From Bryocella elongata (GTDB taxonomy: Bacteria; Acidobacteriota; Terriglobia; Terriglobales; Acidobacteriaceae): a stretch of 64,000 nucleotides of DNA. The stretch lies in assembly GCF_900108185.1 (NCBI RefSeq), contig NZ_FNVA01000001.1:558001-622000 (forward strand), read 5' to 3'. Every line of letters starts with the position of its first letter. The first letter of the stretch is position 1. Below, in pieces: positions 1-64,000 of the stretch. The notes below the pieces were generated by a model, which was not told the DNA's origin, made no database searches, and saw only the letters and a program-made list of their open reading frames with translations. A program made the translations under genes and the position numbers.

Positions 1-2274
1 GTGTCTTCGAAGGGCGTTCTGGCACTCAACAGCCGAGCCGAGATGATGGTGGACTCCAAAGACAACCTCTGGGTCGCACAGGCCGATCAGGGGCTTTCGC
101 GAATTATGAGCATCTCCAGCGATACGCCCGTTCACAAAGTCGAGCACGCCGTGCCGGATGAGATCAGCGCGATGGGCACGAATGCTCTGCTGGAAGATCG
201 CGAAGGAAACATCTGGCTTGGGACCGATAGGGGACTGGACCGTTTTCAGCAGACCACGTTCACCAAGTTCCGCGGGGTATCGATGCAGTACTTTCCGTCG
301 CTGGTGGCTACTGACGATGGTGCCGTTTGGATCAACTCCCGCGGATCCCCACTCATGCGCGTGAAGGATGGCGTCACCACTTTCGTCGGAGGTCCGGTGA
401 ATACGGGGCCACTGGCGAAGATGCGTTCCGGAGATCTTTGCTTCGTGGATGCGACGCGGTACGTGCTGCAGTGTTATGGTTCGGCAGGCTTCAAGGAAAC
501 CCCACTCGATCCCATCATGGATCACGTGCCGCCGCTGTCGATGACGGCCGACTCCGACGATACGTTGCTCGCGTCTTTCATCGGCAAGGGGCTCTGGCGT
601 TATCACGATGCGCACTGGGACAGGGTCACCGATAAGGCCGTTCCTAACGACTCCGACGCCTGGGGCATGCTCGTAGACTCCAGCGGCCGGTTGTGGCTTG
701 GATATAACGACCACCAGATTGTCGAGCGGCACGATGGACGCTACGAGACAATCCCCATCGAAGGTGGCCCGTGGAGCAACACGATTACGTTCTACGAAGC
801 GGCGAATACCATCTGGGCAGGCGGGGCGCATGGTCTCTGCTTTCTGCACGACGGCAGGATGATCGTCGTGCATCCGTTTGAGGCCGACCTCTTTCGTGGC
901 ACCTCCGGCATCGTCGAGGATCGTGGAGGCAATCTGTGGCTCAACGCCGCTGCCGGAGCTTTACGCATTCCCGCGAGCGAGGTGCGGCAGCTTCTACTGC
1001 AGCCGGATCATCTCACCAAGGCCGATGTCTTTGATGACAATGACGGACTCACGGGGCAGCCGACGCAGTCCAAGCGAACGCCGTCAGCCATCGTGGACAA
1101 GAGCGGCGTCCTGTGGCTCGCAACCGCCGGCGGAGTCTTCAGCCTCGATCCTTCGAAGGCCCTGCAGCCGCGTTCTGCGCCCATCGTTCTGCTCGAGAGC
1201 GTATCCATCAATGGCGTTGATGCTGTCCCCGCGCGCGGCCCCTCGGGTATGGTTGTCACGGCAAGCTCAACCGATTTTCATGAGCTGGCCATCAGTTACA
1301 TCGGCATTCAGCTCTCTGCGCCTGAGCGCGTCTACTATCGCTACCGGCTCATTGGGGAATCCAATGCATGGGAAGACGCGGGGCAGCGCAGGCAGGCCTT
1401 CTACACGCACCTGAGACCCGGCACGTATCGCTTCGAAGTGAGCGCAAGCAATGGCCGGGAGTGGAGCACACTTGCGATCCCGTTGTTGATCCAGGTGCCG
1501 CCCGCCTTTTACCAGACGTCGTGGTTCTTTCTTTTCTGCATTGGTGCGGTGGCCGCTTTGCTTTGGATCGCCTATCGCATTCGCGTCAACTTCCTCTGCC
1601 GGCAGGTGTCGATGCGAATCAATGCACAGACCTCCGAACGCCTCAACGTCTCGCGCGACCTGCATGACACCCTCCTGCAGGGGATGCAGGGTCTGATCCT
1701 AAGCTTCCACGCGCTGTCGGAGAACCCAAGTCTCGCAGACGACGTGAGAGGAACGATCCTCGCCGTCGGCGATCGTGCCGAGGCAGTCCTGGAGGAAGGG
1801 CGCGAGAAGATCCGCGCACTCCGCTTCGAGAGCCTGACGAACCGTAGTCTCGTGCGGGAGATTGAGCGATTCTCGGAGCGCTTTCTGGGGGAGGATCTCG
1901 CGGATTTCGAACTGGTGGTTACGGGCCACGAGCGCGATCTCGCTCCGCTTGTCTATGAGGAGATCTGCTTTATCTGCCGTGAGGCTATCAGTAACGCCTT
2001 TCGGCATGCGCAAGCGTCGAAGGTCGAGGTCCTTCTCAGTTACACGCGCTCTCGCCTGAAGGTGATTGTGCGCGACGACGGAATCGGCATAGACGAGCGA
2101 GATATGCTCTCCGGCCCGGCAGGCCATTGGGGAGTCGTTGGGATGAGGGAACGCGCGGAACGGATCGGCGGACGCATTGACATCCGGAATGTCTTTCCGG
2201 AGCGGCATCACCGTGGGACTGAGGTAAGCGCGGAGATTGCGGCGACAGTCGCTTATGCACGCAGTGATGCCTGA
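1..2274 (+). CDS. Two-component sensor histidine kinase with beta-propeller sensor (5' end cut by window)
   Basis: Membrane sensor kinase of the hybrid-type 'Reg_prop/Y_Y_Y' family. Repeated propeller blades with GNIWLGT/GVLWLAT-type motifs fill about residues 1-395. A Y_Y_Y domain covers about 400-495 and one transmembrane helix about 505-527. A HisKA_3 dimerisation segment with RDLHDTLLQ puts the phospho-acceptor at His555. The HATPase_c domain has its N box near Asn665 and the DDGIGI G1 box at 692-697. Such kinases normally phosphorylate NarL-type regulators, but none is adjacent on this side. The reading frame is open from base 1 in mid-propeller, so the GTG at base 1 is probably not the real start and the sensor continues upstream. 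Ligand unknown; propeller sensors in this family are often linked to carbohydrate sensing. Confidence 0.88.
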   Translation: MSSKGVLALNSRAEMMVDSKDNLWVAQADQGLSRIMSISSDTPVHKVEHAVPDEISAMGTNALLEDREGNIWLGTDRGLDRFQQTTFTKFRGVSMQYFPSLVATDDGAVWINSRGSPLMRVKDGVTTFVGGPVNTGPLAKMRSGDLCFVDATRYVLQCYGSAGFKETPLDPIMDHVPPLSMTADSDDTLLASFIGKGLWRYHDAHWDRVTDKAVPNDSDAWGMLVDSSGRLWLGYNDHQIVERHDGRYETIPIEGGPWSNTITFYEAANTIWAGGAHGLCFLHDGRMIVVHPFEADLFRGTSGIVEDRGGNLWLNAAAGALRIPASEVRQLLLQPDHLTKADVFDDNDGLTGQPTQSKRTPSAIVDKSGVLWLATAGGVFSLDPSKALQPRSAPIVLLESVSINGVDAVPARGPSGMVVTASSTDFHELAISYIGIQLSAPERVYYRYRLIGESNAWEDAGQRRQAFYTHLRPGTYRFEVSASNGREWSTLAIPLLIQVPPAFYQTSWFFLFCIGAVAALLWIAYRIRVNFLCRQVSMRINAQTSERLNVSRDLHDTLLQGMQGLILSFHALSENPSLADDVRGTILAVGDRAEAVLEEGREKIRALRFESLTNRSLVREIERFSERFLGEDLADFELVVTGHERDLAPLVYEEICFICREAISNAFRHAQASKVEVLLSYTRSRLKVIVRDDGIGIDERDMLSGPAGHWGVVGMRERAERIGGRIDIRNVFPERHHRGTEVSAEIAATVAYARSDA

Positions 2275-2295
2275 CGATACGATTCCAATACAAAA

Positions 2296-2323
2296 GCAAA
2301 GGGCTTCCGAGGAAGCCCTTTGC
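2296..2323 (-). terminator. Intrinsic terminator of the tRNA operon
   Basis: A perfect 12-bp stem with a CGAG-type tetraloop. On the minus strand it is followed by TTTTG, so it terminates the tRNA-Gly/tRNA-Cys transcript. It may also end the plus-strand kinase gene, which stops at 2274, although the plus-side tail is not T-rich. Confidence 0.75.
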
Positions 2324-2339
2324 AATCAATCAAATGTGT

Positions 2340-2414
2340 TGGAGGCGCGGGTCGGGATCGAACCGACGCATAAAGGTTTTGCAGACCTCTCCCTTACCAC
2401 TTGGGTACCGCGCC
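2340..2414 (-). tRNA. tRNA-Cys (anticodon GCA), CCA encoded
   Basis: The minus strand folds into a full cloverleaf. The 7-bp acceptor GGCGCGG pairs with CCGCGCC, the discriminator is U, and CCA is encoded at 2340-2342. The anticodon loop is CTGCAAA, giving anticodon GCA (Cys). The T arm carries the canonical GGTTCGATCC core. It lies downstream of tRNA-Gly in the same transcript. Confidence 0.97.
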
Positions 2415-2489
2415 TCGGGAGCCTACACCCAAACAGGCGCAGACAACTGCAAGAGCAGTGTACCAGCAGGGCTTGTAGGGGGAAATGTT

Positions 2490-2564
2490 TGGAGCGGGAG
2501 ACCGGGGTCGAACCGGCGACATCTTCCTTGGCAAGGAAGCACTCTACCACTGAGCTACTCCCGC
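2490..2564 (-). tRNA. tRNA-Gly (anticodon GCC), CCA encoded
   Basis: Acceptor GCGGGAG pairs with CTCCCGC, the discriminator is U, and CCA is encoded at 2490-2492. The D arm is AGCTCAGTGGTAGAG, the anticodon loop TTGCCAA (GCC, Gly) and the T arm GGTTCGACCC. It is the first gene of a two-tRNA operon, starting about 6 bases after the predicted transcription start. Confidence 0.97.
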
Positions 2565-2576
2565 TCTGCTGAATTG

Positions 2577-2605
2577 ATTATAAGCAAAAGACAAGGCCAT
2601 TGCAA
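2577..2605 (-). promoter_or_regulatory. Sigma-70 type promoter of the tRNA-Gly/tRNA-Cys operon
   Basis: The minus strand reads TTGCAA (2600-2605), a 17-base spacer, then a perfect TATAAT (2577-2582). The predicted start is near 2570, just ahead of the tRNA-Gly 5' end at 2564. Confidence 0.8.
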
Positions 2606-2661
2606 AGGGCTACAGGACACGGCCGAGGAGCTTATCTGTGGAAGACTCCGGAGATAGTGGC

Positions 2662-4656
2662 TTACGGCTCCGCCCCAGCGCTGGGCGACGGCTTGGGCAT
2701 GCTGAGCGGCCGGCTCGCAATATGCAGAGCTGACGCGCGGACGATGTGCGGGGTGATGGTAATCAGCAGCTGATCGTCGCTGAGCTCGGCGTCCTTGTCC
2801 GTGCCCTGAAAGCCGGGAAGCTCGCTGAGGCCGGGGAGCCCCGCGATGCTACGCAGCTCGCTGCGGTCGACCACCGTGGCCAGCATGGCGGTCTGTCCGG
2901 CGGGGACGTTGACGACTGACGTCAGCACGCGATTGTTGAGGACCGGGATGGAGTTGATGCTCGTTCCGCCCAGAGCCTCCAGCTTCATGTCCAGGGTGAG
3001 CGAAACGCCGCCAGTGTGGTTGATGTTGGGGGTGGCCTTCAATGTCAGGCCGAGGTCCTCGTACTGGAACTGCGGCACGGTGGTCGAGGTGCTTCCGAGG
3101 TACTGCGAGAGCAGGGAGCTGACGCTGGTTCCATTCACGTTGAGGCCGGCGAGCTGCGAGGCCAGGGCGCTCGAAGCTCCTGAGCTGTAGCTGCCGGTGA
3201 TGACCGGATAGCGCGAGCCGGCGCGAAAGCTTGCCGGCTGCCGATTGCCTGCGCGCAGCGTCACTGCGTCGAGCAGCCGCGTATCCGTCGAGCTCAGCAG
3301 CAGGTTGAAGGTGGTTCCCGAAGCGAGGTACAGGCCGGCATAGGTAAGGCCGCCGCCGAAGGTGCCCAGCAGGTTGCTGTACTGCGTGGAGCTGACGGCT
3401 CCTGCAGCGACCAGGAACGCAACCTCCTTGATGAGGTTCTGGATAGCCGTGCCGTTCAGCGTGAGCACGCCGGAGGCGACGGCCTGCTGGATCAGGGACT
3501 GGTTTGCGCTCACCAGCGAGGTGGCCTCGGCGGCGATGGAGAAGGCTCCCGCGCCGGTGGGGGTCGAGAGCCCGATGTTCTTGGTGTGGCTCTTGGAGGT
3601 CTCGAAGAGCCGTATGTCGAGCAGCACGTCCGAGCCACCGTCGAGCATGTCATCGTAGGTGGCGTTCAGCAGGCGCAGGGTCGGCTCATCACCGGTCACG
3701 AGGAGGCCTCCGCTGGCGGGACTGCTGGTGACCTTCTTGATCTCGAAGACGTTGCGCGCGACGTTGGCGAGCTCTGTCATCTGTTCGCCGCTCATGCCGG
3801 GAAGGAAGATCGTCTCTTCGATCTGTGGTTCGAGGCGGTCGCGATCCTCCGTCGTGTCTTTGGCGATCAGGGCGGTTTTCGCATCGATGGGCACGGCGAA
3901 GGAGTGGGTGAGTTGACGCATCACGCGCGTGGCATCGGCGAAGTTCACGTCGTCGAGATCGAGCCGGAGTGAGCTGTTGGAGGTGAACGACGAGTCGAAG
4001 CTGGCCCGGATGCCGTACGCGGCGTAGACCTGACGCAGCAGCTCCTGCTGGCTGGAACGCTGATGGAAGCTGTGCAGGCCGTCGGTGGGGGACAGATGGA
4101 TTGGCCCTGCGAGCAGGCCGCCGACGTGATCCGCTGGAGCGGAGAAGAGGTCGATGTTCTGCATTGCGGCCGGGGAGGTGACTGCCTGCGGCCCCAGATG
4201 CTGCGTGACGATGGGGTTTCCGGGGTCGAGCTTCTGGGCCTCCGCGAGCAGGCGCTGCGCCTGGACGTTGTCGCCCGCGACGCGTGACCGGGCAGCCTGC
4301 TCCACGAGTGCGGTGACTCGCTGCTGCCTCGTAACGGCAACGGCCTGGGCGTAGTCGGAGTTGTTGGGGTTCAGCTTGAGAGCGCGGCCGAAGTCCCGCT
4401 CTGCTGCTTCGAGTTCGCCGTGGGAGACGTGCTTCGCCCCGGAGAGGTAAGCATCGTCGGCGTCGCGTGCCTGCCTGGCGGAGATGGGGGCTGGGACGCT
4501 AGGGCTTGCGGCCGCCGTGGCAGCGCCGGTGTTGGCTGGAACGCTGGCAGGCGCATCGGAAGGAGATTGAGCGTAAAGCAAGGCGCTGCTCAGCAGCAGC
4601 GCAGAGCAGGCCCACCGCAGCGGAGGGGCGTCGCGGAATGGGTAGGGGCCAGCCAT
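2662..4656 (-). CDS. Secretin (type II/III secretion or type IV pilus-like outer-membrane channel) with TPR region
   Basis: The protein has 664 residues. An N-terminal signal peptide ends near 'LLYAQS' at about residue 31. Two tetratricopeptide-like repeats follow (about 45-135), then a short STN/secretin N0-like region (about 205-265), an N1-type region (about 275-340) and a C-terminal secretin domain (about 345-645) with the typical VPVLNNR-like and 'ITPHIVR' endings. Secretins form multimeric outer-membrane pores for substrate or pilus passage. No ATPase, pseudopilin or inner-membrane partner lies beside it, so it is an orphan secretin here. It follows the Fis-type regulator gene by 49 bp and is probably co-transcribed with cvpA. 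The N-terminal TPRs suggest recruitment of a partner protein in the periplasm. Confidence 0.85.
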   Translation of the reverse strand: MAGPYPFRDAPPLRWACSALLLSSALLYAQSPSDAPASVPANTGAATAAASPSVPAPISARQARDADDAYLSGAKHVSHGELEAAERDFGRALKLNPNNSDYAQAVAVTRQQRVTALVEQAARSRVAGDNVQAQRLLAEAQKLDPGNPIVTQHLGPQAVTSPAAMQNIDLFSAPADHVGGLLAGPIHLSPTDGLHSFHQRSSQQELLRQVYAAYGIRASFDSSFTSNSSLRLDLDDVNFADATRVMRQLTHSFAVPIDAKTALIAKDTTEDRDRLEPQIEETIFLPGMSGEQMTELANVARNVFEIKKVTSSPASGGLLVTGDEPTLRLLNATYDDMLDGGSDVLLDIRLFETSKSHTKNIGLSTPTGAGAFSIAAEATSLVSANQSLIQQAVASGVLTLNGTAIQNLIKEVAFLVAAGAVSSTQYSNLLGTFGGGLTYAGLYLASGTTFNLLLSSTDTRLLDAVTLRAGNRQPASFRAGSRYPVITGSYSSGASSALASQLAGLNVNGTSVSSLLSQYLGSTSTTVPQFQYEDLGLTLKATPNINHTGGVSLTLDMKLEALGGTSINSIPVLNNRVLTSVVNVPAGQTAMLATVVDRSELRSIAGLPGLSELPGFQGTDKDAELSDDQLLITITPHIVRASALHIASRPLSMPKPSPSAGAEP

Positions 4657-4705
4657 GGATGCTGCAGAGTTGGACGTGTGGGGAGCGCTAACGTCCGTCG
4701 CGAAG

Positions 4706-4993
4706 CTAACGACTATTGGAGACGATGGTGAGATTTCGTGCGGCGGGGCGCACGGAGCGGACCGGCTTGCGCATGCCGCGCCGGATCGTGGCCGAATCCA
4801 TGCCCAGCTCAGCCATGGTGCGGCTCAGCGTGTTGCGGTGCATGCCAAGCTCTTCGGCTGCCTTGCACTGATTGCCGCGATGGTGCGCGAGAACCTCGTG
4901 CAGGAAACGCTTCTTGAACTCGCGGACGGCGTCGTTATAGGCCATGCCCGACGCATGCATCTGGGAGACGAGGATGTCGAAATCGCGTTTCAC
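4706..4993 (-). CDS. Fis-type helix-turn-helix DNA-binding protein
   Basis: A 95-residue protein whose middle part (about 25-70) matches the HTH_8/Fis C-terminal fold. The sequence KAAEELGMHRNTLSRTMAEL reads as a clear recognition helix-turn-helix, as in the tail of NtrC-type activators, but with no AAA+ or receiver domain. It starts with GTG and overlaps the cvpA stop by 4 bp (GTGA), so translation is coupled. A stand-alone Fis-like regulator or nucleoid protein is the likely role; its targets cannot be read from the sequence. Confidence 0.8.
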   Translation of the reverse strand: MKRDFDILVSQMHASGMAYNDAVREFKKRFLHEVLAHHRGNQCKAAEELGMHRNTLSRTMAELGMDSATIRRGMRKPVRSVRPAARNLTIVSNSR

Positions 4994-5595
4994 TGGGGCG
5001 ACGGTACCTTGCTTTCGTTGTCTTCAGACTTAGTTTGCGATGCGGAGTCCAATTTGATCCAGCCCGGCTCTTTGTGCTTGAGCGTGTCCAGGGCGCTCAG
5101 CAGCCGGTGCTCGAGGTCATCGGGCATGACGAAGGATAGCGCATGATCGGCGCGAAGAAAATACGGTGCGAGCACGGAAGTTTTCAACCATGCGGAAGCC
5201 GGCAGGAAGACCGCCAGAGCCAACAGGAGTGCGACGCCCAGGGCGAGCCCTCGGAATAGTCCGAATACCGCACCCACGATGCGGTCGGCAAAGCCCAGAC
5301 CGACCTCATTCGCGGAGCGCCGGAGTGCCCTGCCGATCAGCGAAGCCACCAGCATCACGAGGAAGATGATCAGCAGGAAGCCAAACATCTGCGCCAGTTG
5401 CGGAGAGTTGACCAGGCTGAGGAGGTAGGTCGAAACCCACTGGAAGTTCCAGCACGCGAGCAGAAATCCGACGCACAGACCGGCCAGTGCGCAGGCTTCG
5501 CGGAAGAAGCCACGCCACATCGCGCGCACCGTCGAATGCAGAAACAGCAGCGCGAGCATCCAGTCCAGCGGGTTGAGCTCGGTCATTGTTCCCAT
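4990..5595 (-). CDS. CvpA family membrane protein
   Basis: A 201-residue integral membrane protein with four hydrophobic segments (about 12-30, 33-52, 65-88 and 105-132). It shows the CvpA signature pattern: 'RGFFREACALAGLCVGFLLA' early and 'LGFADRIVGAVFGLFRGLALG' centrally. CvpA is needed for colicin V export in E. coli and more broadly for envelope stress resistance; its biochemical activity is unsettled. It is the first gene of a likely cvpA-fis-secretin unit. Start ATG at 5595 or the nearby ATG at 5586; neither has a strong ribosome-binding site. Confidence 0.85.
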   Translation of the reverse strand: MGTMTELNPLDWMLALLFLHSTVRAMWRGFFREACALAGLCVGFLLACWNFQWVSTYLLSLVNSPQLAQMFGFLLIIFLVMLVASLIGRALRRSANEVGLGFADRIVGAVFGLFRGLALGVALLLALAVFLPASAWLKTSVLAPYFLRADHALSFVMPDDLEHRLLSALDTLKHKEPGWIKLDSASQTKSEDNESKVPSPQ

Positions 5596-5641
5596 GGGTT
5601 GGCTTCTTCTGATACCGAGAGTACTGCGATTTCTCTAAATT

Positions 5642-6550
5642 TCAGCGAAGAGAAGAGCTGGGAGAAGCTGAAGTATCAAGACCAAGGTGCAGGGCGAGGC
5701 GATCTTCGATCCCGCTGAGCTGGCCATTCCAGACGCCCCAGTTGTGATCGCCCGGTACTTTGATCCAGCGACGCGCAAAGCCCCGCTGCTCGAGCAGGGC
5801 CGCCATCGCCTCGTTTGAAGGCAGCAAGACATCCTTGTCGCCGCAGCTGAGGTCCAGATACGGAGCGTCGGCCGGCGCCATCGACCGCACGATACGATAC
5901 GGGTCGTTGTCTCGTCTTACGCTGCTTCCTCTTGGACCGAAGACGCGGCGGTAGTGCAGGGACTCGCGCAGATTGCGCCAGCGAAAGTGCCGGTCGGCGA
6001 GGTCCATCGCCGAGCTCAAGGCCACGACGTAGCTGAACATCTCCGGATGCTTGAGGCCGTAGAGCGTCGCAGCGAAGCCACCGCGGGAGTTCCCCATGAT
6101 GGCTGTGTGCGCACGATCCTTCGCCGCGGTGGGGAACTGGCTGTGGATTGCCGGAATGAGCTCGTCGAAGAAGAAGTCCTCATACCGATGGCCGAGCGCA
6201 TCGTTGACGTAGTAGGTCTGCAGGCCGTCGGGCATGACCAGAAGTACGTTGCGGCTGGCAAACTCCGCGATGGGAGTTTCGTTGGTCCAGTTGCGATAGT
6301 CCTCGCCTGCACCGTGCAGGACGTACATGACAGAGAGCGGACGTCCGGGTGCGAGGACGGCGGGCGCGACCACGCGCACGGGGACATCCTGGCCGAGGAT
6401 CGTAGAGTGCAGCGTAAGGTCGGTCATGTGGACAGAGTCGGGAATGCGGGGCCGGTCGACCGCGACGGGCGACGTTGTGCGGCAGCCGCTCGGGAGAATG
6501 AGCAGCACCGTCACGAGGAGGCCCGAAGCTTTCATGCGTAGACGCATCAT
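5642..6550 (-). CDS. Lipoprotein esterase of the alpha/beta-hydrolase (esterase D/Fes-like) family
   Basis: From the ATG at 6550 the protein has 302 residues. A lipoprotein signal has lipobox LPSGC with the lipidated cysteine at residue 23. The hydrolase fold follows: oxyanion region 'YVLHGAGEDYRNW', nucleophile elbow GNSRGG with Ser155, acid 'CGDKDVL' and catalytic His in 'PGDHNWGVW'. This subfamily includes feruloyl/acetyl esterases and S-formylglutathione hydrolase-like enzymes; the lipid anchor puts this one at the envelope, so a polysaccharide-ester or xenobiotic-ester substrate is more likely than a cytosolic one. A TTG start at 6574 is possible, but GGAG lies 11 bases before 6550. Confidence 0.8.
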   Translation of the reverse strand: MMRLRMKASGLLVTVLLILPSGCRTTSPVAVDRPRIPDSVHMTDLTLHSTILGQDVPVRVVAPAVLAPGRPLSVMYVLHGAGEDYRNWTNETPIAEFASRNVLLVMPDGLQTYYVNDALGHRYEDFFFDELIPAIHSQFPTAAKDRAHTAIMGNSRGGFAATLYGLKHPEMFSYVVALSSAMDLADRHFRWRNLRESLHYRRVFGPRGSSVRRDNDPYRIVRSMAPADAPYLDLSCGDKDVLLPSNEAMAALLEQRGFARRWIKVPGDHNWGVWNGQLSGIEDRLALHLGLDTSASPSSSLR

Positions 6551-6639
6551 CGCCGCTGATTCTCCATGGCGCAAGTGGCACGAAGCCTATTGTCCCGGAT
6601 CATCAGCGGCGATGCTGGTGTGCGAACCCTCGGTGGAAC

Positions 6640-9600
6640 CTACGCCGCGGCCAGAGCGCTCCGCGACTGATTGCCGCGATCGCGTCCGCCGAGCGACACG
6701 GAGACGATCTTCGAGACGCCGGGCTCCTGCATCGTGACGCCGAACATTGCGTCCGCCTGCTCCATGGTGCGCTTGGAGTGGGTGATAACGACGAACTGCG
6801 TGTTCTGGCTCATGTCTGCGATGAGGCGCGCGAAGCGGCCAACGTTGGTCTCGTCGAGAGGAGCGTCGACCTCGTCCAGTACGCAGAACGGAGCGGGCTG
6901 GAACTGGAAGATGCCTACCAGCAGCGACAGCGCGGTGAGGGTCTTCTCGCCACCTGAGAGCAGCAGGACGTTCTGCAGCTTCTTGCCCGGAGGCGACGCG
7001 ATGATGTCGATGCCGCTCTCGGCCGAGTTGGCCTCGTCGGTCAAACGCATCATGGCCTGGCCGCCACCGAAGAGCTTGGTGAAGGTCAGCGAGAAGTTCT
7101 CGTTGATGAGGTGGAAGGCGTGGTCGAACTTGTCCTTCGAGACGTCGTCGATCTCCTTGATGGAGGCCTGCGTGTTTTCGATGGACTCGATGAGGTCCTT
7201 GCGCTGGGTCTCGAGGAAGGTGTGCCGTTCGGAGACCTCGTGGTACTCCTCGAGCGCCATCATGTTGACCGGGCCCATGGATTCAAGCTTCTGCTTCAGT
7301 GCGCGTGCGGCTTCGTCTTCGATGTGCAGAGCGTCGCCCTCGATGCGCTCGATGCTTTCGTCCTCACGCAGCGAGGACGCCTCAACGGAGAGGTCATTCA
7401 CGCATGTGCCTTCGAGATGCTCGATGTCCGAGGCGAGCTTGGCCGACTTTGCGGAGAGCGTTGCGCGCTGTTCGCGCAGGGCTTCGGTGTCGTGACGCAG
7501 CGTGCGCAGCTTGGCGTCGAGTTCAGCGATCTGTGCGCGCAGGGTGCTGGCTTCTGCAGAAAGCGTCTCGCCTTCTGCGATGGCCTGGGCGCGCATCTCG
7601 GCGAGCTCCGTGTGGCGGCCACCCAGGGACGCGAGCTCTTCTTCACGTTGCAGCTTCTCTGCCGCAGCCGAGGCCAGCTGCGACTGCATCTGCGCGATGC
7701 GCTGTTGCTGCGACTGGAAGAGGCGGTTGGTCTGCTCGAAGTTCGCGTTGGCGTTGCGACGGCGCTCTTCGAGGCCGGCGAGCGCGGCCGTGGCTGCGGA
7801 GGCTGCTGCTTGCTGTTCTTCGCGGGCCGTGCGCAGGCTGGCGATGTTGGCGGCCAGCTCAGCGAGCTGCGCTTCGATGCCGGAGCGCTCGGCCTCATAG
7901 GCGGAGGCCTCTTCACGCTTGCGGGCGATGAGATCGAGACGCTGCTGGCGCTGGTCCTTGTTGCGGCCTGCGGCGACCTGCCACTCCTGCAAACGGCGCT
8001 CGATGCGGGCGGCTTCGGATTCCATCTGGCGCAGGGCCGCGCCGGTGTTGGCGCTCTCACGCTCAGCGTCGCGACGCTCGGCGTTCTTGGCTTCGAGCAT
8101 GGACTGCAGCTCAGCGATCTCGCGCGTCAGCGCGGCTGTCGCAAGCTCGTTCTGCGATAGCTCAGCCTCCACCGCCTGCAGCTTCTTCTCGATCTCCGCG
8201 AGCTCTCGCTTCAGGGCGAGCGGGCCCTGCTTGTTGATGCGACCGCCGGTCACCGTTACGTTGTTGAAGGTCTGACCGGAGGGCGAAAGGAAGAAGCTCT
8301 GCGGGTAGGAGAGCGCGAGCGATCGTGCCGTCGCGTCATCCGGAGCGATGAAGCCTTCACGCAGCTTCGGCAGGAGAACCTCGAGCGACTTGCCAAAGCC
8401 GTCCTTCACGCGGACGCAGTCCTTCAACGCGACCACGCCCTCACCGCTGGGGCTGGCGGAGGCGTTCATGCCCTCGGCGAAGGGAAACGCTGCATCGGCG
8501 TCGTTCGGATGCACCATGAAGGTTGCGCGGCCGGTCACGTCGGACTGCAGCATCCGCATGCCTTCGTTGGCTGCGTCCCAGCTCTTGACGACGATGTAGT
8601 TGAGCTCGTCGCGGAGGAACTCGTCGACGACCTGCTCATAGCGGCCATCGACTTCAAGGAAGTCTGCCAGCGTGCCCACGGGCGAAAGTGCCGTGCCGTT
8701 CTGCTGCGCGCGGCGTTCGTTGGCGCGGAAGATGTTGCGCACCGTGTCGGTGGAGTAGCTGTGCTCGCGGATGAGCGATTCCAGCGATCCACGCTTGCCC
8801 AACAGGGTGGCGACCTCGGCACGAAGCTCGTTGCCGCGACGGCGCGACTGTTGCTCGGCGGCACGCTTCTCTTCCACGAGGCGGCGGGTGTCGGCCATCT
8901 CGCCTTCGAGAGCCTTCAGCCGCTCGGTCACGCTCTCGAAGGTGATCTTTACCTGGCCGCGTTGGTGGCCCAGCTGTTCCAGCTCCTGGCGTGCCGACTC
9001 AGATTCGCCTTCGAGGCGACGGTTCTCCTGGTCGAGATTGGCGAGCGCGGCTTCGGCCTGCGCGATTTCGTTCGACGCCTGAGAAGCTCGCTGCATCGTG
9101 CGAACGGACTGCTGGCGTTGCTGCTCGACGAGAGCTTCGGCGGCGAGCACCTTGCGCGTGGCGTCCTGGGCAGCGCTTTGCTGCGCCTGCGCGCTCTCGC
9201 GATGCGAGCCGGACTCCGCCGTGGCGTTGGCGAGAAAGCTGCGATGCTCTTCGAGCTCGCCGGCGAGCTGCTCCAGCTGCGAACGGGCCTGTGCGAGGTC
9301 GTCGTTGCCGCTCTCGATGCGGTTCTCTAGCTCGGTGATGCGGTCGGTGTTGGAGTTGGTGCGCGCGGTGATGCGCTCCAGCTCGATCGCCGACTGGCTG
9401 GCACGAGAGCCTGCGGAGCGGATGTTCTCGTCGAGCTCATAGCCGCGCGTCACGCCGGCGGTGTGCTGCGCGTCCATCGTCTCCAGCTCAGCGGACTGCG
9501 CTTCGATCAGCTCGGCGAGGCGGGCGATCTCGGTGGAGGCGGCGGTCTGTTCGGCGTCCATCTGCGTCAGGCGGCTGGCGAGTACGACGCGCAGCTTGCC

Positions 9601-10578
9601 GCGCAGCTCGTCGCGGATGGCGCCGTAGCGCTCGGCCTTGGCGGCCTGGCGCTTCAGCGAGCCCATCTGCCGGGTGACCTCCTCGAAGATGTCGTTGACG
9701 CGCGCGAGGTTCTGCTTGGCGCTCTCCAGCCGCAGCTCGGCGAGGCGCTTCTTGGTCTTGAAGCGAGTGATGCCGGCTGCTTCTTCGATGATCGCTCGGC
9801 GATCCAAAGGCTTGGAGGAGAGGAGCTGGCCGATGCGCTCCTGCCCGATCATGGCGTAGCTTTCGCCGCCCAGACCGGTGCCCATGAAGATGTCCTGAAT
9901 GTCGCGCAGGCGGCAGATCTTGCCGTTGAGCAGGTATTCGCTCTCGCCGGAGCGGAAGAGGCGGCGGGTGATGGTGATTTCACCCGCGCGGACGGGCGTT
10001 CGGCCGAACTTGCGGCGGCGGATCTTGAGCACAACGCTGCCACTGGCGGACTCCATGCCGGCCTGGGCATTGGCGTCGGCGGTAGCCTCGGCGGACGGGG
10101 CAGGGGACTCGCCTTCGACGTGCTTCTTCTTCGGAGCTTCGGTCTCGTAGACCTGGCCGGGCTGTGCGTCGAGGACGGCGGCTTCAGTTTCGGCGGCGAT
10201 CTCGGCGCGGAGCTGGGTCTCGTCCCAGTCGCTTATCGGCTCGGCCTTTTCCGGCTCTTCGCCCACGAACTCGAGCTCGCCCTCGGCTAACGTCTGTCCG
10301 TCGTACACGTCAGGATCAACCAGGGTGAGGGAGACCTCCGCCATGCCTGTGGGCTTGCGGTCGCGCGTTCCGGCGAAGATGACGTCTTCCATCTTGATGC
10401 CGCGGAGGCTCTTCGCCGACTGCTCGCCGAGCACCCAGGTAATCGCATCCGAGATGTTCGATTTGCCGCAGCCGTTGGGGCCCACCACGGCGGCGATGCC
10501 CTGTCCGGCGAGCTGCACTTCGGTGCGGTCGCAGAAGGACTTGAAACCGAGAATCTGGACTTTTTTCAGCTTGAGCAA
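6640..10578 (-). CDS. smc: Chromosome segregation protein Smc
   Basis: Condensin ATPase subunit, 1312 residues from a TTG start at 10578, chosen because AGGGGA lies about 10 bases upstream and the protein then begins with the conserved MLKLKKVQILGFKSF. Walker A GPNGCGKS is at 33-40. Two long coiled coils flank a hinge in the middle (around 'VGTLADFLEVDGRYEQVVDEFL'). The C-terminal signature LLSGGEK and Walker B 'FCVLDEVDAPLD' complete the head. It is about 120 residues longer than typical bacterial Smc. Most of the excess is an acidic, low-complexity insert at about 91-181 inside the N-terminal head. Smc compacts and resolves chromosomes together with ScpA/ScpB, which are not in the window. 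Confidence 0.97.
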   Translation of the reverse strand: MLKLKKVQILGFKSFCDRTEVQLAGQGIAAVVGPNGCGKSNISDAITWVLGEQSAKSLRGIKMEDVIFAGTRDRKPTGMAEVSLTLVDPDVYDGQTLAEGELEFVGEEPEKAEPISDWDETQLRAEIAAETEAAVLDAQPGQVYETEAPKKKHVEGESPAPSAEATADANAQAGMESASGSVVLKIRRRKFGRTPVRAGEITITRRLFRSGESEYLLNGKICRLRDIQDIFMGTGLGGESYAMIGQERIGQLLSSKPLDRRAIIEEAAGITRFKTKKRLAELRLESAKQNLARVNDIFEEVTRQMGSLKRQAAKAERYGAIRDELRGKLRVVLASRLTQMDAEQTAASTEIARLAELIEAQSAELETMDAQHTAGVTRGYELDENIRSAGSRASQSAIELERITARTNSNTDRITELENRIESGNDDLAQARSQLEQLAGELEEHRSFLANATAESGSHRESAQAQQSAAQDATRKVLAAEALVEQQRQQSVRTMQRASQASNEIAQAEAALANLDQENRRLEGESESARQELEQLGHQRGQVKITFESVTERLKALEGEMADTRRLVEEKRAAEQQSRRRGNELRAEVATLLGKRGSLESLIREHSYSTDTVRNIFRANERRAQQNGTALSPVGTLADFLEVDGRYEQVVDEFLRDELNYIVVKSWDAANEGMRMLQSDVTGRATFMVHPNDADAAFPFAEGMNASASPSGEGVVALKDCVRVKDGFGKSLEVLLPKLREGFIAPDDATARSLALSYPQSFFLSPSGQTFNNVTVTGGRINKQGPLALKRELAEIEKKLQAVEAELSQNELATAALTREIAELQSMLEAKNAERRDAERESANTGAALRQMESEAARIERRLQEWQVAAGRNKDQRQQRLDLIARKREEASAYEAERSGIEAQLAELAANIASLRTAREEQQAAASAATAALAGLEERRRNANANFEQTNRLFQSQQQRIAQMQSQLASAAAEKLQREEELASLGGRHTELAEMRAQAIAEGETLSAEASTLRAQIAELDAKLRTLRHDTEALREQRATLSAKSAKLASDIEHLEGTCVNDLSVEASSLREDESIERIEGDALHIEDEAARALKQKLESMGPVNMMALEEYHEVSERHTFLETQRKDLIESIENTQASIKEIDDVSKDKFDHAFHLINENFSLTFTKLFGGGQAMMRLTDEANSAESGIDIIASPPGKKLQNVLLLSGGEKTLTALSLLVGIFQFQPAPFCVLDEVDAPLDETNVGRFARLIADMSQNTQFVVITHSKRTMEQADAMFGVTMQEPGVSKIVSVSLGGRDRGNQSRSALAAA

Positions 10579-10864
10579 GAGTGCAAATCCCCTAGAGAAA
10601 TCGAAGAAATCAGATGGTCCGTGCGGTCCATCGCTAATCCGCATCCTATGGTCGGGAATACCCAGAGGCAACGGTCGCAGGCGATATGTTGTGGATAAGA
10701 CGTACCTCAACCACAAGTGCTGTCAACGTTGCCTCAGGCATGGTGCATCTCACGATGTTGAAGCCCCCGAAGCGCACTGTCTCAGGGGAACCATGGCTTG
10801 GCCCAAATGGCGTGTACCGAAAGCAGACATCAGGAGGTTCCGGGAAATGTTGTCAGGAAGCAGG
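10579..10864. other. Intergenic region between smc and the divergent TPR gene
   Basis: A stretch of about 290 bases upstream of smc. On the minus strand a TTGACA near 10718 is followed by only weak -10 candidates, so the smc promoter is not fixed. I see no tRNA, repeat or convincing small ORF here. Confidence 0.4.
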
Positions 10865-10894
10865 TTGCGAAATTTCGGTACCGGTTTCTATAAT
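10865..10894 (+). promoter_or_regulatory. Promoter for the secreted TPR protein gene
   Basis: TTGCGA (10865-10870), an 18-base spacer, then a perfect TATAAT (10889-10894). Transcription would begin near 10901, leaving a 5' untranslated region of about 114 bases before the ATG at 11015. Confidence 0.65.
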
Positions 10895-11014
10895 TCGCGC
10901 ATCCCCTCGCTGAACTCGCGCCGGTGGGTGGGGCGCATCTGCTCACACCCTGCGGTGTGCGCAATTTTCGGTTTATCTTGCAAAGCTGATACCCTCCCCG
11001 AAGGAGCTCTCACT

Positions 11015-12304
11015 ATGAAGAAGGTCGTACTTGCTTCCCTGCTGGCAATCGCCGGTGCAGCGTCCATGCCGCCAATGATGGCCGCGCAGCAACCGGCAGG
11101 TGGAGCCGGATCGATCCAGATGTCGCAGGATGAATATGCGGCATACAACAACGCGAACACGCAGACGACCCCGGCGGCCAAGGCCCAGGCTTTCGAAGCC
11201 TACCTGACGGCATATCCGAAGTCTGCCGTGAAGCAGGATGTTCTCAACCAGCTCCTGTATCTGTACAGCCAGACCGGCGACAAGGCGAAGACTCTCGACG
11301 CGGCGGACCGTCTGCTGCAGGTAGACCCGAACAATCTTCGGGCACTGACCTTCGAGGTCTACTACCGCCGTGCGGATGCCGATCAGCTGACCGATGCAGC
11401 CGCCAAGCAGGCTGCACTGGACAAGGTTGCGACCTACGCCCAGACCGGCGAGAGTGCGACCGCGCCGACCGGTACGTCCGCTGACGACTTCAAGAAGCTG
11501 AAGGATGCGGCTCTGCCGACGTTCCAGTCGGCGATTGCGGATGATGACCTGGCGAAGAAGGACAACGCCGGCGCCATCACTGCTCTGAAGGCCGAGATCT
11601 CGGCAAACGAGGACAAGACGCACGGACCCAGCCCCGTGCTGCAGGACGTCTTCGTTCTCGCACAGGCTTACTACACGTCCAACCCGCCGGATTACCTGAA
11701 CTGCACCTGGTACGCGACCCGCGCAGCTGCATTTGCCGGCCAGTTCGCCACGCAGATCACCCCGCTGGCGACCTATTGCTACAAGAAGTACCACGGCACG
11801 GCGGATGGCTACGCCGCTCTCCAGGCGATGGTGCAGACGCAGCTCGATCCCCCGGCGGATCTCGCGACCAAGGTGACCCCGGCTCCCAAGCCTGAGGACA
11901 TCGTGGCGCAGACCATCGCTTCGACCCCGGACCTGGCCACGCTCGCTCTGTCGGACAAGGAGTTCATCCTCCAGTACGGCAAGCAGTCTGACTCGGACAA
12001 GGTGTTCGACACGATCAAGGGCAAGAGCGTGGAGATCCCCGGTGCGGTGGTCGTCGCGGTAACGGCTGACCAACTGCAGCTCTCGGTCTCGGACGATAGT
12101 GTCCAGGCCAAGACGGCGGACTTCACCGTTGCGATGAAAGCTCCGATCCCGGACAAGGATCTGCCGAAGGTTGGCGACAAGGTCACCATCGACGGTACCT
12201 ACGCCAGCTACACCCAGAAGCCGCTCATGATCATGATGTCCGACGGCGCTCTGGTGCTGCCCAAGAAGGCTGCACCAGTGCATCACCCGGTCCGCAAGAG
12301 GTAA
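11015..12304 (+). CDS. Secreted TPR-containing hypothetical protein
   Basis: A 429-residue protein starting at ATG 11015, with AAGGAG 8 bases upstream. A Sec signal peptide (about 1-24) ends in 'MMAAQQ'. Tetratricopeptide-like helical pairs occupy about 45-110 ('AFEAYLTAYPKSAVKQDVLN', 'AADRLLQVDPNNLRAL') and less regular helices continue to about 270. A beta-rich C-terminal part (about 310-415) resembles an OB/PDZ-like small domain ('VTADQLQLSVSD', 'VGDKVTIDGTYASY') and the end is basic. Proteins of this layout recur in Acidobacteriaceae but have no assigned function; a periplasmic scaffold or chaperone role is a guess. The frame extends upstream of the promoter, but that part is not coding. 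Confidence 0.8.
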   Translation: MKKVVLASLLAIAGAASMPPMMAAQQPAGGAGSIQMSQDEYAAYNNANTQTTPAAKAQAFEAYLTAYPKSAVKQDVLNQLLYLYSQTGDKAKTLDAADRLLQVDPNNLRALTFEVYYRRADADQLTDAAAKQAALDKVATYAQTGESATAPTGTSADDFKKLKDAALPTFQSAIADDDLAKKDNAGAITALKAEISANEDKTHGPSPVLQDVFVLAQAYYTSNPPDYLNCTWYATRAAAFAGQFATQITPLATYCYKKYHGTADGYAALQAMVQTQLDPPADLATKVTPAPKPEDIVAQTIASTPDLATLALSDKEFILQYGKQSDSDKVFDTIKGKSVEIPGAVVVAVTADQLQLSVSDDSVQAKTADFTVAMKAPIPDKDLPKVGDKVTIDGTYASYTQKPLMIMMSDGALVLPKKAAPVHHPVRKR

Positions 12305-12334
12305 TCATCCGCGTTCGTGAGAGCGCAACGGCAG

Positions 12335-12360
12335 CGGCCTCCCCCAAGGGAGGCCGTTGT
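12335..12360 (+). terminator. Intrinsic terminator after the TPR gene
   Basis: A perfect 9-bp stem CGGCCTCCC / GGGAGGCCG with loop CCAA (12335-12356), followed by TTGTTGTTTG on the plus strand. It lies 31 bases after the TPR stop codon and 15 bases before the convergent cupin stop. Confidence 0.75.
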
Positions 12361-12374
12361 TGTTTGCAGGACTC

Positions 12375-12797
12375 TCACTCGGGGTGGACTATTGGCCACT
12401 GCGAGTCGGGCAGGTCCACCACGACGGGCATAGCGCTGCTGCGGACGACGATCCAGCGGAAGGGAAGCGTTGGGGAGGGGTTGACCTCCTGGTGAATCAG
12501 CCAGGAGGGGACGTGCAGGAAGTCGCCAGCTCGAACCGTGGCATGGTGTTCGCCGCGTTCGCCCCAACGCACCAGAGCTTCGCCCTCGAGGACGTAGACC
12601 ACGGTTTCCTGCTCGCCGTGGTGATGGATGCCGGTGCTTGCGCCGGGTTGGACCTCGAAGCTACCGGCCCACAGGCCGCTGACGCCGGTAGCTGCGTCGA
12701 AGGCGGCCCATCGCTGCGAACCCGCAGTCTGCGCCGTGCTGGTGCTGAGGTCTTCGGGGCGGACGACGGTGATCGCGGTTTGCTTCGGTTCGCTCAT
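12375..12797 (-). CDS. Cupin-domain protein
   Basis: A 140-residue single-domain cupin. The first cupin motif is 'GIHHHGEQETVVYVLEGEA' (metal-binding His triad plus Glu) at about 56-75. The second, 'AGDFLHVPSWLIHQEVN', is at about 90-106. This makes it a metal-binding beta-barrel, probably a small-molecule sensor, isomerase or dioxygenase-like protein; the sequence does not choose among these. Its stop faces the terminator of the TPR gene. It is preceded by the large LmbE-like gene in the same direction, 40 bp upstream, so the two may be co-transcribed. Confidence 0.75.
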   Translation of the reverse strand: MSEPKQTAITVVRPEDLSTSTAQTAGSQRWAAFDAATGVSGLWAGSFEVQPGASTGIHHHGEQETVVYVLEGEALVRWGERGEHHATVRAGDFLHVPSWLIHQEVNPSPTLPFRWIVVRSSAMPVVVDLPDSQWPIVHPE

Positions 12798-12837
12798 GAG
12801 GTACTGGATGCGCGCGCGACGCCGTCGTCTCGGGTTC

Positions 12838-15627
12838 CTACGGATTCAGCAGGTTCACGAACAGCCGGAATGCGCCGGGGACGGCCTCCGGTAGCTGCCG
12901 GTAGACCGCGAAGGCGAGGTACGTCCATCGTCCCTTGCCCAGCGGAGCGGTGACGAGGCCGCCCTTTTGCGGCTGCTCCGGCTGCACGTGCTCTGCTTCG
13001 GAGCCGGGATCGTGCACCTCGGTGAGCGCCGTGTAATGCGAATCCCATGTGCCCAGGAAGCCATGGCCACGTTCCTCGATCCAGCCATTGAAGTCTGCGG
13101 GAGTGATGCGGTTCGGCGTGGAGAGCAGAGGGGAGGTCGTATCCAGCAGCTGGACGGGGTCGGTCTCGTCGACGACCTTCTCGGCAGCTCCACCCAGGGT
13201 CAGCGGATAGGGTGCATCGGCTGCGGTGAACTCGGCCGTCTGGTACTGCACCACGACGTTGCCTCCGTTGCGCGCGTACTCCAGCAACGCATGCGTGGGC
13301 GCACCGTGCAGGTCGGGATGGGCGTTGTAGGTGCGCACGCCAAGGACGACGGTATCGAACTGCGCGAGCCTGGCGGGCGTGAGGTCTGCCACGGTCAGCA
13401 TGGTGGGCTTCATGCCGATCGACGCGAGGGCTGCGGGCACATCGTCGCCCGTTCCCGGCAGGTAGCCGATGCGGCGCTTATCGGCGGGAGGCAGCTTGAG
13501 GTCGACGGGAACAACGCGGTCGGTCGCGGGCGTGAAGTAGTTGGTGCGGGGAAGGTCGCCATAGCCGATGGCGCGATAGCCCTCCATGTAGCGCGTCCCG
13601 CCTGCGTCGATGGCTTCGCCGGTCAGGGTGGCGGCGTGCTCCAGCATCGCCGGAGCGGTGACCTGAAACTCGACTTCGTTGGGCATCGCCGCGTCACCCA
13701 TCGCGAGCGAGGACTTCCAGTTCGCCGGTGCGGCAAGCTTCGGCTTCATGCCGGCTGCTGCGGGGTGAAGCATCATGGAGAGGTGCAGGATGCGATCTCC
13801 ATCCGGCAGCACCTGCGCATGGACCGGCATGCCGCTGCTGGACAAGGAGACGCTGGCGTGAGGCACGATCTCGACCGGCTGGATTCCCGCGTGAACCACG
13901 CGATCGAGCTCGATCTGCATGCCGTGATAGCCGATCATCTCCTGTGCCACCACCGCGGGAGGTGTGGCGGGAGCGTTGCGAAGGCTCGCGTCCCGCAGCT
14001 TGTAGACCGGCTGCTCGATGTCGTCGCGGTAGAAGTAGGGGCGTGTGACGACCGTGGTCTCGCGCGCGCCCAGGGTGATCGGCTGCATGTCCGGGTGCCC
14101 TGCGACGAACGAGCGATCCGAGCGCCTGTCTTCGTCGGTCATGGACTCGCCACCCTGCGCTGTGATCAGCCGGGTGCGGTCGACGCGCATCTCCTGTTCC
14201 GCCGCTGTCTGCGTGCGGACCATCACCTTCACGGCGGTCGCCGAGGGAAGATCGGCTTCCGGGGCGATGGCGTCCAGCGTGAGGCCGAGGGACAGGGCGA
14301 GCGCATCGTTGAGCTGCGCGTGCTTGAGCTTCAGCTCATGCAGGATCTGCGCGCGGGGCGCGGCTCCGATGGTCTCGGTCGACTCAACGCGAGCGATGAG
14401 CGCTTCGACATGGCTGTTGGCGTCTGCCAGCGTGGGGGCGATGTTGCCGGGTGTCTCGGGATTGAAGTGGTAGGTCGCGTTCTCAATCAGCGCCTGGAGC
14501 TGGCGCAGGCCGTCGCTGAGGAATGCCGGAGCGTTCGCAGACGATGAGCCGATGCCGCGTACCGAGGTGTCGATGCCGTCGAAGAATGTGTCCTCGACGA
14601 GCTTCTGGCGAGCTGGCGGCAGCACGGTGCCGTATCGGTGGTAGCCCACGTCGAAGACACCCGGAGATGGCACGCGCATGCCCGGGCCGACCTGGGACCT
14701 CTGCAGCCCCAGCCCTTGTCGCGCAAACTGCACATAGCTGACGAACGGCTCCTTGGCCGGATAGTTGCCCAGCAGGGGATCGGTCGCGCCTTCGTGGACG
14801 ATCACGTCGGTGGTCGGCGGCTGATCGCTCACCTCGCCGGTGACATAGTTCTTGAACTGGGCGGGGATGTACTGGTTGGTCGCGTAGTCGAACAGGCCCT
14901 TGTCCGTGATGGCGGCTCGCGGCACGCGGGCGTAGACCTTGAGCGGCTGCCAGGGCAGGATGCCTTCTTTCGCCATCTCGGGGAAGACCTTGGGATCGCC
15001 CGCAGCCTTGAAGACCTCCTGCGCAATCTCGCCGGAGACCTGGTGCTGGCCGTGGCCGTCGGTCACGCCGCCGACGAAGACCGCCGCGATGACGAGCGGA
15101 CGGAAGATGCGCACGGCGCGCACTGCATCGTAGAGCACGCGCTCGTGGCCCCACTTGGCGAAGGACTCCTCCTTGGTCTTGGAGAAGCCGAAGTCGACCT
15201 CGGTGCCGAACATCTGCGTGACGCCGAGGTAGCGGTCGGCGGAGAGCAGCTCCTGCGTGCGGAGCAGGCCCAGAGCATCCTCGAAGTCCGAGGTCATGGC
15301 GTTCTGTCCGCCTTCACCGCGATTCAGCGTCAGGATGCCGGTGTGCGCTCCCAGGCCGCGAGAGACATAGGTGAGCATGCCGCCGTCTTCGTCATCGGGA
15401 TGCGCGACGATGAGCAGCAGCGAAGCGCGTGTGTTGAGGCGCCGCAGCATCTGCTGGAGGCCCTGCGAGCCGAGGTCGATGGGGAGTTCGCGTCCGTTGA
15501 CCACGGTGGGCCGTTCGCCAGCGAGGTTGGCGGGATCGGCAAAGGTCGCCTGCGCGCGGGCTGCGGGGGCCAGCATCACGGCGGACGCGAGGGTGGCCAG
15601 CACGGCCAGGGACGCGAGTCGCTGCAT
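12838..15627 (-). CDS. Secreted PIG-L/LmbE-family deacetylase with large C-terminal extension
   Basis: A 929-residue exported protein. Signal peptide at 1-25. PIG-L (GlcNAc-type deacetylase) domain at about 50-250 with the zinc motif AHPDDE ('IVAHPDDEDGG') and a second ligand region 'DGHGQHQ'. About 650 further residues follow: a middle beta-rich region, then a region from about 725 ('GYLPGTGDDVPAALASIGMK' to 'VVLGVRTYN') that resembles a class-I glutamine amidotransferase/ThuA-like fold. LmbE enzymes hydrolyse N-acetyl groups from sugars. Fusion with a ThuA-like module suggests carbohydrate or glycoconjugate processing in the periplasm. Members of this long architecture are common in Acidobacteria and Bacteroidetes but uncharacterised. 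Confidence 0.82.
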   Translation of the reverse strand: MQRLASLAVLATLASAVMLAPAARAQATFADPANLAGERPTVVNGRELPIDLGSQGLQQMLRRLNTRASLLLIVAHPDDEDGGMLTYVSRGLGAHTGILTLNRGEGGQNAMTSDFEDALGLLRTQELLSADRYLGVTQMFGTEVDFGFSKTKEESFAKWGHERVLYDAVRAVRIFRPLVIAAVFVGGVTDGHGQHQVSGEIAQEVFKAAGDPKVFPEMAKEGILPWQPLKVYARVPRAAITDKGLFDYATNQYIPAQFKNYVTGEVSDQPPTTDVIVHEGATDPLLGNYPAKEPFVSYVQFARQGLGLQRSQVGPGMRVPSPGVFDVGYHRYGTVLPPARQKLVEDTFFDGIDTSVRGIGSSSANAPAFLSDGLRQLQALIENATYHFNPETPGNIAPTLADANSHVEALIARVESTETIGAAPRAQILHELKLKHAQLNDALALSLGLTLDAIAPEADLPSATAVKVMVRTQTAAEQEMRVDRTRLITAQGGESMTDEDRRSDRSFVAGHPDMQPITLGARETTVVTRPYFYRDDIEQPVYKLRDASLRNAPATPPAVVAQEMIGYHGMQIELDRVVHAGIQPVEIVPHASVSLSSSGMPVHAQVLPDGDRILHLSMMLHPAAAGMKPKLAAPANWKSSLAMGDAAMPNEVEFQVTAPAMLEHAATLTGEAIDAGGTRYMEGYRAIGYGDLPRTNYFTPATDRVVPVDLKLPPADKRRIGYLPGTGDDVPAALASIGMKPTMLTVADLTPARLAQFDTVVLGVRTYNAHPDLHGAPTHALLEYARNGGNVVVQYQTAEFTAADAPYPLTLGGAAEKVVDETDPVQLLDTTSPLLSTPNRITPADFNGWIEERGHGFLGTWDSHYTALTEVHDPGSEAEHVQPEQPQKGGLVTAPLGKGRWTYLAFAVYRQLPEAVPGAFRLFVNLLNP

Positions 15628-15680
15628 GGTTTCTAGCTTCGCACAGGCGGCGGTGCTTCCGCCCGCGTCCTCATCGCCGG

Positions 15681-16364
15681 TCAGCTGCGTCTGGTGGTCA
15701 ACTCGCGCCAGTTCAGGCCGATGTCCACCGCCAGGATTGAGGCAAACGTGGTGATGATGATGCAGAGCACGTTCGCTGCGTCGGACATGTTCCAGAACTT
15801 AGGCCAGGGGTCGAGGAGGCGCAGCGAGATGAAGGTGAAGGTTACGGCGTAGGAGCGCATCATCCAGGCCCGGTGCGCGGCGATTTGCCGGTTGCGCGCC
15901 GTGACGAAGGCGATCGCGGTACACACGATCCAGGCTGAGCCTTGTACCAGGGTGCCCGGGAACAGCGTACGTCCCCACGAGATGGCGAAGGCCAGGGGAG
16001 CGGCGCAGAAGACCGAGATCACGTACATCCGGCCAAGGACGCGATGGAGCTTGAGGTGCTTGCGCCGCAACCGGGAAGAGAACTGCATCGGCCCGGAGAG
16101 CAGCGCGAAGCCGCCAAAGATGGCGTGAGGGAGGAGCAGATAGCGGTCTGCAATGGCCTGGAGCCGAAACGAGTGATAGAGCGGATCATCCGCGACCAGG
16201 GCTACCTCAGTCGTGATCAGCACCCACAGGCCAGCAAGTGTCATCGCGATCCCGAGTGCCAGCTTCCGGCGTCCAACCGGCGGAGAACCGGGCTCGTTCG
16301 AGGGCTTTGTGGTCCCGGGCGGGCGAGAAGCGGGAACAGCAAGCGCTTTGACAGCGTCAGCCAT
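15681..16364 (-). CDS. DUF2306-family membrane protein
   Basis: A 227-residue protein with a hydrophilic, proline-rich N-terminal tail (1-32) and about six transmembrane segments. Conserved polar positions ('LRRKHLKLHRVLGRMYV', 'AAHRAWMMRSYAVT') are typical of the DUF2306/YozB group, whose histidines resemble haem-coordinating positions of cytochrome b561-like proteins. AGGAG lies 6 bases before the ATG. Function unknown. It diverges from the acyltransferase gene across a gap of about 100 bases. Confidence 0.7.
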   Translation of the reverse strand: MADAVKALAVPASRPPGTTKPSNEPGSPPVGRRKLALGIAMTLAGLWVLITTEVALVADDPLYHSFRLQAIADRYLLLPHAIFGGFALLSGPMQFSSRLRRKHLKLHRVLGRMYVISVFCAAPLAFAISWGRTLFPGTLVQGSAWIVCTAIAFVTARNRQIAAHRAWMMRSYAVTFTFISLRLLDPWPKFWNMSDAANVLCIIITTFASILAVDIGLNWRELTTRRS

Positions 16365-16466
16365 GGGAGAACTCCTGTTGAGATGGGCCCGGGGTTGAGA
16401 TCAACCTACCATTCGCACACTGGGAAATCGAGGAAGGTGCCAGACCATGGGGTACCCTGAAGGCGG

Positions 16467-17474
16467 ATGGAGAGCCAGCGACGCATCACCCAACTCGACG
16501 GTGTACGAGGGATCGCCATTCTGGCAGTGTTCTTCAACCACGCGTACCACTGGAAGCTGCTCTGGATGGGCGTGGACCTGTTTTTCATCCTGTCGGGCTT
16601 CCTGATCACCGACATTCTGCTGCGTCGCCGCTCGGAAGGACTCGGGACGTACTTCAAGGTCTTCTACGAGCGGCGTGTGCGACGCATCCTGCCGGCGTAC
16701 TTGTTGATGCTGTGCGTGGTCTCCACATGGGCCGGTTGGGACTGGCTGCGGCATGGATACCTGTACCTGTTCGGCATGAACCTGCTGGACGTTCTTGGTA
16801 TTGGCCGGCACGAGGAGTTTTCAACTCTCTGGTCGCTCGCTGTTGAAGAGCAGTTCTACATGGTGTGGCCGTTCGTTGTGTACTTCCTCAGCGAGAAAAA
16901 CGTGGCGCGGGTCGCGGTTGCGATTCTCTTTGTGGCGCCGTTGCTTCGTGGCCTCTGCACGCCTTTGTTTGCGACAGGGGCAGGGATCTACGAGCTGACT
17001 CCCTTTCGCGGCGATCTGATCGCGTTGGGAGCCTGCTTCGCCATCGTCTGGAGGCAACGGCGCGGCCTGATTGAGCGCTGGGGGCGATATGGCTTGCTTC
17101 TTTCTCTTGCTGGAGCTGCACTGCTCATTGGGATGTCCAGGGTAATTCCGACGTTCAATACCTCGGCCAACAACCGGCTCGGCAACGTTCTGATCTTCGA
17201 GTTCTGTCTCGTGATCTGCGGCGGAGTGATTCTCTGGGCTCTTGGCGGATGGAAGATCGGGCTTCTACAGCTTGGCCCCCTGCGCTACCTGGGGCAGATC
17301 AGCTACTCCGTTTACCTGTTCCATGTGGGCTTCCTGCTGCTGCTGCTGCGCTTCACCTCGAACCGGAACCTGGCTGTTCTGGGGTGTGGCCTTCTTACGC
17401 TGGCATGGTCCGCGGCTTCGTGGCGGTGGTTCGAGTCGCCCATCCTGCGCGCCGGCCGCTGGAAGAGTCCGTAG
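16467..17474 (+). CDS. Acyltransferase 3 family membrane protein (OafA/YrhL-like)
   Basis: A 335-residue protein with about ten transmembrane helices. It has the acyltransferase-3 signatures: 'QLDGVRGIAILAVFFNHAYHW' with the catalytic-type His at the N terminus, 'MGVDLFFILSGFLI', 'FYERRVRRILPAYL' and 'LWSLAVEEQFYMVWP'. These enzymes O-acylate carbohydrates of the envelope (O-antigen, exopolysaccharide, peptidoglycan or Nod factor types). No SGNH domain is attached. No polysaccharide gene lies beside it, so the substrate is open. Confidence 0.88.
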   Translation: MESQRRITQLDGVRGIAILAVFFNHAYHWKLLWMGVDLFFILSGFLITDILLRRRSEGLGTYFKVFYERRVRRILPAYLLMLCVVSTWAGWDWLRHGYLYLFGMNLLDVLGIGRHEEFSTLWSLAVEEQFYMVWPFVVYFLSEKNVARVAVAILFVAPLLRGLCTPLFATGAGIYELTPFRGDLIALGACFAIVWRQRRGLIERWGRYGLLLSLAGAALLIGMSRVIPTFNTSANNRLGNVLIFEFCLVICGGVILWALGGWKIGLLQLGPLRYLGQISYSVYLFHVGFLLLLLRFTSNRNLAVLGCGLLTLAWSAASWRWFESPILRAGRWKSP

Positions 17475-17641
17475 CGCCGAAGCGATTGCGATAGCCGTAT
17501 CTCATTTTCGCGGTGCAATTTGCTTCGGCAGCAGCTTCTGGCCGCGGAACATCCACCGGAGGCTCTCCAGCGTAGATTGATTGTGGGAAGCGCTGTAACC
17601 TTGAGGCACCCCATGACTCTTATGTGCTGGAGGAACACCCT

Positions 17642-18613
17642 GTGCTCCTGAAATTTGCCAAGCAGATCCCGTCGTCCGAGATCACCTCGAAGGACGCCTA
17701 TGAAAGCTTCAATGCAACCCGTCGCCGCTTCCTGGGCGGGGCCGTGGCCATGGGAGCCTCTGCGGCTGCCGGCGCGTTGCTGCCGGAGGCTGCCTTTGCG
17801 GCGCCCACGCAGACGCTCACCAAGCTCAACGTGGTGCAGACCAAGTACACGGTCAGTGACGCTACGACCCCTGAGCCCAAGGCGCAGAGCTACAACAATT
17901 TTTACGAGTTCGGCGAAGACAAGTCCGACCCGGCCAAGAATGCCTGGAAGATGCACGATCGCCCGTGGACGGTGAAGATCGAGGGCCTGGTCAAGCAGCC
18001 GCAGACGCTGGACATCGACAAGCTGCTCTCCTACCGCCCGCTCGAGCAGCGCGTGTACCGCTTCCGCTGCGTCGAGGCCTGGTCGATGGTGATTCCGTGG
18101 GATGGCTACCCGCTCTCCGAGCTCATCAAGTTTGTAAACCCGCTGCCCAGCGCGAAGTACGTCCAGTTCCTCACCGCGAAGGACTCCAAGACGATGGTGC
18201 TGCCGTTCGGGATCCAGTTTCCGTATTCCGAAGCGCTGCGCATGGACGAGGCGATGCACCCGTTGACGCTGCTGACCTTCGGCAGCTACGGCGAGACGCT
18301 GGCCAACCAGCAGGGCGCGCCGATCCGGGTGATCGTGCCGTGGAAGTATGGCTTCAAGGGCGCAAAGTCTATCGTGACGATTCGCTTCCTGGACAAGCAG
18401 CCGCACACCACCTGGAACGACATGAACTCGGAGGAGTACGGCTTCTACTCCAACGTGAATCCGAATCGCAGCCACCCGCGCTGGTCGCAGGCGCGTGAGC
18501 GTCTGCTGAACTCCAACTCCATCCTGCCAAAGATTCGCACTACCGACATGTTCAACGGCTACAGCGAAGTCGCAAGCCTGTACAACGGCATGGACCTGAT
18601 GAAGAACTACTAG
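17642..18613 (+). CDS. msrP: Protein-methionine-sulfoxide reductase catalytic subunit MsrP (YedY)
   Basis: Periplasmic molybdopterin enzyme that repairs oxidised methionine in exported proteins. From the GTG at 17642 it has 323 residues; this start is chosen because GGAGG ends 8 bases upstream. A Tat signal carries the twin-arginine motif TRRRFLGG at 26-33 and a hydrophobic stretch to about 55. The sulfite-oxidase-like fold follows with the molybdenum-ligating cysteine in YRFRCVEAW (Cys143) and 'GAPIRVIVPWKYGFKG' near 230. msrQ starts 17 bases after its stop, matching the usual msrPQ pair. Electrons come from the quinone pool through MsrQ. Confidence 0.95.
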   Translation: MLLKFAKQIPSSEITSKDAYESFNATRRRFLGGAVAMGASAAAGALLPEAAFAAPTQTLTKLNVVQTKYTVSDATTPEPKAQSYNNFYEFGEDKSDPAKNAWKMHDRPWTVKIEGLVKQPQTLDIDKLLSYRPLEQRVYRFRCVEAWSMVIPWDGYPLSELIKFVNPLPSAKYVQFLTAKDSKTMVLPFGIQFPYSEALRMDEAMHPLTLLTFGSYGETLANQQGAPIRVIVPWKYGFKGAKSIVTIRFLDKQPHTTWNDMNSEEYGFYSNVNPNRSHPRWSQARERLLNSNSILPKIRTTDMFNGYSEVASLYNGMDLMKNY

Positions 18614-18630
18614 AGCCCGAGCGAGAGACC

Positions 18631-19341
18631 ATGCCCACGAAAGCCGTTCCCTGGATCAAAGTGGTAGTCCACGTCCTGTTGCTGATTCCTGTCGCGCTGC
18701 TGTTCCGCGACTATCAGAGCGGAGCGCTGGCGAACCAGGCCGATCCGGTCAACTACATCACGCACCTCACCGGCGACTGGGCGCTATGGATCCTGCTGAT
18801 GAGCCTCGCGGTGACGCCTGTGCGCCGCATCCATTCCTCGCTGGCGTGGCTCATTCGCCTGCGCCGCATGATCGGCCTGTATGCGTTCTTCTACGCCACG
18901 CTGCATCTCGCGACGTATGTCTTCCTCTTCTCCGGGTACGACACCGCGACCGCCATCGATGGGCTGCGCCATGGAAAGCTGGGGGAACCGTTCCACCAGT
19001 TCGCTCTGGCGTGGCCGGCGATCTGGGTGGACATCACCAAGCGGAAGTTCATCCAGGTAGGCTTCGCCGCGTGGGTGATTCTCCTGGCGCTGACGATCAC
19101 CAGCCCGCAGCGCGTGCTGCGTTGGATGGGCGGCAAGAACTGGCAGCGCTTGCACAGGCTGGTCTATCTTGCGGGCATCGCGGCGGTCATCCACTACTGG
19201 TGGCTGGTCAAGACCGGGGTCACCCGGCCTCTGCCGGACACCCTCGTGCTGGCCCTTCTGCTGGGCATCCGCGTGGTCTTCGCGATTATGAAGCGGGTGC
19301 GCTCCGGACGTTCCGTTCCGGTGACTTCCGCCAGCGTTTAG
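18631..19341 (+). CDS. msrQ: Protein-methionine-sulfoxide reductase haem-binding subunit MsrQ (YedZ)
   Basis: A 236-residue ferric-reductase-like membrane protein with six predicted helices. Histidines suitable for haem b ligation occur in 'TLHLATYVFLFS' and 'RLHRLVYLAGIAAVIHYWW', as in MsrQ. GAGAGA lies just before the ATG. It passes electrons from quinones or flavin to MsrP, and being directly downstream of msrP it should be translated from the same mRNA. The C-terminal tail is basic and probably cytoplasmic. Confidence 0.94.
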   Translation: MPTKAVPWIKVVVHVLLLIPVALLFRDYQSGALANQADPVNYITHLTGDWALWILLMSLAVTPVRRIHSSLAWLIRLRRMIGLYAFFYATLHLATYVFLFSGYDTATAIDGLRHGKLGEPFHQFALAWPAIWVDITKRKFIQVGFAAWVILLALTITSPQRVLRWMGGKNWQRLHRLVYLAGIAAVIHYWWLVKTGVTRPLPDTLVLALLLGIRVVFAIMKRVRSGRSVPVTSASV

Positions 19342-19387
19342 TCAACTTGGGGCAACTTCGTCCACCGAAACTGGTCTAAGTTCGGTG

Positions 19388-21709
19388 ATGAGGTTGAAGC
19401 CGATGTTCTGGGTCCCTGGGAATTTCACCGCGAAGATCGGGGTCGGTGCTCTAAGTGCCGCCCTTTGCGCAGGATGCGTCCTGCCGCTGTCCGCGCAGGA
19501 CGCCGCCGCTGCGCCTGATGCGATGCAGCAGCGCGCCGCGAAGACCTTTGTGATGAAGGGCGCACCGCGGTCTGCGAAGAAACCCATGCCGGCGAAGCCT
19601 GCCGCATTGACCGCTCTGAATCCTCGTGAGCGCGTTGTGCAACTGCTGGATCGCTTTACCTTTGGCCCGCGTCCGGGCGAGGTGGATCGCGTGCTCGCGC
19701 AGGGGGAGGACGAGTGGGTCGCTCAGCAGCTCGATCCGAACTCCATCAAGGACGATGTGCTGTATCGCCACCTCGGTCCGTACCCGACCATCAACATGCA
19801 GGCGGCCCAGGCGCTCGAGGTCTACCCCGACCGCGCCCAGGTGGGCACTGTGGCTGATGGCAAAGGTCCGATGCCTACCGATCCGTTGCGTGCAGCGGTC
19901 TACGAGCTGCAGGTGGCCAAGCTCACGAAGGAGCGCGACCAGAAGAAGCTGCTCGACGCCAACGGCCAGCCCAAGGCTGAGCCCAGCGAGGAAGAGAAGG
20001 CCGCGCAGAAGAAGGCCGATCAGGCCACGGCTTCGCGTCTCTTCGGCGAGCTGATCGCGATGCCGAAGAACCAGCGCATGGATGCGGTCATCAAGATGCC
20101 GGTGGACGACCGCATCATCCTGACCAGCAACGGCAACCTCACCGGCGACCAGCGCAATATGCTCCTCGCGGACTTCAATCCCAAGGAGAAAGAGGCCTTC
20201 TACGCGATGAGCGGGCAGGTGAGCTCGTCGGGCAACATGGCCCGGGAGCTGGCCGAGGCGCGCGTGCTGCGCGACATCCTCACCGAGCGCCAGATGCAGC
20301 AGGTGATGTCCGACTTCTGGTTCAACCACTTCAACGTCTACGTCGGCAAGGACTCCGACCAGTGGTACACGACCAGCTATGAGCGCGATGTGATCCGCGC
20401 CCACGCGCTCGACACCTTTCCGAAGCTGCTGGTCGCGACGGCCACCTCGCCCGCGATGATGGTGTACCTCGATAACTGGCTTTCGATCGGGCCGGACTCG
20501 ATCGCGAACGGTGTGAACCCCGCGAATCCGAAGTCGAAGAAGGGCAACAAGGGGCTGAACGAGAACTACGGCCGCGAGGTGATGGAGCTGCACACCGTCG
20601 GCGTGAACGGCGGATACACGCAGGCCGACGTGACGGCGCTCTCGGCGATCCTCACGGGGTGGGGTGTCGACAACGTGCAGAAGGGAAGTGGCTTTCTCTT
20701 CGATCCCAAACGGCACGAGCCAGGGCCCAAGGTGTGGTTTGGGTATGTGATCGACGACCACGGCAACGCGCATAAGCTCGCGCCGAATGAGAAGTACGCT
20801 TCGACCTTCGGGCAGGGAATGCCGCTGGAAGAGATCGCAACGGCGGACAGCATGAAGCAGGGCCTGACGGCGCTGAACATCCTTGCGATGAGCCCGCAGA
20901 CCGCGCACTTTATCTCGACCAAGCTGGCGCAGTACTTTGTCGCCGACAATCCTCCCTCGGCGCTGGTCGACCGGCTCACTGCGACGTATCTCGCGAGCCA
21001 GGGCGACATCAAGACCCTGCTGCGCACCATCATCGCGTCGCCGGAGTTCAACTCGCGGCAGTACTTCCACAACAAGGTGAAGACGCCGGAGGAGTTTCTT
21101 GCTTCGGCCTTCCGCGCCACGGCGACGGACCCGCAGAATCCCGGGGCACTGGTCAACACCGTCCGCACCATGGGCATGCCGCTGTACTACGCTTTGCCGC
21201 CGACGGGTTACTACCTCACCGCAGATCAATGGATGAACACCACCGCGCTGGTCGATCGACTGAACTTCGCCTACCAGCTGACGAACGGCAAGTACGCGAA
21301 CCAGAAGTTCGATGCACCCAACGTGCTTGCGATGGGTCTGCTGACGCCATCGAGCGCTGGTGAGTTCGCAGCCTATGGTGCAGGAAAGCCGTTGCCGGGA
21401 GCAGCACCCGCAGCCGCGAAGATCCTGCCGCCACCCGGCACTGCAAAGCTCGTCGGCCTGGTGGCTACGCCTTCGGGAACGAACGGATCGGCGTCGGCAG
21501 CCACCACCTCGACTTCGCCCATCTCGCCCGGAACGCAGGTGGCGATGCATGTTCTGGAAGCCACGATGATCGGTGCGCCGGTCAGCGCGCAGACCAACCA
21601 GCTCATCCAGCAGCAGCTGGTCTCGCAGCCCGCAAACGCGACACCCGCGGACACCCTGAATCTGCTCACGGCACTCGTTATGGGAGCGCCGGAGTTCCAG
21701 CTGCGCTAG
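19388..21709 (+). CDS. Exported DUF1800-family protein
   Basis: A 773-residue protein from ATG 19388 (a GTG at 19385 is equivalent). Signal peptide at about 1-36. The DUF1800 domain begins 'RVVQLLDRFTFGPRPGEVDRV' near 80 and continues through the typical 'QQVMSDFWFNHFNVY', 'PAMMVYLDN', 'GLNENYGREVMELHTVGVNGGYTQADV' and 'PEFNSRQYF' blocks. An inserted charged segment at about 190-220 is rich in Lys/Glu. DUF1800 genes usually neighbour a DUF1501 (sulfatase-like) gene; none is present here. Function is unknown, with abundance in Planctomycetes, Acidobacteria and other environmental bacteria. A Pro/Ala/Ser-rich linker precedes the last 60 residues. Confidence 0.85.
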   Translation: MRLKPMFWVPGNFTAKIGVGALSAALCAGCVLPLSAQDAAAAPDAMQQRAAKTFVMKGAPRSAKKPMPAKPAALTALNPRERVVQLLDRFTFGPRPGEVDRVLAQGEDEWVAQQLDPNSIKDDVLYRHLGPYPTINMQAAQALEVYPDRAQVGTVADGKGPMPTDPLRAAVYELQVAKLTKERDQKKLLDANGQPKAEPSEEEKAAQKKADQATASRLFGELIAMPKNQRMDAVIKMPVDDRIILTSNGNLTGDQRNMLLADFNPKEKEAFYAMSGQVSSSGNMARELAEARVLRDILTERQMQQVMSDFWFNHFNVYVGKDSDQWYTTSYERDVIRAHALDTFPKLLVATATSPAMMVYLDNWLSIGPDSIANGVNPANPKSKKGNKGLNENYGREVMELHTVGVNGGYTQADVTALSAILTGWGVDNVQKGSGFLFDPKRHEPGPKVWFGYVIDDHGNAHKLAPNEKYASTFGQGMPLEEIATADSMKQGLTALNILAMSPQTAHFISTKLAQYFVADNPPSALVDRLTATYLASQGDIKTLLRTIIASPEFNSRQYFHNKVKTPEEFLASAFRATATDPQNPGALVNTVRTMGMPLYYALPPTGYYLTADQWMNTTALVDRLNFAYQLTNGKYANQKFDAPNVLAMGLLTPSSAGEFAAYGAGKPLPGAAPAAAKILPPPGTAKLVGLVATPSGTNGSASAATTSTSPISPGTQVAMHVLEATMIGAPVSAQTNQLIQQQLVSQPANATPADTLNLLTALVMGAPEFQLR

Positions 21710-21719
21710 GCAGAGCGGC

Positions 21720-22778
21720 TCAGCGACGCCCTCCTCCACGCGCCGGCCTCGGTGCGATCTTACGGATACGTTCGCGCGTCATCACCACGCGGCAACGCAT
21801 GGGATTGGGGCCACGACCGCAGGTATCGTTGCGGGCCGCCTCCCAGGCCTCTTGCGAAGGATCACTGATCATCCGCGCCGTAGCGTTCGGGGCGAATGCC
21901 ACCTGTTCAAGATAGGAGGCCGCGACCAGATCGTCGTCGGCTGCTTCGGCGTTGCTTTGGTCACAGTCCGCTGTTGGGCCGGTGGCGGGGCCGCTTGAGA
22001 GGCAGTAATCGTTATCGTGTATGAGAGGCAGCTTTTGGGGAGTATCTCCAATGAAGTAGAGGATGCTCACCGTGGGAAGTCCGTTGGCCTGCTCCCAATG
22101 CTCCAGGTCAACCTCGAATCCTGGCGGCAGCTCGCTGAGGGTGATTGACTCTCGTTTGATCTGCTTGCCGAAGACCGTCACCGTTGGCGTGGGCTCACCA
22201 TTCGTCGGTTTGAAGAAGAACGCGCCGAGCATCACGCCGTCCTGCGTGTCTACCCAGAGTAGGATCTTCCCATCATGGCGCATCCACCCTTTCATGTTCG
22301 CTCCGGAGCCCGACAGCGAGATATAGCGGTTGTCACGCACCACCACGGGGTTAGAGGAACCTGAGAGGCTCATGTCCAGCGTGTCGGGCAAAGTGACATC
22401 GCGGCCGTAGTGGAACATCACATCCGGCGCGGCGGAATGCAGCAGCTTGTGCATCGCACGGTCGCCATAAATCTGACCCGAGGGAAGGCCATTGTCACCT
22501 AGCAGTGGAGCCAACTCCGCAGAGGGGAGCGCGTGGCGGAAGATGGCCGGATCGTATGGCGGCGGCGTGGGCAGCGCCTGGTGAGCCTCTGTGGCCGGGG
22601 CGATGACCTCGGCTGGCATTACGGGGGCCTGCTGCGTTCCGTGGAGGGCTGGGCTTTGGTTCGGTGTCTGTGCGTCCTGGCACCAGGCATGGGGGCTGAA
22701 CCGAACGAAAGCGGCTAGGGCCAGCGTGAAGAGTCTAAGGCTGGCGGTGGTGCTGCGATGCGGCCACGGTACTGGCAT
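21720..22778 (-). CDS. Secreted hypothetical protein with LprI-like C-terminal tail
   Basis: A 352-residue protein from ATG 22778, preferred because GGAG lies 8 bases upstream; an in-frame TTG at 22820 has no such site. The signal peptide ends near 'HAWCQD'. A Pro/Gln-rich segment follows, then a beta-rich body (about 110-270) with no family I recognise. The last 80 residues contain paired cysteines and the pattern 'AWEAARNDTCGRGPNPMRCRVVM', reminiscent of DUF1311/LprI lysozyme-inhibitor modules (short helical, disulfide-bearing, 'A-x-C ... C' pattern). The similarity is seen by eye only. It is convergent with the DUF1800 gene, 10 bases between stops, with no terminator visible. Confidence 0.6.
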   Translation of the reverse strand: MPVPWPHRSTTASLRLFTLALAAFVRFSPHAWCQDAQTPNQSPALHGTQQAPVMPAEVIAPATEAHQALPTPPPYDPAIFRHALPSAELAPLLGDNGLPSGQIYGDRAMHKLLHSAAPDVMFHYGRDVTLPDTLDMSLSGSSNPVVVRDNRYISLSGSGANMKGWMRHDGKILLWVDTQDGVMLGAFFFKPTNGEPTPTVTVFGKQIKRESITLSELPPGFEVDLEHWEQANGLPTVSILYFIGDTPQKLPLIHDNDYCLSSGPATGPTADCDQSNAEAADDDLVAASYLEQVAFAPNATARMISDPSQEAWEAARNDTCGRGPNPMRCRVVMTRERIRKIAPRPARGGGRR

Positions 22779-22868
22779 CAGGGGAGCTCCAGAACACGAG
22801 ATGAAGGCTTTCCGTTGCAAACACGCCGGTGCGGAACAGGACTCTCCACTAATGAAAATTATTTTTAC

Positions 22869-23600
22869 CTATGCGGTCACACTGTCGAATAGATCTGTTG
22901 ACTGGGTAGCGGGCTGCGGCTCGGCTGCAGCCATCAGCGTATAGAGCTCGATCCTGGGCTGGGCTTCGAAGATCGGGATCGTCTTCTCCGCCAGTGGTCC
23001 CTGGGAGGCGTGAGATCGAAGAGCAGCGATCTTGCGCTCAAAGACACTGCTGATATCCAGCGTCAGCGTCCACGGGGCAGGCAGAGGCCGTGCGCGGTCC
23101 GGCAGAAAGTAGTCCGTGGTGTGGTGGAAGAGCCGGTGCGCCTGCCACGGCGCACCAAGTTCGGGGAATCGCTTCACCGAGCCCGCCCAGTGAAACGCCG
23201 CGGTCGCTGCGGCCGAGGTGCTGGTGTGGTCCGGATGCGTATTGGCTGCGCCATCCATACCGAAGGTCAGCACCACATGCGGCTGGAAGCTACGGATGCG
23301 CCTGACGATGTCGGCGGCGATCCGGGACAGCGGCTCGTGTTCGAGCCGGCCGTCCTGATAGGCCAGTTGCTCGTGGCATGCGACGCCGAGGATACCGCAG
23401 GAGGCTGCGAACTCTTCGCTGCGGATGCGGGCGAGATCCGCGTTGGACGCGCCATCTTCGCGATGCCGCCCGGCCTGGCCATCCGTGAGGCAGAGGACCA
23501 TGACCTCAACGTGGCGATCCGCCGCCAGTGCGAGTGCGCCCCCAAAGGCAAAGCACTCGTCGTCGGGATGGGCACACACGTTCAGCAGGCGAAGCGGCAT
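22869..23600 (-). CDS. PIG-L/LmbE-family N-acetylglucosaminyl deacetylase-like protein
   Basis: A 243-residue cytoplasmic single-domain enzyme. Zinc motif AHPDDE at 10-15 and second histidine block 'NTHPDHTSTS' at about 112-121. Relatives include MshB/BshB deacetylases of mycothiol and bacillithiol synthesis and mono-deacetylases of glycolipids. The sequence alone does not place it in a thiol pathway, and no MshA/BshA glycosyltransferase is near. It lies 63 bases downstream of rnhB on the same strand and may be co-transcribed. Confidence 0.82.
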   Translation of the reverse strand: MPLRLLNVCAHPDDECFAFGGALALAADRHVEVMVLCLTDGQAGRHREDGASNADLARIRSEEFAASCGILGVACHEQLAYQDGRLEHEPLSRIAADIVRRIRSFQPHVVLTFGMDGAANTHPDHTSTSAAATAAFHWAGSVKRFPELGAPWQAHRLFHHTTDYFLPDRARPLPAPWTLTLDISSVFERKIAALRSHASQGPLAEKTIPIFEAQPRIELYTLMAAAEPQPATQSTDLFDSVTA

Positions 23601-23663
23601 GGATCTCCAGATGCGACAGTTGAGACACAGGATGCGGCACGGATCGCGTGCGGTGTGGCAGCC

Positions 23664-24416
23664 CTACTCTTCCAGCGGCTCGTCGAGAAAGAGGTCGCCC
23701 GACTCGACCACCAGTTCCAGGGTGGCGTTTCTGTCCGAGGCGGCTACGGGAGCGAAGCTGCGCCGATGCAGCGGCGTGGGGCCATGCTCGCGCAGCGCCT
23801 TGCGATGCTCGGGCGTGGCATAGCCCTTGTGGTTGGCGAGTCCATATTGCGGGTACCGCGCGTCCATATCTCGCACCAGGCCGTCTCGGTAGACCTTCGC
23901 AACCACCGAAGCCGCGGCGATCGACAGGCAAAGCGCGTCCCCGTAGTACAGCTTGGTCTGCGCGCAGGGGTGGTCGATCTGCATGGCGTCGAGAATGAGG
24001 TGGTCGGGCGCGGGGTTTAGCTGGTTCACCGCCTCCAGCATCGCGATGCGGGTCGCCTGGTAGATGTTGACGCGGTCGATGGTCTCCGCATCGATCTCAG
24101 CCACGCCGATAGCGATGGCCATCGACCGGATCTTCACGTCGAGCTTTTCGCGCTGGTCGCGGTCCAGCTGCTTGGAGTCGGTGAGCCCCATACGGCTGAG
24201 CGCGCCGACCTTCTCTGGCAGGATCACGGCGGCCGCCACAACCGGGCCGAACAGGGCGCCGCGGCCCACCTCGTCCACGCCGGCGATGACGCGGTAGCCG
24301 TGGTAGCGTAAGGCCTCCTCGGGCGCGTTCGAGCAAACCAGCTGGCGCAGCATCTTCTGCTTGGCCGTGGCCTTGGTAACGCCAGTCGGGATGGGGACTC
24401 GGAAGAGGGTACTCAT
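23664..24416 (-). CDS. rnhB: Ribonuclease HII
   Basis: A 250-residue RNase HII, which removes RNA primers and misincorporated ribonucleotides. Catalytic residues lie in AGVDEVGRG (Asp48, Glu49), 'LILDAM' and 'SIAAASVVAKVYRDGLV'. There is an N-terminal extension of about 40 residues and a C-terminal acidic tail. In many bacteria rnhB follows rplS; here they are separated by a plus-strand gene, but the gene order still marks the rpsP-rplS-rnhB neighbourhood. Confidence 0.94.
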   Translation of the reverse strand: MSTLFRVPIPTGVTKATAKQKMLRQLVCSNAPEEALRYHGYRVIAGVDEVGRGALFGPVVAAAVILPEKVGALSRMGLTDSKQLDRDQREKLDVKIRSMAIAIGVAEIDAETIDRVNIYQATRIAMLEAVNQLNPAPDHLILDAMQIDHPCAQTKLYYGDALCLSIAAASVVAKVYRDGLVRDMDARYPQYGLANHKGYATPEHRKALREHGPTPLHRRSFAPVAASDRNATLELVVESGDLFLDEPLEE

Positions 24417-24675
24417 ACGGTTTGTTGGGGAACTTTGGACAAGCGGAGGAGGCCAGGCCCCTCAGCCCAAGTCTAGACCAGGCCGGTGTGCATGCAGCAC
24501 GACCCCAAGCCGACACAGGGGGAGCATGAGACGGCCGCCCGGAGGCATTTGGTTTACGGTTTCAACACACCGGCGCGATATCCTTGCGCCGTCAGCGGAC
24601 TTCGAAGCAGTTACCTGGCGGCAGCCTGCGGCCGGAAGTCCTGCGTCGGATGGTCCGCAGGGCCTGGGAGGCGAG

Positions 24676-25743
24676 ATGCGTCGGCAGAATTTCGGTTGGG
24701 GAGTCGGGGTGGTGCCGTTGCTCGCGGCCTGGGGCATGATCGCGATGGCGCAGGGGCCAGCCTCGGCGCCAGGAGCTTCTGCGACGCCGCAGGTGTCGAC
24801 TCCGGCGGCGGTGACGCCACCCACGTCGGCTGCTCCCGCTTCAACAGCCCAGCCATCGCCACAGGGAGATAAGCCGGCGGCCCCGGAGAAGAAGCACAAG
24901 GGCAAGGAACCGTATACCGGGCCCACCGAGGTCATTGTGCTGGCGCCGACTCCGATGCTGGACGACGACGGCAAGCAGCGGCTGGATCCGGACGGCAAGC
25001 CCATGTTCAACCCTCCGGTAGCCCAGCGACGCGACAAGAAAGGCCACCCCGAGTTCGACGAGAAGGGCAAGCCCGTCTTCCAGACCGCCGCCGACCTCGG
25101 CTACGACGAGAAGGGGCACAAGATCAAGGAGAAGAAGGAGAAGGAGCCCAGGAAGACGCCGGTCTCCATCTCCCGCGGTACGTTCACCGTGGATGGCGTT
25201 ATCGGCAAAGCCGCGCTGAACTACGACATCGCCGATCTCAAGTACCTCTATTTTTACGTGCCGGGCGAGGGGACGGTCGTGGTCTCGAACGCTCCGTTCG
25301 CGGGAGCCCAGGAGCAGAAGGGCGCCTTCAACGATGCCTCGTTGAAGGTGAACGCGGACGGGCATGAGATGGAACTCGCCAGCGAAAAGCGGCTGCTTGG
25401 CAAGAAGCCCGAGAGCGCCTTCGTTCTGGTTGATCGCGACTTCAAGCTGCCGTCCAAGTTTCCGGTGGTCGGCTACGGAACGCTGCGCAAGCCACCCTAC
25501 GCGTGGCCGGGCGCGAAGTTGAGTGAGGCTCTCAAGGGGCCGGTGCAGCCTCCTCCGATTCCCGAGGATCTGCGGCCCACGCTCGCCAGGCAGAAGTGCC
25601 CTGCAGGCCAGGTCCCCGGTCCGGCCAATGCCAAGGGGCTGACGCCGTGCGTCGCGGCTCCGAAGGCGGTGACTCCTGCGGCAGCTCCGGCTACGGCCAC
25701 GCCCGGGGCGAACCCGGTCGCCGCCGCTCCACCGCCAGCCTAA
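24676..25743 (+). CDS. Secreted Pro/Ala/Lys-rich hypothetical protein
   Basis: A 355-residue protein from ATG 24676 with GGGAGG about 5 bases upstream. Signal peptide about 1-24. A low-complexity Ala/Pro/Ser segment extends to about 65, then a Lys/Asp/Gly-rich segment with repeated '(D)DDGK..DPDGKP..' and 'DEKGKP/DEKGHK' units (about 90-160). A globular part lies at about 165-275 ('TFTVDGVIGKAALNYDIADLK'), and the tail is Pro/Ala-rich with two cysteines ('QKCPAGQV', 'LTPCVA'). No family is recognised. The repeats resemble extended, possibly calcium- or wall-binding linkers. It interrupts the rplS-rnhB synteny on the opposite strand. Confidence 0.65.
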   Translation: MRRQNFGWGVGVVPLLAAWGMIAMAQGPASAPGASATPQVSTPAAVTPPTSAAPASTAQPSPQGDKPAAPEKKHKGKEPYTGPTEVIVLAPTPMLDDDGKQRLDPDGKPMFNPPVAQRRDKKGHPEFDEKGKPVFQTAADLGYDEKGHKIKEKKEKEPRKTPVSISRGTFTVDGVIGKAALNYDIADLKYLYFYVPGEGTVVVSNAPFAGAQEQKGAFNDASLKVNADGHEMELASEKRLLGKKPESAFVLVDRDFKLPSKFPVVGYGTLRKPPYAWPGAKLSEALKGPVQPPPIPEDLRPTLARQKCPAGQVPGPANAKGLTPCVAAPKAVTPAAAPATATPGANPVAAAPPPA

Positions 25744-25773
25744 GGGTTGAAGCGAATTTCCCTGCACAAGCAA

Positions 25774-25805
25774 AGAGGCGATCCCCGCGGGGATCGCCTC
25801 TCTTG
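25774..25805. terminator. Bidirectional intrinsic terminator between the secreted-protein gene and rplS
   Basis: A perfect 13-bp inverted repeat AGAGGCGATCCCC / GGGGATCGCCTCT around a GC centre (25774-25801). The plus tail is CTTGTTCC and the minus tail TTGCTTGTG. It sits between the convergent stops at 25743 (+) and 25843 (-), so it can serve both. Confidence 0.75.
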
Positions 25806-25842
25806 TTCCGTATGTCGTACCGGCCGCTTGCGCGACTGGAGA

Positions 25843-26199
25843 CTAAGCCTTGCGATCAACCTCGCGCAGACGGGCGGCCTTGCCGCGGAGACCACGCAGG
25901 TAGAAGAGCTTCGAACGCCGCACGCGGTAGCTGCGGACCTTCTCGACCTTATCGACGACCTTGGAGTTGTAAGGGAAGATGCGCTCGACACCCTGGCCGA
26001 AGCTCATCTTGCGAACGGTGAAGCAGCCCTGGGGGCCCTTCTTGCATGCGATGACCATGCCCTCGAATGCCTGCAGACGCTCCTTGTCACCTTCCTTGAT
26101 CTTCACCTGCACGCGGACGGTGTCGCCCGGGGCGAATTCTGGGAGGTCGGTGCGCTGGAGCTTGTCAGCCAGCTTCTGCATGATGGGATGGATAGACAT
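25843..26199 (-). CDS. rplS: 50S ribosomal protein L19
   Basis: A 118-residue L19, located at the 30S-50S interface. The full family pattern is present: '[34 protein letters not shown]' and '[21 protein letters not shown]' followed by '[22 protein letters not shown]'. AAGGAA lies about 8 bases before the ATG. It is last in rpsP-khpA-rimM-trmD-rplS, 145 bases after trmD. Confidence 0.98.
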
Positions 26200-26344
26200 A
26201 GGGGAATTCCTTGCTTGAAGTCGCAGGCCTTAGTTTACAGCAATTCAAGTGCATTTGCGGTAGTTTTCCACCGATTTGTGGTACATCCCGATTTCAGGGA
26301 CGAAACATCCGTTGCCTCAGAGCTGGTGCAAATACTGTTCCAGC

Positions 26345-27187
26345 CTACTCATCGAAAGCAAACTCGTTCCAGCCCAGACTTTCAAGATGCTTGCGGTCAT
26401 CCTTGCTAAGCTCCGCGTTTTTTAGCAGATCCGGGCGATTGCTGAACGTTTTGGTGAGCGCAGCCTCGCGCCGATACTTCCGGATAACGAGGTGGTCGCC
26501 GTTCTGCAGCGGCGCCGGCACCTCGAGACCACGAAATTCCGCCGGCCGCGTGTAGTGCGGGTAGTCGAGGATGCCGCCGGCGCCATGCGTCGATCGGGGA
26601 ACTCCGTCCTCGGTCTTGTGCTCCCCGGCATCGCCTTCGCCAAAGCTTTCAAAGCGGCTGGAGTCGGCATGGCCAAGCACGCCTGGGAGGAGCCGTGTGA
26701 CGGCGTCCACGATCACGGCCGCTCCCAGTTCGCCACCCGACAGGACATAGTCGCCGATCGCCAACTCCTCGTCGCAAAACATCTCTACTACGCGCTCGTC
26801 GACACCTTCGTACCGCCCGGAGATCAGCACGATCCGGTCAAGCCCGGCCAGCTCACGGGCTTTTGCCTGGGTAAATCGACGGCCCTGGGCAGACAGGAGT
26901 ACGACGCGCTCTCTGGAGGTGTCACGTTCATTTTTCGCGCCAAGGCCAAGACTCTCAAGGCATTCCGCTATGGGGCCTGGCTTGAGAACCATGCCCTCGC
27001 CGCCGCCGAAGGGGCGGTCGTCGACGGTGCGGTGGCGATCGTGTGTGAAGGCTCGCAGATCATGCACCGCGAGCTCTGCCGTACCCTCACGAAATGCGCG
27101 GGACACCACCCCGAAGGCGAACAGGCCTTTTCCGTCGGCAGGCGAGCCGAAGAACTCCGGAAAGATCGTGATGAGTTCGAAGCGCAT
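26345..27187 (-). CDS. trmD: tRNA (guanine-N1)-methyltransferase TrmD
   Basis: A 280-residue enzyme that makes m1G37 in tRNAs, preventing frameshifting. Start ATG at 27187 gives the canonical MRFELITIFPEFF. Knot and SAM-binding motifs are seen: 'DDRPFGGGEGMVLKPGPI' near 50-67, 'ILISGRYEGVDERV'-type sequence ('VLISGRYEGVDERV') near 130 and 'IGDYVLSGGELGAAVIVDAV' near 150. The C-terminal domain binds tRNA. It sits between rimM and rplS, the usual operon position. Confidence 0.97.
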   Translation of the reverse strand: MRFELITIFPEFFGSPADGKGLFAFGVVSRAFREGTAELAVHDLRAFTHDRHRTVDDRPFGGGEGMVLKPGPIAECLESLGLGAKNERDTSRERVVLLSAQGRRFTQAKARELAGLDRIVLISGRYEGVDERVVEMFCDEELAIGDYVLSGGELGAAVIVDAVTRLLPGVLGHADSSRFESFGEGDAGEHKTEDGVPRSTHGAGGILDYPHYTRPAEFRGLEVPAPLQNGDHLVIRKYRREAALTKTFSNRPDLLKNAELSKDDRKHLESLGWNEFAFDE

Positions 27188-27252
27188 GAGTCTGGTCGGA
27201 TACAGGATGGAGGGCACGTCTAAACGGAGGCCAGGGATGAGGGATGCTGCGG

Positions 27253-27903
27253 CTAACCCTCGGCGCCGACCAGGCCGTCAGGGAGGTGCATCACAATTCG
27301 CCGCTGGTCGAGATCGACGGAGTCCAGCCACATACGGACGAACGGGATCAGCTCTGGTTCAGAAGTTGTTTGTTCTTCGCTGACTGCAGTCGATTCCTCG
27401 GGTGCCTCTTCCGGATCGCTGGAGGCGGTATCGGCCAGTTGTACGGCGAGAAATGGCGCCGCATCTTCCTGCCGTTTGCCGTCGGACCCGATCAGGTATT
27501 CGATCCCGATAACTTTGCCGACGAGTTCATCGCCGTCGAACAGTTCGCAGCCGACAAGGTCGCGGACGAAGTACGTGTCTTCCGCGAGTGGAGGAAGCTC
27601 AGACGCGGGAAGCATCAGTTCGTATCCCGAGAGTGCTTCGGCGTCGCTGATCGAATCCGATCCGGAGAGCTTCAGCACCCAGCGTCCGGCGTTGCGTCCG
27701 GTGGGCTCCCAGGAATCTTCCAGCTTGAGCGGAGAAGTTCCCTCGGAGGGTTCGGAAGCTCCCGGCTTCGCGAGCCAAAGCTCGCGACCCGGTGTTAGCA
27801 ACACGGTTTGGTCGGTCAGGGGATCGGCGAGAAGCTCTCCGCGGCGTCCCTGAGGACGCATCAGACGTACTATCGCCACCCAGGACGCTACAGAAGGTTC
27901 CAC
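27253..27903 (-). CDS. rimM: Ribosome maturation factor RimM
   Basis: 16S rRNA processing and 30S head assembly factor that binds S19. The N-terminal RimM beta barrel contains 'WVAIVRLMRPQGRRGELLADPLTD'. The PRC-barrel-like C-terminal domain contains 'YFVRDLVGCELFDGDELVGKVIGIEYLIGSDGK' and ends 'DLDQRRIVMHLPDGL'. The start is uncertain: GTG 27903 gives 216 residues and fits the family N terminus; TTG 27942 would add 13 residues but has poor spacing to AAGGA. An acidic, Ser/Glu-rich linker (about 170-190) is longer than usual. Confidence 0.93.
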   Translation of the reverse strand: MEPSVASWVAIVRLMRPQGRRGELLADPLTDQTVLLTPGRELWLAKPGASEPSEGTSPLKLEDSWEPTGRNAGRWVLKLSGSDSISDAEALSGYELMLPASELPPLAEDTYFVRDLVGCELFDGDELVGKVIGIEYLIGSDGKRQEDAAPFLAVQLADTASSDPEEAPEESTAVSEEQTTSEPELIPFVRMWLDSVDLDQRRIVMHLPDGLVGAEG

Positions 27904-28046
27904 GAATTGATGCCTGCGTTGCCGTCGGTTAGGCCAGAGCAATGTCCTTGTTGCGGTGTACCTCGGAAGTGATGTTCCGTGGCATTTTCATTGGAGAAAA
28001 CGCCCATTGGAGCCGGTCCCCGAAGCTACACCCACAAGGAAATGCG

Positions 28047-28367
28047 TTAGTCCTCGTCATCTACGAAGGGACGACCGCCGGGGCGATCGACTTCGACGAT
28101 GTCGAGGGCAAAGCGCCGCTTCAGCTTCATGCTGGCAGCGCTCAGGATGGTACGCAGGGACCGCGCCGTACGGCCCTGCTTGCCGATCACTTTGCCAATG
28201 TCTTCCGGTGCTACACGCAGCCGAATAACTGTTGAGTCAGTCTCGCTAAAGGTTTCCACGGACACGGCATCCACATTGTCCACGAGCGCACAGGCAATCT
28301 CTTTGATGAGAGCCCGCATCTCGGACGCTGCCGTTTCAAGATCCATGGGACTTGATGTCTCAGTCAC
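28047..28367 (-). CDS. khpA: KH-domain RNA-binding protein KhpA
   Basis: A 106-residue protein with a type II KH domain; the GxxG loop reads GKQG in 'EDIGKVIGKQGRTARSLRTIL' at about 55-75. KhpA with KhpB forms an RNA-binding dimer that affects cell elongation and division in firmicutes. Start GTG at 28367 has GAGG 8 bases upstream. It lies in the classic slot between rpsP and rimM; the N-terminal 20 residues are longer than in most homologues, so the ATG at 28346 is possible. Confidence 0.93.
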   Translation of the reverse strand: MTETSSPMDLETAASEMRALIKEIACALVDNVDAVSVETFSETDSTVIRLRVAPEDIGKVIGKQGRTARSLRTILSAASMKLKRRFALDIVEVDRPGGRPFVDDED

Positions 28368-28654
28368 TGATACACACCTCGGGTAAATCTCGGGTAGCGT
28401 TTCAAACCATCCCGGCCCTGCTTCTCGTGTACTACGAGCAGGTACCGCTGCCGTTTGGCATGAAGTGGTCTACCGATCCTGAACGATCCCGGTCAAATGA
28501 TTCAAAGAAGCCAACAACTAACAACTGACGACTTTTCTCAACGGCGAGTCTACGTGAGGCGAAGCGGGGTTGGGGCAATGGTAACCAGAAACTTTAGGCA
28601 CCGACAATTCTGAGTCAACAGCTACCCCAGTAACTATTACCAAAGTGGTAATGG
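28368..28654. other. 287-base gap inside the rpsP-khpA operon
   Basis: No gene is visible on either strand. On the minus strand an imperfect hairpin (28629-28655, about 10 of 11 pairs) overlaps the rpsP stop codon and has no following U-run, so it may be a processing or attenuation element. The remainder is T-rich near 28500-28560 and could hold a secondary promoter for khpA, but none is convincing. Confidence 0.4.
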
Positions 28655-28915
28655 TTAGCTGGCGGCAGGGGTCGCTTCAGCCGGCTGATACTTTGCCAGC
28701 AGCTTGCTAACGGTCTCAGAGAGCTGCGCGCCATTGGCAGTCCAGTAGTCGATACGGTCGCGCTTCAGAAGCACGCTGGCCGGTTCAGTGCGGGGGTTAT
28801 AGGTTCCCACGACCTCGACCGAACGGCCATTGCGGGCGCGGTCCTTTTCGATTACAACGACGCGGTAGTGCGGCTGCTTGCGGGCGCCAACACGCGCCAG
28901 ACGGATCATCAACAC
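28655..28915 (-). CDS. rpsP: 30S ribosomal protein S16
   Basis: An 86-residue S16, an early 30S assembly protein. Motifs 'MIRLARVGARKQPHYRVVVIEKDRARNGR' (written here in part: IRLARVGARKQPHYRVVV) and 'VVGTYNPRTEP' are diagnostic. The GTG at 28915 is preferred because AGAGGA ends 8 bases upstream; the ATG at 28909 would leave 14. It is the first gene of the rpsP-khpA-rimM-trmD-rplS operon. Confidence 0.97.
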   Translation of the reverse strand: MLMIRLARVGARKQPHYRVVVIEKDRARNGRSVEVVGTYNPRTEPASVLLKRDRIDYWTANGAQLSETVSKLLAKYQPAEATPAAS

Positions 28916-29025
28916 GGAGATATTCCTCTCAAGGTTCAAATCTGAAGTTTGTTCAGGAAGCTGGCCGTCTGGAATACATCGCAGTCTGCGACAGCTCAGT
29001 AGGGCAATGCGAGCCCGAACGCTTA

Positions 29026-29054
29026 AGTATCTCGAATTTTAGGCGACTCCGCAA
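29026..29054 (-). promoter_or_regulatory. Candidate promoter of the rpsP operon
   Basis: The minus strand reads TTGCGG (29049-29054), a 17-base spacer, then GATACT (29026-29031). The predicted start near 29019 would give a leader of about 104 bases before rpsP. Confidence 0.45.
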
Positions 29055-29131
29055 TGAGGTGGTTGCACCAAAATGCGACCTGGCGGAGGAAAACTCCCGA
29101 AAACATGCCCCGACACTCGTGTTTCGCCGGG

Positions 29132-30190
29132 CTACGACTCTTTTTGGGGCGGAAACAGGAACGTGAGCATCTGGTCGAACCTGTTCGCCCACGCGTCTTC
29201 GTTGTGCAATCCGCCAGGCACTTTCAGGTAACGAAGGTCGATGCCGTCGCGCCAGCCGCGGTCGATGAGCCTGCGGTGCAGCATGTCTGCATCGCGCACA
29301 TGGCGCAGGCCTTCGTGGGTTCCTATGTCCAGCCACAACCGGGGATGCGGGTACTCCGGCGGAGGCGGCGCGAAGCGCGGCCGGATCTTTGAGGTCTTCA
29401 GCGGGGCGCGTTGCGCCAGCCACTCGAAGACGCTGCGGTTGTTCCACCACAAGCTTGGCGACATGACGGCGAGCCGTCCGAAGACGTCAGGGTGCTCAAG
29501 GCCGAGCGCGAGCGAGATAAGGCCGCCCAGAGACGATCCACCCAGGCCGGTGTTCTCGGGGCCGTCCTCGACGCGGAATCTGGAAGCGAGTGCGGGGCGA
29601 AGCTCCTCGACCAGGAGCTTGCCGTAAAGTTCTCCTTCGCCGCCGCCACGCATCGGGTCGCGCGTAGGCGTGTACTCCGACATTCGCCGAATGCCCGTGT
29701 TGTCCAGTCCGACAAGGATCACGGGACGGGTTCGGCCCTCGCGGGTCAGCCGGTCCGCAGTGCTGTGCGCGCGCCAGGTATGGCCGCGCAGATACGCTGT
29801 GCGAGGATCGAACAGGTTCTGACCGTCGTGCAGGTACAACACAGGGAAGCGACGTTCCGAGTCGTGGAGGTAGGCCTCTGGCAGATAGACGCGCACCAGC
29901 CGTTCATTGCGAAGGAACCTCGAGTTCAGGCGGAAGACCTGGTAGCGCGGGTTATCGTCGAGCTCGTTGTAATCAGCTTCGTTGCTGGGAGCCGGCTTTG
30001 GGTAGAGTGGGAGCAGGTCCACGGCCTCGGCAGGCTGGGCACCATCGGGAGCAAAGGCTCCTGGTTGGAGCGATGAGTCCTGCAGTGTTGAGTTCAACAG
30101 CGTCTTTGTGTCCCGTCCGGAGGTTCCAGTTGCACCGGCGGAGTCTGCGGTGCGGGTGGCGGATCGGATGCCTCCCCAACACGTACACAA
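29132..30190 (-). CDS. Putative esterase (alpha/beta hydrolase, enterochelin-esterase-like)
   Basis: A protein of up to 352 residues. The hydrolase core starts near 'RYQVFRLNSRFL' at about residue 80. Motifs: 'RFPVLYLHDGQNLFD', 'PVILVGLDNTG', nucleophile elbow GGSSLGG near 215, and catalytic His in 'KVPGGLHNEDAW' near 330. Family members hydrolyse esters of sugars, siderophores or other small molecules. The first 75 residues are low-complexity and begin at a TTG with no ribosome-binding site, so the true start is probably internal (for example GTG or TTG codons between 29960 and 30100). It diverges from the second esterase gene at 30240. Confidence 0.75.
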   Translation of the reverse strand: MCTCWGGIRSATRTADSAGATGTSGRDTKTLLNSTLQDSSLQPGAFAPDGAQPAEAVDLLPLYPKPAPSNEADYNELDDNPRYQVFRLNSRFLRNERLVRVYLPEAYLHDSERRFPVLYLHDGQNLFDPRTAYLRGHTWRAHSTADRLTREGRTRPVILVGLDNTGIRRMSEYTPTRDPMRGGGEGELYGKLLVEELRPALASRFRVEDGPENTGLGGSSLGGLISLALGLEHPDVFGRLAVMSPSLWWNNRSVFEWLAQRAPLKTSKIRPRFAPPPPEYPHPRLWLDIGTHEGLRHVRDADMLHRRLIDRGWRDGIDLRYLKVPGGLHNEDAWANRFDQMLTFLFPPQKES

Positions 30191-30239
30191 CCCTGCGGGC
30201 CTGTCAGGCCTCAGACTACCAGAGAGAGACCGTCAGCCG

Positions 30240-30956
30240 ATGAAGCGCGACTACCACAAGTGGTACTCCCGGGACCTGGGACGGGACATGGAGATGCTCG
30301 TCATCGGGCACCACGGCCTGCCGGTGATCGTCTTCCCGACCTCGCAGGGGCGGTTCTTTGAGTTCGAAGATCGCGGCATGGTGGGCGCGGTTGCGGGCGA
30401 GATCGAAGCTGGCCGTCTGCAGCTTTTCTGCGTTGATTCGGTCGACGCGGAGAGCTGGTATAACCGCGGCGTGGGCCCGGACTGGAGAGCCGCTCGCCAG
30501 AACGACTACGAGCACTACATCCTGCATGACGTCGTGCCGCTGGTGCGGCAATTGAACCACTCACCGCACCTGGTCAGCCTGGGCTGCAGCTTCGGCGGCT
30601 ACCACGCGGTGAACATCGCGCTGAAGCATCCGTTCCTGTTTACGGGCTTTCTCTCCATGAGTGGGGCGTTCGATCTGCGTGGCCTCGGTTTTCTAGGGCA
30701 TCACTACGACGACAACGTGTACTTCAACCTTCCGCTGGACTACGTGCCGAACCTGCACGACCACCACCGGCTGGAGCGCATGCGGCACAACAACTACATC
30801 CTCGCGACTGGCGTGCATGACCAGTGCTGGAACGACAACGAGCGCATGGCGGCGGCGATGCGGCACAAGGCAATCCCCGTGCGGCTGGATGTGTGGGGAG
30901 ACAATACCGGCCACGACTGGCCGTGGTGGCAGAGGATGGCGCAGGTGTATTTGTAG
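30240..30956 (+). CDS. Esterase-family alpha/beta hydrolase, first gene of the amidoligase cluster
   Basis: A 238-residue protein from ATG 30240, with GAGAGA upstream. It is a compact cytoplasmic alpha/beta hydrolase. The strand-loop 'GHHGLPVIVFPTSQGRFFEFED' opens the fold, the nucleophile elbow is GCSFGGYHA (Ser about 118), and the catalytic His is in 'NTGHDWPWW' near the C terminus. It starts a co-directional row of five genes ending at 35828 (ATP-grasp, GCS2 ligase, M29-type peptidase, second ATP-grasp). In that context it may hydrolyse an ester or amide product, or release a conjugate. Substrate unknown. Confidence 0.78.
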   Translation: MKRDYHKWYSRDLGRDMEMLVIGHHGLPVIVFPTSQGRFFEFEDRGMVGAVAGEIEAGRLQLFCVDSVDAESWYNRGVGPDWRAARQNDYEHYILHDVVPLVRQLNHSPHLVSLGCSFGGYHAVNIALKHPFLFTGFLSMSGAFDLRGLGFLGHHYDDNVYFNLPLDYVPNLHDHHRLERMRHNNYILATGVHDQCWNDNERMAAAMRHKAIPVRLDVWGDNTGHDWPWWQRMAQVYL

Positions 30957-30957
30957 G

Positions 30958-31037
30958 GTTCTACGTAGTTCGTTCTACGTTGTACGGGACATCTTCTCTG
31001 CGGGCAGCCGTAGAACGTACAACTTAGAACGTTGAAC
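30958..31037. repeat. Long imperfect palindrome between esterase and ATP-grasp genes
   Basis: Arms 30958-30987 and 31008-31037 match at 23 of 30 positions when one is reverse-complemented, with a 20-base loop. It fills nearly the whole intergenic gap. It could be a stabilising or terminating hairpin, or a degenerate dispersed palindrome. No T-run follows. Confidence 0.6.
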
Positions 31038-31067
31038 GCAACGAGAATTCAAAGAAGGAGTGCTCCT

Positions 31068-32096
31068 TTGGCAAAGACGATCGGCGTGCTGTTCGGCATG
31101 GAGAATACCTTTCCCGGGGCGCTGGTGGAGCGCATCAACTCCATGAACATCGAAGGGGTTCGCGCGGAGTTCTGCGAGGTGGGCGGCGTGAAGATGGCCG
31201 AGCCCTCGAAGTACGCGGTCATCGTCGACCGCATCTCGCATGACATGCCGTTCTATCGGGCGTGGCTCAAGAACTGCGCGCTTACAGGTACGGAGATCAT
31301 CAATAACCCCTTCTGGTGGTCTGCCGACGACAAGTTCTTCAACTACGCTTTGGCCGCAAGGCTCGGCGTGGCCGTGCCGCGCACCGTCCTGCTGCCGCAT
31401 AAGCAGTTTCCGCCCGACATCACCGAGCGTAGCGTGCGCAACCTGCAGTTTCCGCTCGACTGGGATGGCGTCTTCGACTACGTGAAGTTCCCGGCCTTCC
31501 TCAAGCCGCATGATGGCGGCGGCTGGCGCGACGTCTTTCATGTCCACGATCGCGAGGAGTTCTTCTGCGCCTACGACCAGAGCCGCGATCTTGCCATGAC
31601 GCTGCAGGCGGCGGTGAACTTCAAGGAGTACTTCCGCTGCTACGTCGTTGGGCAGCAGGACGTGCGCATCATGCCGTACGACCCGCGGCAGCCGCACCAC
31701 CTGCGCTACGTGCAGAACCCTCCGCCCTATGACCCGAAGCTGATCAAGCGGGTGGAGCGCGATGCGCTGAAGCTGTGCCGCGCCCTGGGCTATGACCTGA
31801 ACACAGTCGAGTTCGCCGTCGAGAACGGCATCCCGTATGCCATCGACTTTATGAACCCTGCACCCGATGCCGATCGCGTCTCGGTGGGCGAAGAGAACTT
31901 TGAGTGGATCGTAGACAAGGTCGCGAAGCTGGCCATCAAGCGCGCGCAGAAGCCGTCGGGCGCGATGAATGAGCTGCGCTGGGCTGGCTTCCTCAAGGGT
32001 GAGCGGGGGCCAGCTCCGGTGGCGCCTGCGCCGAAGAAGGCTGCCAAGAAGATCGCCAAGAAGGTGTCGAAGAAGGCTGCAAAGAATGCTTCGTAG
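31068..32096 (+). CDS. ATP-grasp ligase (RimK/glutathione synthetase-like) with Lys/Ala-rich tail
   Basis: A 342-residue protein from TTG 31068, with AAGGAG 7 bases upstream; that start gives MAKTIGVLFGMENTFP. ATP-grasp features: pre-ATP-grasp domain at 1-85; 'NNPFWWSADDKFFNYALAARLGVAVPRTVLLP' as the lid-side entry; 'FPAFLKPHDGGGWRDVF' for phosphate binding; and metal-binding 'NTVEFAVENGIPYAIDFMNPAPD' (Glu and Asn positions) near 250. Such enzymes join a carboxylate to an amine through an acyl phosphate. The last 25 residues are a histone H1-like KKAAKK repeat. The GCS2 ligase follows after 31 bases, so both are probably co-expressed. Confidence 0.82.
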   Translation: MAKTIGVLFGMENTFPGALVERINSMNIEGVRAEFCEVGGVKMAEPSKYAVIVDRISHDMPFYRAWLKNCALTGTEIINNPFWWSADDKFFNYALAARLGVAVPRTVLLPHKQFPPDITERSVRNLQFPLDWDGVFDYVKFPAFLKPHDGGGWRDVFHVHDREEFFCAYDQSRDLAMTLQAAVNFKEYFRCYVVGQQDVRIMPYDPRQPHHLRYVQNPPPYDPKLIKRVERDALKLCRALGYDLNTVEFAVENGIPYAIDFMNPAPDADRVSVGEENFEWIVDKVAKLAIKRAQKPSGAMNELRWAGFLKGERGPAPVAPAPKKAAKKIAKKVSKKAAKNAS

Positions 32097-32127
32097 GTAT
32101 AGTTGCCACATCTGAGGTGGGCTGCGC

Positions 32128-33231
32128 ATGCGACCAAGCTTTACGCTCGGCATTGAAGAGGAGTACCAGACCATCGATCCGGTGACGCGCGACCTTCGGT
32201 CGCATGTTGCGACGGAGATGCTGGAGCACGGCAAGCTGCAGCTGCAGGAGCGCGTCAAGGCTGAGATGCATCAGTCGGTGGTCGAGGTGGGCACGCGCGT
32301 CTGCCACAACATCGAAGAGGCGCGCGAGGACCTGTACGACCTGCGGCGCAGCATGATTCGCCTGGCGGAGGAGCATGGCCTTGTCCTCGTCGCCGGGGCG
32401 ACGCATCCGTTCGCCGACTGGAGGCAGCAGGAGATCTATCCTGATCCGCGCTATGCCAAGGTGGTGGAGGATCTGCAGCTGGTGGCGCGCTCCAACCTCA
32501 TCTTTGGCCTGCACGTGCATGTGGGCATCGAGGACAAGGAGTCGGCCATCCGGGTGATGAACTCGATGCGCTACTTCCTGCCACACATCCTCGCGCTCAG
32601 CACCAACTCGCCCTTCTGGCTGGGCATGGAGACGGGCTACAAGAGCTATCGCGCCAAGGTCTTCGAGAACTTTCCGCGCACGAATATCCCGGACGAGTTT
32701 GCGACGTACTCGGAGTTTGAAGCGTATGTGAATCTGCTGATCAAGACCAACACCATCGACAACGCGAAGAAGATCTGGTGGGACATCCGTCCGCATCCGT
32801 ACTTCAGCACCATTGAGGTTCGCATCTGCGATATCCCGCTGCGGGCGGAGGAGTCGATCGCCATCGCCGCGCTGATCCAGGCGACGGCCTGCACGCTATG
32901 GAAGCTGCATGCGCGCAACATGGACTTCCGCCGCTACTCCCGCGCGCTGCTGATGGAGAACAAGTTCCGGGCGGTGCGCTATGGGCTCGAGGGAAAGCTG
33001 ATCGACTTCGGCAAGCAATTGGAGGTGCCGGAGCACGACCTCATCCATGAGTACCTGGCGTTTGTCGAAGATGCCGTCGATGAACTGGGGTCGCGCGAGG
33101 CCATCAACTACATCCGCCAGATGCTCCGTCAGGGCTCGGGCGCGGACCGGCAGCTGAAGGTCTGGCGGGAGACCGGAGACCTGAAAAAAGTCGTCGATTT
33201 CATGGCGGAGGAGACACGCGCGGGCCTCTGA
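32128..33231 (+). CDS. Carboxylate-amine ligase (glutamate-cysteine ligase GCS2 / YbdK family)
   Basis: A 367-residue GCS2-family enzyme. Motifs: N-terminal 'FTLGIEEEYQTID' with catalytic acidic residues, 'EMHQSVVEVGTRVC', 'GLHVHVGIEDKE', 'STNSPFWLGMETGYKSYRAKVFENFPR' and 'WWDIRPHPYFSTIEVRICDIPLR'. YbdK has weak gamma-glutamylcysteine ligase activity in vitro; its natural substrates are mostly unknown. Placed between two ATP-grasp genes, it is one of three predicted amide-bond-forming enzymes in a row. It ends cleanly and is followed by a gap of about 110 bases before the aminopeptidase. Confidence 0.88.
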   Translation: MRPSFTLGIEEEYQTIDPVTRDLRSHVATEMLEHGKLQLQERVKAEMHQSVVEVGTRVCHNIEEAREDLYDLRRSMIRLAEEHGLVLVAGATHPFADWRQQEIYPDPRYAKVVEDLQLVARSNLIFGLHVHVGIEDKESAIRVMNSMRYFLPHILALSTNSPFWLGMETGYKSYRAKVFENFPRTNIPDEFATYSEFEAYVNLLIKTNTIDNAKKIWWDIRPHPYFSTIEVRICDIPLRAEESIAIAALIQATACTLWKLHARNMDFRRYSRALLMENKFRAVRYGLEGKLIDFGKQLEVPEHDLIHEYLAFVEDAVDELGSREAINYIRQMLRQGSGADRQLKVWRETGDLKKVVDFMAEETRAGL

Positions 33232-33340
33232 CCGGCGCTGTCTCCTTTTGCTGCACAGACTTACGCGATTCGCCTGCAAATCCGGCAATTTCGATCCCCC
33301 CATTCGCATTTTTGCGGGACAATGAATAGGGGATGAATCG

Positions 33341-34474
33341 ATGAAGAATGCCGGAGTCTTCGCCTTGGATGCTGCGAACAGCGAACCACTGACAATCAAC
33401 GAGCCGATTGAGGCGGTTTCGGTGCCCGCCGCGCGAATGGGGCAGCACCTGCTCGCGCTCGCGTTCCCTGAGGCTTTCCGCGAGGGCGCGCGCAATGCCG
33501 TCGTCACCTGCCTGCGCGTTCAGCCCTCCGAGAAGGTCACGCTCATCGCTGACAACTCCACCATCGAGATCGCCGCCGCGCTGGCGACCGAGCTCGAGGC
33601 GGTCGGCTGTGTGTGGAATGCGTTTGTCCTCGAAGAGCTTGCGCCGCGTCCCGTGAAGGACATGCCCGCGCCGGTGCTTGCGGACATGGAGAGCTCGCAG
33701 GTCAGCATCTTCGCTGTGCAGGTGCAGCCCAATGAACTGGGCAGCCGCATGCAGATGACCGACGTCGTGAACCGCCGTCACATGCGCCACGCGCACATGG
33801 TCAACATCACCCCCCAGGTGATGGTGGAGGGCATGCGCGCGGACTTCAACAAAGTCGACCGGCTGAGCCAGAAGGTACTGGATAAGGTCCGCGAGGCCAC
33901 CTATGTGCGCGCGACCACGCCCGCAGGTACGGATATTCGCGCCGAGCTCAACCCGGACTACAAGTGGTTCAAGACCTCGGGCATCATCTCGACCGAAAAG
34001 TGGGGAAACCTGCCCGGCGGTGAGTGCTTTACGTCGCCCGGTGAGGTGAACGGCCGATTCGTCGTCGATGGCGTCGTGGGAGACTTCCTCTGCGCGCGCT
34101 ACGGCCTGCTGCAGGCCACGCCGCTGACCATCGAGATTTCGGAGAACCGCATCGTCTCCATCGCGTGCGAGAACAAGGACCTGGAGCGCGAGTTCTGGGC
34201 CTACACGCACACGGATGAGAATTCGGACCGCGTGGGCGAGTTCGCCATCGGCACCAACATCGGCGTGAAGCAGGTGATCGGGAACATCCTGCAGGACGAG
34301 AAGTTCCCGGGCATCCACATCGCATTTGGCGATCCCTACGGAAACCACACCGGCGCGCCGTGGAAGTCGACGACGCACATCGACGTCGTAGGGTTGGGCT
34401 TCAATATCTGGCTCGGTGGGCCGAATGGCGAAGAGCAGATCATGCGCGACGGGACATTCCTGATCGAGTCATGA
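33341..34474 (+). CDS. M29-type (AmpS/AmpT-like) metallo-aminopeptidase
   Basis: A 377-residue protein from ATG 33341 with AGGGGA 8 bases upstream. The N-terminal half resembles the M29 flavodoxin-like domain ('EKVTLIADNSTIEIAAALATELEAVG'). The C-terminal half carries the likely metal-binding set: 'NLPGGECFTSPGEVNGRFVVDG' (Glu), 'VGEFAIGTN' (Glu), 'GIHIAFGDPYGNHTGAPWKSTTHIDVV' (His, His and Asp). M29 enzymes cleave N-terminal residues using cobalt or zinc. In the ligase cluster it may trim a peptide product or limit it, a pairing common in peptide-tag pathways. That role is inference. Confidence 0.8.
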   Translation: MKNAGVFALDAANSEPLTINEPIEAVSVPAARMGQHLLALAFPEAFREGARNAVVTCLRVQPSEKVTLIADNSTIEIAAALATELEAVGCVWNAFVLEELAPRPVKDMPAPVLADMESSQVSIFAVQVQPNELGSRMQMTDVVNRRHMRHAHMVNITPQVMVEGMRADFNKVDRLSQKVLDKVREATYVRATTPAGTDIRAELNPDYKWFKTSGIISTEKWGNLPGGECFTSPGEVNGRFVVDGVVGDFLCARYGLLQATPLTIEISENRIVSIACENKDLEREFWAYTHTDENSDRVGEFAIGTNIGVKQVIGNILQDEKFPGIHIAFGDPYGNHTGAPWKSTTHIDVVGLGFNIWLGGPNGEEQIMRDGTFLIES

Positions 34475-34477
34475 AGC

Positions 34478-34566
34478 GCTCGAAGCTCGTAACCCGAAGC
34501 TCAAAGCTCGATCATCCATCTTCGATCTGTTGAGCGTTGAGGTCTTCAGGTGTCGAGCTGCGAGGA
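34478..34566. repeat. AGCTC-rich palindromic gap before the second ATP-grasp gene
   Basis: Three tandem variants of GAAGCTC/AAAGCTCG lie at 34480-34510, and CTCGAAGCTCG (34480-34490) can pair with CGAGCTGCGAG near 34554-34564. It is similar in style to the palindromes at 30958 and 53929. No promoter is clear. Confidence 0.45.
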
Positions 34567-34607
34567 GAGACCCTGTAGGATGGGCGTGAGCTGTTCAGGA
34601 TCTGCCC

Positions 34608-35828
34608 ATGCTTGAGCCGTACCGCAGTGACTTCAATGCGCGCTTCACGGAAGCCAGGTATCGCGAGCTGACCGCTCGCCTGAGCGCTGAGACTGGAACG
34701 GAGATCGAGTTCCGCATCGCCGAGACCCCGTGCTTCTTTGCCGATGAGCTGATGCAGCGCATGGTCACGGCGGGCATCGAGCTCACAGAGCAGCTCCTCG
34801 GCAACGAAGCGTACATGCAGGCCAGCCGTGCGGCGATTCCGGAGGCCTTTCATGTGCCCGGGCAGAACGCGCATCCCCACTTCATGACGGTCGACTTTGG
34901 CCTGGTTCGCAATGCCGCAGGCGAACTCGAACCGAAGCTCGTAGAGATGCAGGCGTTCCCTTCGATCTTCGGGTACCAGCCGGCTCTGGCGAAGGCCTAC
35001 ATCGAGGTCTTCGGGCTCGAGCCCTCGCTCCAGTACCTCTTCGGCGGCCTGGATGACGCTGGCTATTGGAAGATCCTGCGCGAGGTCATTGTCGCCGCGC
35101 ATGACCCGAAGAACGTGGTGCTGATGGAGGTCGAGCCGGAGACGCAGAAGACGCTGCCGGACTTCCTGATGCACGCGAAGCACCTCGGCATCCGCATCGT
35201 CGACGTGGCGAAGGTGGTGAAGCAGGGCCGCAAGCTGCTCTATCGCGACGAGGCGACAGGCGAGCTTGTGCCCATCTATCGCATCTACAACCGCGTCATC
35301 GTCGATGAGCTGGAGCGGAAGGGAATCGAGCTGCCCTTCGACTATCGCGATGAGCTTGATGTTGAGTGGGCCGGGCATCCCAACTGGTACTTCCAGATCA
35401 GCAAGTTCTCGATCCCTCATCTGCGGCACCCGACGGTGCCGGCTGCGGTCTTCCTCGACGAGTGGTTTGCGGGCCAAGGCCACGACCGCCTGCCCGCCGA
35501 TCGCAGCCAGTGGGTCTTCAAGCCGCTGTACTCCTTTGCCGGGAAGGGCATCCAGTTCGGGCCCAGCGATGAAGATCTTGCCGCGATTCCCACAAGTGAG
35601 CGCCAGAACTATCTCCTGCAGGAGCGGGTCCATTTTGAACCTGTCATCCAGACGCCGGAGGGGCCAACGCAGGCTGAGATTCGGATCCTTTACGCGTGGC
35701 CGGAGGGTAAGTCCATGATTCCAATGACCAGCCTCGTCCGGATGGGACGTGGCCTCATGATGGGAGTCGACTACAACCGGGACCGGACGTGGGTGGGGGG
35801 ATCGGCGGGGCTACGTCCCCCAATCTAG
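34608..35828 (+). CDS. Predicted ATP-grasp-like ligase (glutathionylspermidine-synthase/circularly permuted type), last gene of the cluster
   Basis: A 406-residue protein; AGGA lies 7 bases before the ATG. No exact family is recognised. Features suggest an ATP-grasp fold: 'FMTVDFGLVRNAAGELEPKLVEMQAFPSIFG' (substrate and metal-site acidic residues) near 95-125; 'VVLMEVEP' near 170; 'WVFKPLYSFAGKGIQFGP' (phosphate-binding, glycine-rich) near 305-322; and 'QERVHFEPVIQTP ... AEIRILY' near 345-370, matching the metal-binding strand of ATP-grasp enzymes. The layout (tail motifs containing the nucleotide loop) is what permuted ATP-grasp enzymes show. It completes the five-gene group. Alternative: an inactive structural homologue. 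Confidence 0.6.
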   Translation: MLEPYRSDFNARFTEARYRELTARLSAETGTEIEFRIAETPCFFADELMQRMVTAGIELTEQLLGNEAYMQASRAAIPEAFHVPGQNAHPHFMTVDFGLVRNAAGELEPKLVEMQAFPSIFGYQPALAKAYIEVFGLEPSLQYLFGGLDDAGYWKILREVIVAAHDPKNVVLMEVEPETQKTLPDFLMHAKHLGIRIVDVAKVVKQGRKLLYRDEATGELVPIYRIYNRVIVDELERKGIELPFDYRDELDVEWAGHPNWYFQISKFSIPHLRHPTVPAAVFLDEWFAGQGHDRLPADRSQWVFKPLYSFAGKGIQFGPSDEDLAAIPTSERQNYLLQERVHFEPVIQTPEGPTQAEIRILYAWPEGKSMIPMTSLVRMGRGLMMGVDYNRDRTWVGGSAGLRPPI

Positions 35829-35831
35829 TCA

Positions 35832-35859
35832 TTTCGCACGGGCCATGCTCGCGTAAAAT
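35832..35859 (+). promoter_or_regulatory. Candidate promoter for the PilZ/regulator pair
   Basis: TTTCGC (35832-35837), a 16-base spacer, then TAAAAT (35854-35859). It lies 46 bases before the PilZ GTG start. The -35 box is weak. Confidence 0.35.
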
Positions 35860-35904
35860 TCACACCATACCGGGCCAAGCGATATCACCCGGTCGAGGGA
35901 AGCT

Positions 35905-36234
35905 GTGCCGACTTCTGCTAACGCGGTGAACATCGATCCTGTGCGCACGGCTGTGCGCTTCCCGCTGCATCTGGAGATCGTCCTCAAGACGCCCGACCGC
36001 GAATACGTGGCGGTGACCGAGGATGTGTCTGCAAACGGCGTACTGTTCTGCGCCGATGAGCTTCCGGCTGTGGGCGAACGCGTTGAGTTCAAGCTGATGA
36101 TGCCGTCCACGATCATGGGCGGAGCTGAGGATGTGGCACTGCATTGCAAGGGCCGGATCGTGCGGCACATCCCGGAGAAGAAGATGGCCGCCGCGGTCAT
36201 CGACGAGTACTCCCTAAAGGCTGAACACGCATGA
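35905..36234 (+). CDS. PilZ-domain protein
   Basis: A 109-residue protein from GTG 35905. It is a beta-barrel PilZ-like domain: 'RTAVRFPLHLEIVLKTPDREYVAVTEDVSANGVLFCAD' holds an R-x-x-x-R-like start ('VRTAVRFPL') and a 'D-x-S-x-x-G' type motif ('EDVSANGVLF'). These two motifs are the c-di-GMP contacts of PilZ, though the first is not a perfect RxxxR. It overlaps the downstream regulator by 4 bp (ATGA), so the two are translationally coupled. A c-di-GMP-responsive partner of the regulator is plausible but not shown. Confidence 0.78.
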   Translation: MPTSANAVNIDPVRTAVRFPLHLEIVLKTPDREYVAVTEDVSANGVLFCADELPAVGERVEFKLMMPSTIMGGAEDVALHCKGRIVRHIPEKKMAAAVIDEYSLKAEHA

Positions 36235-36995
36235 ACATCGAAGGCGCCAACGGATTCGAGGACGGAACCTTAGCGGTCGATGCGCGACCCGGTATCCGCG
36301 TGATCCTTGCGGACTCGCAGGCGATCTATCGCGTGGGCATGCGCAAGGTCTTCGCGCTGGAAGATGACATCCGCGTCGTGGCCCAGGCAGAGACGCTGGA
36401 GAACATGTTTGCTGCCCTGCAGCGTTATCCCACCGACGTTGTCGTGCTGGAGGGTGCGCTGATCATGGGCGTTCCTGACGCCCTGAATAACTTCCAGCGG
36501 CGCGCTCCGGAGGCGAAGTTTATCGTTCAGGTCGCCGAGAGCGACGAGAGCGGCACCGTGGAGTTGTACCGCAAGGGCGTGCGTGGCGTCGTGCCCCGCT
36601 CCATCTCCCCGGACCTGCTGATCAAGTGTGTGCGCAAGATCGCGGCTGGCGAGACGTGGATCGACAACCAGTCGATCGGCTGGGTCATTGAAGCCTACCG
36701 CGCGCAGGCTTCGGCTGCGACGGATCCCAACAAGGCTCCGCGGCTCTCCGAGAAGGAACTCGCCATCATTGCGTGCATCACACGCGGTATGCGCAACAAG
36801 GAGATCGCCTATCAGATCGGCACGACCGAGCAGGTGATCAAGAACTACCTGCGCAAGGTGTACGACAAGCTTGGCGTCAGTGATCGCCTGGAGCTTGCCC
36901 TCTATTGCCTGCACCACAAGATCCTTCAGAACGATCACGAAGAGATGCCGGTCCCGGCGATGGCCGGAAGCCAGCCGATGCGCGCCAAGTTCTAA
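36231..36995 (+). CDS. NarL/LuxR-family regulator with degenerate receiver domain
   Basis: A 254-residue protein with a receiver-like domain (about 21-140) and a C-terminal LuxR helix-turn-helix (about 185-245: 'LSEKELAIIACITRGMRNKEIAYQIGTTEQVIKNYLRKVYDKLGV'). The receiver lacks the standard phosphorylation chemistry. The acidic pair is Ala27-Asp28. The expected phospho-acceptor Asp at the end of beta-3 is Glu74 (TDVVVLEGAL). The conserved Lys before the last helix is Arg ('GVVPRSIS'). It is therefore probably independent of a histidine kinase, and the Glu may mimic the phosphorylated state. It is coupled to the PilZ gene, so c-di-GMP input is an attractive alternative. Confidence 0.88.
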   Translation: MNIEGANGFEDGTLAVDARPGIRVILADSQAIYRVGMRKVFALEDDIRVVAQAETLENMFAALQRYPTDVVVLEGALIMGVPDALNNFQRRAPEAKFIVQVAESDESGTVELYRKGVRGVVPRSISPDLLIKCVRKIAAGETWIDNQSIGWVIEAYRAQASAATDPNKAPRLSEKELAIIACITRGMRNKEIAYQIGTTEQVIKNYLRKVYDKLGVSDRLELALYCLHHKILQNDHEEMPVPAMAGSQPMRAKF

Positions 36996-37035
36996 AGGCT
37001 GTGCGCATCGTTCGCGCGGGAGCTTGCCTTTGGTC

Positions 37036-37063
37036 TTGCATGCCAGCGCTTCGAATGTAGACT
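37036..37063 (+). promoter_or_regulatory. Candidate promoter giving a near-leaderless MFS transcript
   Basis: TTGCAT (37036-37041), a 16-base spacer, then TAGACT (37058-37063). The predicted start is at or next to the TTG codon at 37070, and no Shine-Dalgarno sequence precedes that codon. The call rests on these weak matches only. Confidence 0.35.
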
Positions 37064-37069
37064 GTTGGC

Positions 37070-38413
37070 TTGAGCCTCCAGTCGAACTCTCCCACCGCTC
37101 CAGGTAGCCCTGCGCCGCGTCACTCGGTCTTTGCTCCGTTTCGCGCGCTCACGTCGATGCAGCGTCGCGTCTTCAGTGCCTGTTTCCTCGGCTGGACGCT
37201 GGATGCGCTCGACTTCTTCATCCTCACCTTCTGCCTCGACCAGATCGGCACCACCTTCCACATCGGTCTCGAGACTGTGGCAGAGAGCCTCTTCTGGACG
37301 CTGGCGATGCGTCCGGTCGGGGCCCTGCTCTTTGGTCTGCTCGCGGAGCGTATCGGCCGCAAACCGACGTTGATGATCAACGTGGCATGTTTCGCGATCT
37401 TCGAGTTGGCCAGCGCCTTCTCACCCACCTGGCCTATCTTCCTGGTCTGCCGCGCCCTGTTCGGCGTCGCTATGGGCGGCGAGTGGGGCGTGGGTGCAGC
37501 GCTGGCGCTGGAGTCTCTCCCCAAGGAGGGCCGCGGATTCTTCTCCGGCCTGCTGCAGGAAGGCTACGTGACCGGCAACATGCTGGCGGCCGCGCTCAGC
37601 GGCATCTTCGCCGTCGCGGTGGCGCACCTCGGGCTTACAGGCTTCGCGGCGGGCTGGCGCATGCTCTTCGTCATCGGCGCGTGCCTCACGCTGCTGGTCC
37701 TGGCGCTGCTGGCCACCGTGGACGAGTCCCCGGCATGGATTGCGGGTCGCGCCGCGAAGCTGGCTAAGCCTCCCGTCGCGCTTGGGCTGAAGCTGGCGAG
37801 CAACATCAGCCAGATGACCCGCTTCGCGCCGACCTTCCTGTTCCTCACGCTGATGATGTTTGCCTTCACCTCGTTCAGCCACGGCACACAGGATCTGTAT
37901 CCCAAGTTCCTGAAGCACGACTACCATCTGTCTGCGCCGGTGATCTCGCTGGTCGCCATGACCGGCAACCTTGGCGCGCTGCTGGGCGGTATGACCTGCG
38001 GCACATTGTCAGAGCGCATCGGCCGTCGCAAGACCATCATGTTTGCCGCGTTGCTGGCCATCCCGATGATTCCGCTCTGGGCGTTTTCGCACACCGCCGT
38101 GATGCTCGCCGCTGGCGGCTTCCTGATGCAGTTCATGGTGCAGGGCGCGTGGGGCGTGATCCCGGTGCACCTCAACGAGCTTTCGCCTGGGCCTGTGCGG
38201 GCGATTCTTCCCGGCGTGGCCTATCAGCTCGGCAACCTGCTCTCGTCGCGCAATGGCGTCTTCCAGTCCCGAGCGACGGAACATCTCTTCCACGGCCACA
38301 TGGCGCCGGCGCTGGGCTGGACGGTCCTGATCGTCGGTCTGCTGGTTGCCTTGATAACGTCTCTCGGCCCCGAGGCCAAGGGCGTGGACATGTCCAGTAA
38401 CGCAGCTGCCTAG
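37070..38413 (+). CDS. MFS transporter (metabolite:H+ symporter, sialate/lactate-type SHS family)
   Basis: A 447-residue permease with 12 predicted transmembrane helices. The MFS signature between TM2 and TM3 reads 'GLLAERIGRKPTLMI', repeated between TM8 and TM9 as 'GTLSERIGRRKTIMF'. 'LGWTLDALDFFILTF' in TM1 is typical of SHS/aromatic-acid/sialate permeases (NanT, Jen1 and PcaK relatives), which import organic acids with protons. TTG 37070 is the annotated start; the first 30 residues are polar, and the ATG at 37157 is an alternative. The reductase operon begins 92 bases after its stop, but with its own promoter and attenuator, so co-function is not implied. Confidence 0.85.
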   Translation: MSLQSNSPTAPGSPAPRHSVFAPFRALTSMQRRVFSACFLGWTLDALDFFILTFCLDQIGTTFHIGLETVAESLFWTLAMRPVGALLFGLLAERIGRKPTLMINVACFAIFELASAFSPTWPIFLVCRALFGVAMGGEWGVGAALALESLPKEGRGFFSGLLQEGYVTGNMLAAALSGIFAVAVAHLGLTGFAAGWRMLFVIGACLTLLVLALLATVDESPAWIAGRAAKLAKPPVALGLKLASNISQMTRFAPTFLFLTLMMFAFTSFSHGTQDLYPKFLKHDYHLSAPVISLVAMTGNLGALLGGMTCGTLSERIGRRKTIMFAALLAIPMIPLWAFSHTAVMLAAGGFLMQFMVQGAWGVIPVHLNELSPGPVRAILPGVAYQLGNLLSSRNGVFQSRATEHLFHGHMAPALGWTVLIVGLLVALITSLGPEAKGVDMSSNAAA

Positions 38414-38470
38414 TTGTTGCGGTGCACGCGGCACGTCTTCAATCCGGTCTGTAATCCGGGACGCGCCGCG

Positions 38471-38499
38471 TTGCCATATCAGGCGAATCCCTTTACCCT
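38471..38499 (+). promoter_or_regulatory. Promoter of the attenuated reductase operon (predicted leaderless start)
   Basis: TTGCCA (38471-38476), a 17-base spacer, then TACCCT (38494-38499). Seven bases downstream of the -10 is 38506, the A of the leader-peptide ATG. The -35 is strong (5 of 6 to consensus) and the -10 weak (3 of 6). Confidence 0.5.
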
Positions 38500-38505
38500 T
38501 GTTGC

Positions 38506-38577
38506 ATGCGAGCTTTCCGCACAACGGTCTGTTGTCCCAGCGCTGGCGCCTCTGCGTCGGCTGCGGCACGCTGGTAG
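38506..38577 (+). CDS. Putative 23-residue cysteine leader peptide, leaderless
   Basis: ATG at 38506 to TAG at 38575-38577. Codons 9 and 10 are tandem TGT TGT (Cys-Cys), and Arg, Ser and Ala dominate the remainder. No Shine-Dalgarno sequence precedes it, and the predicted transcript starts at the ATG itself. It lies 25 bases upstream of an intrinsic terminator and 101 bases upstream of a siroheme-dependent sulfite/nitrite reductase. The arrangement matches ribosome-mediated attenuation: when charged Cys-tRNA is scarce, a ribosome stalls at the Cys pair. Potential pairing partners are CGGTC (38525-38529, just before the Cys codons) with GACCG (38598-38602), and CCAGCG (38537-38542) with CGCTGG (38569-38574). 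The pairing logic is inferred, and the peptide itself may have no other role. Confidence 0.5.
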   Translation: MRAFRTTVCCPSAGASASAAARW

Positions 38578-38602
38578 CGCGCGCATAGCCTGGCACGGAC
38601 CG

Positions 38603-38633
38603 CCCACGATTGCGACTGCAACGTGGGTTTTTT
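38603..38633 (+). terminator. Intrinsic terminator in the reductase leader (attenuator)
   Basis: Stem CCCACG-(A)-TTGC / GCAA-CGTGGG with loop GACT and one bulged A, followed by TTTTTT (38628-38633). It lies upstream of the reductase start codon (38679), not after a gene, so unregulated it would abort the operon. Confidence 0.75.
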
Positions 38634-38678
38634 GCTTTCCGCCCTCAACTCAACCCCCAACCCGGAGAAGATAGTTTC

Positions 38679-40406
38679 GTGAGCGACGCCACCCAACCCA
38701 CCGTTCCTGCTGTGAAGGAGACCAAGGCCCAGAAGTCCGAGCGTCTCAAGCTCGAGAAGAACCCCTGGGACAACTGGGACGAGGTGCGCAAGTTCGCCGA
38801 GGAGGGCCGTACGAGTGTGCTGCCAAGCTGGGCAGGTCTCTACTTCAAGTGGTGGGGCGTTTACACGCAGGGCGATGGCCTGGGCGTGACCGGCGGCAAG
38901 GACGGCGAAGGCAAGGTTTCCGACTACTTCATGATGCGCATCGCCGTTCCCAACGGCCAGCTGACGAGCGCGCAGACCCACACGATTGCCGACCTGACGG
39001 CGAAGTACGCCAACAACCTCGCCGACATCACCACGCGGCAGTGCATCCAGCTCCATTGGCTCACCATCGCGGGCCTTGTCGAGGTCATCGACGCGCTGCA
39101 GAAGGTAGGCCTCACGCCCAAGGGTGCCTGTGGCGACGTCGTCCGCAACGTGACTGGCTGCCCACTCGCGGGGCTCGACTCCCATCAGCTGCTGGATGCT
39201 TCGCCCCTCGCGCATGAGATCGCCGAGACGCTGATGGGCAACGGCGAGTTCTACAACCTGCCACGCAAGTTCAAGATCACCGTGACTGGCTGCCCGGTGT
39301 GGTGCAGCTATCCCGAGATCAACGACGTTGGCCTGACCGCCGTGAAGCGGACGAACTCCGATGGCGGAGAGGAGATCGGCTACTCGCTGCGCGTCGGCGG
39401 AGGCCTTTCCAGCGAGCCGCACATTGCGGTCCGGCTGGATGCCTTCATCCCGCAGGACAAGGCCTTCGATGTGGTGCGCACGATCTGCGAGATCTTCAAG
39501 GATCAAACCGCGCTGCGCGAGAGCCGCACCCGCGCCCGCATCAAGTACCTCTTCATGAAGCATGGCTGGACCGCTGAGTCCATGCTCGCAGCCATCGAAG
39601 AGCGCCTCGGCTACAAGTTCGAGCCGCATCCGGAAGGGCCGGTCTCGGGCGACCAGTTCCGCGACCACATGGGCGTCTCGCCACAGCTTCAGGCTGGCCT
39701 CAGCGCTCTTGGCGTCACCGTCATCAACGGCCGCTTGAACCCCACGCAGCTGCATGGCGTGGCGGACCTGGCGAGCGAGTACGGCTCGGGCCACGTGCGC
39801 ACCACCATCGGCCAGAACCTGCTCATCGTCAACGTACCCAACGCAAAGGTCGCAGAGCTCGCGGAGAAAGTTACCGCGCTCGGCCTTTCGGTTGAGCCGA
39901 CCGTGTTCTTCCGTGGCGCTGTGGCCTGCACCGGCACCGAGTTCTGCAAGCTCGCCATCTCGGAGACCAAGGCCTTCAATAAGTGGCTCGTCGGCGAACT
40001 TGAAGAGCGGCTGCCGCAGTTCGATCAGCAGCTGCGCATGCACGTTACGGGCTGCACCAACTCCTGCGGCCAGTCGTGGATCGCTGACCTCGGCCTCGAA
40101 GGCAAGAAGATCAAGAAGGACGGCAAGCTGGTCGACGCCTTCTACTTCTGCGTGGGCGGCGCGGTGGGATCGGAATACGCGGGCATCGCGCGACAGATCG
40201 GCTTCCGTGCGGCTGCGGAGGATTGCCCGGATGCCATCGAGCGCCTGTTGCGAGGCTACCTCGCGCAGCGCACGCCCGAGGAATCGCTGCGGTCGTTCTT
40301 CCGCCGCACCAGCGATGAAGACCTGCGCACACTGCTGAACGGTGTGACCACCGAGGCTGTCGAGCGCGATCCTGCGCCCGGCCACGTGCCCGCGAACGTA
40401 AGCTAG
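38679..40406 (+). CDS. Ferredoxin-dependent sulfite/nitrite reductase (siroheme, 4Fe-4S)
   Basis: A 575-residue assimilatory reductase from GTG 38679, with GGAG about 10 bases upstream. Two ferredoxin-like/siroheme half-domain repeats are visible. The siroheme-[4Fe-4S] ligands are Cys417-x5-Cys423 (ACTGTEFCK) and Cys459-x3-Cys463 (GCTNSCGQS). It reduces sulfite to sulfide or nitrite to ammonia with six electrons, and the family does not separate the two by eye. The Cys-codon leader and downstream siroheme genes favour sulfite and cysteine synthesis; genes for nitrate transport are absent. It is followed 23 bases later by the precorrin-2 dehydrogenase gene. Confidence 0.9.
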   Translation: MSDATQPTVPAVKETKAQKSERLKLEKNPWDNWDEVRKFAEEGRTSVLPSWAGLYFKWWGVYTQGDGLGVTGGKDGEGKVSDYFMMRIAVPNGQLTSAQTHTIADLTAKYANNLADITTRQCIQLHWLTIAGLVEVIDALQKVGLTPKGACGDVVRNVTGCPLAGLDSHQLLDASPLAHEIAETLMGNGEFYNLPRKFKITVTGCPVWCSYPEINDVGLTAVKRTNSDGGEEIGYSLRVGGGLSSEPHIAVRLDAFIPQDKAFDVVRTICEIFKDQTALRESRTRARIKYLFMKHGWTAESMLAAIEERLGYKFEPHPEGPVSGDQFRDHMGVSPQLQAGLSALGVTVINGRLNPTQLHGVADLASEYGSGHVRTTIGQNLLIVNVPNAKVAELAEKVTALGLSVEPTVFFRGAVACTGTEFCKLAISETKAFNKWLVGELEERLPQFDQQLRMHVTGCTNSCGQSWIADLGLEGKKIKKDGKLVDAFYFCVGGAVGSEYAGIARQIGFRAAAEDCPDAIERLLRGYLAQRTPEESLRSFFRRTSDEDLRTLLNGVTTEAVERDPAPGHVPANVS

Positions 40407-40429
40407 GTGGCGTTGCCCACGAGGGAGCT

Positions 40430-41086
40430 ATGAGCCTGTTTCCCATGTTCCTCAAGCTCGCAGCGCGGCCCTGCGTCGTCGTTGGCGCGGGCACTATCGC
40501 CGAGTCGAAGATCGAGAGCCTGCTCAACGCAGAGGCCAGAGTGACGGTGATCTCGCCCGAGGCTTTGCCGCGCGTGCAGGCCTGGGCCGAAGGCGGAGAC
40601 ATCACATGGCTGCAGCGTGAGTATGCTGACGGCGATCTTGCCGGGATGTTCCTCGCGGTGGCTGCCACGGAGATCGCGGCGGTGAATCGTGCCGTCTATG
40701 CGGAAGCCACCTCGCGCAACATCCTTTGCAATGCAGTCGACGACCCACCCTTTTGCGACTTCTACTTTCCCTCCATCGTTCAACGTGGTGAGCTACAGAT
40801 CGCCATCTCGACCGCCGGCGAAAGCCCCGCGCTGGCGCAGCGGTTGCGCAAGGAGCTCAACGCGGCTTTACCGCTTGATCTTGGCGAATGGCTGATGGAG
40901 CTCGGCCGTCTGCGCCGCGAAGTTGTGGCTGTCGAGCCGCTAGGCGATCCGCGCCGCAAGCTGCTGCATGAGCTCGCGCAGCGCGAGGTCTGCGGCTACG
41001 ATCAGTGCCCTTCAAGGCTTCGCGCCCGCGAGCATGCGGTGGAGATGGGGTACGTTCCAGCTGAGTCTTCGGCGTCGAAGCCATAA
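40430..41086 (+). CDS. Precorrin-2 dehydrogenase / sirohydrochlorin ferrochelatase
   Basis: A 218-residue Met8/SirC/CysG-N-like protein. The Rossmann loop reads 'CVVVGAGTIAESKIESLLN' at about 15-33. 'VDDPPFCDFYFPSIVQRGELQIAISTAGESPALAQRLRKEL' at about 104-144 is the diagnostic segment. It oxidises precorrin-2 to sirohydrochlorin with NAD and can insert Fe2+ to give siroheme. It sits in the reductase operon between the siroheme user and the methyltransferase, which together supply the cofactor. The C-terminal tail (about 150-218) is helical and lacks a fused methyltransferase. Confidence 0.92.
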   Translation: MSLFPMFLKLAARPCVVVGAGTIAESKIESLLNAEARVTVISPEALPRVQAWAEGGDITWLQREYADGDLAGMFLAVAATEIAAVNRAVYAEATSRNILCNAVDDPPFCDFYFPSIVQRGELQIAISTAGESPALAQRLRKELNAALPLDLGEWLMELGRLRREVVAVEPLGDPRRKLLHELAQREVCGYDQCPSRLRAREHAVEMGYVPAESSASKP

Positions 41087-41097
41087 CGTCAACGCCT

Positions 41098-41916
41098 ATG
41101 CCAACGCATTCCACGCAGACCGCAGCAACACCCGGCAACGTCTATCTTGTAGGCGCGGGCCCAGGAGCGCCGGATCTGCTGACCGTGCGCGCTCTGCGTT
41201 TGCTGGAGTCTTGCGACCTGGTTCTGCATGACGACCTCGTGCCCGACGAGGTGCTCGCGCTCGCTGGCCCGCAGGCCGAGATCGTCAGCGTGGGTAAGCG
41301 CTGCGGCAAGCCGCGCATCACGCAGCAGGGAATTCATGAGCTGATGATCGAAGGCGCGCGAGCGAACCGGAGCGTCGTCCGTCTCAAGTCAGGCGATCCA
41401 CTGGTCTTTGGCCGCGCCGGAGAAGAGCTCGCTGCACTACGCGAGGCCAGCGTACCGTTTGAGATAGTCCCTGGAGTGACGGCTGCCTTTGCTGCAGGCG
41501 CTGCGCTGGGCCTGCCACTGACCGATCGCACGAGCGCGTCGAAGCTGATCTTCGCCACCGGCCATCATGCGTCGAGCAAAGATCCTGCGCCGGTCTTCGA
41601 GGGCGCGATCCCACAGGATGCCACGCTCATCCTCTACATGCCGGGCCGCGATATGGAGCGGCTCGCTCAGGAGCTGCGCGATGGTGGTCTGCCGCCAGAC
41701 ACGCCGTGTTGCGCGATCTCGCATGCAGCCACGCCGGAGCAGAACTACGTGAGCTGCAGGCTCCACGAACTCGAGCATCTCACTCCTGGCACAGCGCCCG
41801 TGTTGCTGCTCGTGGGGCGCGCGATGGAGCCCATGATTGCTGGCCCTGGTAACTCGCTTGAAGCCGACGCCCTGCTCGATGAAGTGATCGACCGCGCAGC
41901 CACGATGCTGGAGTAG
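41098..41916 (+). CDS. cobA: Uroporphyrinogen-III C-methyltransferase
   Basis: A 272-residue SAM-dependent methyltransferase making precorrin-2 from uroporphyrinogen III. Motifs 'GNVYLVGAGPGAPDLLTVRALRLL', 'DLVLHDDLVP', 'VRLKSGDPLVFGRAGEELAAL' and 'VVPGVTAAFA'-like 'IVPGVTAAFAAGAALGLPLT' are typical of SUMT. It is the third gene of the reductase-siroheme operon, starting 11 bases after the previous stop. It ends 5 bases before the convergent GH25 gene, with no terminator between. Confidence 0.95.
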   Translation: MPTHSTQTAATPGNVYLVGAGPGAPDLLTVRALRLLESCDLVLHDDLVPDEVLALAGPQAEIVSVGKRCGKPRITQQGIHELMIEGARANRSVVRLKSGDPLVFGRAGEELAALREASVPFEIVPGVTAAFAAGAALGLPLTDRTSASKLIFATGHHASSKDPAPVFEGAIPQDATLILYMPGRDMERLAQELRDGGLPPDTPCCAISHAATPEQNYVSCRLHELEHLTPGTAPVLLLVGRAMEPMIAGPGNSLEADALLDEVIDRAATMLE

Positions 41917-41921
41917 CCCTA

Positions 41922-42587
41922 CTAGGGGCCGGTATCGGCAACGATTCCAGCGAATGCCTGCAGAGACGCTAGGCTGCCCTTGTAGGCGTCGAGATCCGCG
42001 TTACCCGCTGCCCAGGGCACGTTCTGCTCCGCGTACTGCCACAGCGTCCAGTCTGCCCACGTTTTGGGGACGCCCTTGGGCGCGGGCACACCGTACTCTG
42101 CGATCCACAACGGATAGCGCGCGAACGCTGGGACATGTTCGACTGAGCCGATCCAGAAGCTCGCGAAGGTATAGAGGATCGGTGTGCGCCCCGTCGCTGC
42201 TTCCACGGTGTTCAGCCACGTTGTCGCGCAGGCGACGATCGTATCTGCGGGTGCGCCGTCGGCGACTTCGATATCGAGCACGCAGGGAAGATCACCGGGG
42301 GCGAGCTGGGCCGTGCCTCCGTTGGCTGCCGCCAGCTGTTGCAGGAAGAACGTCGCCTGGTCCGCTCCACTCTTACCCGGATGCAGCAGGTGATACGCTC
42401 CGCGAAGCAGCCCCGCAGCTTTGGCTCCGTCCCAGTTGGGAGACAGCGTTGGATCGGTGGTGAACAGGCCTTCGCTGGCCTTGGTGAAGGCGAAGGACTC
42501 GCCAGCGGAAGCAGCCGCGGGCCAGTTTACGACACCGCTGTAGTGAGACACATCAACGCCAGGAATGCATCCGGCAGGGAAGGCCAT
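41922..42587 (-). CDS. Glycoside hydrolase family 25 (lysozyme-like muramidase)
   Basis: A 221-residue GH25 domain with no signal peptide. Start ATG 42587 has GGAG 5 bases upstream. Catalytic and structural motifs: 'PGVDVSHYSGVVNWPA' (Asp of the DxS motif), 'FAFTKASEGLFTTDPTL', 'LRGAYHLLHP', 'LPCVLDIEVADG' (DxE catalytic pair) and 'WTLWQYAEQ'. GH25 enzymes cleave beta-1,4 links in peptidoglycan. Lack of an obvious export signal suggests a cytoplasm-stored or holin-like-released enzyme, or an undetected leader. A good promoter precedes it. Confidence 0.9.
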   Translation of the reverse strand: MAFPAGCIPGVDVSHYSGVVNWPAAASAGESFAFTKASEGLFTTDPTLSPNWDGAKAAGLLRGAYHLLHPGKSGADQATFFLQQLAAANGGTAQLAPGDLPCVLDIEVADGAPADTIVACATTWLNTVEAATGRTPILYTFASFWIGSVEHVPAFARYPLWIAEYGVPAPKGVPKTWADWTLWQYAEQNVPWAAGNADLDAYKGSLASLQAFAGIVADTGP

Positions 42588-42647
42588 CGCGTCGCTCCGT
42601 AAGCTGCTCCGAGGGTTTTTGTTCAGATGAAATGGGGGACCGCGCAC

Positions 42648-42676
42648 AGTATGTCGCGCGCGGTTGGGTGGGTCAA
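42648..42676 (-). promoter_or_regulatory. Promoter of the GH25 gene
   Basis: The minus strand reads TTGACC (42671-42676), a 17-base spacer, then CATACT (42648-42653). The predicted start is near 42641, giving a 5' leader of about 54 bases. Confidence 0.55.
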
Positions 42677-42692
42677 GAGAAGACTGAACGGA

Positions 42693-43832
42693 CTATGGCC
42701 TGGGTTCTGACTCCGCCAACAGCTCCACGAGGTACTGCTTCCACACGCTGGCGATGGTGTGCGTTCCATGGCCGCGCGTCTGATCGGTGATGGGCAGGAT
42801 CACGAACTTCGCTCGCGGCATCTCCTTTACCTGCTGCTCGGCAATGCCAAGCTCTGGCGGGTTGATGAAGTCATCGGCCGAGTTGATCCACATCACAGGA
42901 ACCTTGATCTTCGCGAGGTTCCTGCTCGGGTCATAGTTGCGTGAGGCATCCACGTAATAGATCAGGTTGTTCGCGTCGGTGGCTTTCACTGCATGATCGA
43001 GATAGGCGTCTACGTCCTGCTCGGCAGCCGCGCGGGTGGGATACATCTTCTGGTAGTAGAGCGGTGCCGAACCCATGATGAGCAACATCTCGTTGGCCGT
43101 GCGCAGGCCGACCTCTGGCTCCGTCGTATAGTTTCCGTTCTGCCAGGCCGGGTCGCGCTCGATGTTTTCGATCGCCATGTAGCGTGTCATGCGATTGCGC
43201 CCTGCCAGCTCCACGGCGTTGCAGGCGAGCGGCATCAAGGCATCCATGAAGCCCGGATACGTCTCGCCCCATACGAAGCTCTGCATGCAGCCCATCGATG
43301 TCCCCAGGATGAGCCGTAGATGATCCAGATGCAGGCCGTCGACCAGCATCTGGTGTTGCGATCGCACCATGTCGTCGTAGTCATAGTGGGGGAACTTCAT
43401 GCGCAGGCCATCGGAAGGCTTCGAACTTTCGCCATGACCGATGTCATCCGGGAAGATCAGGTAGTACTTCGCGACGTCCAATGGCTGGCCTGGTCCAAAG
43501 AGCACACTGGCGAAGACCGGATTGAAGAGTGTATGCGCGTTGCCTCCGGTGCCGTGCAGCAGGAGCACCGCATTGTCCACGCGGCCTGAGGCGTTGCGAT
43601 GCGGCTTGCCCAGCGTGAGGTAATGCAGGTGCAGGGCAGGAAGCGTCTCTCTTGTACCGAAGCGAAAGTCGTGCGCGATATATTCCCCGGGCGATCCGCT
43701 GTACGTTGGCGAGGCGGGCGCAGTCGTGGTCGTCATCGTCTGACCGTGCAGGCTGCGCCCGGACGATGCAGCGAGGAACACGAAAGCCAGTGCAGTGAAA
43801 GCGAACGACATAAAGAGCTGGAAACGTGTCAT
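42693..43832 (-). CDS. Secreted alpha/beta hydrolase of the homoserine O-acetyltransferase-like family
   Basis: A 379-residue protein from ATG 43832, chosen because AGGAGG lies 7 bases upstream. Signal peptide about 1-30 ('FMSFAFTALAFVFLAASSG'). MetX-like alpha/beta hydrolase core: 'LLHGTGGNAHT', 'PDDIGHGESSKPSDGLRMKFPHYDYDDMV', nucleophile elbow LGTSMGCMQ near 190, and catalytic-type His in 'QTRGHGTHTI' near the C terminus. Members annotated as homoserine acetyltransferases include many hydrolases and are cytoplasmic; a signal peptide argues against a biosynthetic MetX and for an exported esterase or acyltransferase. Confidence 0.8.
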   Translation of the reverse strand: MTRFQLFMSFAFTALAFVFLAASSGRSLHGQTMTTTTAPASPTYSGSPGEYIAHDFRFGTRETLPALHLHYLTLGKPHRNASGRVDNAVLLLHGTGGNAHTLFNPVFASVLFGPGQPLDVAKYYLIFPDDIGHGESSKPSDGLRMKFPHYDYDDMVRSQHQMLVDGLHLDHLRLILGTSMGCMQSFVWGETYPGFMDALMPLACNAVELAGRNRMTRYMAIENIERDPAWQNGNYTTEPEVGLRTANEMLLIMGSAPLYYQKMYPTRAAAEQDVDAYLDHAVKATDANNLIYYVDASRNYDPSRNLAKIKVPVMWINSADDFINPPELGIAEQQVKEMPRAKFVILPITDQTRGHGTHTIASVWKQYLVELLAESEPRP

Positions 43833-43855
43833 CGGGGAACCTCCTGTTGTAGCTG

Positions 43856-43890
43856 CAAAAAAATAAGAGGCCCGCCGTGATGGCGGGCCT
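43856..43890 (-). terminator. Intrinsic terminator after the M61 peptidase gene
   Basis: A 9-bp stem AGGCCCGCC / GGCGGGCCT with loop ATCAC (43868-43890). On the minus strand it is followed by CTTATTTTTTT. It is strong and isolates the M61 gene (stop at 43897) from the hydrolase gene downstream. Confidence 0.85.
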
Positions 43891-43896
43891 TCTCGC

Positions 43897-45825
43897 TTAG
43901 TTGCTGTCCGAATCGCTTTCACTCTTCGCCGGCTTGCTTGCCGGCGGATGCTGCGTGAGTGGCGCGAGGATCTCGTCGAGGTAATCCTTCGTTCCATCGG
44001 TACGCACGAGTACCGGATGCCGTTCGCCATCGTGATAGTCCACGTCGACCTCGTGCAGCTTGTCCTGCGACTGTACGATGAAGTGGATCGGCTGAGTGCT
44101 CTTCATCGCGTCGACGATCGCGCTATGAAGTGCATCCGCCGAGTAGACCCAGCCGTTGACGCCGATCAGCTTCTCGCCGGGTGCGAGCTTCGCCTTGTCG
44201 GCCACGCTGCCCCAGCGAACATCGCTCACGCTACCGTCGCCCTTCAGCTGCAGGCCGAGCGAGTACCAGACGCTCGGGCCACCACCGCCCGGGCGGCGTG
44301 CGCGCGCCTGCGCGATCATGGTCTCCGACTTCGAGGCGTTCGGCTTGTACTCCAACTTGTACCCGCCGCGCTCGATGCCGGCAACGTCCGCGTGCGGTGT
44401 GATGTCATCTACGCGCTCATGCAGGAACATCTTCCAATCGTAGGGGGCGACCTGGTTCAGATCGTCGATCAATTCCTGCCGGTCGTACGTCACGATGAGT
44501 GGACCGGTGTTGCCACCCTTGGCCAGAAACAGCTTGTGGAAGTCAGCGATGTTTTTCTTGTCGTTGGTTAGCTGCCGGATCAGGGTGTCGACGTCGAGCC
44601 AGAGCAGCTCGCCTTCGGCGTAGTAGTCCTGGCCACGACGCCAGTTACCCCACTCCGGCCCCTCGCTGCGCAGGATGCTTGCCGCCAGGGCCGTGTCATC
44701 CGTGGAACGCCACTGGCGGCCCGACTTGTAGTCAAGGTTCGCGGCCGTCATAGCCAGCCGGTCGCGGTACTGAGCTACCGTCTCGAGCCCCGAACGTGCC
44801 GCCAGCACATTGCCCATGTACTGCGTCATGCCCTCGTACACCCACAACAGTTCACCTACCTGCGCGGTGGCGAAGTCGGTCTGATAGAGCTTGTCTGGGC
44901 GGCGATACTTGCCGTTCCATGAGTGCGTGAACTCATGCGCCAGCAGATCGGAGTTGCCGAGTCGCGATGCCGGCGATGCAAAGCCCTTCTCGCCCACACC
45001 GTTGTCGGAAGACTGGCCGTGCTCGAGACCTTCGCCGCCAGCGACGTCGGAGAGCGTCAGCAGCAGGTGGTAGACGTTGTAGTGATGCGACGCATAGGCC
45101 GCGCTCGCCTCACGAATCAGGTTGTTCGCGGCGTCGATCGTCTCGGGATTGAGGTCCTCATCGTGTGCTTCGTCGGACACCACGTCGAGGTAATGCTTCG
45201 GCGAGATCTCCGGCGCGAGCGCGAACTCGTGGAAGTGGGCGCCTGCGATCACCGGCGAGTCCTCAAGCTGCTCCACGGTCGTTGCCTGGTACTGAACGGT
45301 ACCACCAGGCTTGGTGTTCGCGTCGAACTGCTTCACGGGCTGCAGCGCGGTACCCAGGCCCCAGCCCTGCGGCACGGTCACGCTGGGTTGGATGGCGATC
45401 TGCTTCACGGGAATACCCGCGGGATAGAGCATCAGCTTCTCCCACTCCAGCACGGCCATGTAGTCGCTGGCACGAGAGGTCACGATGCAGTCCAGATGGG
45501 CATGCAGTGTGGTGACGCCCGCAGGAACCTCGACGTGGTACTGGTAGAGGTCCACGTCATCGCGGCGCCAGGGCAGCGTCTTGCCGTTCGCCGTAAAAAC
45601 CACACCCGTGATGTCGGACACCGGCCCTGTAGGGCGATGGTTGCCGGGGATCCATTTCGGCGTGGTGAAGGTCGCGGATCCCGGCTGCACCGGCAGATCG
45701 ATCTCCGCGTGATAGAGCTTGCGCGGAGCGTCTGTGAGATCGGCGGTGATGCGGATAGGGGTCTGTGCAATGGCTCCCGATGCAATCAGCAGCGCGGGGG
45801 CAAGAAGGGCGGTGCCAAACGCCAT
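43897..45825 (-). CDS. M61 family aminopeptidase (glycyl aminopeptidase-like) with PDZ domain
   Basis: A 642-residue exported metallopeptidase from ATG 45825, with AAGGAG 6 bases upstream. Signal peptide about 1-21. An N-terminal beta domain precedes the catalytic domain with the zinc motif HEFTHSWNGK (HExxH) near 300 and the distal Glu in 'WVYEGMTQYMGNVL'. The C-terminal PDZ-like domain lies at about 520-600 ('PSVWYSLGLQLKGDGSVSDVRWGS'). M61 enzymes remove small N-terminal residues. The Lys/Ser/Asp-rich end is probably disordered. The gene has a strong terminator and no obvious functional neighbour. Confidence 0.92.
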   Translation of the reverse strand: MAFGTALLAPALLIASGAIAQTPIRITADLTDAPRKLYHAEIDLPVQPGSATFTTPKWIPGNHRPTGPVSDITGVVFTANGKTLPWRRDDVDLYQYHVEVPAGVTTLHAHLDCIVTSRASDYMAVLEWEKLMLYPAGIPVKQIAIQPSVTVPQGWGLGTALQPVKQFDANTKPGGTVQYQATTVEQLEDSPVIAGAHFHEFALAPEISPKHYLDVVSDEAHDEDLNPETIDAANNLIREASAAYASHHYNVYHLLLTLSDVAGGEGLEHGQSSDNGVGEKGFASPASRLGNSDLLAHEFTHSWNGKYRRPDKLYQTDFATAQVGELLWVYEGMTQYMGNVLAARSGLETVAQYRDRLAMTAANLDYKSGRQWRSTDDTALAASILRSEGPEWGNWRRGQDYYAEGELLWLDVDTLIRQLTNDKKNIADFHKLFLAKGGNTGPLIVTYDRQELIDDLNQVAPYDWKMFLHERVDDITPHADVAGIERGGYKLEYKPNASKSETMIAQARARRPGGGGPSVWYSLGLQLKGDGSVSDVRWGSVADKAKLAPGEKLIGVNGWVYSADALHSAIVDAMKSTQPIHFIVQSQDKLHEVDVDYHDGERHPVLVRTDGTKDYLDEILAPLTQHPPASKPAKSESDSDSN

Positions 45826-45859
45826 GAGGTCTCCTTCGGTGATCGGCCTGAATGACAGA

Positions 45860-45881
45860 GCGGCCATCCTCAGATGGCCGC
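45860..45881. terminator. Hairpin after the glutathione peroxidase gene
   Basis: A perfect 9-bp stem GCGGCCATC / GATGGCCGC with loop CTCA (plus strand). It lies between the peroxidase stop (45923) and the M61 start (45825). Neither tail is strongly T-rich, so termination is probable but not certain. Confidence 0.45.
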
Positions 45882-45922
45882 GTCGTGTACCTGGGTGGGC
45901 TGGTAAAAGCCCGTCGTGGAAT

Positions 45923-46480
45923 CTAGAGCAGGGCCTTCTCGATGGCCTCGATCAGACGAGGATCGCTGGGCTCAACATCCGAAGCGTAACGCGCTACCGC
46001 GGAGCCATCACGCGCCACCACGAACTTTTCGAAGTTCCACAGCACCGCAGGCAAAGCTGGCGACAATGGCAGTCCCTGGCTGGCGAGGTAGCTGTCGAGT
46101 CCACCACGCAGGCCAGCGGAGTCCGCATCATGCTGCGGCATAGCGGCCGTCAGCGCCGTATAGATCGGGTGCTGTTCGGGGCCGTTTACTGTGAGCTTCG
46201 CAAAGATCGGAAAGGTAACCGGATACTCGGTGGAGCAGAAGGCTGCGATCTCTTCGTTGGTGCCGGGTTCCTGGCCAGCGAAGTCGTTCGCCGGGAATCC
46301 AAACACCACGAGGCCGCGATCTTTGTATTCCTGATAGAGAGCTTCAAGGCCGGTGTACTGCTTGGTAAAGCCGCACTTGGACGCGACATTCACGAGGAGC
46401 AGAGCCTTGCCGGAATACTCCTTCAGGCTCGTGGTCTTGCCGTCGATGGTGGTCAGCTCGATGTCGTAGAGCGTGGACAT
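45923..46480 (-). CDS. Glutathione peroxidase-family thiol peroxidase
   Basis: A 185-residue enzyme. The peroxidatic cysteine is in NVASKCGFT (Cys36), with Gln70 in 'FPANDFAGQEPG' and the Trp/Asn of 'LWNFEKFVV' completing the tetrad. Bacterial members of this non-selenium group use thioredoxin rather than glutathione as electron donor. It removes H2O2 and lipid hydroperoxides. The gene is followed in the same direction by the M61 peptidase gene and preceded by the nuo operon terminator, so it probably has its own promoter near 46500. Confidence 0.93.
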   Translation of the reverse strand: MSTLYDIELTTIDGKTTSLKEYSGKALLLVNVASKCGFTKQYTGLEALYQEYKDRGLVVFGFPANDFAGQEPGTNEEIAAFCSTEYPVTFPIFAKLTVNGPEQHPIYTALTAAMPQHDADSAGLRGGLDSYLASQGLPLSPALPAVLWNFEKFVVARDGSAVARYASDVEPSDPRLIEAIEKALL

Positions 46481-46509
46481 GCGAAGTACTCCTCAGTGAA
46501 TGTGCCGAT

Positions 46510-46550
46510 GAGAAAAATAGAGAACCGCGCCGAATTGCTAGGCGCGGCCC
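46510..46550 (-). terminator. Terminator of the nuo operon
   Basis: A 7-bp stem CCGCGCC / GGCGCGG with loop GAATTGCTA (46525-46547). On the minus strand it is followed by TTCTCTATTTTTCTC. It begins 7 bases after the nuoN stop at 46554. Confidence 0.75.
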
Positions 46551-46553
46551 GAT

Positions 46554-48107
46554 TTACTGCCCGTTCGTAAGCGACGCTGTCGCAGAAGAGGAGGGAGCGG
46601 AGCTGATGATGGGGATGGTCTTCGGCGCTGCGCGCTGCACGAGGCTCAACACCGGGCCCGGGAAGATCCCAAGCGCCAGCGTTGCAAGACCGGCAAACGC
46701 GAGACCAAGCGCGGCGGAAGGGGTCACCCTTGCCATGGCTCCGCGAACCTCGCCATGCAGCGGCCGGGAGTAGAGAGCCGTCATGAGGCGCAGGTAGTAG
46801 AAGCAGGCGATGCCGGAGTTCAGCAGGCCGAGAACCGCGAGCCAGGTGAAGCCGCCGTGGACCGCAGCGGAGAAGACGTAGAACTTGCCGAAGAAGCCCG
46901 CTGTGAAGGGAATACCGATCAGCGAGCAAAGGAAGAAGGCCAACAGGCCTGAGAGGTACGGACGCGACTTGGCGGCGCCGGTGAAGTCATCGATGGTGCG
47001 CATCGTCTCGTCCACACCGGAGAGCTCCGTGATGACGAGGAAGGCGCCGACGTTCATCGCAGCATAGGCTGCCGTGTAGAAACAAGCGGAGGCCACGGCT
47101 TCGGGATGCGTGCTTGTAAAGGCAGCCAGGAGATAGCCAGCGTGCGCGATCGAGGAGTAGGCGAGGAGCCGCTTCACGTCCCGCTGCATCAGCGCGCCAA
47201 GGTTTCCGATGAACATTGAAGCAACGGAGAGCGCGAGGATCAGAGGAAGCCATGTGGCGCGCAGTGTCGGTACGGCGTTGAAGAGCACGCGAAGCAGCAC
47301 GGCAAAGGCCGCAGCCTTCGGAGCCGTGGACATCAGGCCAACCACCGGCGCGGGAGCACCCTGGTAGACGTCCGGCGTCCACACGTGGAACGGTGCCGCT
47401 GACACCTTGAAGCCGATGCCGATGAGGATCATCGCAACCGAGAGCAGGGCCAGCACAGGCGTGTGTGTCGTGCTCATGCCGGCTGCAATGGCCGCGATGG
47501 AGGTCGAGCCTGTCGCGCCAAAGGCCAGGGCGATGCCGTAGAGGAAGAACGAAGTGGCGAAGCTGCCGAGGAGGAAGTACTTGAGGGCGGCCTCAGCCGA
47601 AACGCCCTGGCCCTTGCGGAAACCAGCAAGGATGTATGTGGAGATCGAAGAGATCTCGAGGCCGATGAAGACCATGAGCAGCTCCACCGAGCAGGTCATG
47701 AACATCATGCCGGTTGCGCCAAACAGCACCAGAGCGAAGTACTCGCCCACGTGCGTGTAAGCCAGGCGAGCGGTCTCGCTGTGCTCCGCCATGGCAGCCG
47801 GGGGCGCGAAGTAGTCCAGCGAGCCGAGCAGCGTCACCATCACAATGGCAGCGATCAGCAAGTGGAAGAAGACGCTGAAGGCATCGACCTGCACCGTGCC
47901 GGAGTAGGCGGTGATGGGGCCGGAGGCATCGACGAGGCGAAGCTGCCAGAGCGAAAAAGATCCCGCGGCAAAAGCTCCAAGGATGGCGACCCAGCCTAAC
48001 AGGCGACGCGGCTTGCCGGGAGCAAGGCTCGCATCGGCCAGCATCACCAGCACGGCCGTCAAGGTAAGAACGATCTCGGGAAGAATAGCGATCAGGTTCG
48101 GCGACAT
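46554..48107 (-). CDS. nuoN: NADH-quinone oxidoreductase subunit N
   Basis: A 517-residue antiporter-like membrane subunit with 14 predicted transmembrane helices. Conserved 'FMTCSVELLMVFIGLEISSISTYILAGF' (proton-channel Glu) and 'MQRDVKRLLAYSSIAHAGYLL' (key Lys and His). It pumps protons in complex I and is the distal gene of the operon. Its ATG overlaps the nuoM stop by 1 base (TAATG), so translation is coupled. Confidence 0.97.
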   Translation of the reverse strand: MSPNLIAILPEIVLTLTAVLVMLADASLAPGKPRRLLGWVAILGAFAAGSFSLWQLRLVDASGPITAYSGTVQVDAFSVFFHLLIAAIVMVTLLGSLDYFAPPAAMAEHSETARLAYTHVGEYFALVLFGATGMMFMTCSVELLMVFIGLEISSISTYILAGFRKGQGVSAEAALKYFLLGSFATSFFLYGIALAFGATGSTSIAAIAAGMSTTHTPVLALLSVAMILIGIGFKVSAAPFHVWTPDVYQGAPAPVVGLMSTAPKAAAFAVLLRVLFNAVPTLRATWLPLILALSVASMFIGNLGALMQRDVKRLLAYSSIAHAGYLLAAFTSTHPEAVASACFYTAAYAAMNVGAFLVITELSGVDETMRTIDDFTGAAKSRPYLSGLLAFFLCSLIGIPFTAGFFGKFYVFSAAVHGGFTWLAVLGLLNSGIACFYYLRLMTALYSRPLHGEVRGAMARVTPSAALGLAFAGLATLALGIFPGPVLSLVQRAAPKTIPIISSAPSSSATASLTNGQ

Positions 48108-49744
48108 TAGTAGCGCGCTCCCTTATTCACGGGCGGAGTCGGCTTGCCCTGGGCTGCGGCTCCAAGCGCCGGATCCATAAACGCCGTGCCAGTGGTGCGA
48201 TATGTCTCGGTCTCGATGTGCTTGATCTCCCCAGGAGCCATCGTGTCAGGCTTCGTGGCCACGATGGTGCCGTAGGTGTCGATCGCCTTCATCCAGTAGG
48301 GCGAAGCGACGCCCAGGATCAGGAACAGCGCAGCGAACGGCCAAAGCTCGAGATGCTCGCGAGCGGTAAGGTCCCAGCCCTTCACCTCTTCGGCGCGCAG
48401 CCCAAGCGGGCCGTAGAACACCCGCTGGATCATCCACAGCATGTAGCTCGCCGAGAGGATCACGCCGGTCGTCGCGATCACAGTCCACAGAACGTGGTGC
48501 ATGACGTAGGACTGCATTGTGCCTGAAAGAATGAGGAACTCACCGACGAAGCCATTCAGCATCGGCAGGCCGATCGCAGCGAAGGTGGTGATGAGGAACA
48601 TGGTTACCATCCACGGATGGCGCACTGCGAGTCCGCCGTAGTCGCGCATATCGTAGCTGCCGTAGCGCTCGTAGAGCAGGCCCATCAGCACGAAAAGGGC
48701 AGCGCCAGCCAGGGACTCGTTGAGGATCTGGAAGGTGCCGCCGTCCAGTCCTGCGACCGTAAAGGTAAAGATGCCAAGGATCACGAAGCTCACGTGCGCA
48801 AGGGTTGAGAACGCGGCGAGCTTCTTGAGATCGTTCTGTACCAGCGCCATCAGCGAGCCGTACACGATCCCGATGGCGCCGAGCGCCAGCATCAGCGGAG
48901 CGACAGCATGCGACTGCTCCGGGAAGATGCCGAAGCTGAACCGGAGAATCGAGTAGAGGCCAAGCTTGCCAGCGAGCACCATGACTGCAGCGGTCGGAGC
49001 TTCCTGGATGTTCTCCGAGAGCCAGCCGTGCAGCGGGAAGACCGGCACCTTTACGGCGAAGGCAACGAGGAACGCGAGCGAGCAGAGCCAGAGCGCGTGA
49101 TTGTTCGGCGAGATTGCATGTGCTGCTGCAAGCGCCGTCAGCTTCGGCAGGTCGAACGTGCCGGTGCGCGCGTAGAGCCACAGCATGCCGACCAGCAGGA
49201 TTGCCGACGGAATAAACGCGTAGAGGAAGAACTTGATTGCGGCTCTGCGACGGTTCTCGGTGCGGCCGAAGGTTGCGATCAGCAACGTCATCGGGATCAG
49301 CGAGAGCTCCCAGAAGCCGTAGTAGAGGAACGTGTCGAGCGAGATGAAGACCCCGATCATCGCGACCTGCTGAAGCAGGAACAGCGTGTAGAACAGGCGT
49401 TCGCGCTTGTTCACGGCCTTCCAGCTTGCCAGTACGCCGATCGGCGCAAGGAAACCCGCGAGCACGATCAGCCACATCGACAGGCCGTCCACACCGACGT
49501 GGTAGTGGATGGCCGGCGTTGCGATCCAAGGCAAGTTCTTCTCGAACTGGAAGGTGCCCGGGGCTGCGGCGTAGTCGAAGTGCCACGGCAGGTGCAGCGT
49601 GAACAGGAACGTAAGCAGCGTGACCACGAGGGCCACGGCAGCGTGTGTCTTGCTGCCCTCTCGCTCCGGAAGCAGCGCGAGCACCGCCGCGCCGGCCAGC
49701 GGCGTCAGGAGGAGGATCGTCAGGATGGAATGATCAAGATTCAT
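48107..49744 (-). CDS. nuoM: NADH-quinone oxidoreductase subunit M
   Basis: A 545-residue antiporter-like subunit with 14 predicted helices. Signature blocks: 'IHYHVGVDGLSMWLIVLAGF', 'YYGFWELSLIPMTLLI' with the conserved Glu, 'LPLHGWLSENIQEAPTAAVMVLAGKLGLYSI' and 'VQNDLKKLAAFSTLAHVSFV'. It is a proton-pumping subunit of the membrane arm. Starts with ATG at 49744, 72 bases after nuoL. Confidence 0.97.
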   Translation of the reverse strand: MNLDHSILTILLLTPLAGAAVLALLPEREGSKTHAAVALVVTLLTFLFTLHLPWHFDYAAAPGTFQFEKNLPWIATPAIHYHVGVDGLSMWLIVLAGFLAPIGVLASWKAVNKRERLFYTLFLLQQVAMIGVFISLDTFLYYGFWELSLIPMTLLIATFGRTENRRRAAIKFFLYAFIPSAILLVGMLWLYARTGTFDLPKLTALAAAHAISPNNHALWLCSLAFLVAFAVKVPVFPLHGWLSENIQEAPTAAVMVLAGKLGLYSILRFSFGIFPEQSHAVAPLMLALGAIGIVYGSLMALVQNDLKKLAAFSTLAHVSFVILGIFTFTVAGLDGGTFQILNESLAGAALFVLMGLLYERYGSYDMRDYGGLAVRHPWMVTMFLITTFAAIGLPMLNGFVGEFLILSGTMQSYVMHHVLWTVIATTGVILSASYMLWMIQRVFYGPLGLRAEEVKGWDLTAREHLELWPFAALFLILGVASPYWMKAIDTYGTIVATKPDTMAPGEIKHIETETYRTTGTAFMDPALGAAAQGKPTPPVNKGARY

Positions 49745-49816
49745 GTCTGCGTTACGGTTCGTCTTCTGCGTCGCGGCACGCCGCGTTCGGTACGTTTCGG
49801 TTCTGAATCGAAGTCG

Positions 49817-51844
49817 CTAGAAATGCAGCGAGTAGGAGATCACCAGAGTGAACACCAGGAACAGTGCGGCGCCGAAGGCGAGCCAGCCGGCGTAGGAACG
49901 GATATTGCCCGATTGAATGCGGCGAACGAGCCAGCCAAGGCCCCGTGCGCCGCCAGCAAGACCGGCTGCCGAGCCCTGTACCGCGGCGCCTTCGACGAGG
50001 CCGCCGAGGAAAAGGCGCGAGAACATGAGCAGCGGCGTCACGATGACCGCGCCGTAGATCTCATCCACCCAGTACTTGTGGTCGAGCAGGGAATACAGCG
50101 GCTTGACCTTGGCTGCAAGCTGCGAGGCGCGGTCGGGGTTCTTGAAGTAGAAGAGATATGCCGCGAAGAGTCCCAGCACGAAGCAAAGCGTAGCGATGGT
50201 CGACAGCGTAATGGCTGTGCCGCCGCTACCCGCTAAAGCTTCAACCTTGCCGGCGAAGACCGGATCGAGGAAGTGCTCGAACTCGTTGTGTCCGCCGAAT
50301 GCCGTTGGGACGCCGACGATGCCACCGATCACGGAAAGGACTGCGAGGATCATGAGCGGGAGCGTCATCACGAGGGGCGACTCGTGCACGCCACCGTGGC
50401 CGTGCGAGGGCTCATGCTCGGCGACCATCGTCGCGTGCTTGTCCTTGTGTGCGTGGACTGGAGCGAGGTCTTCGTGGCCATGACCACCCAGCGCGTGCTC
50501 ATCGAAGCGAGGTGCGCCGAAGAAGGTCTTGAACCAGAGGCGGAACATGTAGAACGAGGTCAGCAGAGCCGTGATGACGCCCACGAGCCACACGAGCTTG
50601 CCCACAGGCGAGGGCGAGATGTACGCCTGGTAGAGGATCTCGTCCTTGGAGAAGAAGCCCGACAGAAGGGGCATCCCGGCGATCGCGAAGACACCTGCCG
50701 TCATGCACCAGAAGGTGACCGGGATCTTGGTGCGCAGACCACCCATGACGCGCATGTCCTGCTCGCCCGAGAGCGAGTGGATGACCGAGCCCGCCGAGAG
50801 GAAGAGCAGCGCCTTGAAGAAGGCGTGGGTCATCAGGTGGAAGATGCCCGCCGAGTAGGCACCCACGCCGCAGGCGAGCACCATGTAGCCCAGCTGCGAG
50901 ACGGTGGAGTAGGCCAGCACGCGCTTGATGTCATGCTGCACGAGTCCGATGGTAGCGGCCATCAGTGCGGTCGCTGCACCAAGGCAGGCGATCACGGCCA
51001 TCGCGGTGGGGGAAAGATCGATGATCGCGTGGCAACGCGCCATCATATAGACGCCCGCGGTCACCATGGTCGCTGCGTGAATCAGCGCGGAGACCGGCGT
51101 CGGGCCTTCCATCGCGTCCGGAAGCCAGATGTAGAGCGGGATCTGCGCGCTCTTACCCGCAGCGCCGACGAAGAGCAGTAGCGCGATGGCGGTGAAGGGA
51201 GCTGCGACAGACGGAACCTTCGCGAAGACATCCGCGAAGTTCAACGTGCCGAAGTGCACGATGATCAGGAACATCGCCAGCAGGAACCCGAAGTCGCCGA
51301 TACGGTTGACGATGAACGCCTTCTTGCCTGCGTTCGCGGCCGAGTCCTTCTTGAAGTAGAACCCGATCAGCAGGTAGCTCGCGAGGCCGACGCCTTCCCA
51401 GCCCACGAACAGCAGGAGGAAGTTCGCGCTGAGCACCAGCACCAGCATGAAGAACATAAAGAGGTTCAGGTAGGCGAAGAAGCGCCAGTACCCATCCTCA
51501 TGCGCCATATAGCCGGCGGAGTAGAGATGAATCAGGAAGCCTACGCCGGTGACCACGCCGAGCATGATCAGCGTGAGGTGATCGACCGTGAACGCGAACG
51601 GCACGGTGAAGCCGGAGACAGCGATCCAGGGGCCGCCGGTTACGCTCAGCGACAGAGGTGCGCCTGCCGCCTTCATCACAATCCACAGGTTGGCGACGAT
51701 CAGCGCTGGCGCGAGGGTGAAGAGCAGCGCAATGGCCGTCACGGCAGCGCGCGGCAGCTTGCGGCCCAGCGTCCCGTTCAACAGGAAGCCCGCAAAGGGA
51801 AGCGCCGGAATGAGCCACAGCAGGTTGGTGTCGAACTGATTCAT
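49817..51844 (-). CDS. nuoL: NADH-quinone oxidoreductase subunit L
   Basis: A 675-residue antiporter-like subunit with the long lateral helix at the C terminus. Motifs: 'FVGWEGVGLASYLLIGFYF', 'QIPLYIWLPDAMEGPTPVSALIHAATMVTAGVYMMAR' and 'VQHDIKRVLAYSTVSQLGYMV'. A His-rich hydrophilic loop (about 460-495, 'GGHGHEDLAPVHAHKDKH') sits between helices and is unusually histidine-rich. It is the proton pump at the distal end of complex I. Confidence 0.97.
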   Translation of the reverse strand: MNQFDTNLLWLIPALPFAGFLLNGTLGRKLPRAAVTAIALLFTLAPALIVANLWIVMKAAGAPLSLSVTGGPWIAVSGFTVPFAFTVDHLTLIMLGVVTGVGFLIHLYSAGYMAHEDGYWRFFAYLNLFMFFMLVLVLSANFLLLFVGWEGVGLASYLLIGFYFKKDSAANAGKKAFIVNRIGDFGFLLAMFLIIVHFGTLNFADVFAKVPSVAAPFTAIALLLFVGAAGKSAQIPLYIWLPDAMEGPTPVSALIHAATMVTAGVYMMARCHAIIDLSPTAMAVIACLGAATALMAATIGLVQHDIKRVLAYSTVSQLGYMVLACGVGAYSAGIFHLMTHAFFKALLFLSAGSVIHSLSGEQDMRVMGGLRTKIPVTFWCMTAGVFAIAGMPLLSGFFSKDEILYQAYISPSPVGKLVWLVGVITALLTSFYMFRLWFKTFFGAPRFDEHALGGHGHEDLAPVHAHKDKHATMVAEHEPSHGHGGVHESPLVMTLPLMILAVLSVIGGIVGVPTAFGGHNEFEHFLDPVFAGKVEALAGSGGTAITLSTIATLCFVLGLFAAYLFYFKNPDRASQLAAKVKPLYSLLDHKYWVDEIYGAVIVTPLLMFSRLFLGGLVEGAAVQGSAAGLAGGARGLGWLVRRIQSGNIRSYAGWLAFGAALFLVFTLVISYSLHF

Positions 51845-51908
51845 GAGATCTCGAAGTCCAAAAGCAGATTCCCTGAGGGAATGACAACAAAAGCAGCTGC
51901 GGGTGCGG

Positions 51909-52211
51909 TCAGTCCTTCAACAGGTTGATCTGATCCACGCTGAGGGTCTGGCGCGTGCGGAACAGCGCAATGATGATGGCGAGGCCGACGGCAGCTTCCG
52001 CCGCGGCGACCACCATCACGAAGAAGACGAAGATCTGTCCTGAGACCTGGTGCCACATGTGCGCGAACGCCACGAAGGTCAGGTTTACAGCGTTCAGCAT
52101 TAGCTCGATCGACATGAAGATGGTGATCACGTTGCGCTTGATCAGGAACGCTGCCACACCGATCGAGAACAGGATCGCGGCCAGGATCAGGTAATAAGCG
52201 ATGGGAACCAC
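51909..52211 (-). CDS. nuoK: NADH-quinone oxidoreductase subunit K
   Basis: A 100-residue protein with three transmembrane helices. The conserved glutamates for proton transfer are in '[18 protein letters not shown]' and '[12 protein letters not shown]'. The GTG start overlaps the nuoJ TAG by one base and has AGGAG 6 bases upstream, so it is translationally coupled to nuoJ. Confidence 0.97.
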
Positions 52212-52717
52212 TAGAGCTCCTTCCGCGCGAGGACAACCGCGCCGAGAATCGCGACAAGAATCAGGATCGAAGTGACCTCGAACGGCAGCAACAGGGACGT
52301 GAAGAGCACGTGCGAGATCTCGGTGATGTTCGAGGTGGCGCCCGTGAGGTCTCCGCCCAGCGTCGTCATGCCGAGCTTGTCACGCTCGGACAGGAACGCG
52401 AAAGAGAGCACGCAGAAGATCGCAGCGGCGCCGGGGAAGCCGATCAGGCTGGCGACCTTGGAGCCCTTCGATCGAACCTCTTCGCCGGCGTTCAGCAGCA
52501 TGATGACGAAGAGGAAGAGGACCATGATCGCGCCCGAATACACGATGACCTGTGCCGCGGCGAGGAACTCCGCGCCCAGCGACCAGTACAACACCGCCAG
52601 CGACAGCATCACCACGATGAGCGAGAGCGCCGAATTGATGGGGTGACGCTGCGCCAGCAGGTTCAACCCTGCCAGCACGGCCAGCACACCGAAGATGAGA
52701 AATAGCGCAAGTTGCAT
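52211..52717 (-). CDS. nuoJ: NADH-quinone oxidoreductase subunit J
   Basis: A 168-residue, five-helix subunit. The hallmark '[26 protein letters not shown]' is the pi-bulge helix region near 50-75. It follows nuoH after 125 bases; nuoI, usually located in that gap, is not present. Confidence 0.96.
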
Positions 52718-52842
52718 CAGCGTCCAGGTTCTCTCGAGGCTGGCCGAAACTCGGTGCCTCGCTTGCGTTCAGATGTTTGGCTTCCTACCGATTGTACTGC
52801 GCCGTTCGCGGATGGAAGCCGCCAGCCGCGGTCGGAAGTTTC

Positions 52843-53907
52843 TTAGCCGCGATACGCCAGCCACAGCGCCGTGGCCAGGATATTGAGGATCGCAACCGGC
52901 ATCAGGAACTTCCAACCGAAGCCCATGAGCTGGTCATAGCGGAAGCGCGGCAACGTCGCGCGCACCCAGATATACAGCAGAAGAAAGCCGAAGACCTTCG
53001 CGACGAACCAAAGCACGGGAAGGATCATCGAGATGATTCCCGTAGCGAAGACGTGGTCGAAGAGATGCCCGAAGGGGGAGCCTGCGCCACCAAAGAACAG
53101 CAGCGTGGCCACGCACGAGACCGTGATCATGTTGGCGTATTCGGCCATGAAGAACATCGCGAACTTCATCGAGCTGTACTCGACGTGGTAGCCGATGATC
53201 TCGCTCTCCGCCTCGGCGAGATCGAAGGGAGCGCGATTCGTTTCAGCGTACGCGGCGATCATGTAGACGAAGAAGCCAACGACCTGCAGGCCGCCGAAGA
53301 TGTTCCAGCTCAGCATGCCGTAGTGCGACTGCGAGTTGACGATATCGCGCAGCGAGAGCGAGCCGGCGCGCATGACAACGCCTACCAGCGAGAGGCCAAG
53401 TGCGAGCTCGTAGCTGATCATCTGGGCCGTCGAACGCAGCGAACCGAACAGGGTGTACTTGTTGTTCGCGCTCCAGCCCGACAAGGTGATGCCGTAGACG
53501 CCCACCGAGGTGATGCCGAGGATGACCAGCAGGCCGATGTTCAGGTTGGCAACCTGGAAGGCGTCGACACCGGTCTGGCCGATCAGGTGCTGCTGGCCAA
53601 AGGGAACGACTGAGATAGAGATGAGCGCGCAGCTGAGGGCGATGACCGGAGCGAGGATGAACAGTGGTCGCTCAACGGCGAGCGGCATCATGTCTTCCTT
53701 GAGGAAGAGCTTGATGCCATCGGCCAGTGGCTGCAGCAGGCCAAAGGGGCCTACGCGTGACGGTCCCCAGCGATTCTGCATGCGTCCGAGGAACTTGCGC
53801 TCCAGCAGCACCGTGTAGGCGACCGCAGTCAGCGTGATGACGAACACCACTACGACCTTCACGATCGTGAGCAGTAGAAAGGTCTGAAATTGGCTGAGAT
53901 GAGGCAT
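52843..53907 (-). CDS. nuoH: NADH-quinone oxidoreductase subunit H
   Basis: A 354-residue membrane subunit joining the quinone site and the membrane arm. Motifs: 'ERKFLGRMQNRWGPSRVGPFGLLQPLADGIKLFLKED' (written across 33-69 here), 'AYAETNRAPFDLAEAESEIIGYHVEYSS' near 212-238 (conserved acidic loop) and 'WVRATLPRFRYDQLM' near 320. Its ATG is at 53907. Upstream lies a 130-base palindrome-containing gap to nuoG. Confidence 0.97.
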   Translation of the reverse strand: MPHLSQFQTFLLLTIVKVVVVFVITLTAVAYTVLLERKFLGRMQNRWGPSRVGPFGLLQPLADGIKLFLKEDMMPLAVERPLFILAPVIALSCALISISVVPFGQQHLIGQTGVDAFQVANLNIGLLVILGITSVGVYGITLSGWSANNKYTLFGSLRSTAQMISYELALGLSLVGVVMRAGSLSLRDIVNSQSHYGMLSWNIFGGLQVVGFFVYMIAAYAETNRAPFDLAEAESEIIGYHVEYSSMKFAMFFMAEYANMITVSCVATLLFFGGAGSPFGHLFDHVFATGIISMILPVLWFVAKVFGFLLLYIWVRATLPRFRYDQLMGFGWKFLMPVAILNILATALWLAYRG

Positions 53908-53920
53908 CTGTGTCAGCGTC

Positions 53921-54026
53921 TAGCCCTTAGCTTCCAGCTTCTAGCCAACTATCTGCAGACGGGAATCGCATGCGTGATGTGGCGTGTGTGTTGGTTTCGC
54001 CAGAAGCTAAAAGCTAGCAGCTGGCG
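53921..54026. repeat. Imperfect palindrome in the nuoG-nuoH gap
   Basis: TTAGCTTCCAGCTTCTAGCC (around 53928-53946) pairs with CCAGAAGCTAAAAGCTAGCA (around 54000-54018); 16 of 19 aligned positions match after reverse complementation. The rest of the gap (53947-53998) has no feature I can identify. Confidence 0.5.
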
Positions 54027-54037
54027 GCTTCTTCTCT

Positions 54038-56440
54038 TCAGTCAGCGGCCAGATGGTCTGCCACCTCAACGGACTGGTGGCGATCGATGGCGTTGAGTGC
54101 GGCGGAATACCTTGTGAGCGAGCCCGAGGTGAACAGTGTGTCGGAGGAGGGCAGCACGAGATCCTTGCGGTTCTCGATCTGCACCAGCCCCTGCGAGGCC
54201 GGAGCGAGGTGCTGATCGTTGCCGGCGAGAAGCTTCAGGCGCGACAGCTCGGTATAGCCCGGAACGACGCGTTGAATCTCATCGAGAATTGCGAATGGAT
54301 CAAACGGCGAAAGCTTCGGTTCCATGCCGTGCGCTGTGAGCCAAACGGAGTGACGGTCGGCTTCGCCCGATTGCGCGCCGCGAGACTGTCCCATGTCGGC
54401 GCGAAGGCCCTTGCCGAAGGGGACGAGCGTCTTCACCTCGTGGCCCATCTTGTCCGCGATGCGAACGATCAGCTCGAAGTCAGACTTGACGCCCGCACGA
54501 TCCGCCGCCTTGGCCACCAGCTGGAGATCGCCGTAGGAGTTCGTCACCGAACCGGCCTTCTCATATAGAGAGGCGGCGGGAAGAACGACATCGGCGAGCG
54601 CCGCGGTCTCGGTCAGGAAGAGATCCTGCACGACGACGAAGGTCTTTGCGAGGGATGCGGGATCGACGTTGTATCGAGCTACGGGATTCGAGCCGACCAC
54701 GTAGAGCCCGCCCAAAGTGCCAGCAGCTGCGGCGTCGAACATGGCGAGCAGGTCGAGGCCGGGCTCGGTGGGGGCGGGGTGATTGTTGGCGCTGTATTCG
54801 CCTGCGACGATGCCGGTTGCCAGCGGCTGGTAGCCAGGCAGGGCATCGGGCAGCAGGCCCATGTCGGAGGCTCCGCGCGAGTTGGCGTAGTCGCCGAGCA
54901 CTGCAAACTTGGCGTGCGGCAGGGCTGCGACGAGAGCCTTGAGCTCGCCACCGCGAACCTCGTTGCCTACCACGACTACCAGCTTCTCCTCCGCCTTGAC
55001 TGCCTCGCGGAAAGAAGACATCTGGTCAGCCTGGGCAACGATCGACGTTGCTTCAGCTGCGGTGTCGTCGCCTGCCATGTAGGCGGCAAAGGCTCCGTAG
55101 CCGAACTGCTGCGTCTGCAGGAAGAGCTTGGCCTGGCGCCGCAGCTTGATCTCTTCGTGATTCGCGATGTAGACGCGCGCGCGGTTCTGGCGCACGTTCG
55201 TGCGGATGTTCCACGCGGTCAGCGGAGCCTGGTTGGTAGGATCTCCACCCACGATCAGCAGCGCGGGGGCCTTCTCCACGCAATGCTGCGAAGCGAAGCG
55301 CTGGCGCCCATCCGCAAGTGTTGTCCCGGCGAGCGCGGTGGCCAGAGCCAGGAAGTCAGCCGTGCGGTGGTGGTCGATGTTGTTGGTGCCCAGCACCGTG
55401 CGTGCGAACTTCTGCAGCAGGTAGTTCTCTTCGTTCGTCGTCCGGTTAGAGCCGATCACGCCGATGGATCGCGGCCCCTTCGAGTCTCGGGCTTCGGCAA
55501 GTCCCTTGGCTGCCGCTGTGAGAGCTTCTTCCCAGCTGACGGGAGTGAGCTTGCCATTCTTCTTCACCAGCGGCGTCGTCAGGCGCTCGGAGCTGTTCGT
55601 GAAGTCGAAGGCGTAGCGCCCCTTGTTGCAGAGGAAGTCGCCATTCATGCCGCTCTTGTCGCGGTTATCGCCGCGGAGGATCTCGCTGCCGTCCGAAACG
55701 GAGCGCACGCCCAAAGTCACCTTGCAGCCATCGGCGCAATGCGTGCATGTCGTGGCGACGTGGTTCATCTCCCACGGGCGCGTCTTGTAGCGGTAGGCTC
55801 CGGAGGTCAGCGCACCCACAGGGCAGGCGTCGATGCACATGCCGCACTGCTCGCAGTCAAGCTGCGCGAGATTCTCCGGGGAAAGCTGGGCGGGGACGTT
55901 GGGCGCGATGACAGAGGACGAGCCGCGGTTCTGGATGCCCAGCGCGAAGACGTCCATGCCCTCGCCGCACATGCGGACGCAGCGGTAGCAGAGGATGCAG
56001 CGTGGGCGATCGAAGTAGACGACCGGCGACCACTGCTGCTCTTCGCGGTGGTTCTTCGGCTCGGTGTAGAAGCTCTCCGCCGCGCCATACTTGAAGGTCA
56101 TGTCCTGCAGCTCGCACTCGCCGCCCGCATCGCAGACGGGGCAGTCGAGCGGATGGTTGCCGAGCAGCAGCTGCAGCGTGGCTTTGCGAGCCTGCGCGAT
56201 CTCCGGCGACTCGGTGATGACCACCATGCCTTCGCCCACCGTGGTGGTGCAGGCCGTCGCGAGCTTGGGCTGCTTCTCGATCCGGACCACGCACATGCGG
56301 CACGCCGCCTGCAGCGAGAGGCCGGGGTAGTAACAGAAGGCCGGGATCTCGATGCCCGCGGACTTGCAGGCATCGATGAGCAGCGTGCCCGCTGGGGCGG
56401 TCAGCTTCTTACCGTCTACTGTGAACGAAACGTCTGGCAT
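54038..56440 (-). CDS. nuoG: NADH-quinone oxidoreductase subunit G (molybdopterin-oxidoreductase-like)
   Basis: An 800-residue peripheral-arm subunit. N-terminal [2Fe-2S] ligands: 'CYYPGLSLQAACRMC' and 'CPVCDAGGECELQD'. [4Fe-4S] ligands lie in 'DRPRCILCYRCVRMC', 'CEQCGMCIDACPVGAL' and 'TCTHCADGC'. A molybdopterin-like domain spans 225 to about 640. The protein carries electrons from NuoE/F toward NuoI/NuoB, both encoded elsewhere. It begins 8 bases after the hicB stop, so the antitoxin and nuoG are read on one transcript. Confidence 0.96.
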   Translation of the reverse strand: MPDVSFTVDGKKLTAPAGTLLIDACKSAGIEIPAFCYYPGLSLQAACRMCVVRIEKQPKLATACTTTVGEGMVVITESPEIAQARKATLQLLLGNHPLDCPVCDAGGECELQDMTFKYGAAESFYTEPKNHREEQQWSPVVYFDRPRCILCYRCVRMCGEGMDVFALGIQNRGSSSVIAPNVPAQLSPENLAQLDCEQCGMCIDACPVGALTSGAYRYKTRPWEMNHVATTCTHCADGCKVTLGVRSVSDGSEILRGDNRDKSGMNGDFLCNKGRYAFDFTNSSERLTTPLVKKNGKLTPVSWEEALTAAAKGLAEARDSKGPRSIGVIGSNRTTNEENYLLQKFARTVLGTNNIDHHRTADFLALATALAGTTLADGRQRFASQHCVEKAPALLIVGGDPTNQAPLTAWNIRTNVRQNRARVYIANHEEIKLRRQAKLFLQTQQFGYGAFAAYMAGDDTAAEATSIVAQADQMSSFREAVKAEEKLVVVVGNEVRGGELKALVAALPHAKFAVLGDYANSRGASDMGLLPDALPGYQPLATGIVAGEYSANNHPAPTEPGLDLLAMFDAAAAGTLGGLYVVGSNPVARYNVDPASLAKTFVVVQDLFLTETAALADVVLPAASLYEKAGSVTNSYGDLQLVAKAADRAGVKSDFELIVRIADKMGHEVKTLVPFGKGLRADMGQSRGAQSGEADRHSVWLTAHGMEPKLSPFDPFAILDEIQRVVPGYTELSRLKLLAGNDQHLAPASQGLVQIENRKDLVLPSSDTLFTSGSLTRYSAALNAIDRHQSVEVADHLAAD

Positions 56441-56448
56441 CTTGGTCC

Positions 56449-56805
56449 TCAGGCCGCCTGTAGCGCACGGCGCTTGGGGTTTGACCGCTTGACCTGGGTG
56501 AGTCCAGGTTTCGAGGCCTTGGGTTTCGGCAGGACAACGTTGAGCTTTTCGACCACGACATAGTAGCCGCGAGGCTGCGGAAATTCTGCGTCAGGTTCCA
56601 TGTCAACGGTGACGGAGTCGGACGCTGCGGGAACATCCTCGCCTTCTGCTCCCAGCCATTTCAGATGTGCTTCAAGCGCTCCTTTGAGTGCCGAGCGCAT
56701 CTCCGGCAAGGTCTTTGCGGTAGCCACGCATCCGGGCACGTCTGGGGCGTAGCCGGAAAAGTTCCTGCCCGCCCATTCGTAGATCACTGGATATTGTCTC
56801 GTCAT
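56449..56805 (-). CDS. hicB: HicB-family antitoxin
   Basis: A 118-residue HicB-like partial RNase H-fold domain: 'YPVIYEWAGRNFSGYAPDVPGCVATAKTLPEMRSALKGALEAHLKWL' covers about 5-52. The C-terminal half is acidic then basic, and no clear ribbon-helix-helix or HTH DNA-binding domain is visible. HicB binds and inhibits the HicA mRNA interferase. The ATG overlaps hicA by 4 bases (ATGA). It sits 8 bases upstream of nuoG, an unusual place for a toxin-antitoxin pair. Alternative: a solitary type II regulator without toxin partner, but hicA is adjacent. Confidence 0.8.
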   Translation of the reverse strand: MTRQYPVIYEWAGRNFSGYAPDVPGCVATAKTLPEMRSALKGALEAHLKWLGAEGEDVPAASDSVTVDMEPDAEFPQPRGYYVVVEKLNVVLPKPKASKPGLTQVKRSNPKRRALQAA

Positions 56806-56987
56806 CGCAAGCCTGCCTGTTTCAGAATACTCAGAAGTGTTCCGGGTGCAACGTCATCAGAAGGGTGGCCAGAGAATGTCACTTTGCCGGGCTTCGTTGT
56901 ATGGATGTAGTGGTCATGACCGCCCGTTGAGTAGCTGTACTTCCAACCGTCTTTCTTTACGAGCTTGAGAAGATCGCGATTTTTCAC
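56802..56987 (-). CDS. hicA: HicA-family mRNA interferase toxin
   Basis: A 61-residue double-stranded RNA-binding-fold toxin. Features: 'MKNRDLLKLVKKDGWKYSYS' start and the catalytic-type His of 'TGGHDHYIHTT' (His24), followed by 'GKVTFSGHPSDDVAPGTLLSILKQAGL', all typical of HicA/YcfA. The start is GTG with little ribosome-binding-site support. It overlaps hicB and is located 128 bases after nuoF, in the same direction. Confidence 0.85.
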   Translation of the reverse strand: MKNRDLLKLVKKDGWKYSYSTGGHDHYIHTTKPGKVTFSGHPSDDVAPGTLLSILKQAGLR

Positions 56988-57115
56988 CTCAGTGTTGCTC
57001 CATATGGGTGAGGCTTCGTTTTCTACGATTACGGTTTATTCAAGGCAGTCCGCCGACAAGAAAGAATGAAAGTTCAAAGTGATTGGAGAGACGTTTGTCA
57101 TCGCTGGTTCGACCA

Positions 57116-58450
57116 TCAGTGCGCTCCCGCGAGCTCCGGCTCGCCGTAGGGTTGAATCTGGATCAGCGGAGTATCGACGCGCTTGCCTTCGAGATACTCC
57201 TCGAACTCCGAGCGGAACTTCTTGATGAAGCCGAGCGTCGGCATGGCCGCAGCATCGCCAAGCGGGCAGAAGGTCCGGCCCATCATGTTCTCGGCCAAGT
57301 ACTGAATGTTGTCGATATCCTTCTTGTTGCCGGCGCCGGCGTGGAAGCGCGTCAGCGTCTTCTTCAGCCAGTCCGTACCTTCGCGGCACGGGATACACCA
57401 ACCACACGATTCATGCTGGTAGAAGCGGATCGTTCTGAGTGCGAACTCCACGATCGAGACTGTCTCGTCCAGCACCACGATGCCGCCTGAGCCGAGCATC
57501 GTACCTGCCTTGGCCATCTGGTCGAAGTCCAAGCCCACGTCGATCTCATCGGCCTTCAGCACCGGGCAGCTCGAGCCGCCGGGAACGACAGCCTTCAGCT
57601 GCTTGCCACCCTTGATGCCGCCGGCGACCTCATAGATGGCCTTGCGGAGCGAGTAGCCCATCGGGAGCTCGTAGACGCCGGGACGCTCCACGTGGCCGCT
57701 GATGCCGAAGAGGCGCGTGCCGCCGTTGCGCTCCGTGCCAAGCTTCGCGTACTCCGGTCCGCCCATCAGCAGGATATGCGGCACGTTGGCGATGGTCTCG
57801 GCGTTGTTGATCACGGTAGGGCCGCCGTAAAGGCCGACGACCGCAGGGAAGGGAGGCTTAATGCGCGGTACACCGCGTTTGCCTTCGAGCGACTCCATGA
57901 GCGCGGACTCTTCGCCGACCTCATACGCTCCCGCGCCGGACTGGGTGACGATGTCGAAGTCCACGCCTTCGCGACCGAAGATGTTCTTGCCGAGGAAGCC
58001 CTTGGCATAGGCGTCGGCGACAGCCTTCTCCACGATCTTCAGCAGGTAGCGATATTCGCCGCGCAGATAGATGAAGCCCATCTTCGCGCCGATGGCCAGG
58101 CCAGCGATGATCGTTCCTTCGACCACGGCATGCGGGTCGTGGAGGAAGATCACGTGGTCCTTGCAGGTACCGGGCTCGGACTCATCGCCGTTCACGAGAA
58201 CATACTTCGGCTTCTCGCTCTGCTTGGGCACGAAGCTCCACTTCATGCCCGTGGGGAAACCGGCGCCACCGCGACCACGAAGGCCGCTGGCCTTCATTTC
58301 GTTGATGATCCATTCAGCGCCCTGATCCAGTGACTTCTGCACGGCTTTATAGCCGTCGAGCTCCAGATACTTGTCGATATCTGCTGCGCCCTGACCAAAG
58401 CGGCGCGAGATGACGCGCACTTCATCGGGATGGGAGACGAGTGTTGGCAA
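57116..58450 (-). CDS. nuoF: NADH-quinone oxidoreductase subunit F
   Basis: A 444-residue NADH- and FMN-binding subunit. Glycine-rich NADH/FMN loops: 'GLRGRGGAGFPTGMKWSF' near 55-72 and 'YLRGEYRYLL' near 128. [4Fe-4S] cluster N3 ligands are in 'ESCGWCIPCREG' near 352-363 and 'FCPLGDAAAMP'. It accepts electrons from NADH and passes them to NuoE and NuoG. Start TTG at 58450 with GGGGAAA upstream. Confidence 0.97.
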   Translation of the reverse strand: MPTLVSHPDEVRVISRRFGQGAADIDKYLELDGYKAVQKSLDQGAEWIINEMKASGLRGRGGAGFPTGMKWSFVPKQSEKPKYVLVNGDESEPGTCKDHVIFLHDPHAVVEGTIIAGLAIGAKMGFIYLRGEYRYLLKIVEKAVADAYAKGFLGKNIFGREGVDFDIVTQSGAGAYEVGEESALMESLEGKRGVPRIKPPFPAVVGLYGGPTVINNAETIANVPHILLMGGPEYAKLGTERNGGTRLFGISGHVERPGVYELPMGYSLRKAIYEVAGGIKGGKQLKAVVPGGSSCPVLKADEIDVGLDFDQMAKAGTMLGSGGIVVLDETVSIVEFALRTIRFYQHESCGWCIPCREGTDWLKKTLTRFHAGAGNKKDIDNIQYLAENMMGRTFCPLGDAAAMPTLGFIKKFRSEFEEYLEGKRVDTPLIQIQPYGEPELAGAH

Positions 58451-58470
58451 TGCGATTTCCCCTGAAACAG

Positions 58471-58494
58471 CCCTGAGCCCTCATTCTATACCCC
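58471..58494 (+). repeat. Short dispersed repeat, copy 1 (flanking the nuoE-GT87 segment)
   Basis: CCCTGAGCCCT followed by a few bases and CTATACC, read on the plus strand. A near-identical copy in inverted orientation lies at 60331-60353. Confidence 0.55.
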
Positions 58495-58516
58495 GTTGCA
58501 GAGGAACAGTGGAGCT

Positions 58517-59725
58517 CTAAGTCAACTGCATCGCATCGACTTCGCTGGCACTGGCCGATTGTCGGCTGGAGAGCGCGAACAGCATGACGAGCGGAACCAC
58601 AGCGATGACGAACGAATGAATTCCGAGGTACAGAAGTCCGACGGCCGGGGCCAGATAGGCTGCAGCGATGAGCCAGCCCCGAACCCGTCCCGCAAGCATC
58701 ACCACCGGGAGGATCAGCAGCGTGAGGTCATAGAGAAACATGTGATAGCTGACGAGAATCGCACAGAGCGCGGCGATCGCGAAGGCCACCTGGTTCGATG
58801 GCGTCCGCCGGATCAGCACGGCTGACCACGCGAGGACGGCAAAGGAAGCGATCGCGACCACCAGAAATGCGGTGGTCGGGCTCAGCGTGTGAGTGCCCAG
58901 CCCGGAGAGGAGGCCGCGCAGGTTTGCCATAGCCGATACCGGTAGATTCATCTGCACCCGCTGCGCCGCGCTGCCGGAGCCTCCGCCGCTCAATCGCAGC
59001 AGCAGCAGCAGGTCGCGCATCCCCTGCACGCCGACAAGTGCGAAGCACGAGGCGACGACGACAGCGCCTGTCGCTACGAAGGCCGCGCCGAAGTTCCAGC
59101 CGCGTCGGAGGATCAGAAGAATCGCCAGGGGAATCGCAAGCTGAAAGCGGAACAGCGCGAGCGCGAGCGCCACGCCGGCATTCGCGTCGCGGTCGCGTTC
59201 CAGTTCGTGCCAGCAGACGCATACGAGCAGCAGGAAAAGAATCGAGTCCTGCCCTTGCGCCACGGTGAGCAGCAGGGGGGCGAAGAAGAAGATCGACAGG
59301 CCCAGCCCCGGTTGAATCCACGGGATGAACCGGCTAAAGGCCGAGCGCCCGATGAAAACGCAACCAATCAGCATCAGGACATTCAGCACCATGAAGGTGC
59401 GATAGGCCGCCTTGAAGGGAAGCCACGACAACGGGACGTCCAGTACAGCCTCATAGGCCGGATGGAAGTAATACAGCTGCATCGCGACGGGCATCACTTT
59501 GCCGTCCGCGACGCGGGTCTGGGCGTCCATGTCGTACAGGTGGGTGCGGTCTGTCCGAAGCAGATAGCCGGCGGTGTAGAAGCTGCGGAAGTCCGGCGAA
59601 CGGTCCCGCATCCCCAGAACGAACGTGCCCAGGATCTGGAAGACGATCAGCAGGATCGCGCAGCCGATCAGCAGCGGTGTCATGGACGATGACGTCGTCT
59701 CAGGCGGTCGAGCGGGCGTTGTCAA
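58517..59725 (-). CDS. GT87-family (DUF2029) polytopic glycosyltransferase-like protein within the nuo operon
   Basis: A 402-residue membrane protein with about ten transmembrane helices. 'RDRSPDFRSFYTAGYLLRTDRTHLYD' near 40-65 has the conserved Asp of the GT-C/GT87 first loop; 'FHPAYEAVLDVPLSWLPFKAAYRTFM' follows. GT87 enzymes use polyprenyl-phosphate mannose or related donors to build lipoarabinomannan-like glycans. Nothing suggests a role in complex I. It is inserted between nuoE and nuoF in the same direction, with inverted short repeats at 58471 and 60331. Confidence 0.72.
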   Translation of the reverse strand: MTTPARPPETTSSSMTPLLIGCAILLIVFQILGTFVLGMRDRSPDFRSFYTAGYLLRTDRTHLYDMDAQTRVADGKVMPVAMQLYYFHPAYEAVLDVPLSWLPFKAAYRTFMVLNVLMLIGCVFIGRSAFSRFIPWIQPGLGLSIFFFAPLLLTVAQGQDSILFLLLVCVCWHELERDRDANAGVALALALFRFQLAIPLAILLILRRGWNFGAAFVATGAVVVASCFALVGVQGMRDLLLLLRLSGGGSGSAAQRVQMNLPVSAMANLRGLLSGLGTHTLSPTTAFLVVAIASFAVLAWSAVLIRRTPSNQVAFAIAALCAILVSYHMFLYDLTLLILPVVMLAGRVRGWLIAAAYLAPAVGLLYLGIHSFVIAVVPLVMLFALSSRQSASASEVDAMQLT

Positions 59726-59809
59726 CAGTGGGGGCTCCTCGCACCAGCCTATCGCGGACGCGACGTGGCTCTGCGAACAAGCACCTCATTTGATACAGGT
59801 GGCGTTGGG

Positions 59810-60319
59810 TTACTTTACGTCCGTGCCACGGCCTGCGGCGTAGTCCTCGAGCACCTGATCGATCTTCGCGGGCGTCAGGTTCTCGTGGAAGTCATAGTTC
59901 ACCTGCACAGCCGGGGCCCAGCAGCAGGCGCCGATGCACTCGACCTCTTCGAGCGAGAAGAGGCCATCTTCGGTGACGCCCTTATGGCCGATGCCGAGCT
60001 TGTGCTTGCAGTGGTCCAGCAGCTCAAAGCCGCCGCGCAGCATGCAGCTGATGTTCGTGCAGACCTGCACGTTGTACTTGCCGGCCGGCTTGGTGCGCAG
60101 CATGGAGTAGTAGCTGAGCACGTTGCGCACGTCGAGCTCTAGCAGGTCGAGCCGCTTCGCGATCTCCGCGACGACTTCGTCGGAGACGTAGCCAATATCG
60201 TCCTGCGCGTAGAGCAGCATCGGCACCAGCGCGGAGCGCTGCACGGGGTAGATCGTGACGAGGTAGTCGAAGCGGGCGGCAGTCGCAGGAGAGAAGATTG
60301 AGTTCGAGATCGCGGCCAT
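59810..60319 (-). CDS. nuoE: NADH-quinone oxidoreductase subunit E
   Basis: A 169-residue [2Fe-2S] subunit, with cluster N1a ligands Cys87 and Cys92 (VCTNISC) and Cys128 and Cys132 (ECIGAC). The thioredoxin-like C-terminal half is complete. It pairs with NuoF in the NADH-oxidising module; here the two genes are separated by the GT87 gene. Confidence 0.97.
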   Translation of the reverse strand: MAAISNSIFSPATAARFDYLVTIYPVQRSALVPMLLYAQDDIGYVSDEVVAEIAKRLDLLELDVRNVLSYYSMLRTKPAGKYNVQVCTNISCMLRGGFELLDHCKHKLGIGHKGVTEDGLFSLEEVECIGACCWAPAVQVNYDFHENLTPAKIDQVLEDYAAGRGTDVK

Positions 60320-60330
60320 AGCAGCTCTAG

Positions 60331-60353
60331 GGTATAGGGTTCAGGGCTCAGGG
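60331..60353 (-). repeat. Short dispersed repeat, copy 2 (inverted relative to 58471)
   Basis: The minus strand reads CCCTGAGCCCT-GAAC-CCTATACC, matching the 58471 copy apart from one inserted base and three substitutions. It is immediately upstream of nuoE on the coding strand. Confidence 0.55.
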
Positions 60354-60391
60354 CCAAGGGGTCGTGCGGAAAACGGCCTCGCCGGCAGTGA

Positions 60392-60694
60392 CTATGCGGG
60401 GTACAGCATCTCGCGGGTGAGACGTTCGGCGGCCATGTCGAGCTCTTCCGGGGCGCCAGTGCCCAGGGTCACGGTGCCGTCGTCGTGGATGGCGAAGGGC
60501 AGCGAGGTTCCGTCACTCGCGGTCATCTCTGTTGGCGTGAAGCGCAGCCAGCGAATGCCGACGCGGAGGGTGATGGTGTCAGCCGAGATCTCGGTGACGG
60601 CGTGCTCGGTGGCGTTGAGGCCGTGGGCGGCGGAGTAGACGCGCAGCATGGAGGCCCAGGAGGTCCAGAGTTCGGCTTGGAGCTGATCGATCAT
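60392..60694 (-). CDS. Small hypothetical protein between nuoE and doxX
   Basis: From ATG 60694 the protein has 100 residues (an ORF with 14 more residues lacks a good start). It is mostly beta-rich ('ADTITLRVGIRWLRFTPTEMTASDG'), acidic, and has no signal peptide or recognised motif. It is read in the same direction as the nuo genes. No function can be assigned. Confidence 0.5.
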   Translation of the reverse strand: MIDQLQAELWTSWASMLRVYSAAHGLNATEHAVTEISADTITLRVGIRWLRFTPTEMTASDGTSLPFAIHDDGTVTLGTGAPEELDMAAERLTREMLYPA

Positions 60695-60853
60695 TTGTGT
60701 TGGCCCCCCTCCCCCCTGTTTTCTGCAAGTGTTCAAGAAGAGAGACGTTAGGGGTGGACCTTGGTCTTAGAGGCCGGGGAATCCGGATGAAGAGCGAAAG
60801 GCGCCCCAAGACCATGATAACGGCTTGGAGCGGGAACTATGCCAAGGTTGGGA

Positions 60854-61225
60854 TCAATGGATCGGAGCCAGAGCCAGTCGGCCATAGGCGACGAATGCCA
60901 TGAGAACTCCGAGGACTGCGCTCATCACGATGGGGGCTGCCTCCTTGTAGCGGGCGTGCACCCAGATGAAGAGCAGGCTCTCGATGGAGAGGATTGCGGC
61001 GGCCGCGATGGTGACGTCCGGATGCCAGTGAAAGGCGGCGGGAGCGATGAGCGCGATGACGCCGAGGAGTTCAAGGATGCCGAGCGCGGTCCAGGCGCTC
61101 CGAGGCAGCGCGCCGAAGGATGGGACGTCGTGGCTGACCTTCTCGAAGAGGAAGAGCTTCATGACACCCGATGAACCGTAGAGGAGCGCGGCTAGGACCT
61201 GCAGAATCCACAACAGGATGTTCAT
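60854..61225 (-). CDS. DoxX-family membrane protein
   Basis: A 123-residue protein with four transmembrane helices in the DoxX/DoxD-like arrangement. Motifs: 'ILQVLAALLYGSSGVMKLF' near 8-26 and 'LGILELLGVIALIAPAAF' near 48-66. DoxX proteins are linked to thiosulfate or general redox metabolism, and some bacterial ones are uncharacterised. Between nuoD and nuoE it is an accessory gene of unclear relevance. Confidence 0.75.
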   Translation of the reverse strand: MNILLWILQVLAALLYGSSGVMKLFLFEKVSHDVPSFGALPRSAWTALGILELLGVIALIAPAAFHWHPDVTIAAAAILSIESLLFIWVHARYKEAAPIVMSAVLGVLMAFVAYGRLALAPIH

Positions 61226-61648
61226 CCCGTATCTCCGGGGCAGAAGGATTTGGTGATGGGGTGATCGTAGCGGGAAACGGGCGTTGTGTCAGCGGAGGAT
61301 GTGGTCCCGGGCGGCTGAAGCCGCGGATTCGGGGCGTCGTAATGTCACCCCTGAAGGGGTGACCTGCCGTTCGTGCTGGAGGATGGATGGTCGGGACGAG
61401 CGCCTTGGTTTCCCAGCCGCTCGCATGGGTGGGAACCGGCAAAGGCAAGTCTGTAGCGGGATGAGTGTCCAGGTCGCCCGCTTCGCGGGCTGGAGGAATG
61501 AGGAAAGGCTGAGAACAGGAGTGGTATGCTTCCCGCGAAACCACTCTCTCCGAGATATGGGGCACCTGGTTTCTAGTGGATCCCCTCTAATGCAAACCCG
61601 GGTCCGAGAATCCGGACCCGGGGCACCCGATTGAGTGTCTTGCGCAGG
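61226..61648. other. 423-base gap between nuoD and doxX holding palindromes
   Basis: No gene found. Two hairpins with TGAA loops (61311-61324, GCGGC/GCCGC; and 61344-61363, GTCACCCC/GGGGTGAC) and the nuoD-flanking palindrome at 61597-61628 are present. The rest shows nothing I can name. The 61344 hairpin could be a terminator or repetitive extragenic palindrome. Confidence 0.5.
61597..61628. repeat. Palindromic repeat, copy 1, downstream side of nuoD
   Basis: Arms CCCGGGTCCG and CGGACCCGGG (61597-61606, 61613-61622) around AGAATC, followed by GCACCC. The same core (CCCGGGTCC...GGACCCGGGGCACCC) recurs at 63054. Confidence 0.6.
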
Positions 61649-62986
61649 TTACCGGTCGATGGCGCCCAACACGATGTCGATCGAGCCGATGATGGCGACC
61701 ACGTCGGCGATGAGCTTGCCTTTGCACATTGTCTCCAGGGCCTGGAGGTTGGCGAAGTCGGCGTTGCGCATGTGGACGCGGACGGGCTTCGATGTGCCGT
61801 CGGAGACGACGTAGTAGTTCATCATGCCGTGGGGAGCTTCGACGGAGCTGGTGACCTCGCCGGCGGGGACCTGGAAGCCTTCGGTGACGATCTTGAAGTG
61901 ATGGATGAGGGCTTCCATCTGGGTCTTCATCTGCTCGCGGTCGGGGACGAGGATCTTGGGAGCGTGGGCGACGATGCGGCCTTCGGGCAGGCCGGCGAGC
62001 GCCTGCTGGCAGATCTTCACGCTCTCGCGCATCTCCTGCATACGGACTTCGTAGCGGGCCCAGACGTCGCCGACGCTGGAGACGGGCACGTTGAACTGGA
62101 ACTTCTCGTAGCTGGAGTACGGCATGTCGCGGCGGACGTCGAAGTCGACGCCGGAGGCACGCAGCGGCGGGCCGGTGACGCCGAGGGCGATGGCGTCCGC
62201 AGCGCTGAGGATGCCGACTCCCATGAGGCGGTTGCGCCAGATGGGGTTGTTCTGCAGCAGACCTTCGTACTCGGCGATCTTGGAGGGGAAGTCGTCGAGG
62301 AACTCCTTGATGGTCTTGAAGAGGTCGAGGGGTGGCTCGAGCGAGACGCCGCCGATGCGGACGTAGCTGGTCATCATGCGCTGTCCGCTGACGGCCTCGA
62401 AGATACGCAGCAGGTTTTCGCGCTCGCGGAAGCAGTAGAGGAAGACGGTGAGCGCGCCGATGTCCATGGCGTGGGTGCCGAGCCAGACGAGGTGCGACTG
62501 GATGCGCGTGAGCTCGTTGAAGAGGACGCGGAGCCACTGGGCGCGCTCAGGGACCTCAAGCTGGAGGAGCTTCTCCACGGCCAGGGCGTAGGCCGTGTTG
62601 TTGGTCATCGGGCACAGGTAGTCGATGCGGTCGGTGAGGGGCGTGACCTGGTTGAAGAACTTGGCTTCGCAGGTCTTCTCGATACCGGTATGCAGATAGC
62701 CGATGTCCGGCGCCATGGAGACGATGGTCTCGCCGTCGACCTCGATGACGAGGCGGAGCACGCCGTGGGTGGACGGGTGCTGCGGGCCCATGTTGAGGAC
62801 CATGGTCTGGTCGGAGACGGGATCCGAGCCGTGCGGCTTGTGGTGGCCGGTGGAGGACTCGACGACGTCCTTGACGTCGGGAACCAGCAGATCTTCGGCG
62901 TTGCGGAAGCCCGCCAGCGTAGCTCCGGTGGAGTCCGTGGGCTTGTTCTTGTCTTCGGTAAACGGCTGGTGTTCCAGAACTGGCAT
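61649..62986 (-). CDS. nuoD: NADH-quinone oxidoreductase subunit D
   Basis: A 445-residue subunit near the quinone site, related to hydrogenase large subunits. Motifs 'VLNMGPQHPSTHGVLRLVIEVDGE' near 63-86, 'HTGIEKTCE' near 98-106 and 'LFNELTRIQSHLVWLGTHAMDIGA' near 155-178 are conserved. An N-terminal extension of about 60 residues, acidic and Lys-rich, precedes the family start. It is flanked by palindromic repeats on both sides. Confidence 0.97.
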   Translation of the reverse strand: MPVLEHQPFTEDKNKPTDSTGATLAGFRNAEDLLVPDVKDVVESSTGHHKPHGSDPVSDQTMVLNMGPQHPSTHGVLRLVIEVDGETIVSMAPDIGYLHTGIEKTCEAKFFNQVTPLTDRIDYLCPMTNNTAYALAVEKLLQLEVPERAQWLRVLFNELTRIQSHLVWLGTHAMDIGALTVFLYCFRERENLLRIFEAVSGQRMMTSYVRIGGVSLEPPLDLFKTIKEFLDDFPSKIAEYEGLLQNNPIWRNRLMGVGILSAADAIALGVTGPPLRASGVDFDVRRDMPYSSYEKFQFNVPVSSVGDVWARYEVRMQEMRESVKICQQALAGLPEGRIVAHAPKILVPDREQMKTQMEALIHHFKIVTEGFQVPAGEVTSSVEAPHGMMNYYVVSDGTSKPVRVHMRNADFANLQALETMCKGKLIADVVAIIGSIDIVLGAIDR

Positions 62987-63053
62987 GGAGTAGTTCTCCT
63001 GAGGTCGATGCCGGAGGTTTTAGACTCCGCTGGGGATCTGTGCCGGGATGAAG

Positions 63054-63083
63054 CCCGGGTCCCTTAAGGGACCCGGGGCACCC
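63054..63083. repeat. Palindromic repeat, copy 2, upstream side of nuoD
   Basis: A perfect 24-base palindrome CCCGGGTCCCTT / AAGGGACCCGGG (63054-63077) followed by GCACCC. Same flank as copy 1 at 61597. Confidence 0.65.
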
Positions 63084-63097
63084 AGATCGTTCAAGGT

Positions 63098-63607
63098 CTA
63101 GCGGTAGCCTTCGACGGGGTAGTCCTTGCGCAGCGGGTGTCCGTTCCAGTTGTCGGGCATCATGATGCGGGTGAGGCGGGGGTGACCGGCGAAGCGGATG
63201 CCGAAGAGGTCGAAGACCTCGCGCTCGTAGAAGTTGGCGGAGGGCCAGACGCTGGTGATGGAGTCGATGATGGGTGACTCGGAGTCGAGGCGCGCGACGA
63301 GGCGGATGCGCTGCTTGAGCGAGTGAGAGAGCAGGGAGTAGCTGAGCTGGAAGCGTGGCTCGCTGGGGTACCAGTCGACGGCGGTGCAGTCTTCGAAGAA
63401 GTTGTAGCCGGAGGCCTGGGCGGCACGTGCGGCGGCGACGATGCTTTCGGGCGCGATGGTGAGGGTGAGTTCGCCGCGGTCCCACTTGGCGTCGGTGGTG
63501 AGGTGGGCGAGGCCCTTGACGGCGGCGTGGTCGGCGAGCGCGGCTTCGACGGCTTGCTTGCCGAAGATGGCTTCTGCTGTGGCGGGGTTGGTGATGGGGT
63601 CGGGCAT
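63098..63607 (-). CDS. nuoC: NADH-quinone oxidoreductase subunit C
   Basis: A 169-residue subunit, with the family end block 'SITSVWPSANFYEREVFDLFGIRFAGHPRLTRIMMPDNWNGHPLRKDYPVEGY' seen across the last 55 residues. It is adjacent to the nuoA end; the nuoB gene, normally between A and C, is missing from this spot. Confidence 0.96.
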   Translation of the reverse strand: MPDPITNPATAEAIFGKQAVEAALADHAAVKGLAHLTTDAKWDRGELTLTIAPESIVAAARAAQASGYNFFEDCTAVDWYPSEPRFQLSYSLLSHSLKQRIRLVARLDSESPIIDSITSVWPSANFYEREVFDLFGIRFAGHPRLTRIMMPDNWNGHPLRKDYPVEGYR

Positions 63608-63683
63608 CGGCCGGTATTGTCCTCGAATGGGGGCTGGGGCGATGTGTCGCGCCTTCAGCGCTTGGGTGCTTCTTCCATCGGAA

Positions 63684-63727
63684 CCTGGGCCTTCGGCCCA
63701 GGCTGTGATATGGCGGGCCTTCGGCCC
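63684..63727. repeat. Two hairpins sharing GGGCCTTCGGCCC in the nuoA-nuoC gap
   Basis: CCTGGGCC-TTC-GGCCCAGG (63684-63702) and GGGCC-TTC-GGCCC (63715-63727). They lie between the nuoA stop (63737) and nuoC start (63607) where nuoB would be expected. Confidence 0.55.
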
Positions 63728-63736
63728 TGACGATCG

Positions 63737-64000
63737 TTACAGGTCGGCCTTGTCGTTGGACCAGTTCAGGATGCCCTTCTTCCAGACGTAGAAGAGGCCG
63801 ACGGCGACAAAACCGAGATAGACGAGCATCTCCCAGAAGCCGAACATGCGCGATCCGGTGATGGCCGGGAGCTGGCGATAGATGACTGCCCACGGGAGCA
63901 TGAAGACCGCTTCCACGTCGAACAGGATGAAGAGCATGGCGACCATGTAGAAGCGGACGCTGTAGCGGCCGCGGGCATCGCCCACCGGATCCATGCCGCA
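63737..64000 (-). CDS. nuoA: NADH-quinone oxidoreductase subunit A (5' end beyond window)
   Basis: The last 87 codons of a three-helix membrane subunit. The visible part starts inside 'CGMDPVGDARGRYSVRFYMVAMLFILFDVEAVFMLPW' (the conserved family segment, seen from its second residue) and ends at 'SNDKADL'. The start codon and first helix are outside the window. It is the first nuo gene visible. Confidence 0.93.
   Translation of the reverse strand, partial: CGMDPVGDARGRYSVRFYMVAMLFILFDVEAVFMLPWAVIYRQLPAITGSRMFGFWEMLVYLGFVAVGLFYVWKKGILNWSNDKADL

Follow-up and report, generated by a model that had tools for sequence, protein, structure and literature searches.

A conserved cysteine-codon leader with an intrinsic terminator precedes a probable sulfite reductase operon in Bryocella elongata and related acidobacteria

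The original paper on the leaderless polycysteine short ORFs of mycobacteria is reportedly that of Canestrari and colleagues in 2020. The accessible parts of other papers cite these ORFs as acting on translation (PMC9031893, PMC13236596) and as regulatory (PMC9094748), and candidate Cys leader peptides are placed upstream of the cys operons of Actinobacteria in the accessible part of a further study (PMC1262725). Streptomyces lividans has in LeuL2 a leaderless Leu attenuator with a terminator, according to the portion of text at hand (PMC8079986). For acidobacteria, leaderless genes were predicted earlier (extracts of PMC3160421), and in the consulted extracts of an attenuator survey the acidobacterial predictions are almost without assigned function (PMC2965389). 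A search of the literature on acidobacterial attenuation and leaders and on cysteine leaders, in which subscription papers were scarcely covered, retrieved nothing closer to the locus described here.

As far as those extracts go, the present leaders share with the mycobacterial ORFs their runs of Cys codons, a probably leaderless start, a position before sulfur or cysteine genes and an occurrence at several loci per genome. They differ in belonging to another phylum, in being followed by an intrinsic terminator and, in most of the family, in a predicted pairing between the leader ORF (uORF) and that terminator, whereas the mycobacterial case is translational by description and reported, in the same extracts, without terminators. 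The Actinobacteria leaders are likewise Cys-rich ORFs before cys operons, but in the part of that study available to us they are without conserved terminator hairpins, Rho being one possibility, whereas a terminator stands at 110/121 of the reductase (sir) loci considered here. The classical trp/leu-type attenuators, LeuL2 included, also combine a leader peptide containing regulatory codons with an intrinsic terminator, and LeuL2 is likewise transcribed leaderless (PMC8079986, accessible text); here, in contrast, cysteine would be the amino acid sensed, and the predicted antiterminator strand is part of the leader ORF itself, immediately past the regulatory codons. On sequence comparison, the cysteine leader and its terminator are real and conserved; the logic is known, the build is terminator-based, and the literature search above retrieved no report of it in this lineage.

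The window (the whole stretch analysed, 64,000 nucleotides of Bryocella elongata) contains the following features.

38471–38476, + strand: −35 element TTGCCA, read from the sequence; a TTG-type −35 recurs in the strict test of relatives given below
38494–38499, + strand: −10 element TACCCT, after a 17-nt spacer and 6 nt before the ATG
38506–38577, + strand: leader uORF MRAFRTTVCCPSAGASASAAARW (23 codons and a stop), with a probably leaderless start at the ATG (38506) and a TAG ending at 38577
38530–38535, + strand: regulatory codons TGT TGT, uORF codons 9–10, found in 14/14 chosen window-clade leaders
38525–38532, + strand: segment CGGUCUGU, partner of 38595–38602 in the predicted leader fold
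38595–38602, + strand: segment ACGGACCG, directly 5' of the terminator, partner of 38525–38532 in the predicted fold
38603–38633, + strand: intrinsic terminator read from the sequence, a hairpin (38603–38627; stem as scored −16.0 kcal/mol) plus a T run (38628–38633)
38679–40406, + strand: siroheme reductase, most likely a ferredoxin-type sulfite reductase (NIR_SIR domains, relative of 1zj8, active-site residues)
40430–41086, + strand: siroheme synthase N-terminal type, precorrin-2 dehydrogenase (TIGR01470, 165.3 bits, cut-off 62.3)
41098–41916, + strand: uroporphyrinogen-III C-methyltransferase (NF004790, 267.9 bits, cut-off 198)
37070–38413, + strand: transporter gene upstream of the leader, on the same strand, with the hairpin 190 nt 3' of the gene

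The original prediction, made from the letters of this DNA, had described a TTGCCA-17-TACCCT promoter, an ATG at 38506, tandem TGT codons, a hairpin with a T run and a reductase GTG at 38679, and all of these are located exactly where it put them. The hairpin (CCCACG-A-TTGC-GACT-GCAA-CGTGGG) starts 25 nt past the uORF stop and is followed by TTTTTT. The uORF also lacks a Shine-Dalgarno sequence, as had been proposed, since the −10 element occupies the place 5' of the ATG and leaves no room for one. In a ribosome-free RNA, CGGUCUGU could pair with ACGGACCG, with an uncertain role. Taken as a single sequence, the leader offers modest evidence, because a consensus scanner reported neither its promoter (8/12 matches here) nor its terminator (where an A bulges from the stem), its RNA folds no better than shuffles (z −1.19), and the Rfam 15 covariance models, riboswitches and T-boxes included, gave three sub-threshold matches over 36900–39000 and none in the leader. 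A riboswitch, for which this absence of an Rfam 15 match in the leader was considered, was judged unlikely. On the minus strand, a 630-codon open frame (38493–40385) runs antisense to the reductase and is most likely a shadow frame of high-GC DNA.

Very probably, the sulfite reductase/siroheme operon is controlled by a cysteine-responsive, ribosome-mediated transcription attenuator. Transcription would start at or beside the A of the ATG (38506), and ribosomes would load on the leaderless 5' end, as the spacing suggests. With sufficient Cys-tRNA, the ribosome would pass the TGT codons, reach the stop and cover the end of the uORF, so that the hairpin and U run could form and RNA polymerase would stop. 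When Cys-tRNA is short, the ribosome would stall on the Cys codons and the uORF stretch downstream would stay free, to pair with the 5' arm of the terminator; the terminator would then be blocked and the operon transcribed. Stalling, the cysteine signal and whatever antiterminator the window uses are steps that we infer.

Relatives of the reductase were retrieved from 98/150 genomes of the family at E 1e-50 (G020, G029 and G126 via a distant paralog only), and named genomes contributed 38 loci, 25 close and 13 distant. We examined 121 loci (L002–L056 and L070–L135, L001 being a repeat of the window), with 13 distant homologs (L057–L069) and more distant copies (L136–L139) kept outside this set. 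A Cys leader ORF and an intrinsic terminator were found in 110/121, in a shared layout of promoter, start codon 6–15 nt on, ORF of 16–35 codons with Cys codons, and terminator 18–65 nt 3' of the leader stop. One locus duplicates another (L050 and L008), leaving 109 distinct leaders, and further loci may belong to the same species. Curation by hand added eight leaders, re-chose six starts, dropped a spurious leader at L079 and included a renewed search for the terminators of L037, L046 and L047; in three of the 109 leaders (L015, L076, L080) the Cys codons are close, not adjacent. Against the attenuator we count the 11/121 loci without a leader or terminator at the expected place: L025 has a leader with no terminator found, and ten have no leader there (L011, L012, L016, L024, L054, L079, L091, L096, L123, L133). 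In two genomes among these (G108, L091; G062, L016) a leader lies farther upstream, heading a longer operon (seen in L173 and L174).

The leader recurs in eight further loci of the window's genus (seven flagged by script, L154 by eye) and in 7/7 loci of another genus of the same family, several of these loci repeating species already counted; three further loci (L178–L180) have it and L181 has none. In a sister family, f2, reductase matches came from 10 genomes, and nine loci were inspected for ORFs and promoters. L169 is truncated where its contig stops; the other eight all have an ORF with a Cys doublet (CC) upstream, six of them with a promoter score of at least 8.5. Promoter-linked Cys leaders were absent before the 13 distant homologs, to which leader inspection beyond the order was confined (L069 having 123 nt of upstream sequence), and before the distant copy L136 and the NirA-like paralogs L137–L139. 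At E 1e-100, a search of the phylum gave five matches outside the order (G237, G276, G287, G426, G461). Comparison of relatives thus brings out the Cys codons, the promoter spacing and the terminator, joined across most of the family by the putative antiterminator pairing. The interpretation is well supported for the lineage, and support is poorer for the precise RNA pairing proposed in the window.

The arrangement is rare by chance. In a strict test (TTG −35, 16–18 nt, −10, 5–12 nt, start codon, 10–40 codons with CC), 90/118 upstream regions passed, two having been dropped for short sequence, compared with 0/118 reverse complements, 4/2360 dinucleotide shuffles and 0/944 coding stretches. Across 894,502 bases of the window's own genome, both strands included, 104 short ORFs follow a promoter-like site; six have a Cys doublet, three of these with a terminator within 75 nt (the window's among them), versus at most one ORF for each other doubled residue, in a sample of which one part, contig C9, was chosen for two such leaders already known there. 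The gap between the −10 element and the start codon is 6 or 7 nt in 57/94 leaders with a TTG −35 and 8–15 nt in the rest, which puts the start codon on the predicted first base of the transcript or within a few bases 3' of it; the leader uORF is probably leaderless, judging from this spacing.

Sequence similarity leaves the name of the enzyme ambiguous, since the window reductase scores below the cut-off of every listed NCBIfam model, the nearest being the NirA and ferredoxin-nitrite reductase models. These nearest models would suit a nitrite reductase, before which a Cys leader would have to mean something else. Among proteins of solved structure, the best relative of the window reductase is M. 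tuberculosis NirA (1zj8), a sulfite reductase in which Tyr69 and Cys161 are bonded. The Tyr in GVYTQ and the Cys in KGACGD of the window protein align with this Tyr69/Cys161 pair, whereas a NirA-like paralog in the same genome (L137), above the NF007126 cut-off, has Phe and Ser or Gly at these sites. In a relative (G062), moreover, cysD, cysN, cysH, the reductase and cysG follow each other on one strand, with a single Cys leader heading the run, so that the reductase sits between cysH and cysG. The paralog (also L207; C5:212721–214166 of the own genome) is without a Cys leader, and beside it lie a CysJ-like flavoprotein and a uroporphyrinogen-III-synthase-like protein. Since a CysJ-like flavoprotein adjoins the NirA-like paralog, the genome may hold a second sulfite reductase system, a point in favour of the nitrite reading, which we nevertheless consider improbable. 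The window enzyme is most likely a sulfite reductase, and the earlier argument that a Cys sensor implies sulfite rather than nitrite as substrate now has the backing of gene context and of two active-site residues.

An equally improbable reading is translational attenuation as in mycobacteria, in which stalling would open a downstream ribosome-binding site and the hairpin would be incidental. It draws on the translational description of the mycobacterial polycysteine ORFs in the accessible text of two papers (PMC9031893, PMC13236596) and on the cysD loci of the present lineage. CysD-type loci were collected through PF01507 in 12 genomes, 11 (L182–L192) being taken as CysD by score and L193 not, and in 10/11 genomes, the window's own included and G032 being the miss, an ORF that contains CC and three or more Cys lies upstream, a raw count with no shuffle control. 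An intrinsic terminator is near only 3/10 of these cysD leaders. Among the plus-strand loci, promoter scores are good at L187, L188 and L191, and two ORFs farther upstream that also have CC and at least three Cys (L182:954, L186:934) look like chance. The own-genome cysD leader, MNLLSTLGVRCCASGACCLSGCCCEL (L191:1169, contig C6), lies before cysD-cysN-cysH behind TTGCCC-17-TACAAT; no intrinsic terminator was found near it, and a model of ribosome-binding-site release applied to it showed nothing, which goes against translational control. At the reductase loci, the same reading has to face the intrinsic terminator that follows the uORF in 110/121, the covariation of its stem and, across most of the family, the pairing of its 5' arm with the uORF.

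The covariation was seen in the most distant clade (34 leaders), where the terminator has 13 two-sided changes in five pairs and 0/500 shuffles scored as high, either on the two-sided-change count or on the covariation score. In the same clade, CUGGCG..GGG of the uORF has its pairing partner in the terminator arm, CCC..CGCCAG; 88.2% of the cells of this antiterminator helix are paired, versus 26–49% when it is slid, and its covariation is modest (16/500 shuffles as high). Three leaders (L119, L130, L134; alignment A1) carry the CAG in the terminator loop instead of the stem and still match CUGG of the uORF, which is evidence for the antiterminator separate from that for the terminator. More generally, the family pattern is that uORF sequence 3' of the Cys codons pairs with the terminator 5' arm. 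Cognate uORF and arm pairs are stronger than swapped ones across the 109 leaders (z −10.5, in a permutation that ignores the relatedness of the leaders), with z −7.6 for the middle 45 by identity and z −4.7 for the lowest 39, and weakly so for the 25 nearest the window (p = 0.075). In a duplex test between uORF and terminator arm, 35/109 leaders were among the top five of 100, and the window ranked 80 of 100 against shuffles. Modelled sequestration of the arm averaged 0.54 with a stalled ribosome, compared with 0.21 for a ribosome on the stop codon and 0.43 for shuffles, and in 102/109 leaders the stalled value exceeded the one at the stop; for the 25 nearest leaders the stalled value was not above shuffles (0.31 versus 0.35), and in the window the values ran in the wrong direction (0.17 stalled, 0.27 at the stop, 0.32 in shuffles).

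In several near relatives, short helices such as GGCAC:GUGCC, GGCGC:GCGCC and CUCAGGG:CCCUGAG may link the uORF with the terminator base in single folds, which is suggestive only, and the alignment of 14 window-clade leaders (A2) is too gappy between uORF and terminator for counting covariation. Two alternative helices had been put forward for the window itself, and their strands can indeed base-pair: CGGUC (38525–38529) with GACCG (38598–38602), and CCAGCG (38537–38542) with CGCUGG (38569–38574). Comparison with relatives gave neither of these exact helices support. The duplex test, single folds and the sequestration model gave no clear version of the family-type pairing in the window. These sequence tests support an antiterminator freed by stalling in the two thirds of the family that lie farther from the window, and gave no clear one in the window or its nearest relatives. 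At the level of the family, the mechanism is thus well supported.

That the Cys codons, rather than the residues, are what is kept is suggested by their usage. TGT TGT stands at the Cys doublet in 14/14 aligned window-clade leaders, in which no other codon position is constant, and also in the four leaders left out of this alignment (L005, L039, L044, L154); with all 109 leaders considered, the first doublet is TGT TGT in 72/106. TGT accounts for 382/558 of the Cys codons in leaders versus 101/1073 in the reductase ORFs. The loss of Cys codons from homologous leaders, which had been named in advance as grounds for giving up the idea, was looked for and not seen, as they are kept while the other codons vary. 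The preference for TGT together with the variation of other codons is what one would expect if selection acted on the codon and not on the peptide. Some leaders encode up to 10 Cys residues, so one might suppose that the Cys-rich peptide is itself the product, for instance a metal- or thiol-binding one, with no sensor involved; we hold this to be very improbable, as the non-Cys residues vary, lengths range from 16 to 35, TGT is strongly preferred and, in one clade, the conserved 3' end of the uORF coincides with RNA pairing. Weakest of all, the notion that the hairpin merely terminates the same-strand transporter gene (37070–38413), whose end lies 190 nt 5' of it, and that the ORF is a chance one, is hardly credible, since leader and terminator recur at fixed spacing where the upstream sequences differ, and shuffles and coding DNA almost never pass the strict test.

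The window's own genome has runs of Cys codons before more than one sulfur locus (sir and cysD). A wider proposal, which we regard as evenly balanced, is that in the order to which the Acidobacteriaceae belong sulfur assimilation is governed through independent leaderless poly-Cys leaders. These would form a cysteine 'ribulon' separate in origin or retention from the mycobacterial one: sir would be under transcription attenuation, most cysD operons under some other mechanism, and additional members would precede genes whose function is unknown (a DUF6152/DUF6644 cluster, a secreted protein, a CxxCH protein).

These leaders would give a large phylum of soil bacteria, whose predicted attenuators had almost no assigned function in the consulted extracts of the survey (PMC2965389), a system of cysteine control that can be tested. 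They would also extend Cys-sensing, probably leaderless ORFs beyond actinobacteria and link such ORFs with a terminator switch. The ambiguously annotated reductase gains a probable sulfite reductase label, and the leaders may be usable as tags for other cysteine-regulated genes of unknown function.

A scan of the own genome for the promoter pattern gave seven places, three of which, on contig C9, begin short Cys-rich ORFs. A promoter of this type also stands at C10:153227 (L145), before an apparently leaderless gene that looks sulfatase-like by eye and has no Cys leader. At C9:36020 (L142, L213), the leader ORF MARNSNMLCCPSHIAVGGCGFVSYCS and a terminator precede a gene for a CxxCH protein with no Pfam match. 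Two divergent Cys-rich ORFs of leaderless type, at C9:44625 (−) and C9:44705 (+) (L143, L144, L214), precede a secreted protein that matches no Pfam family and the DUF6152/DUF6644 cluster, with a terminator on the plus-strand one only.
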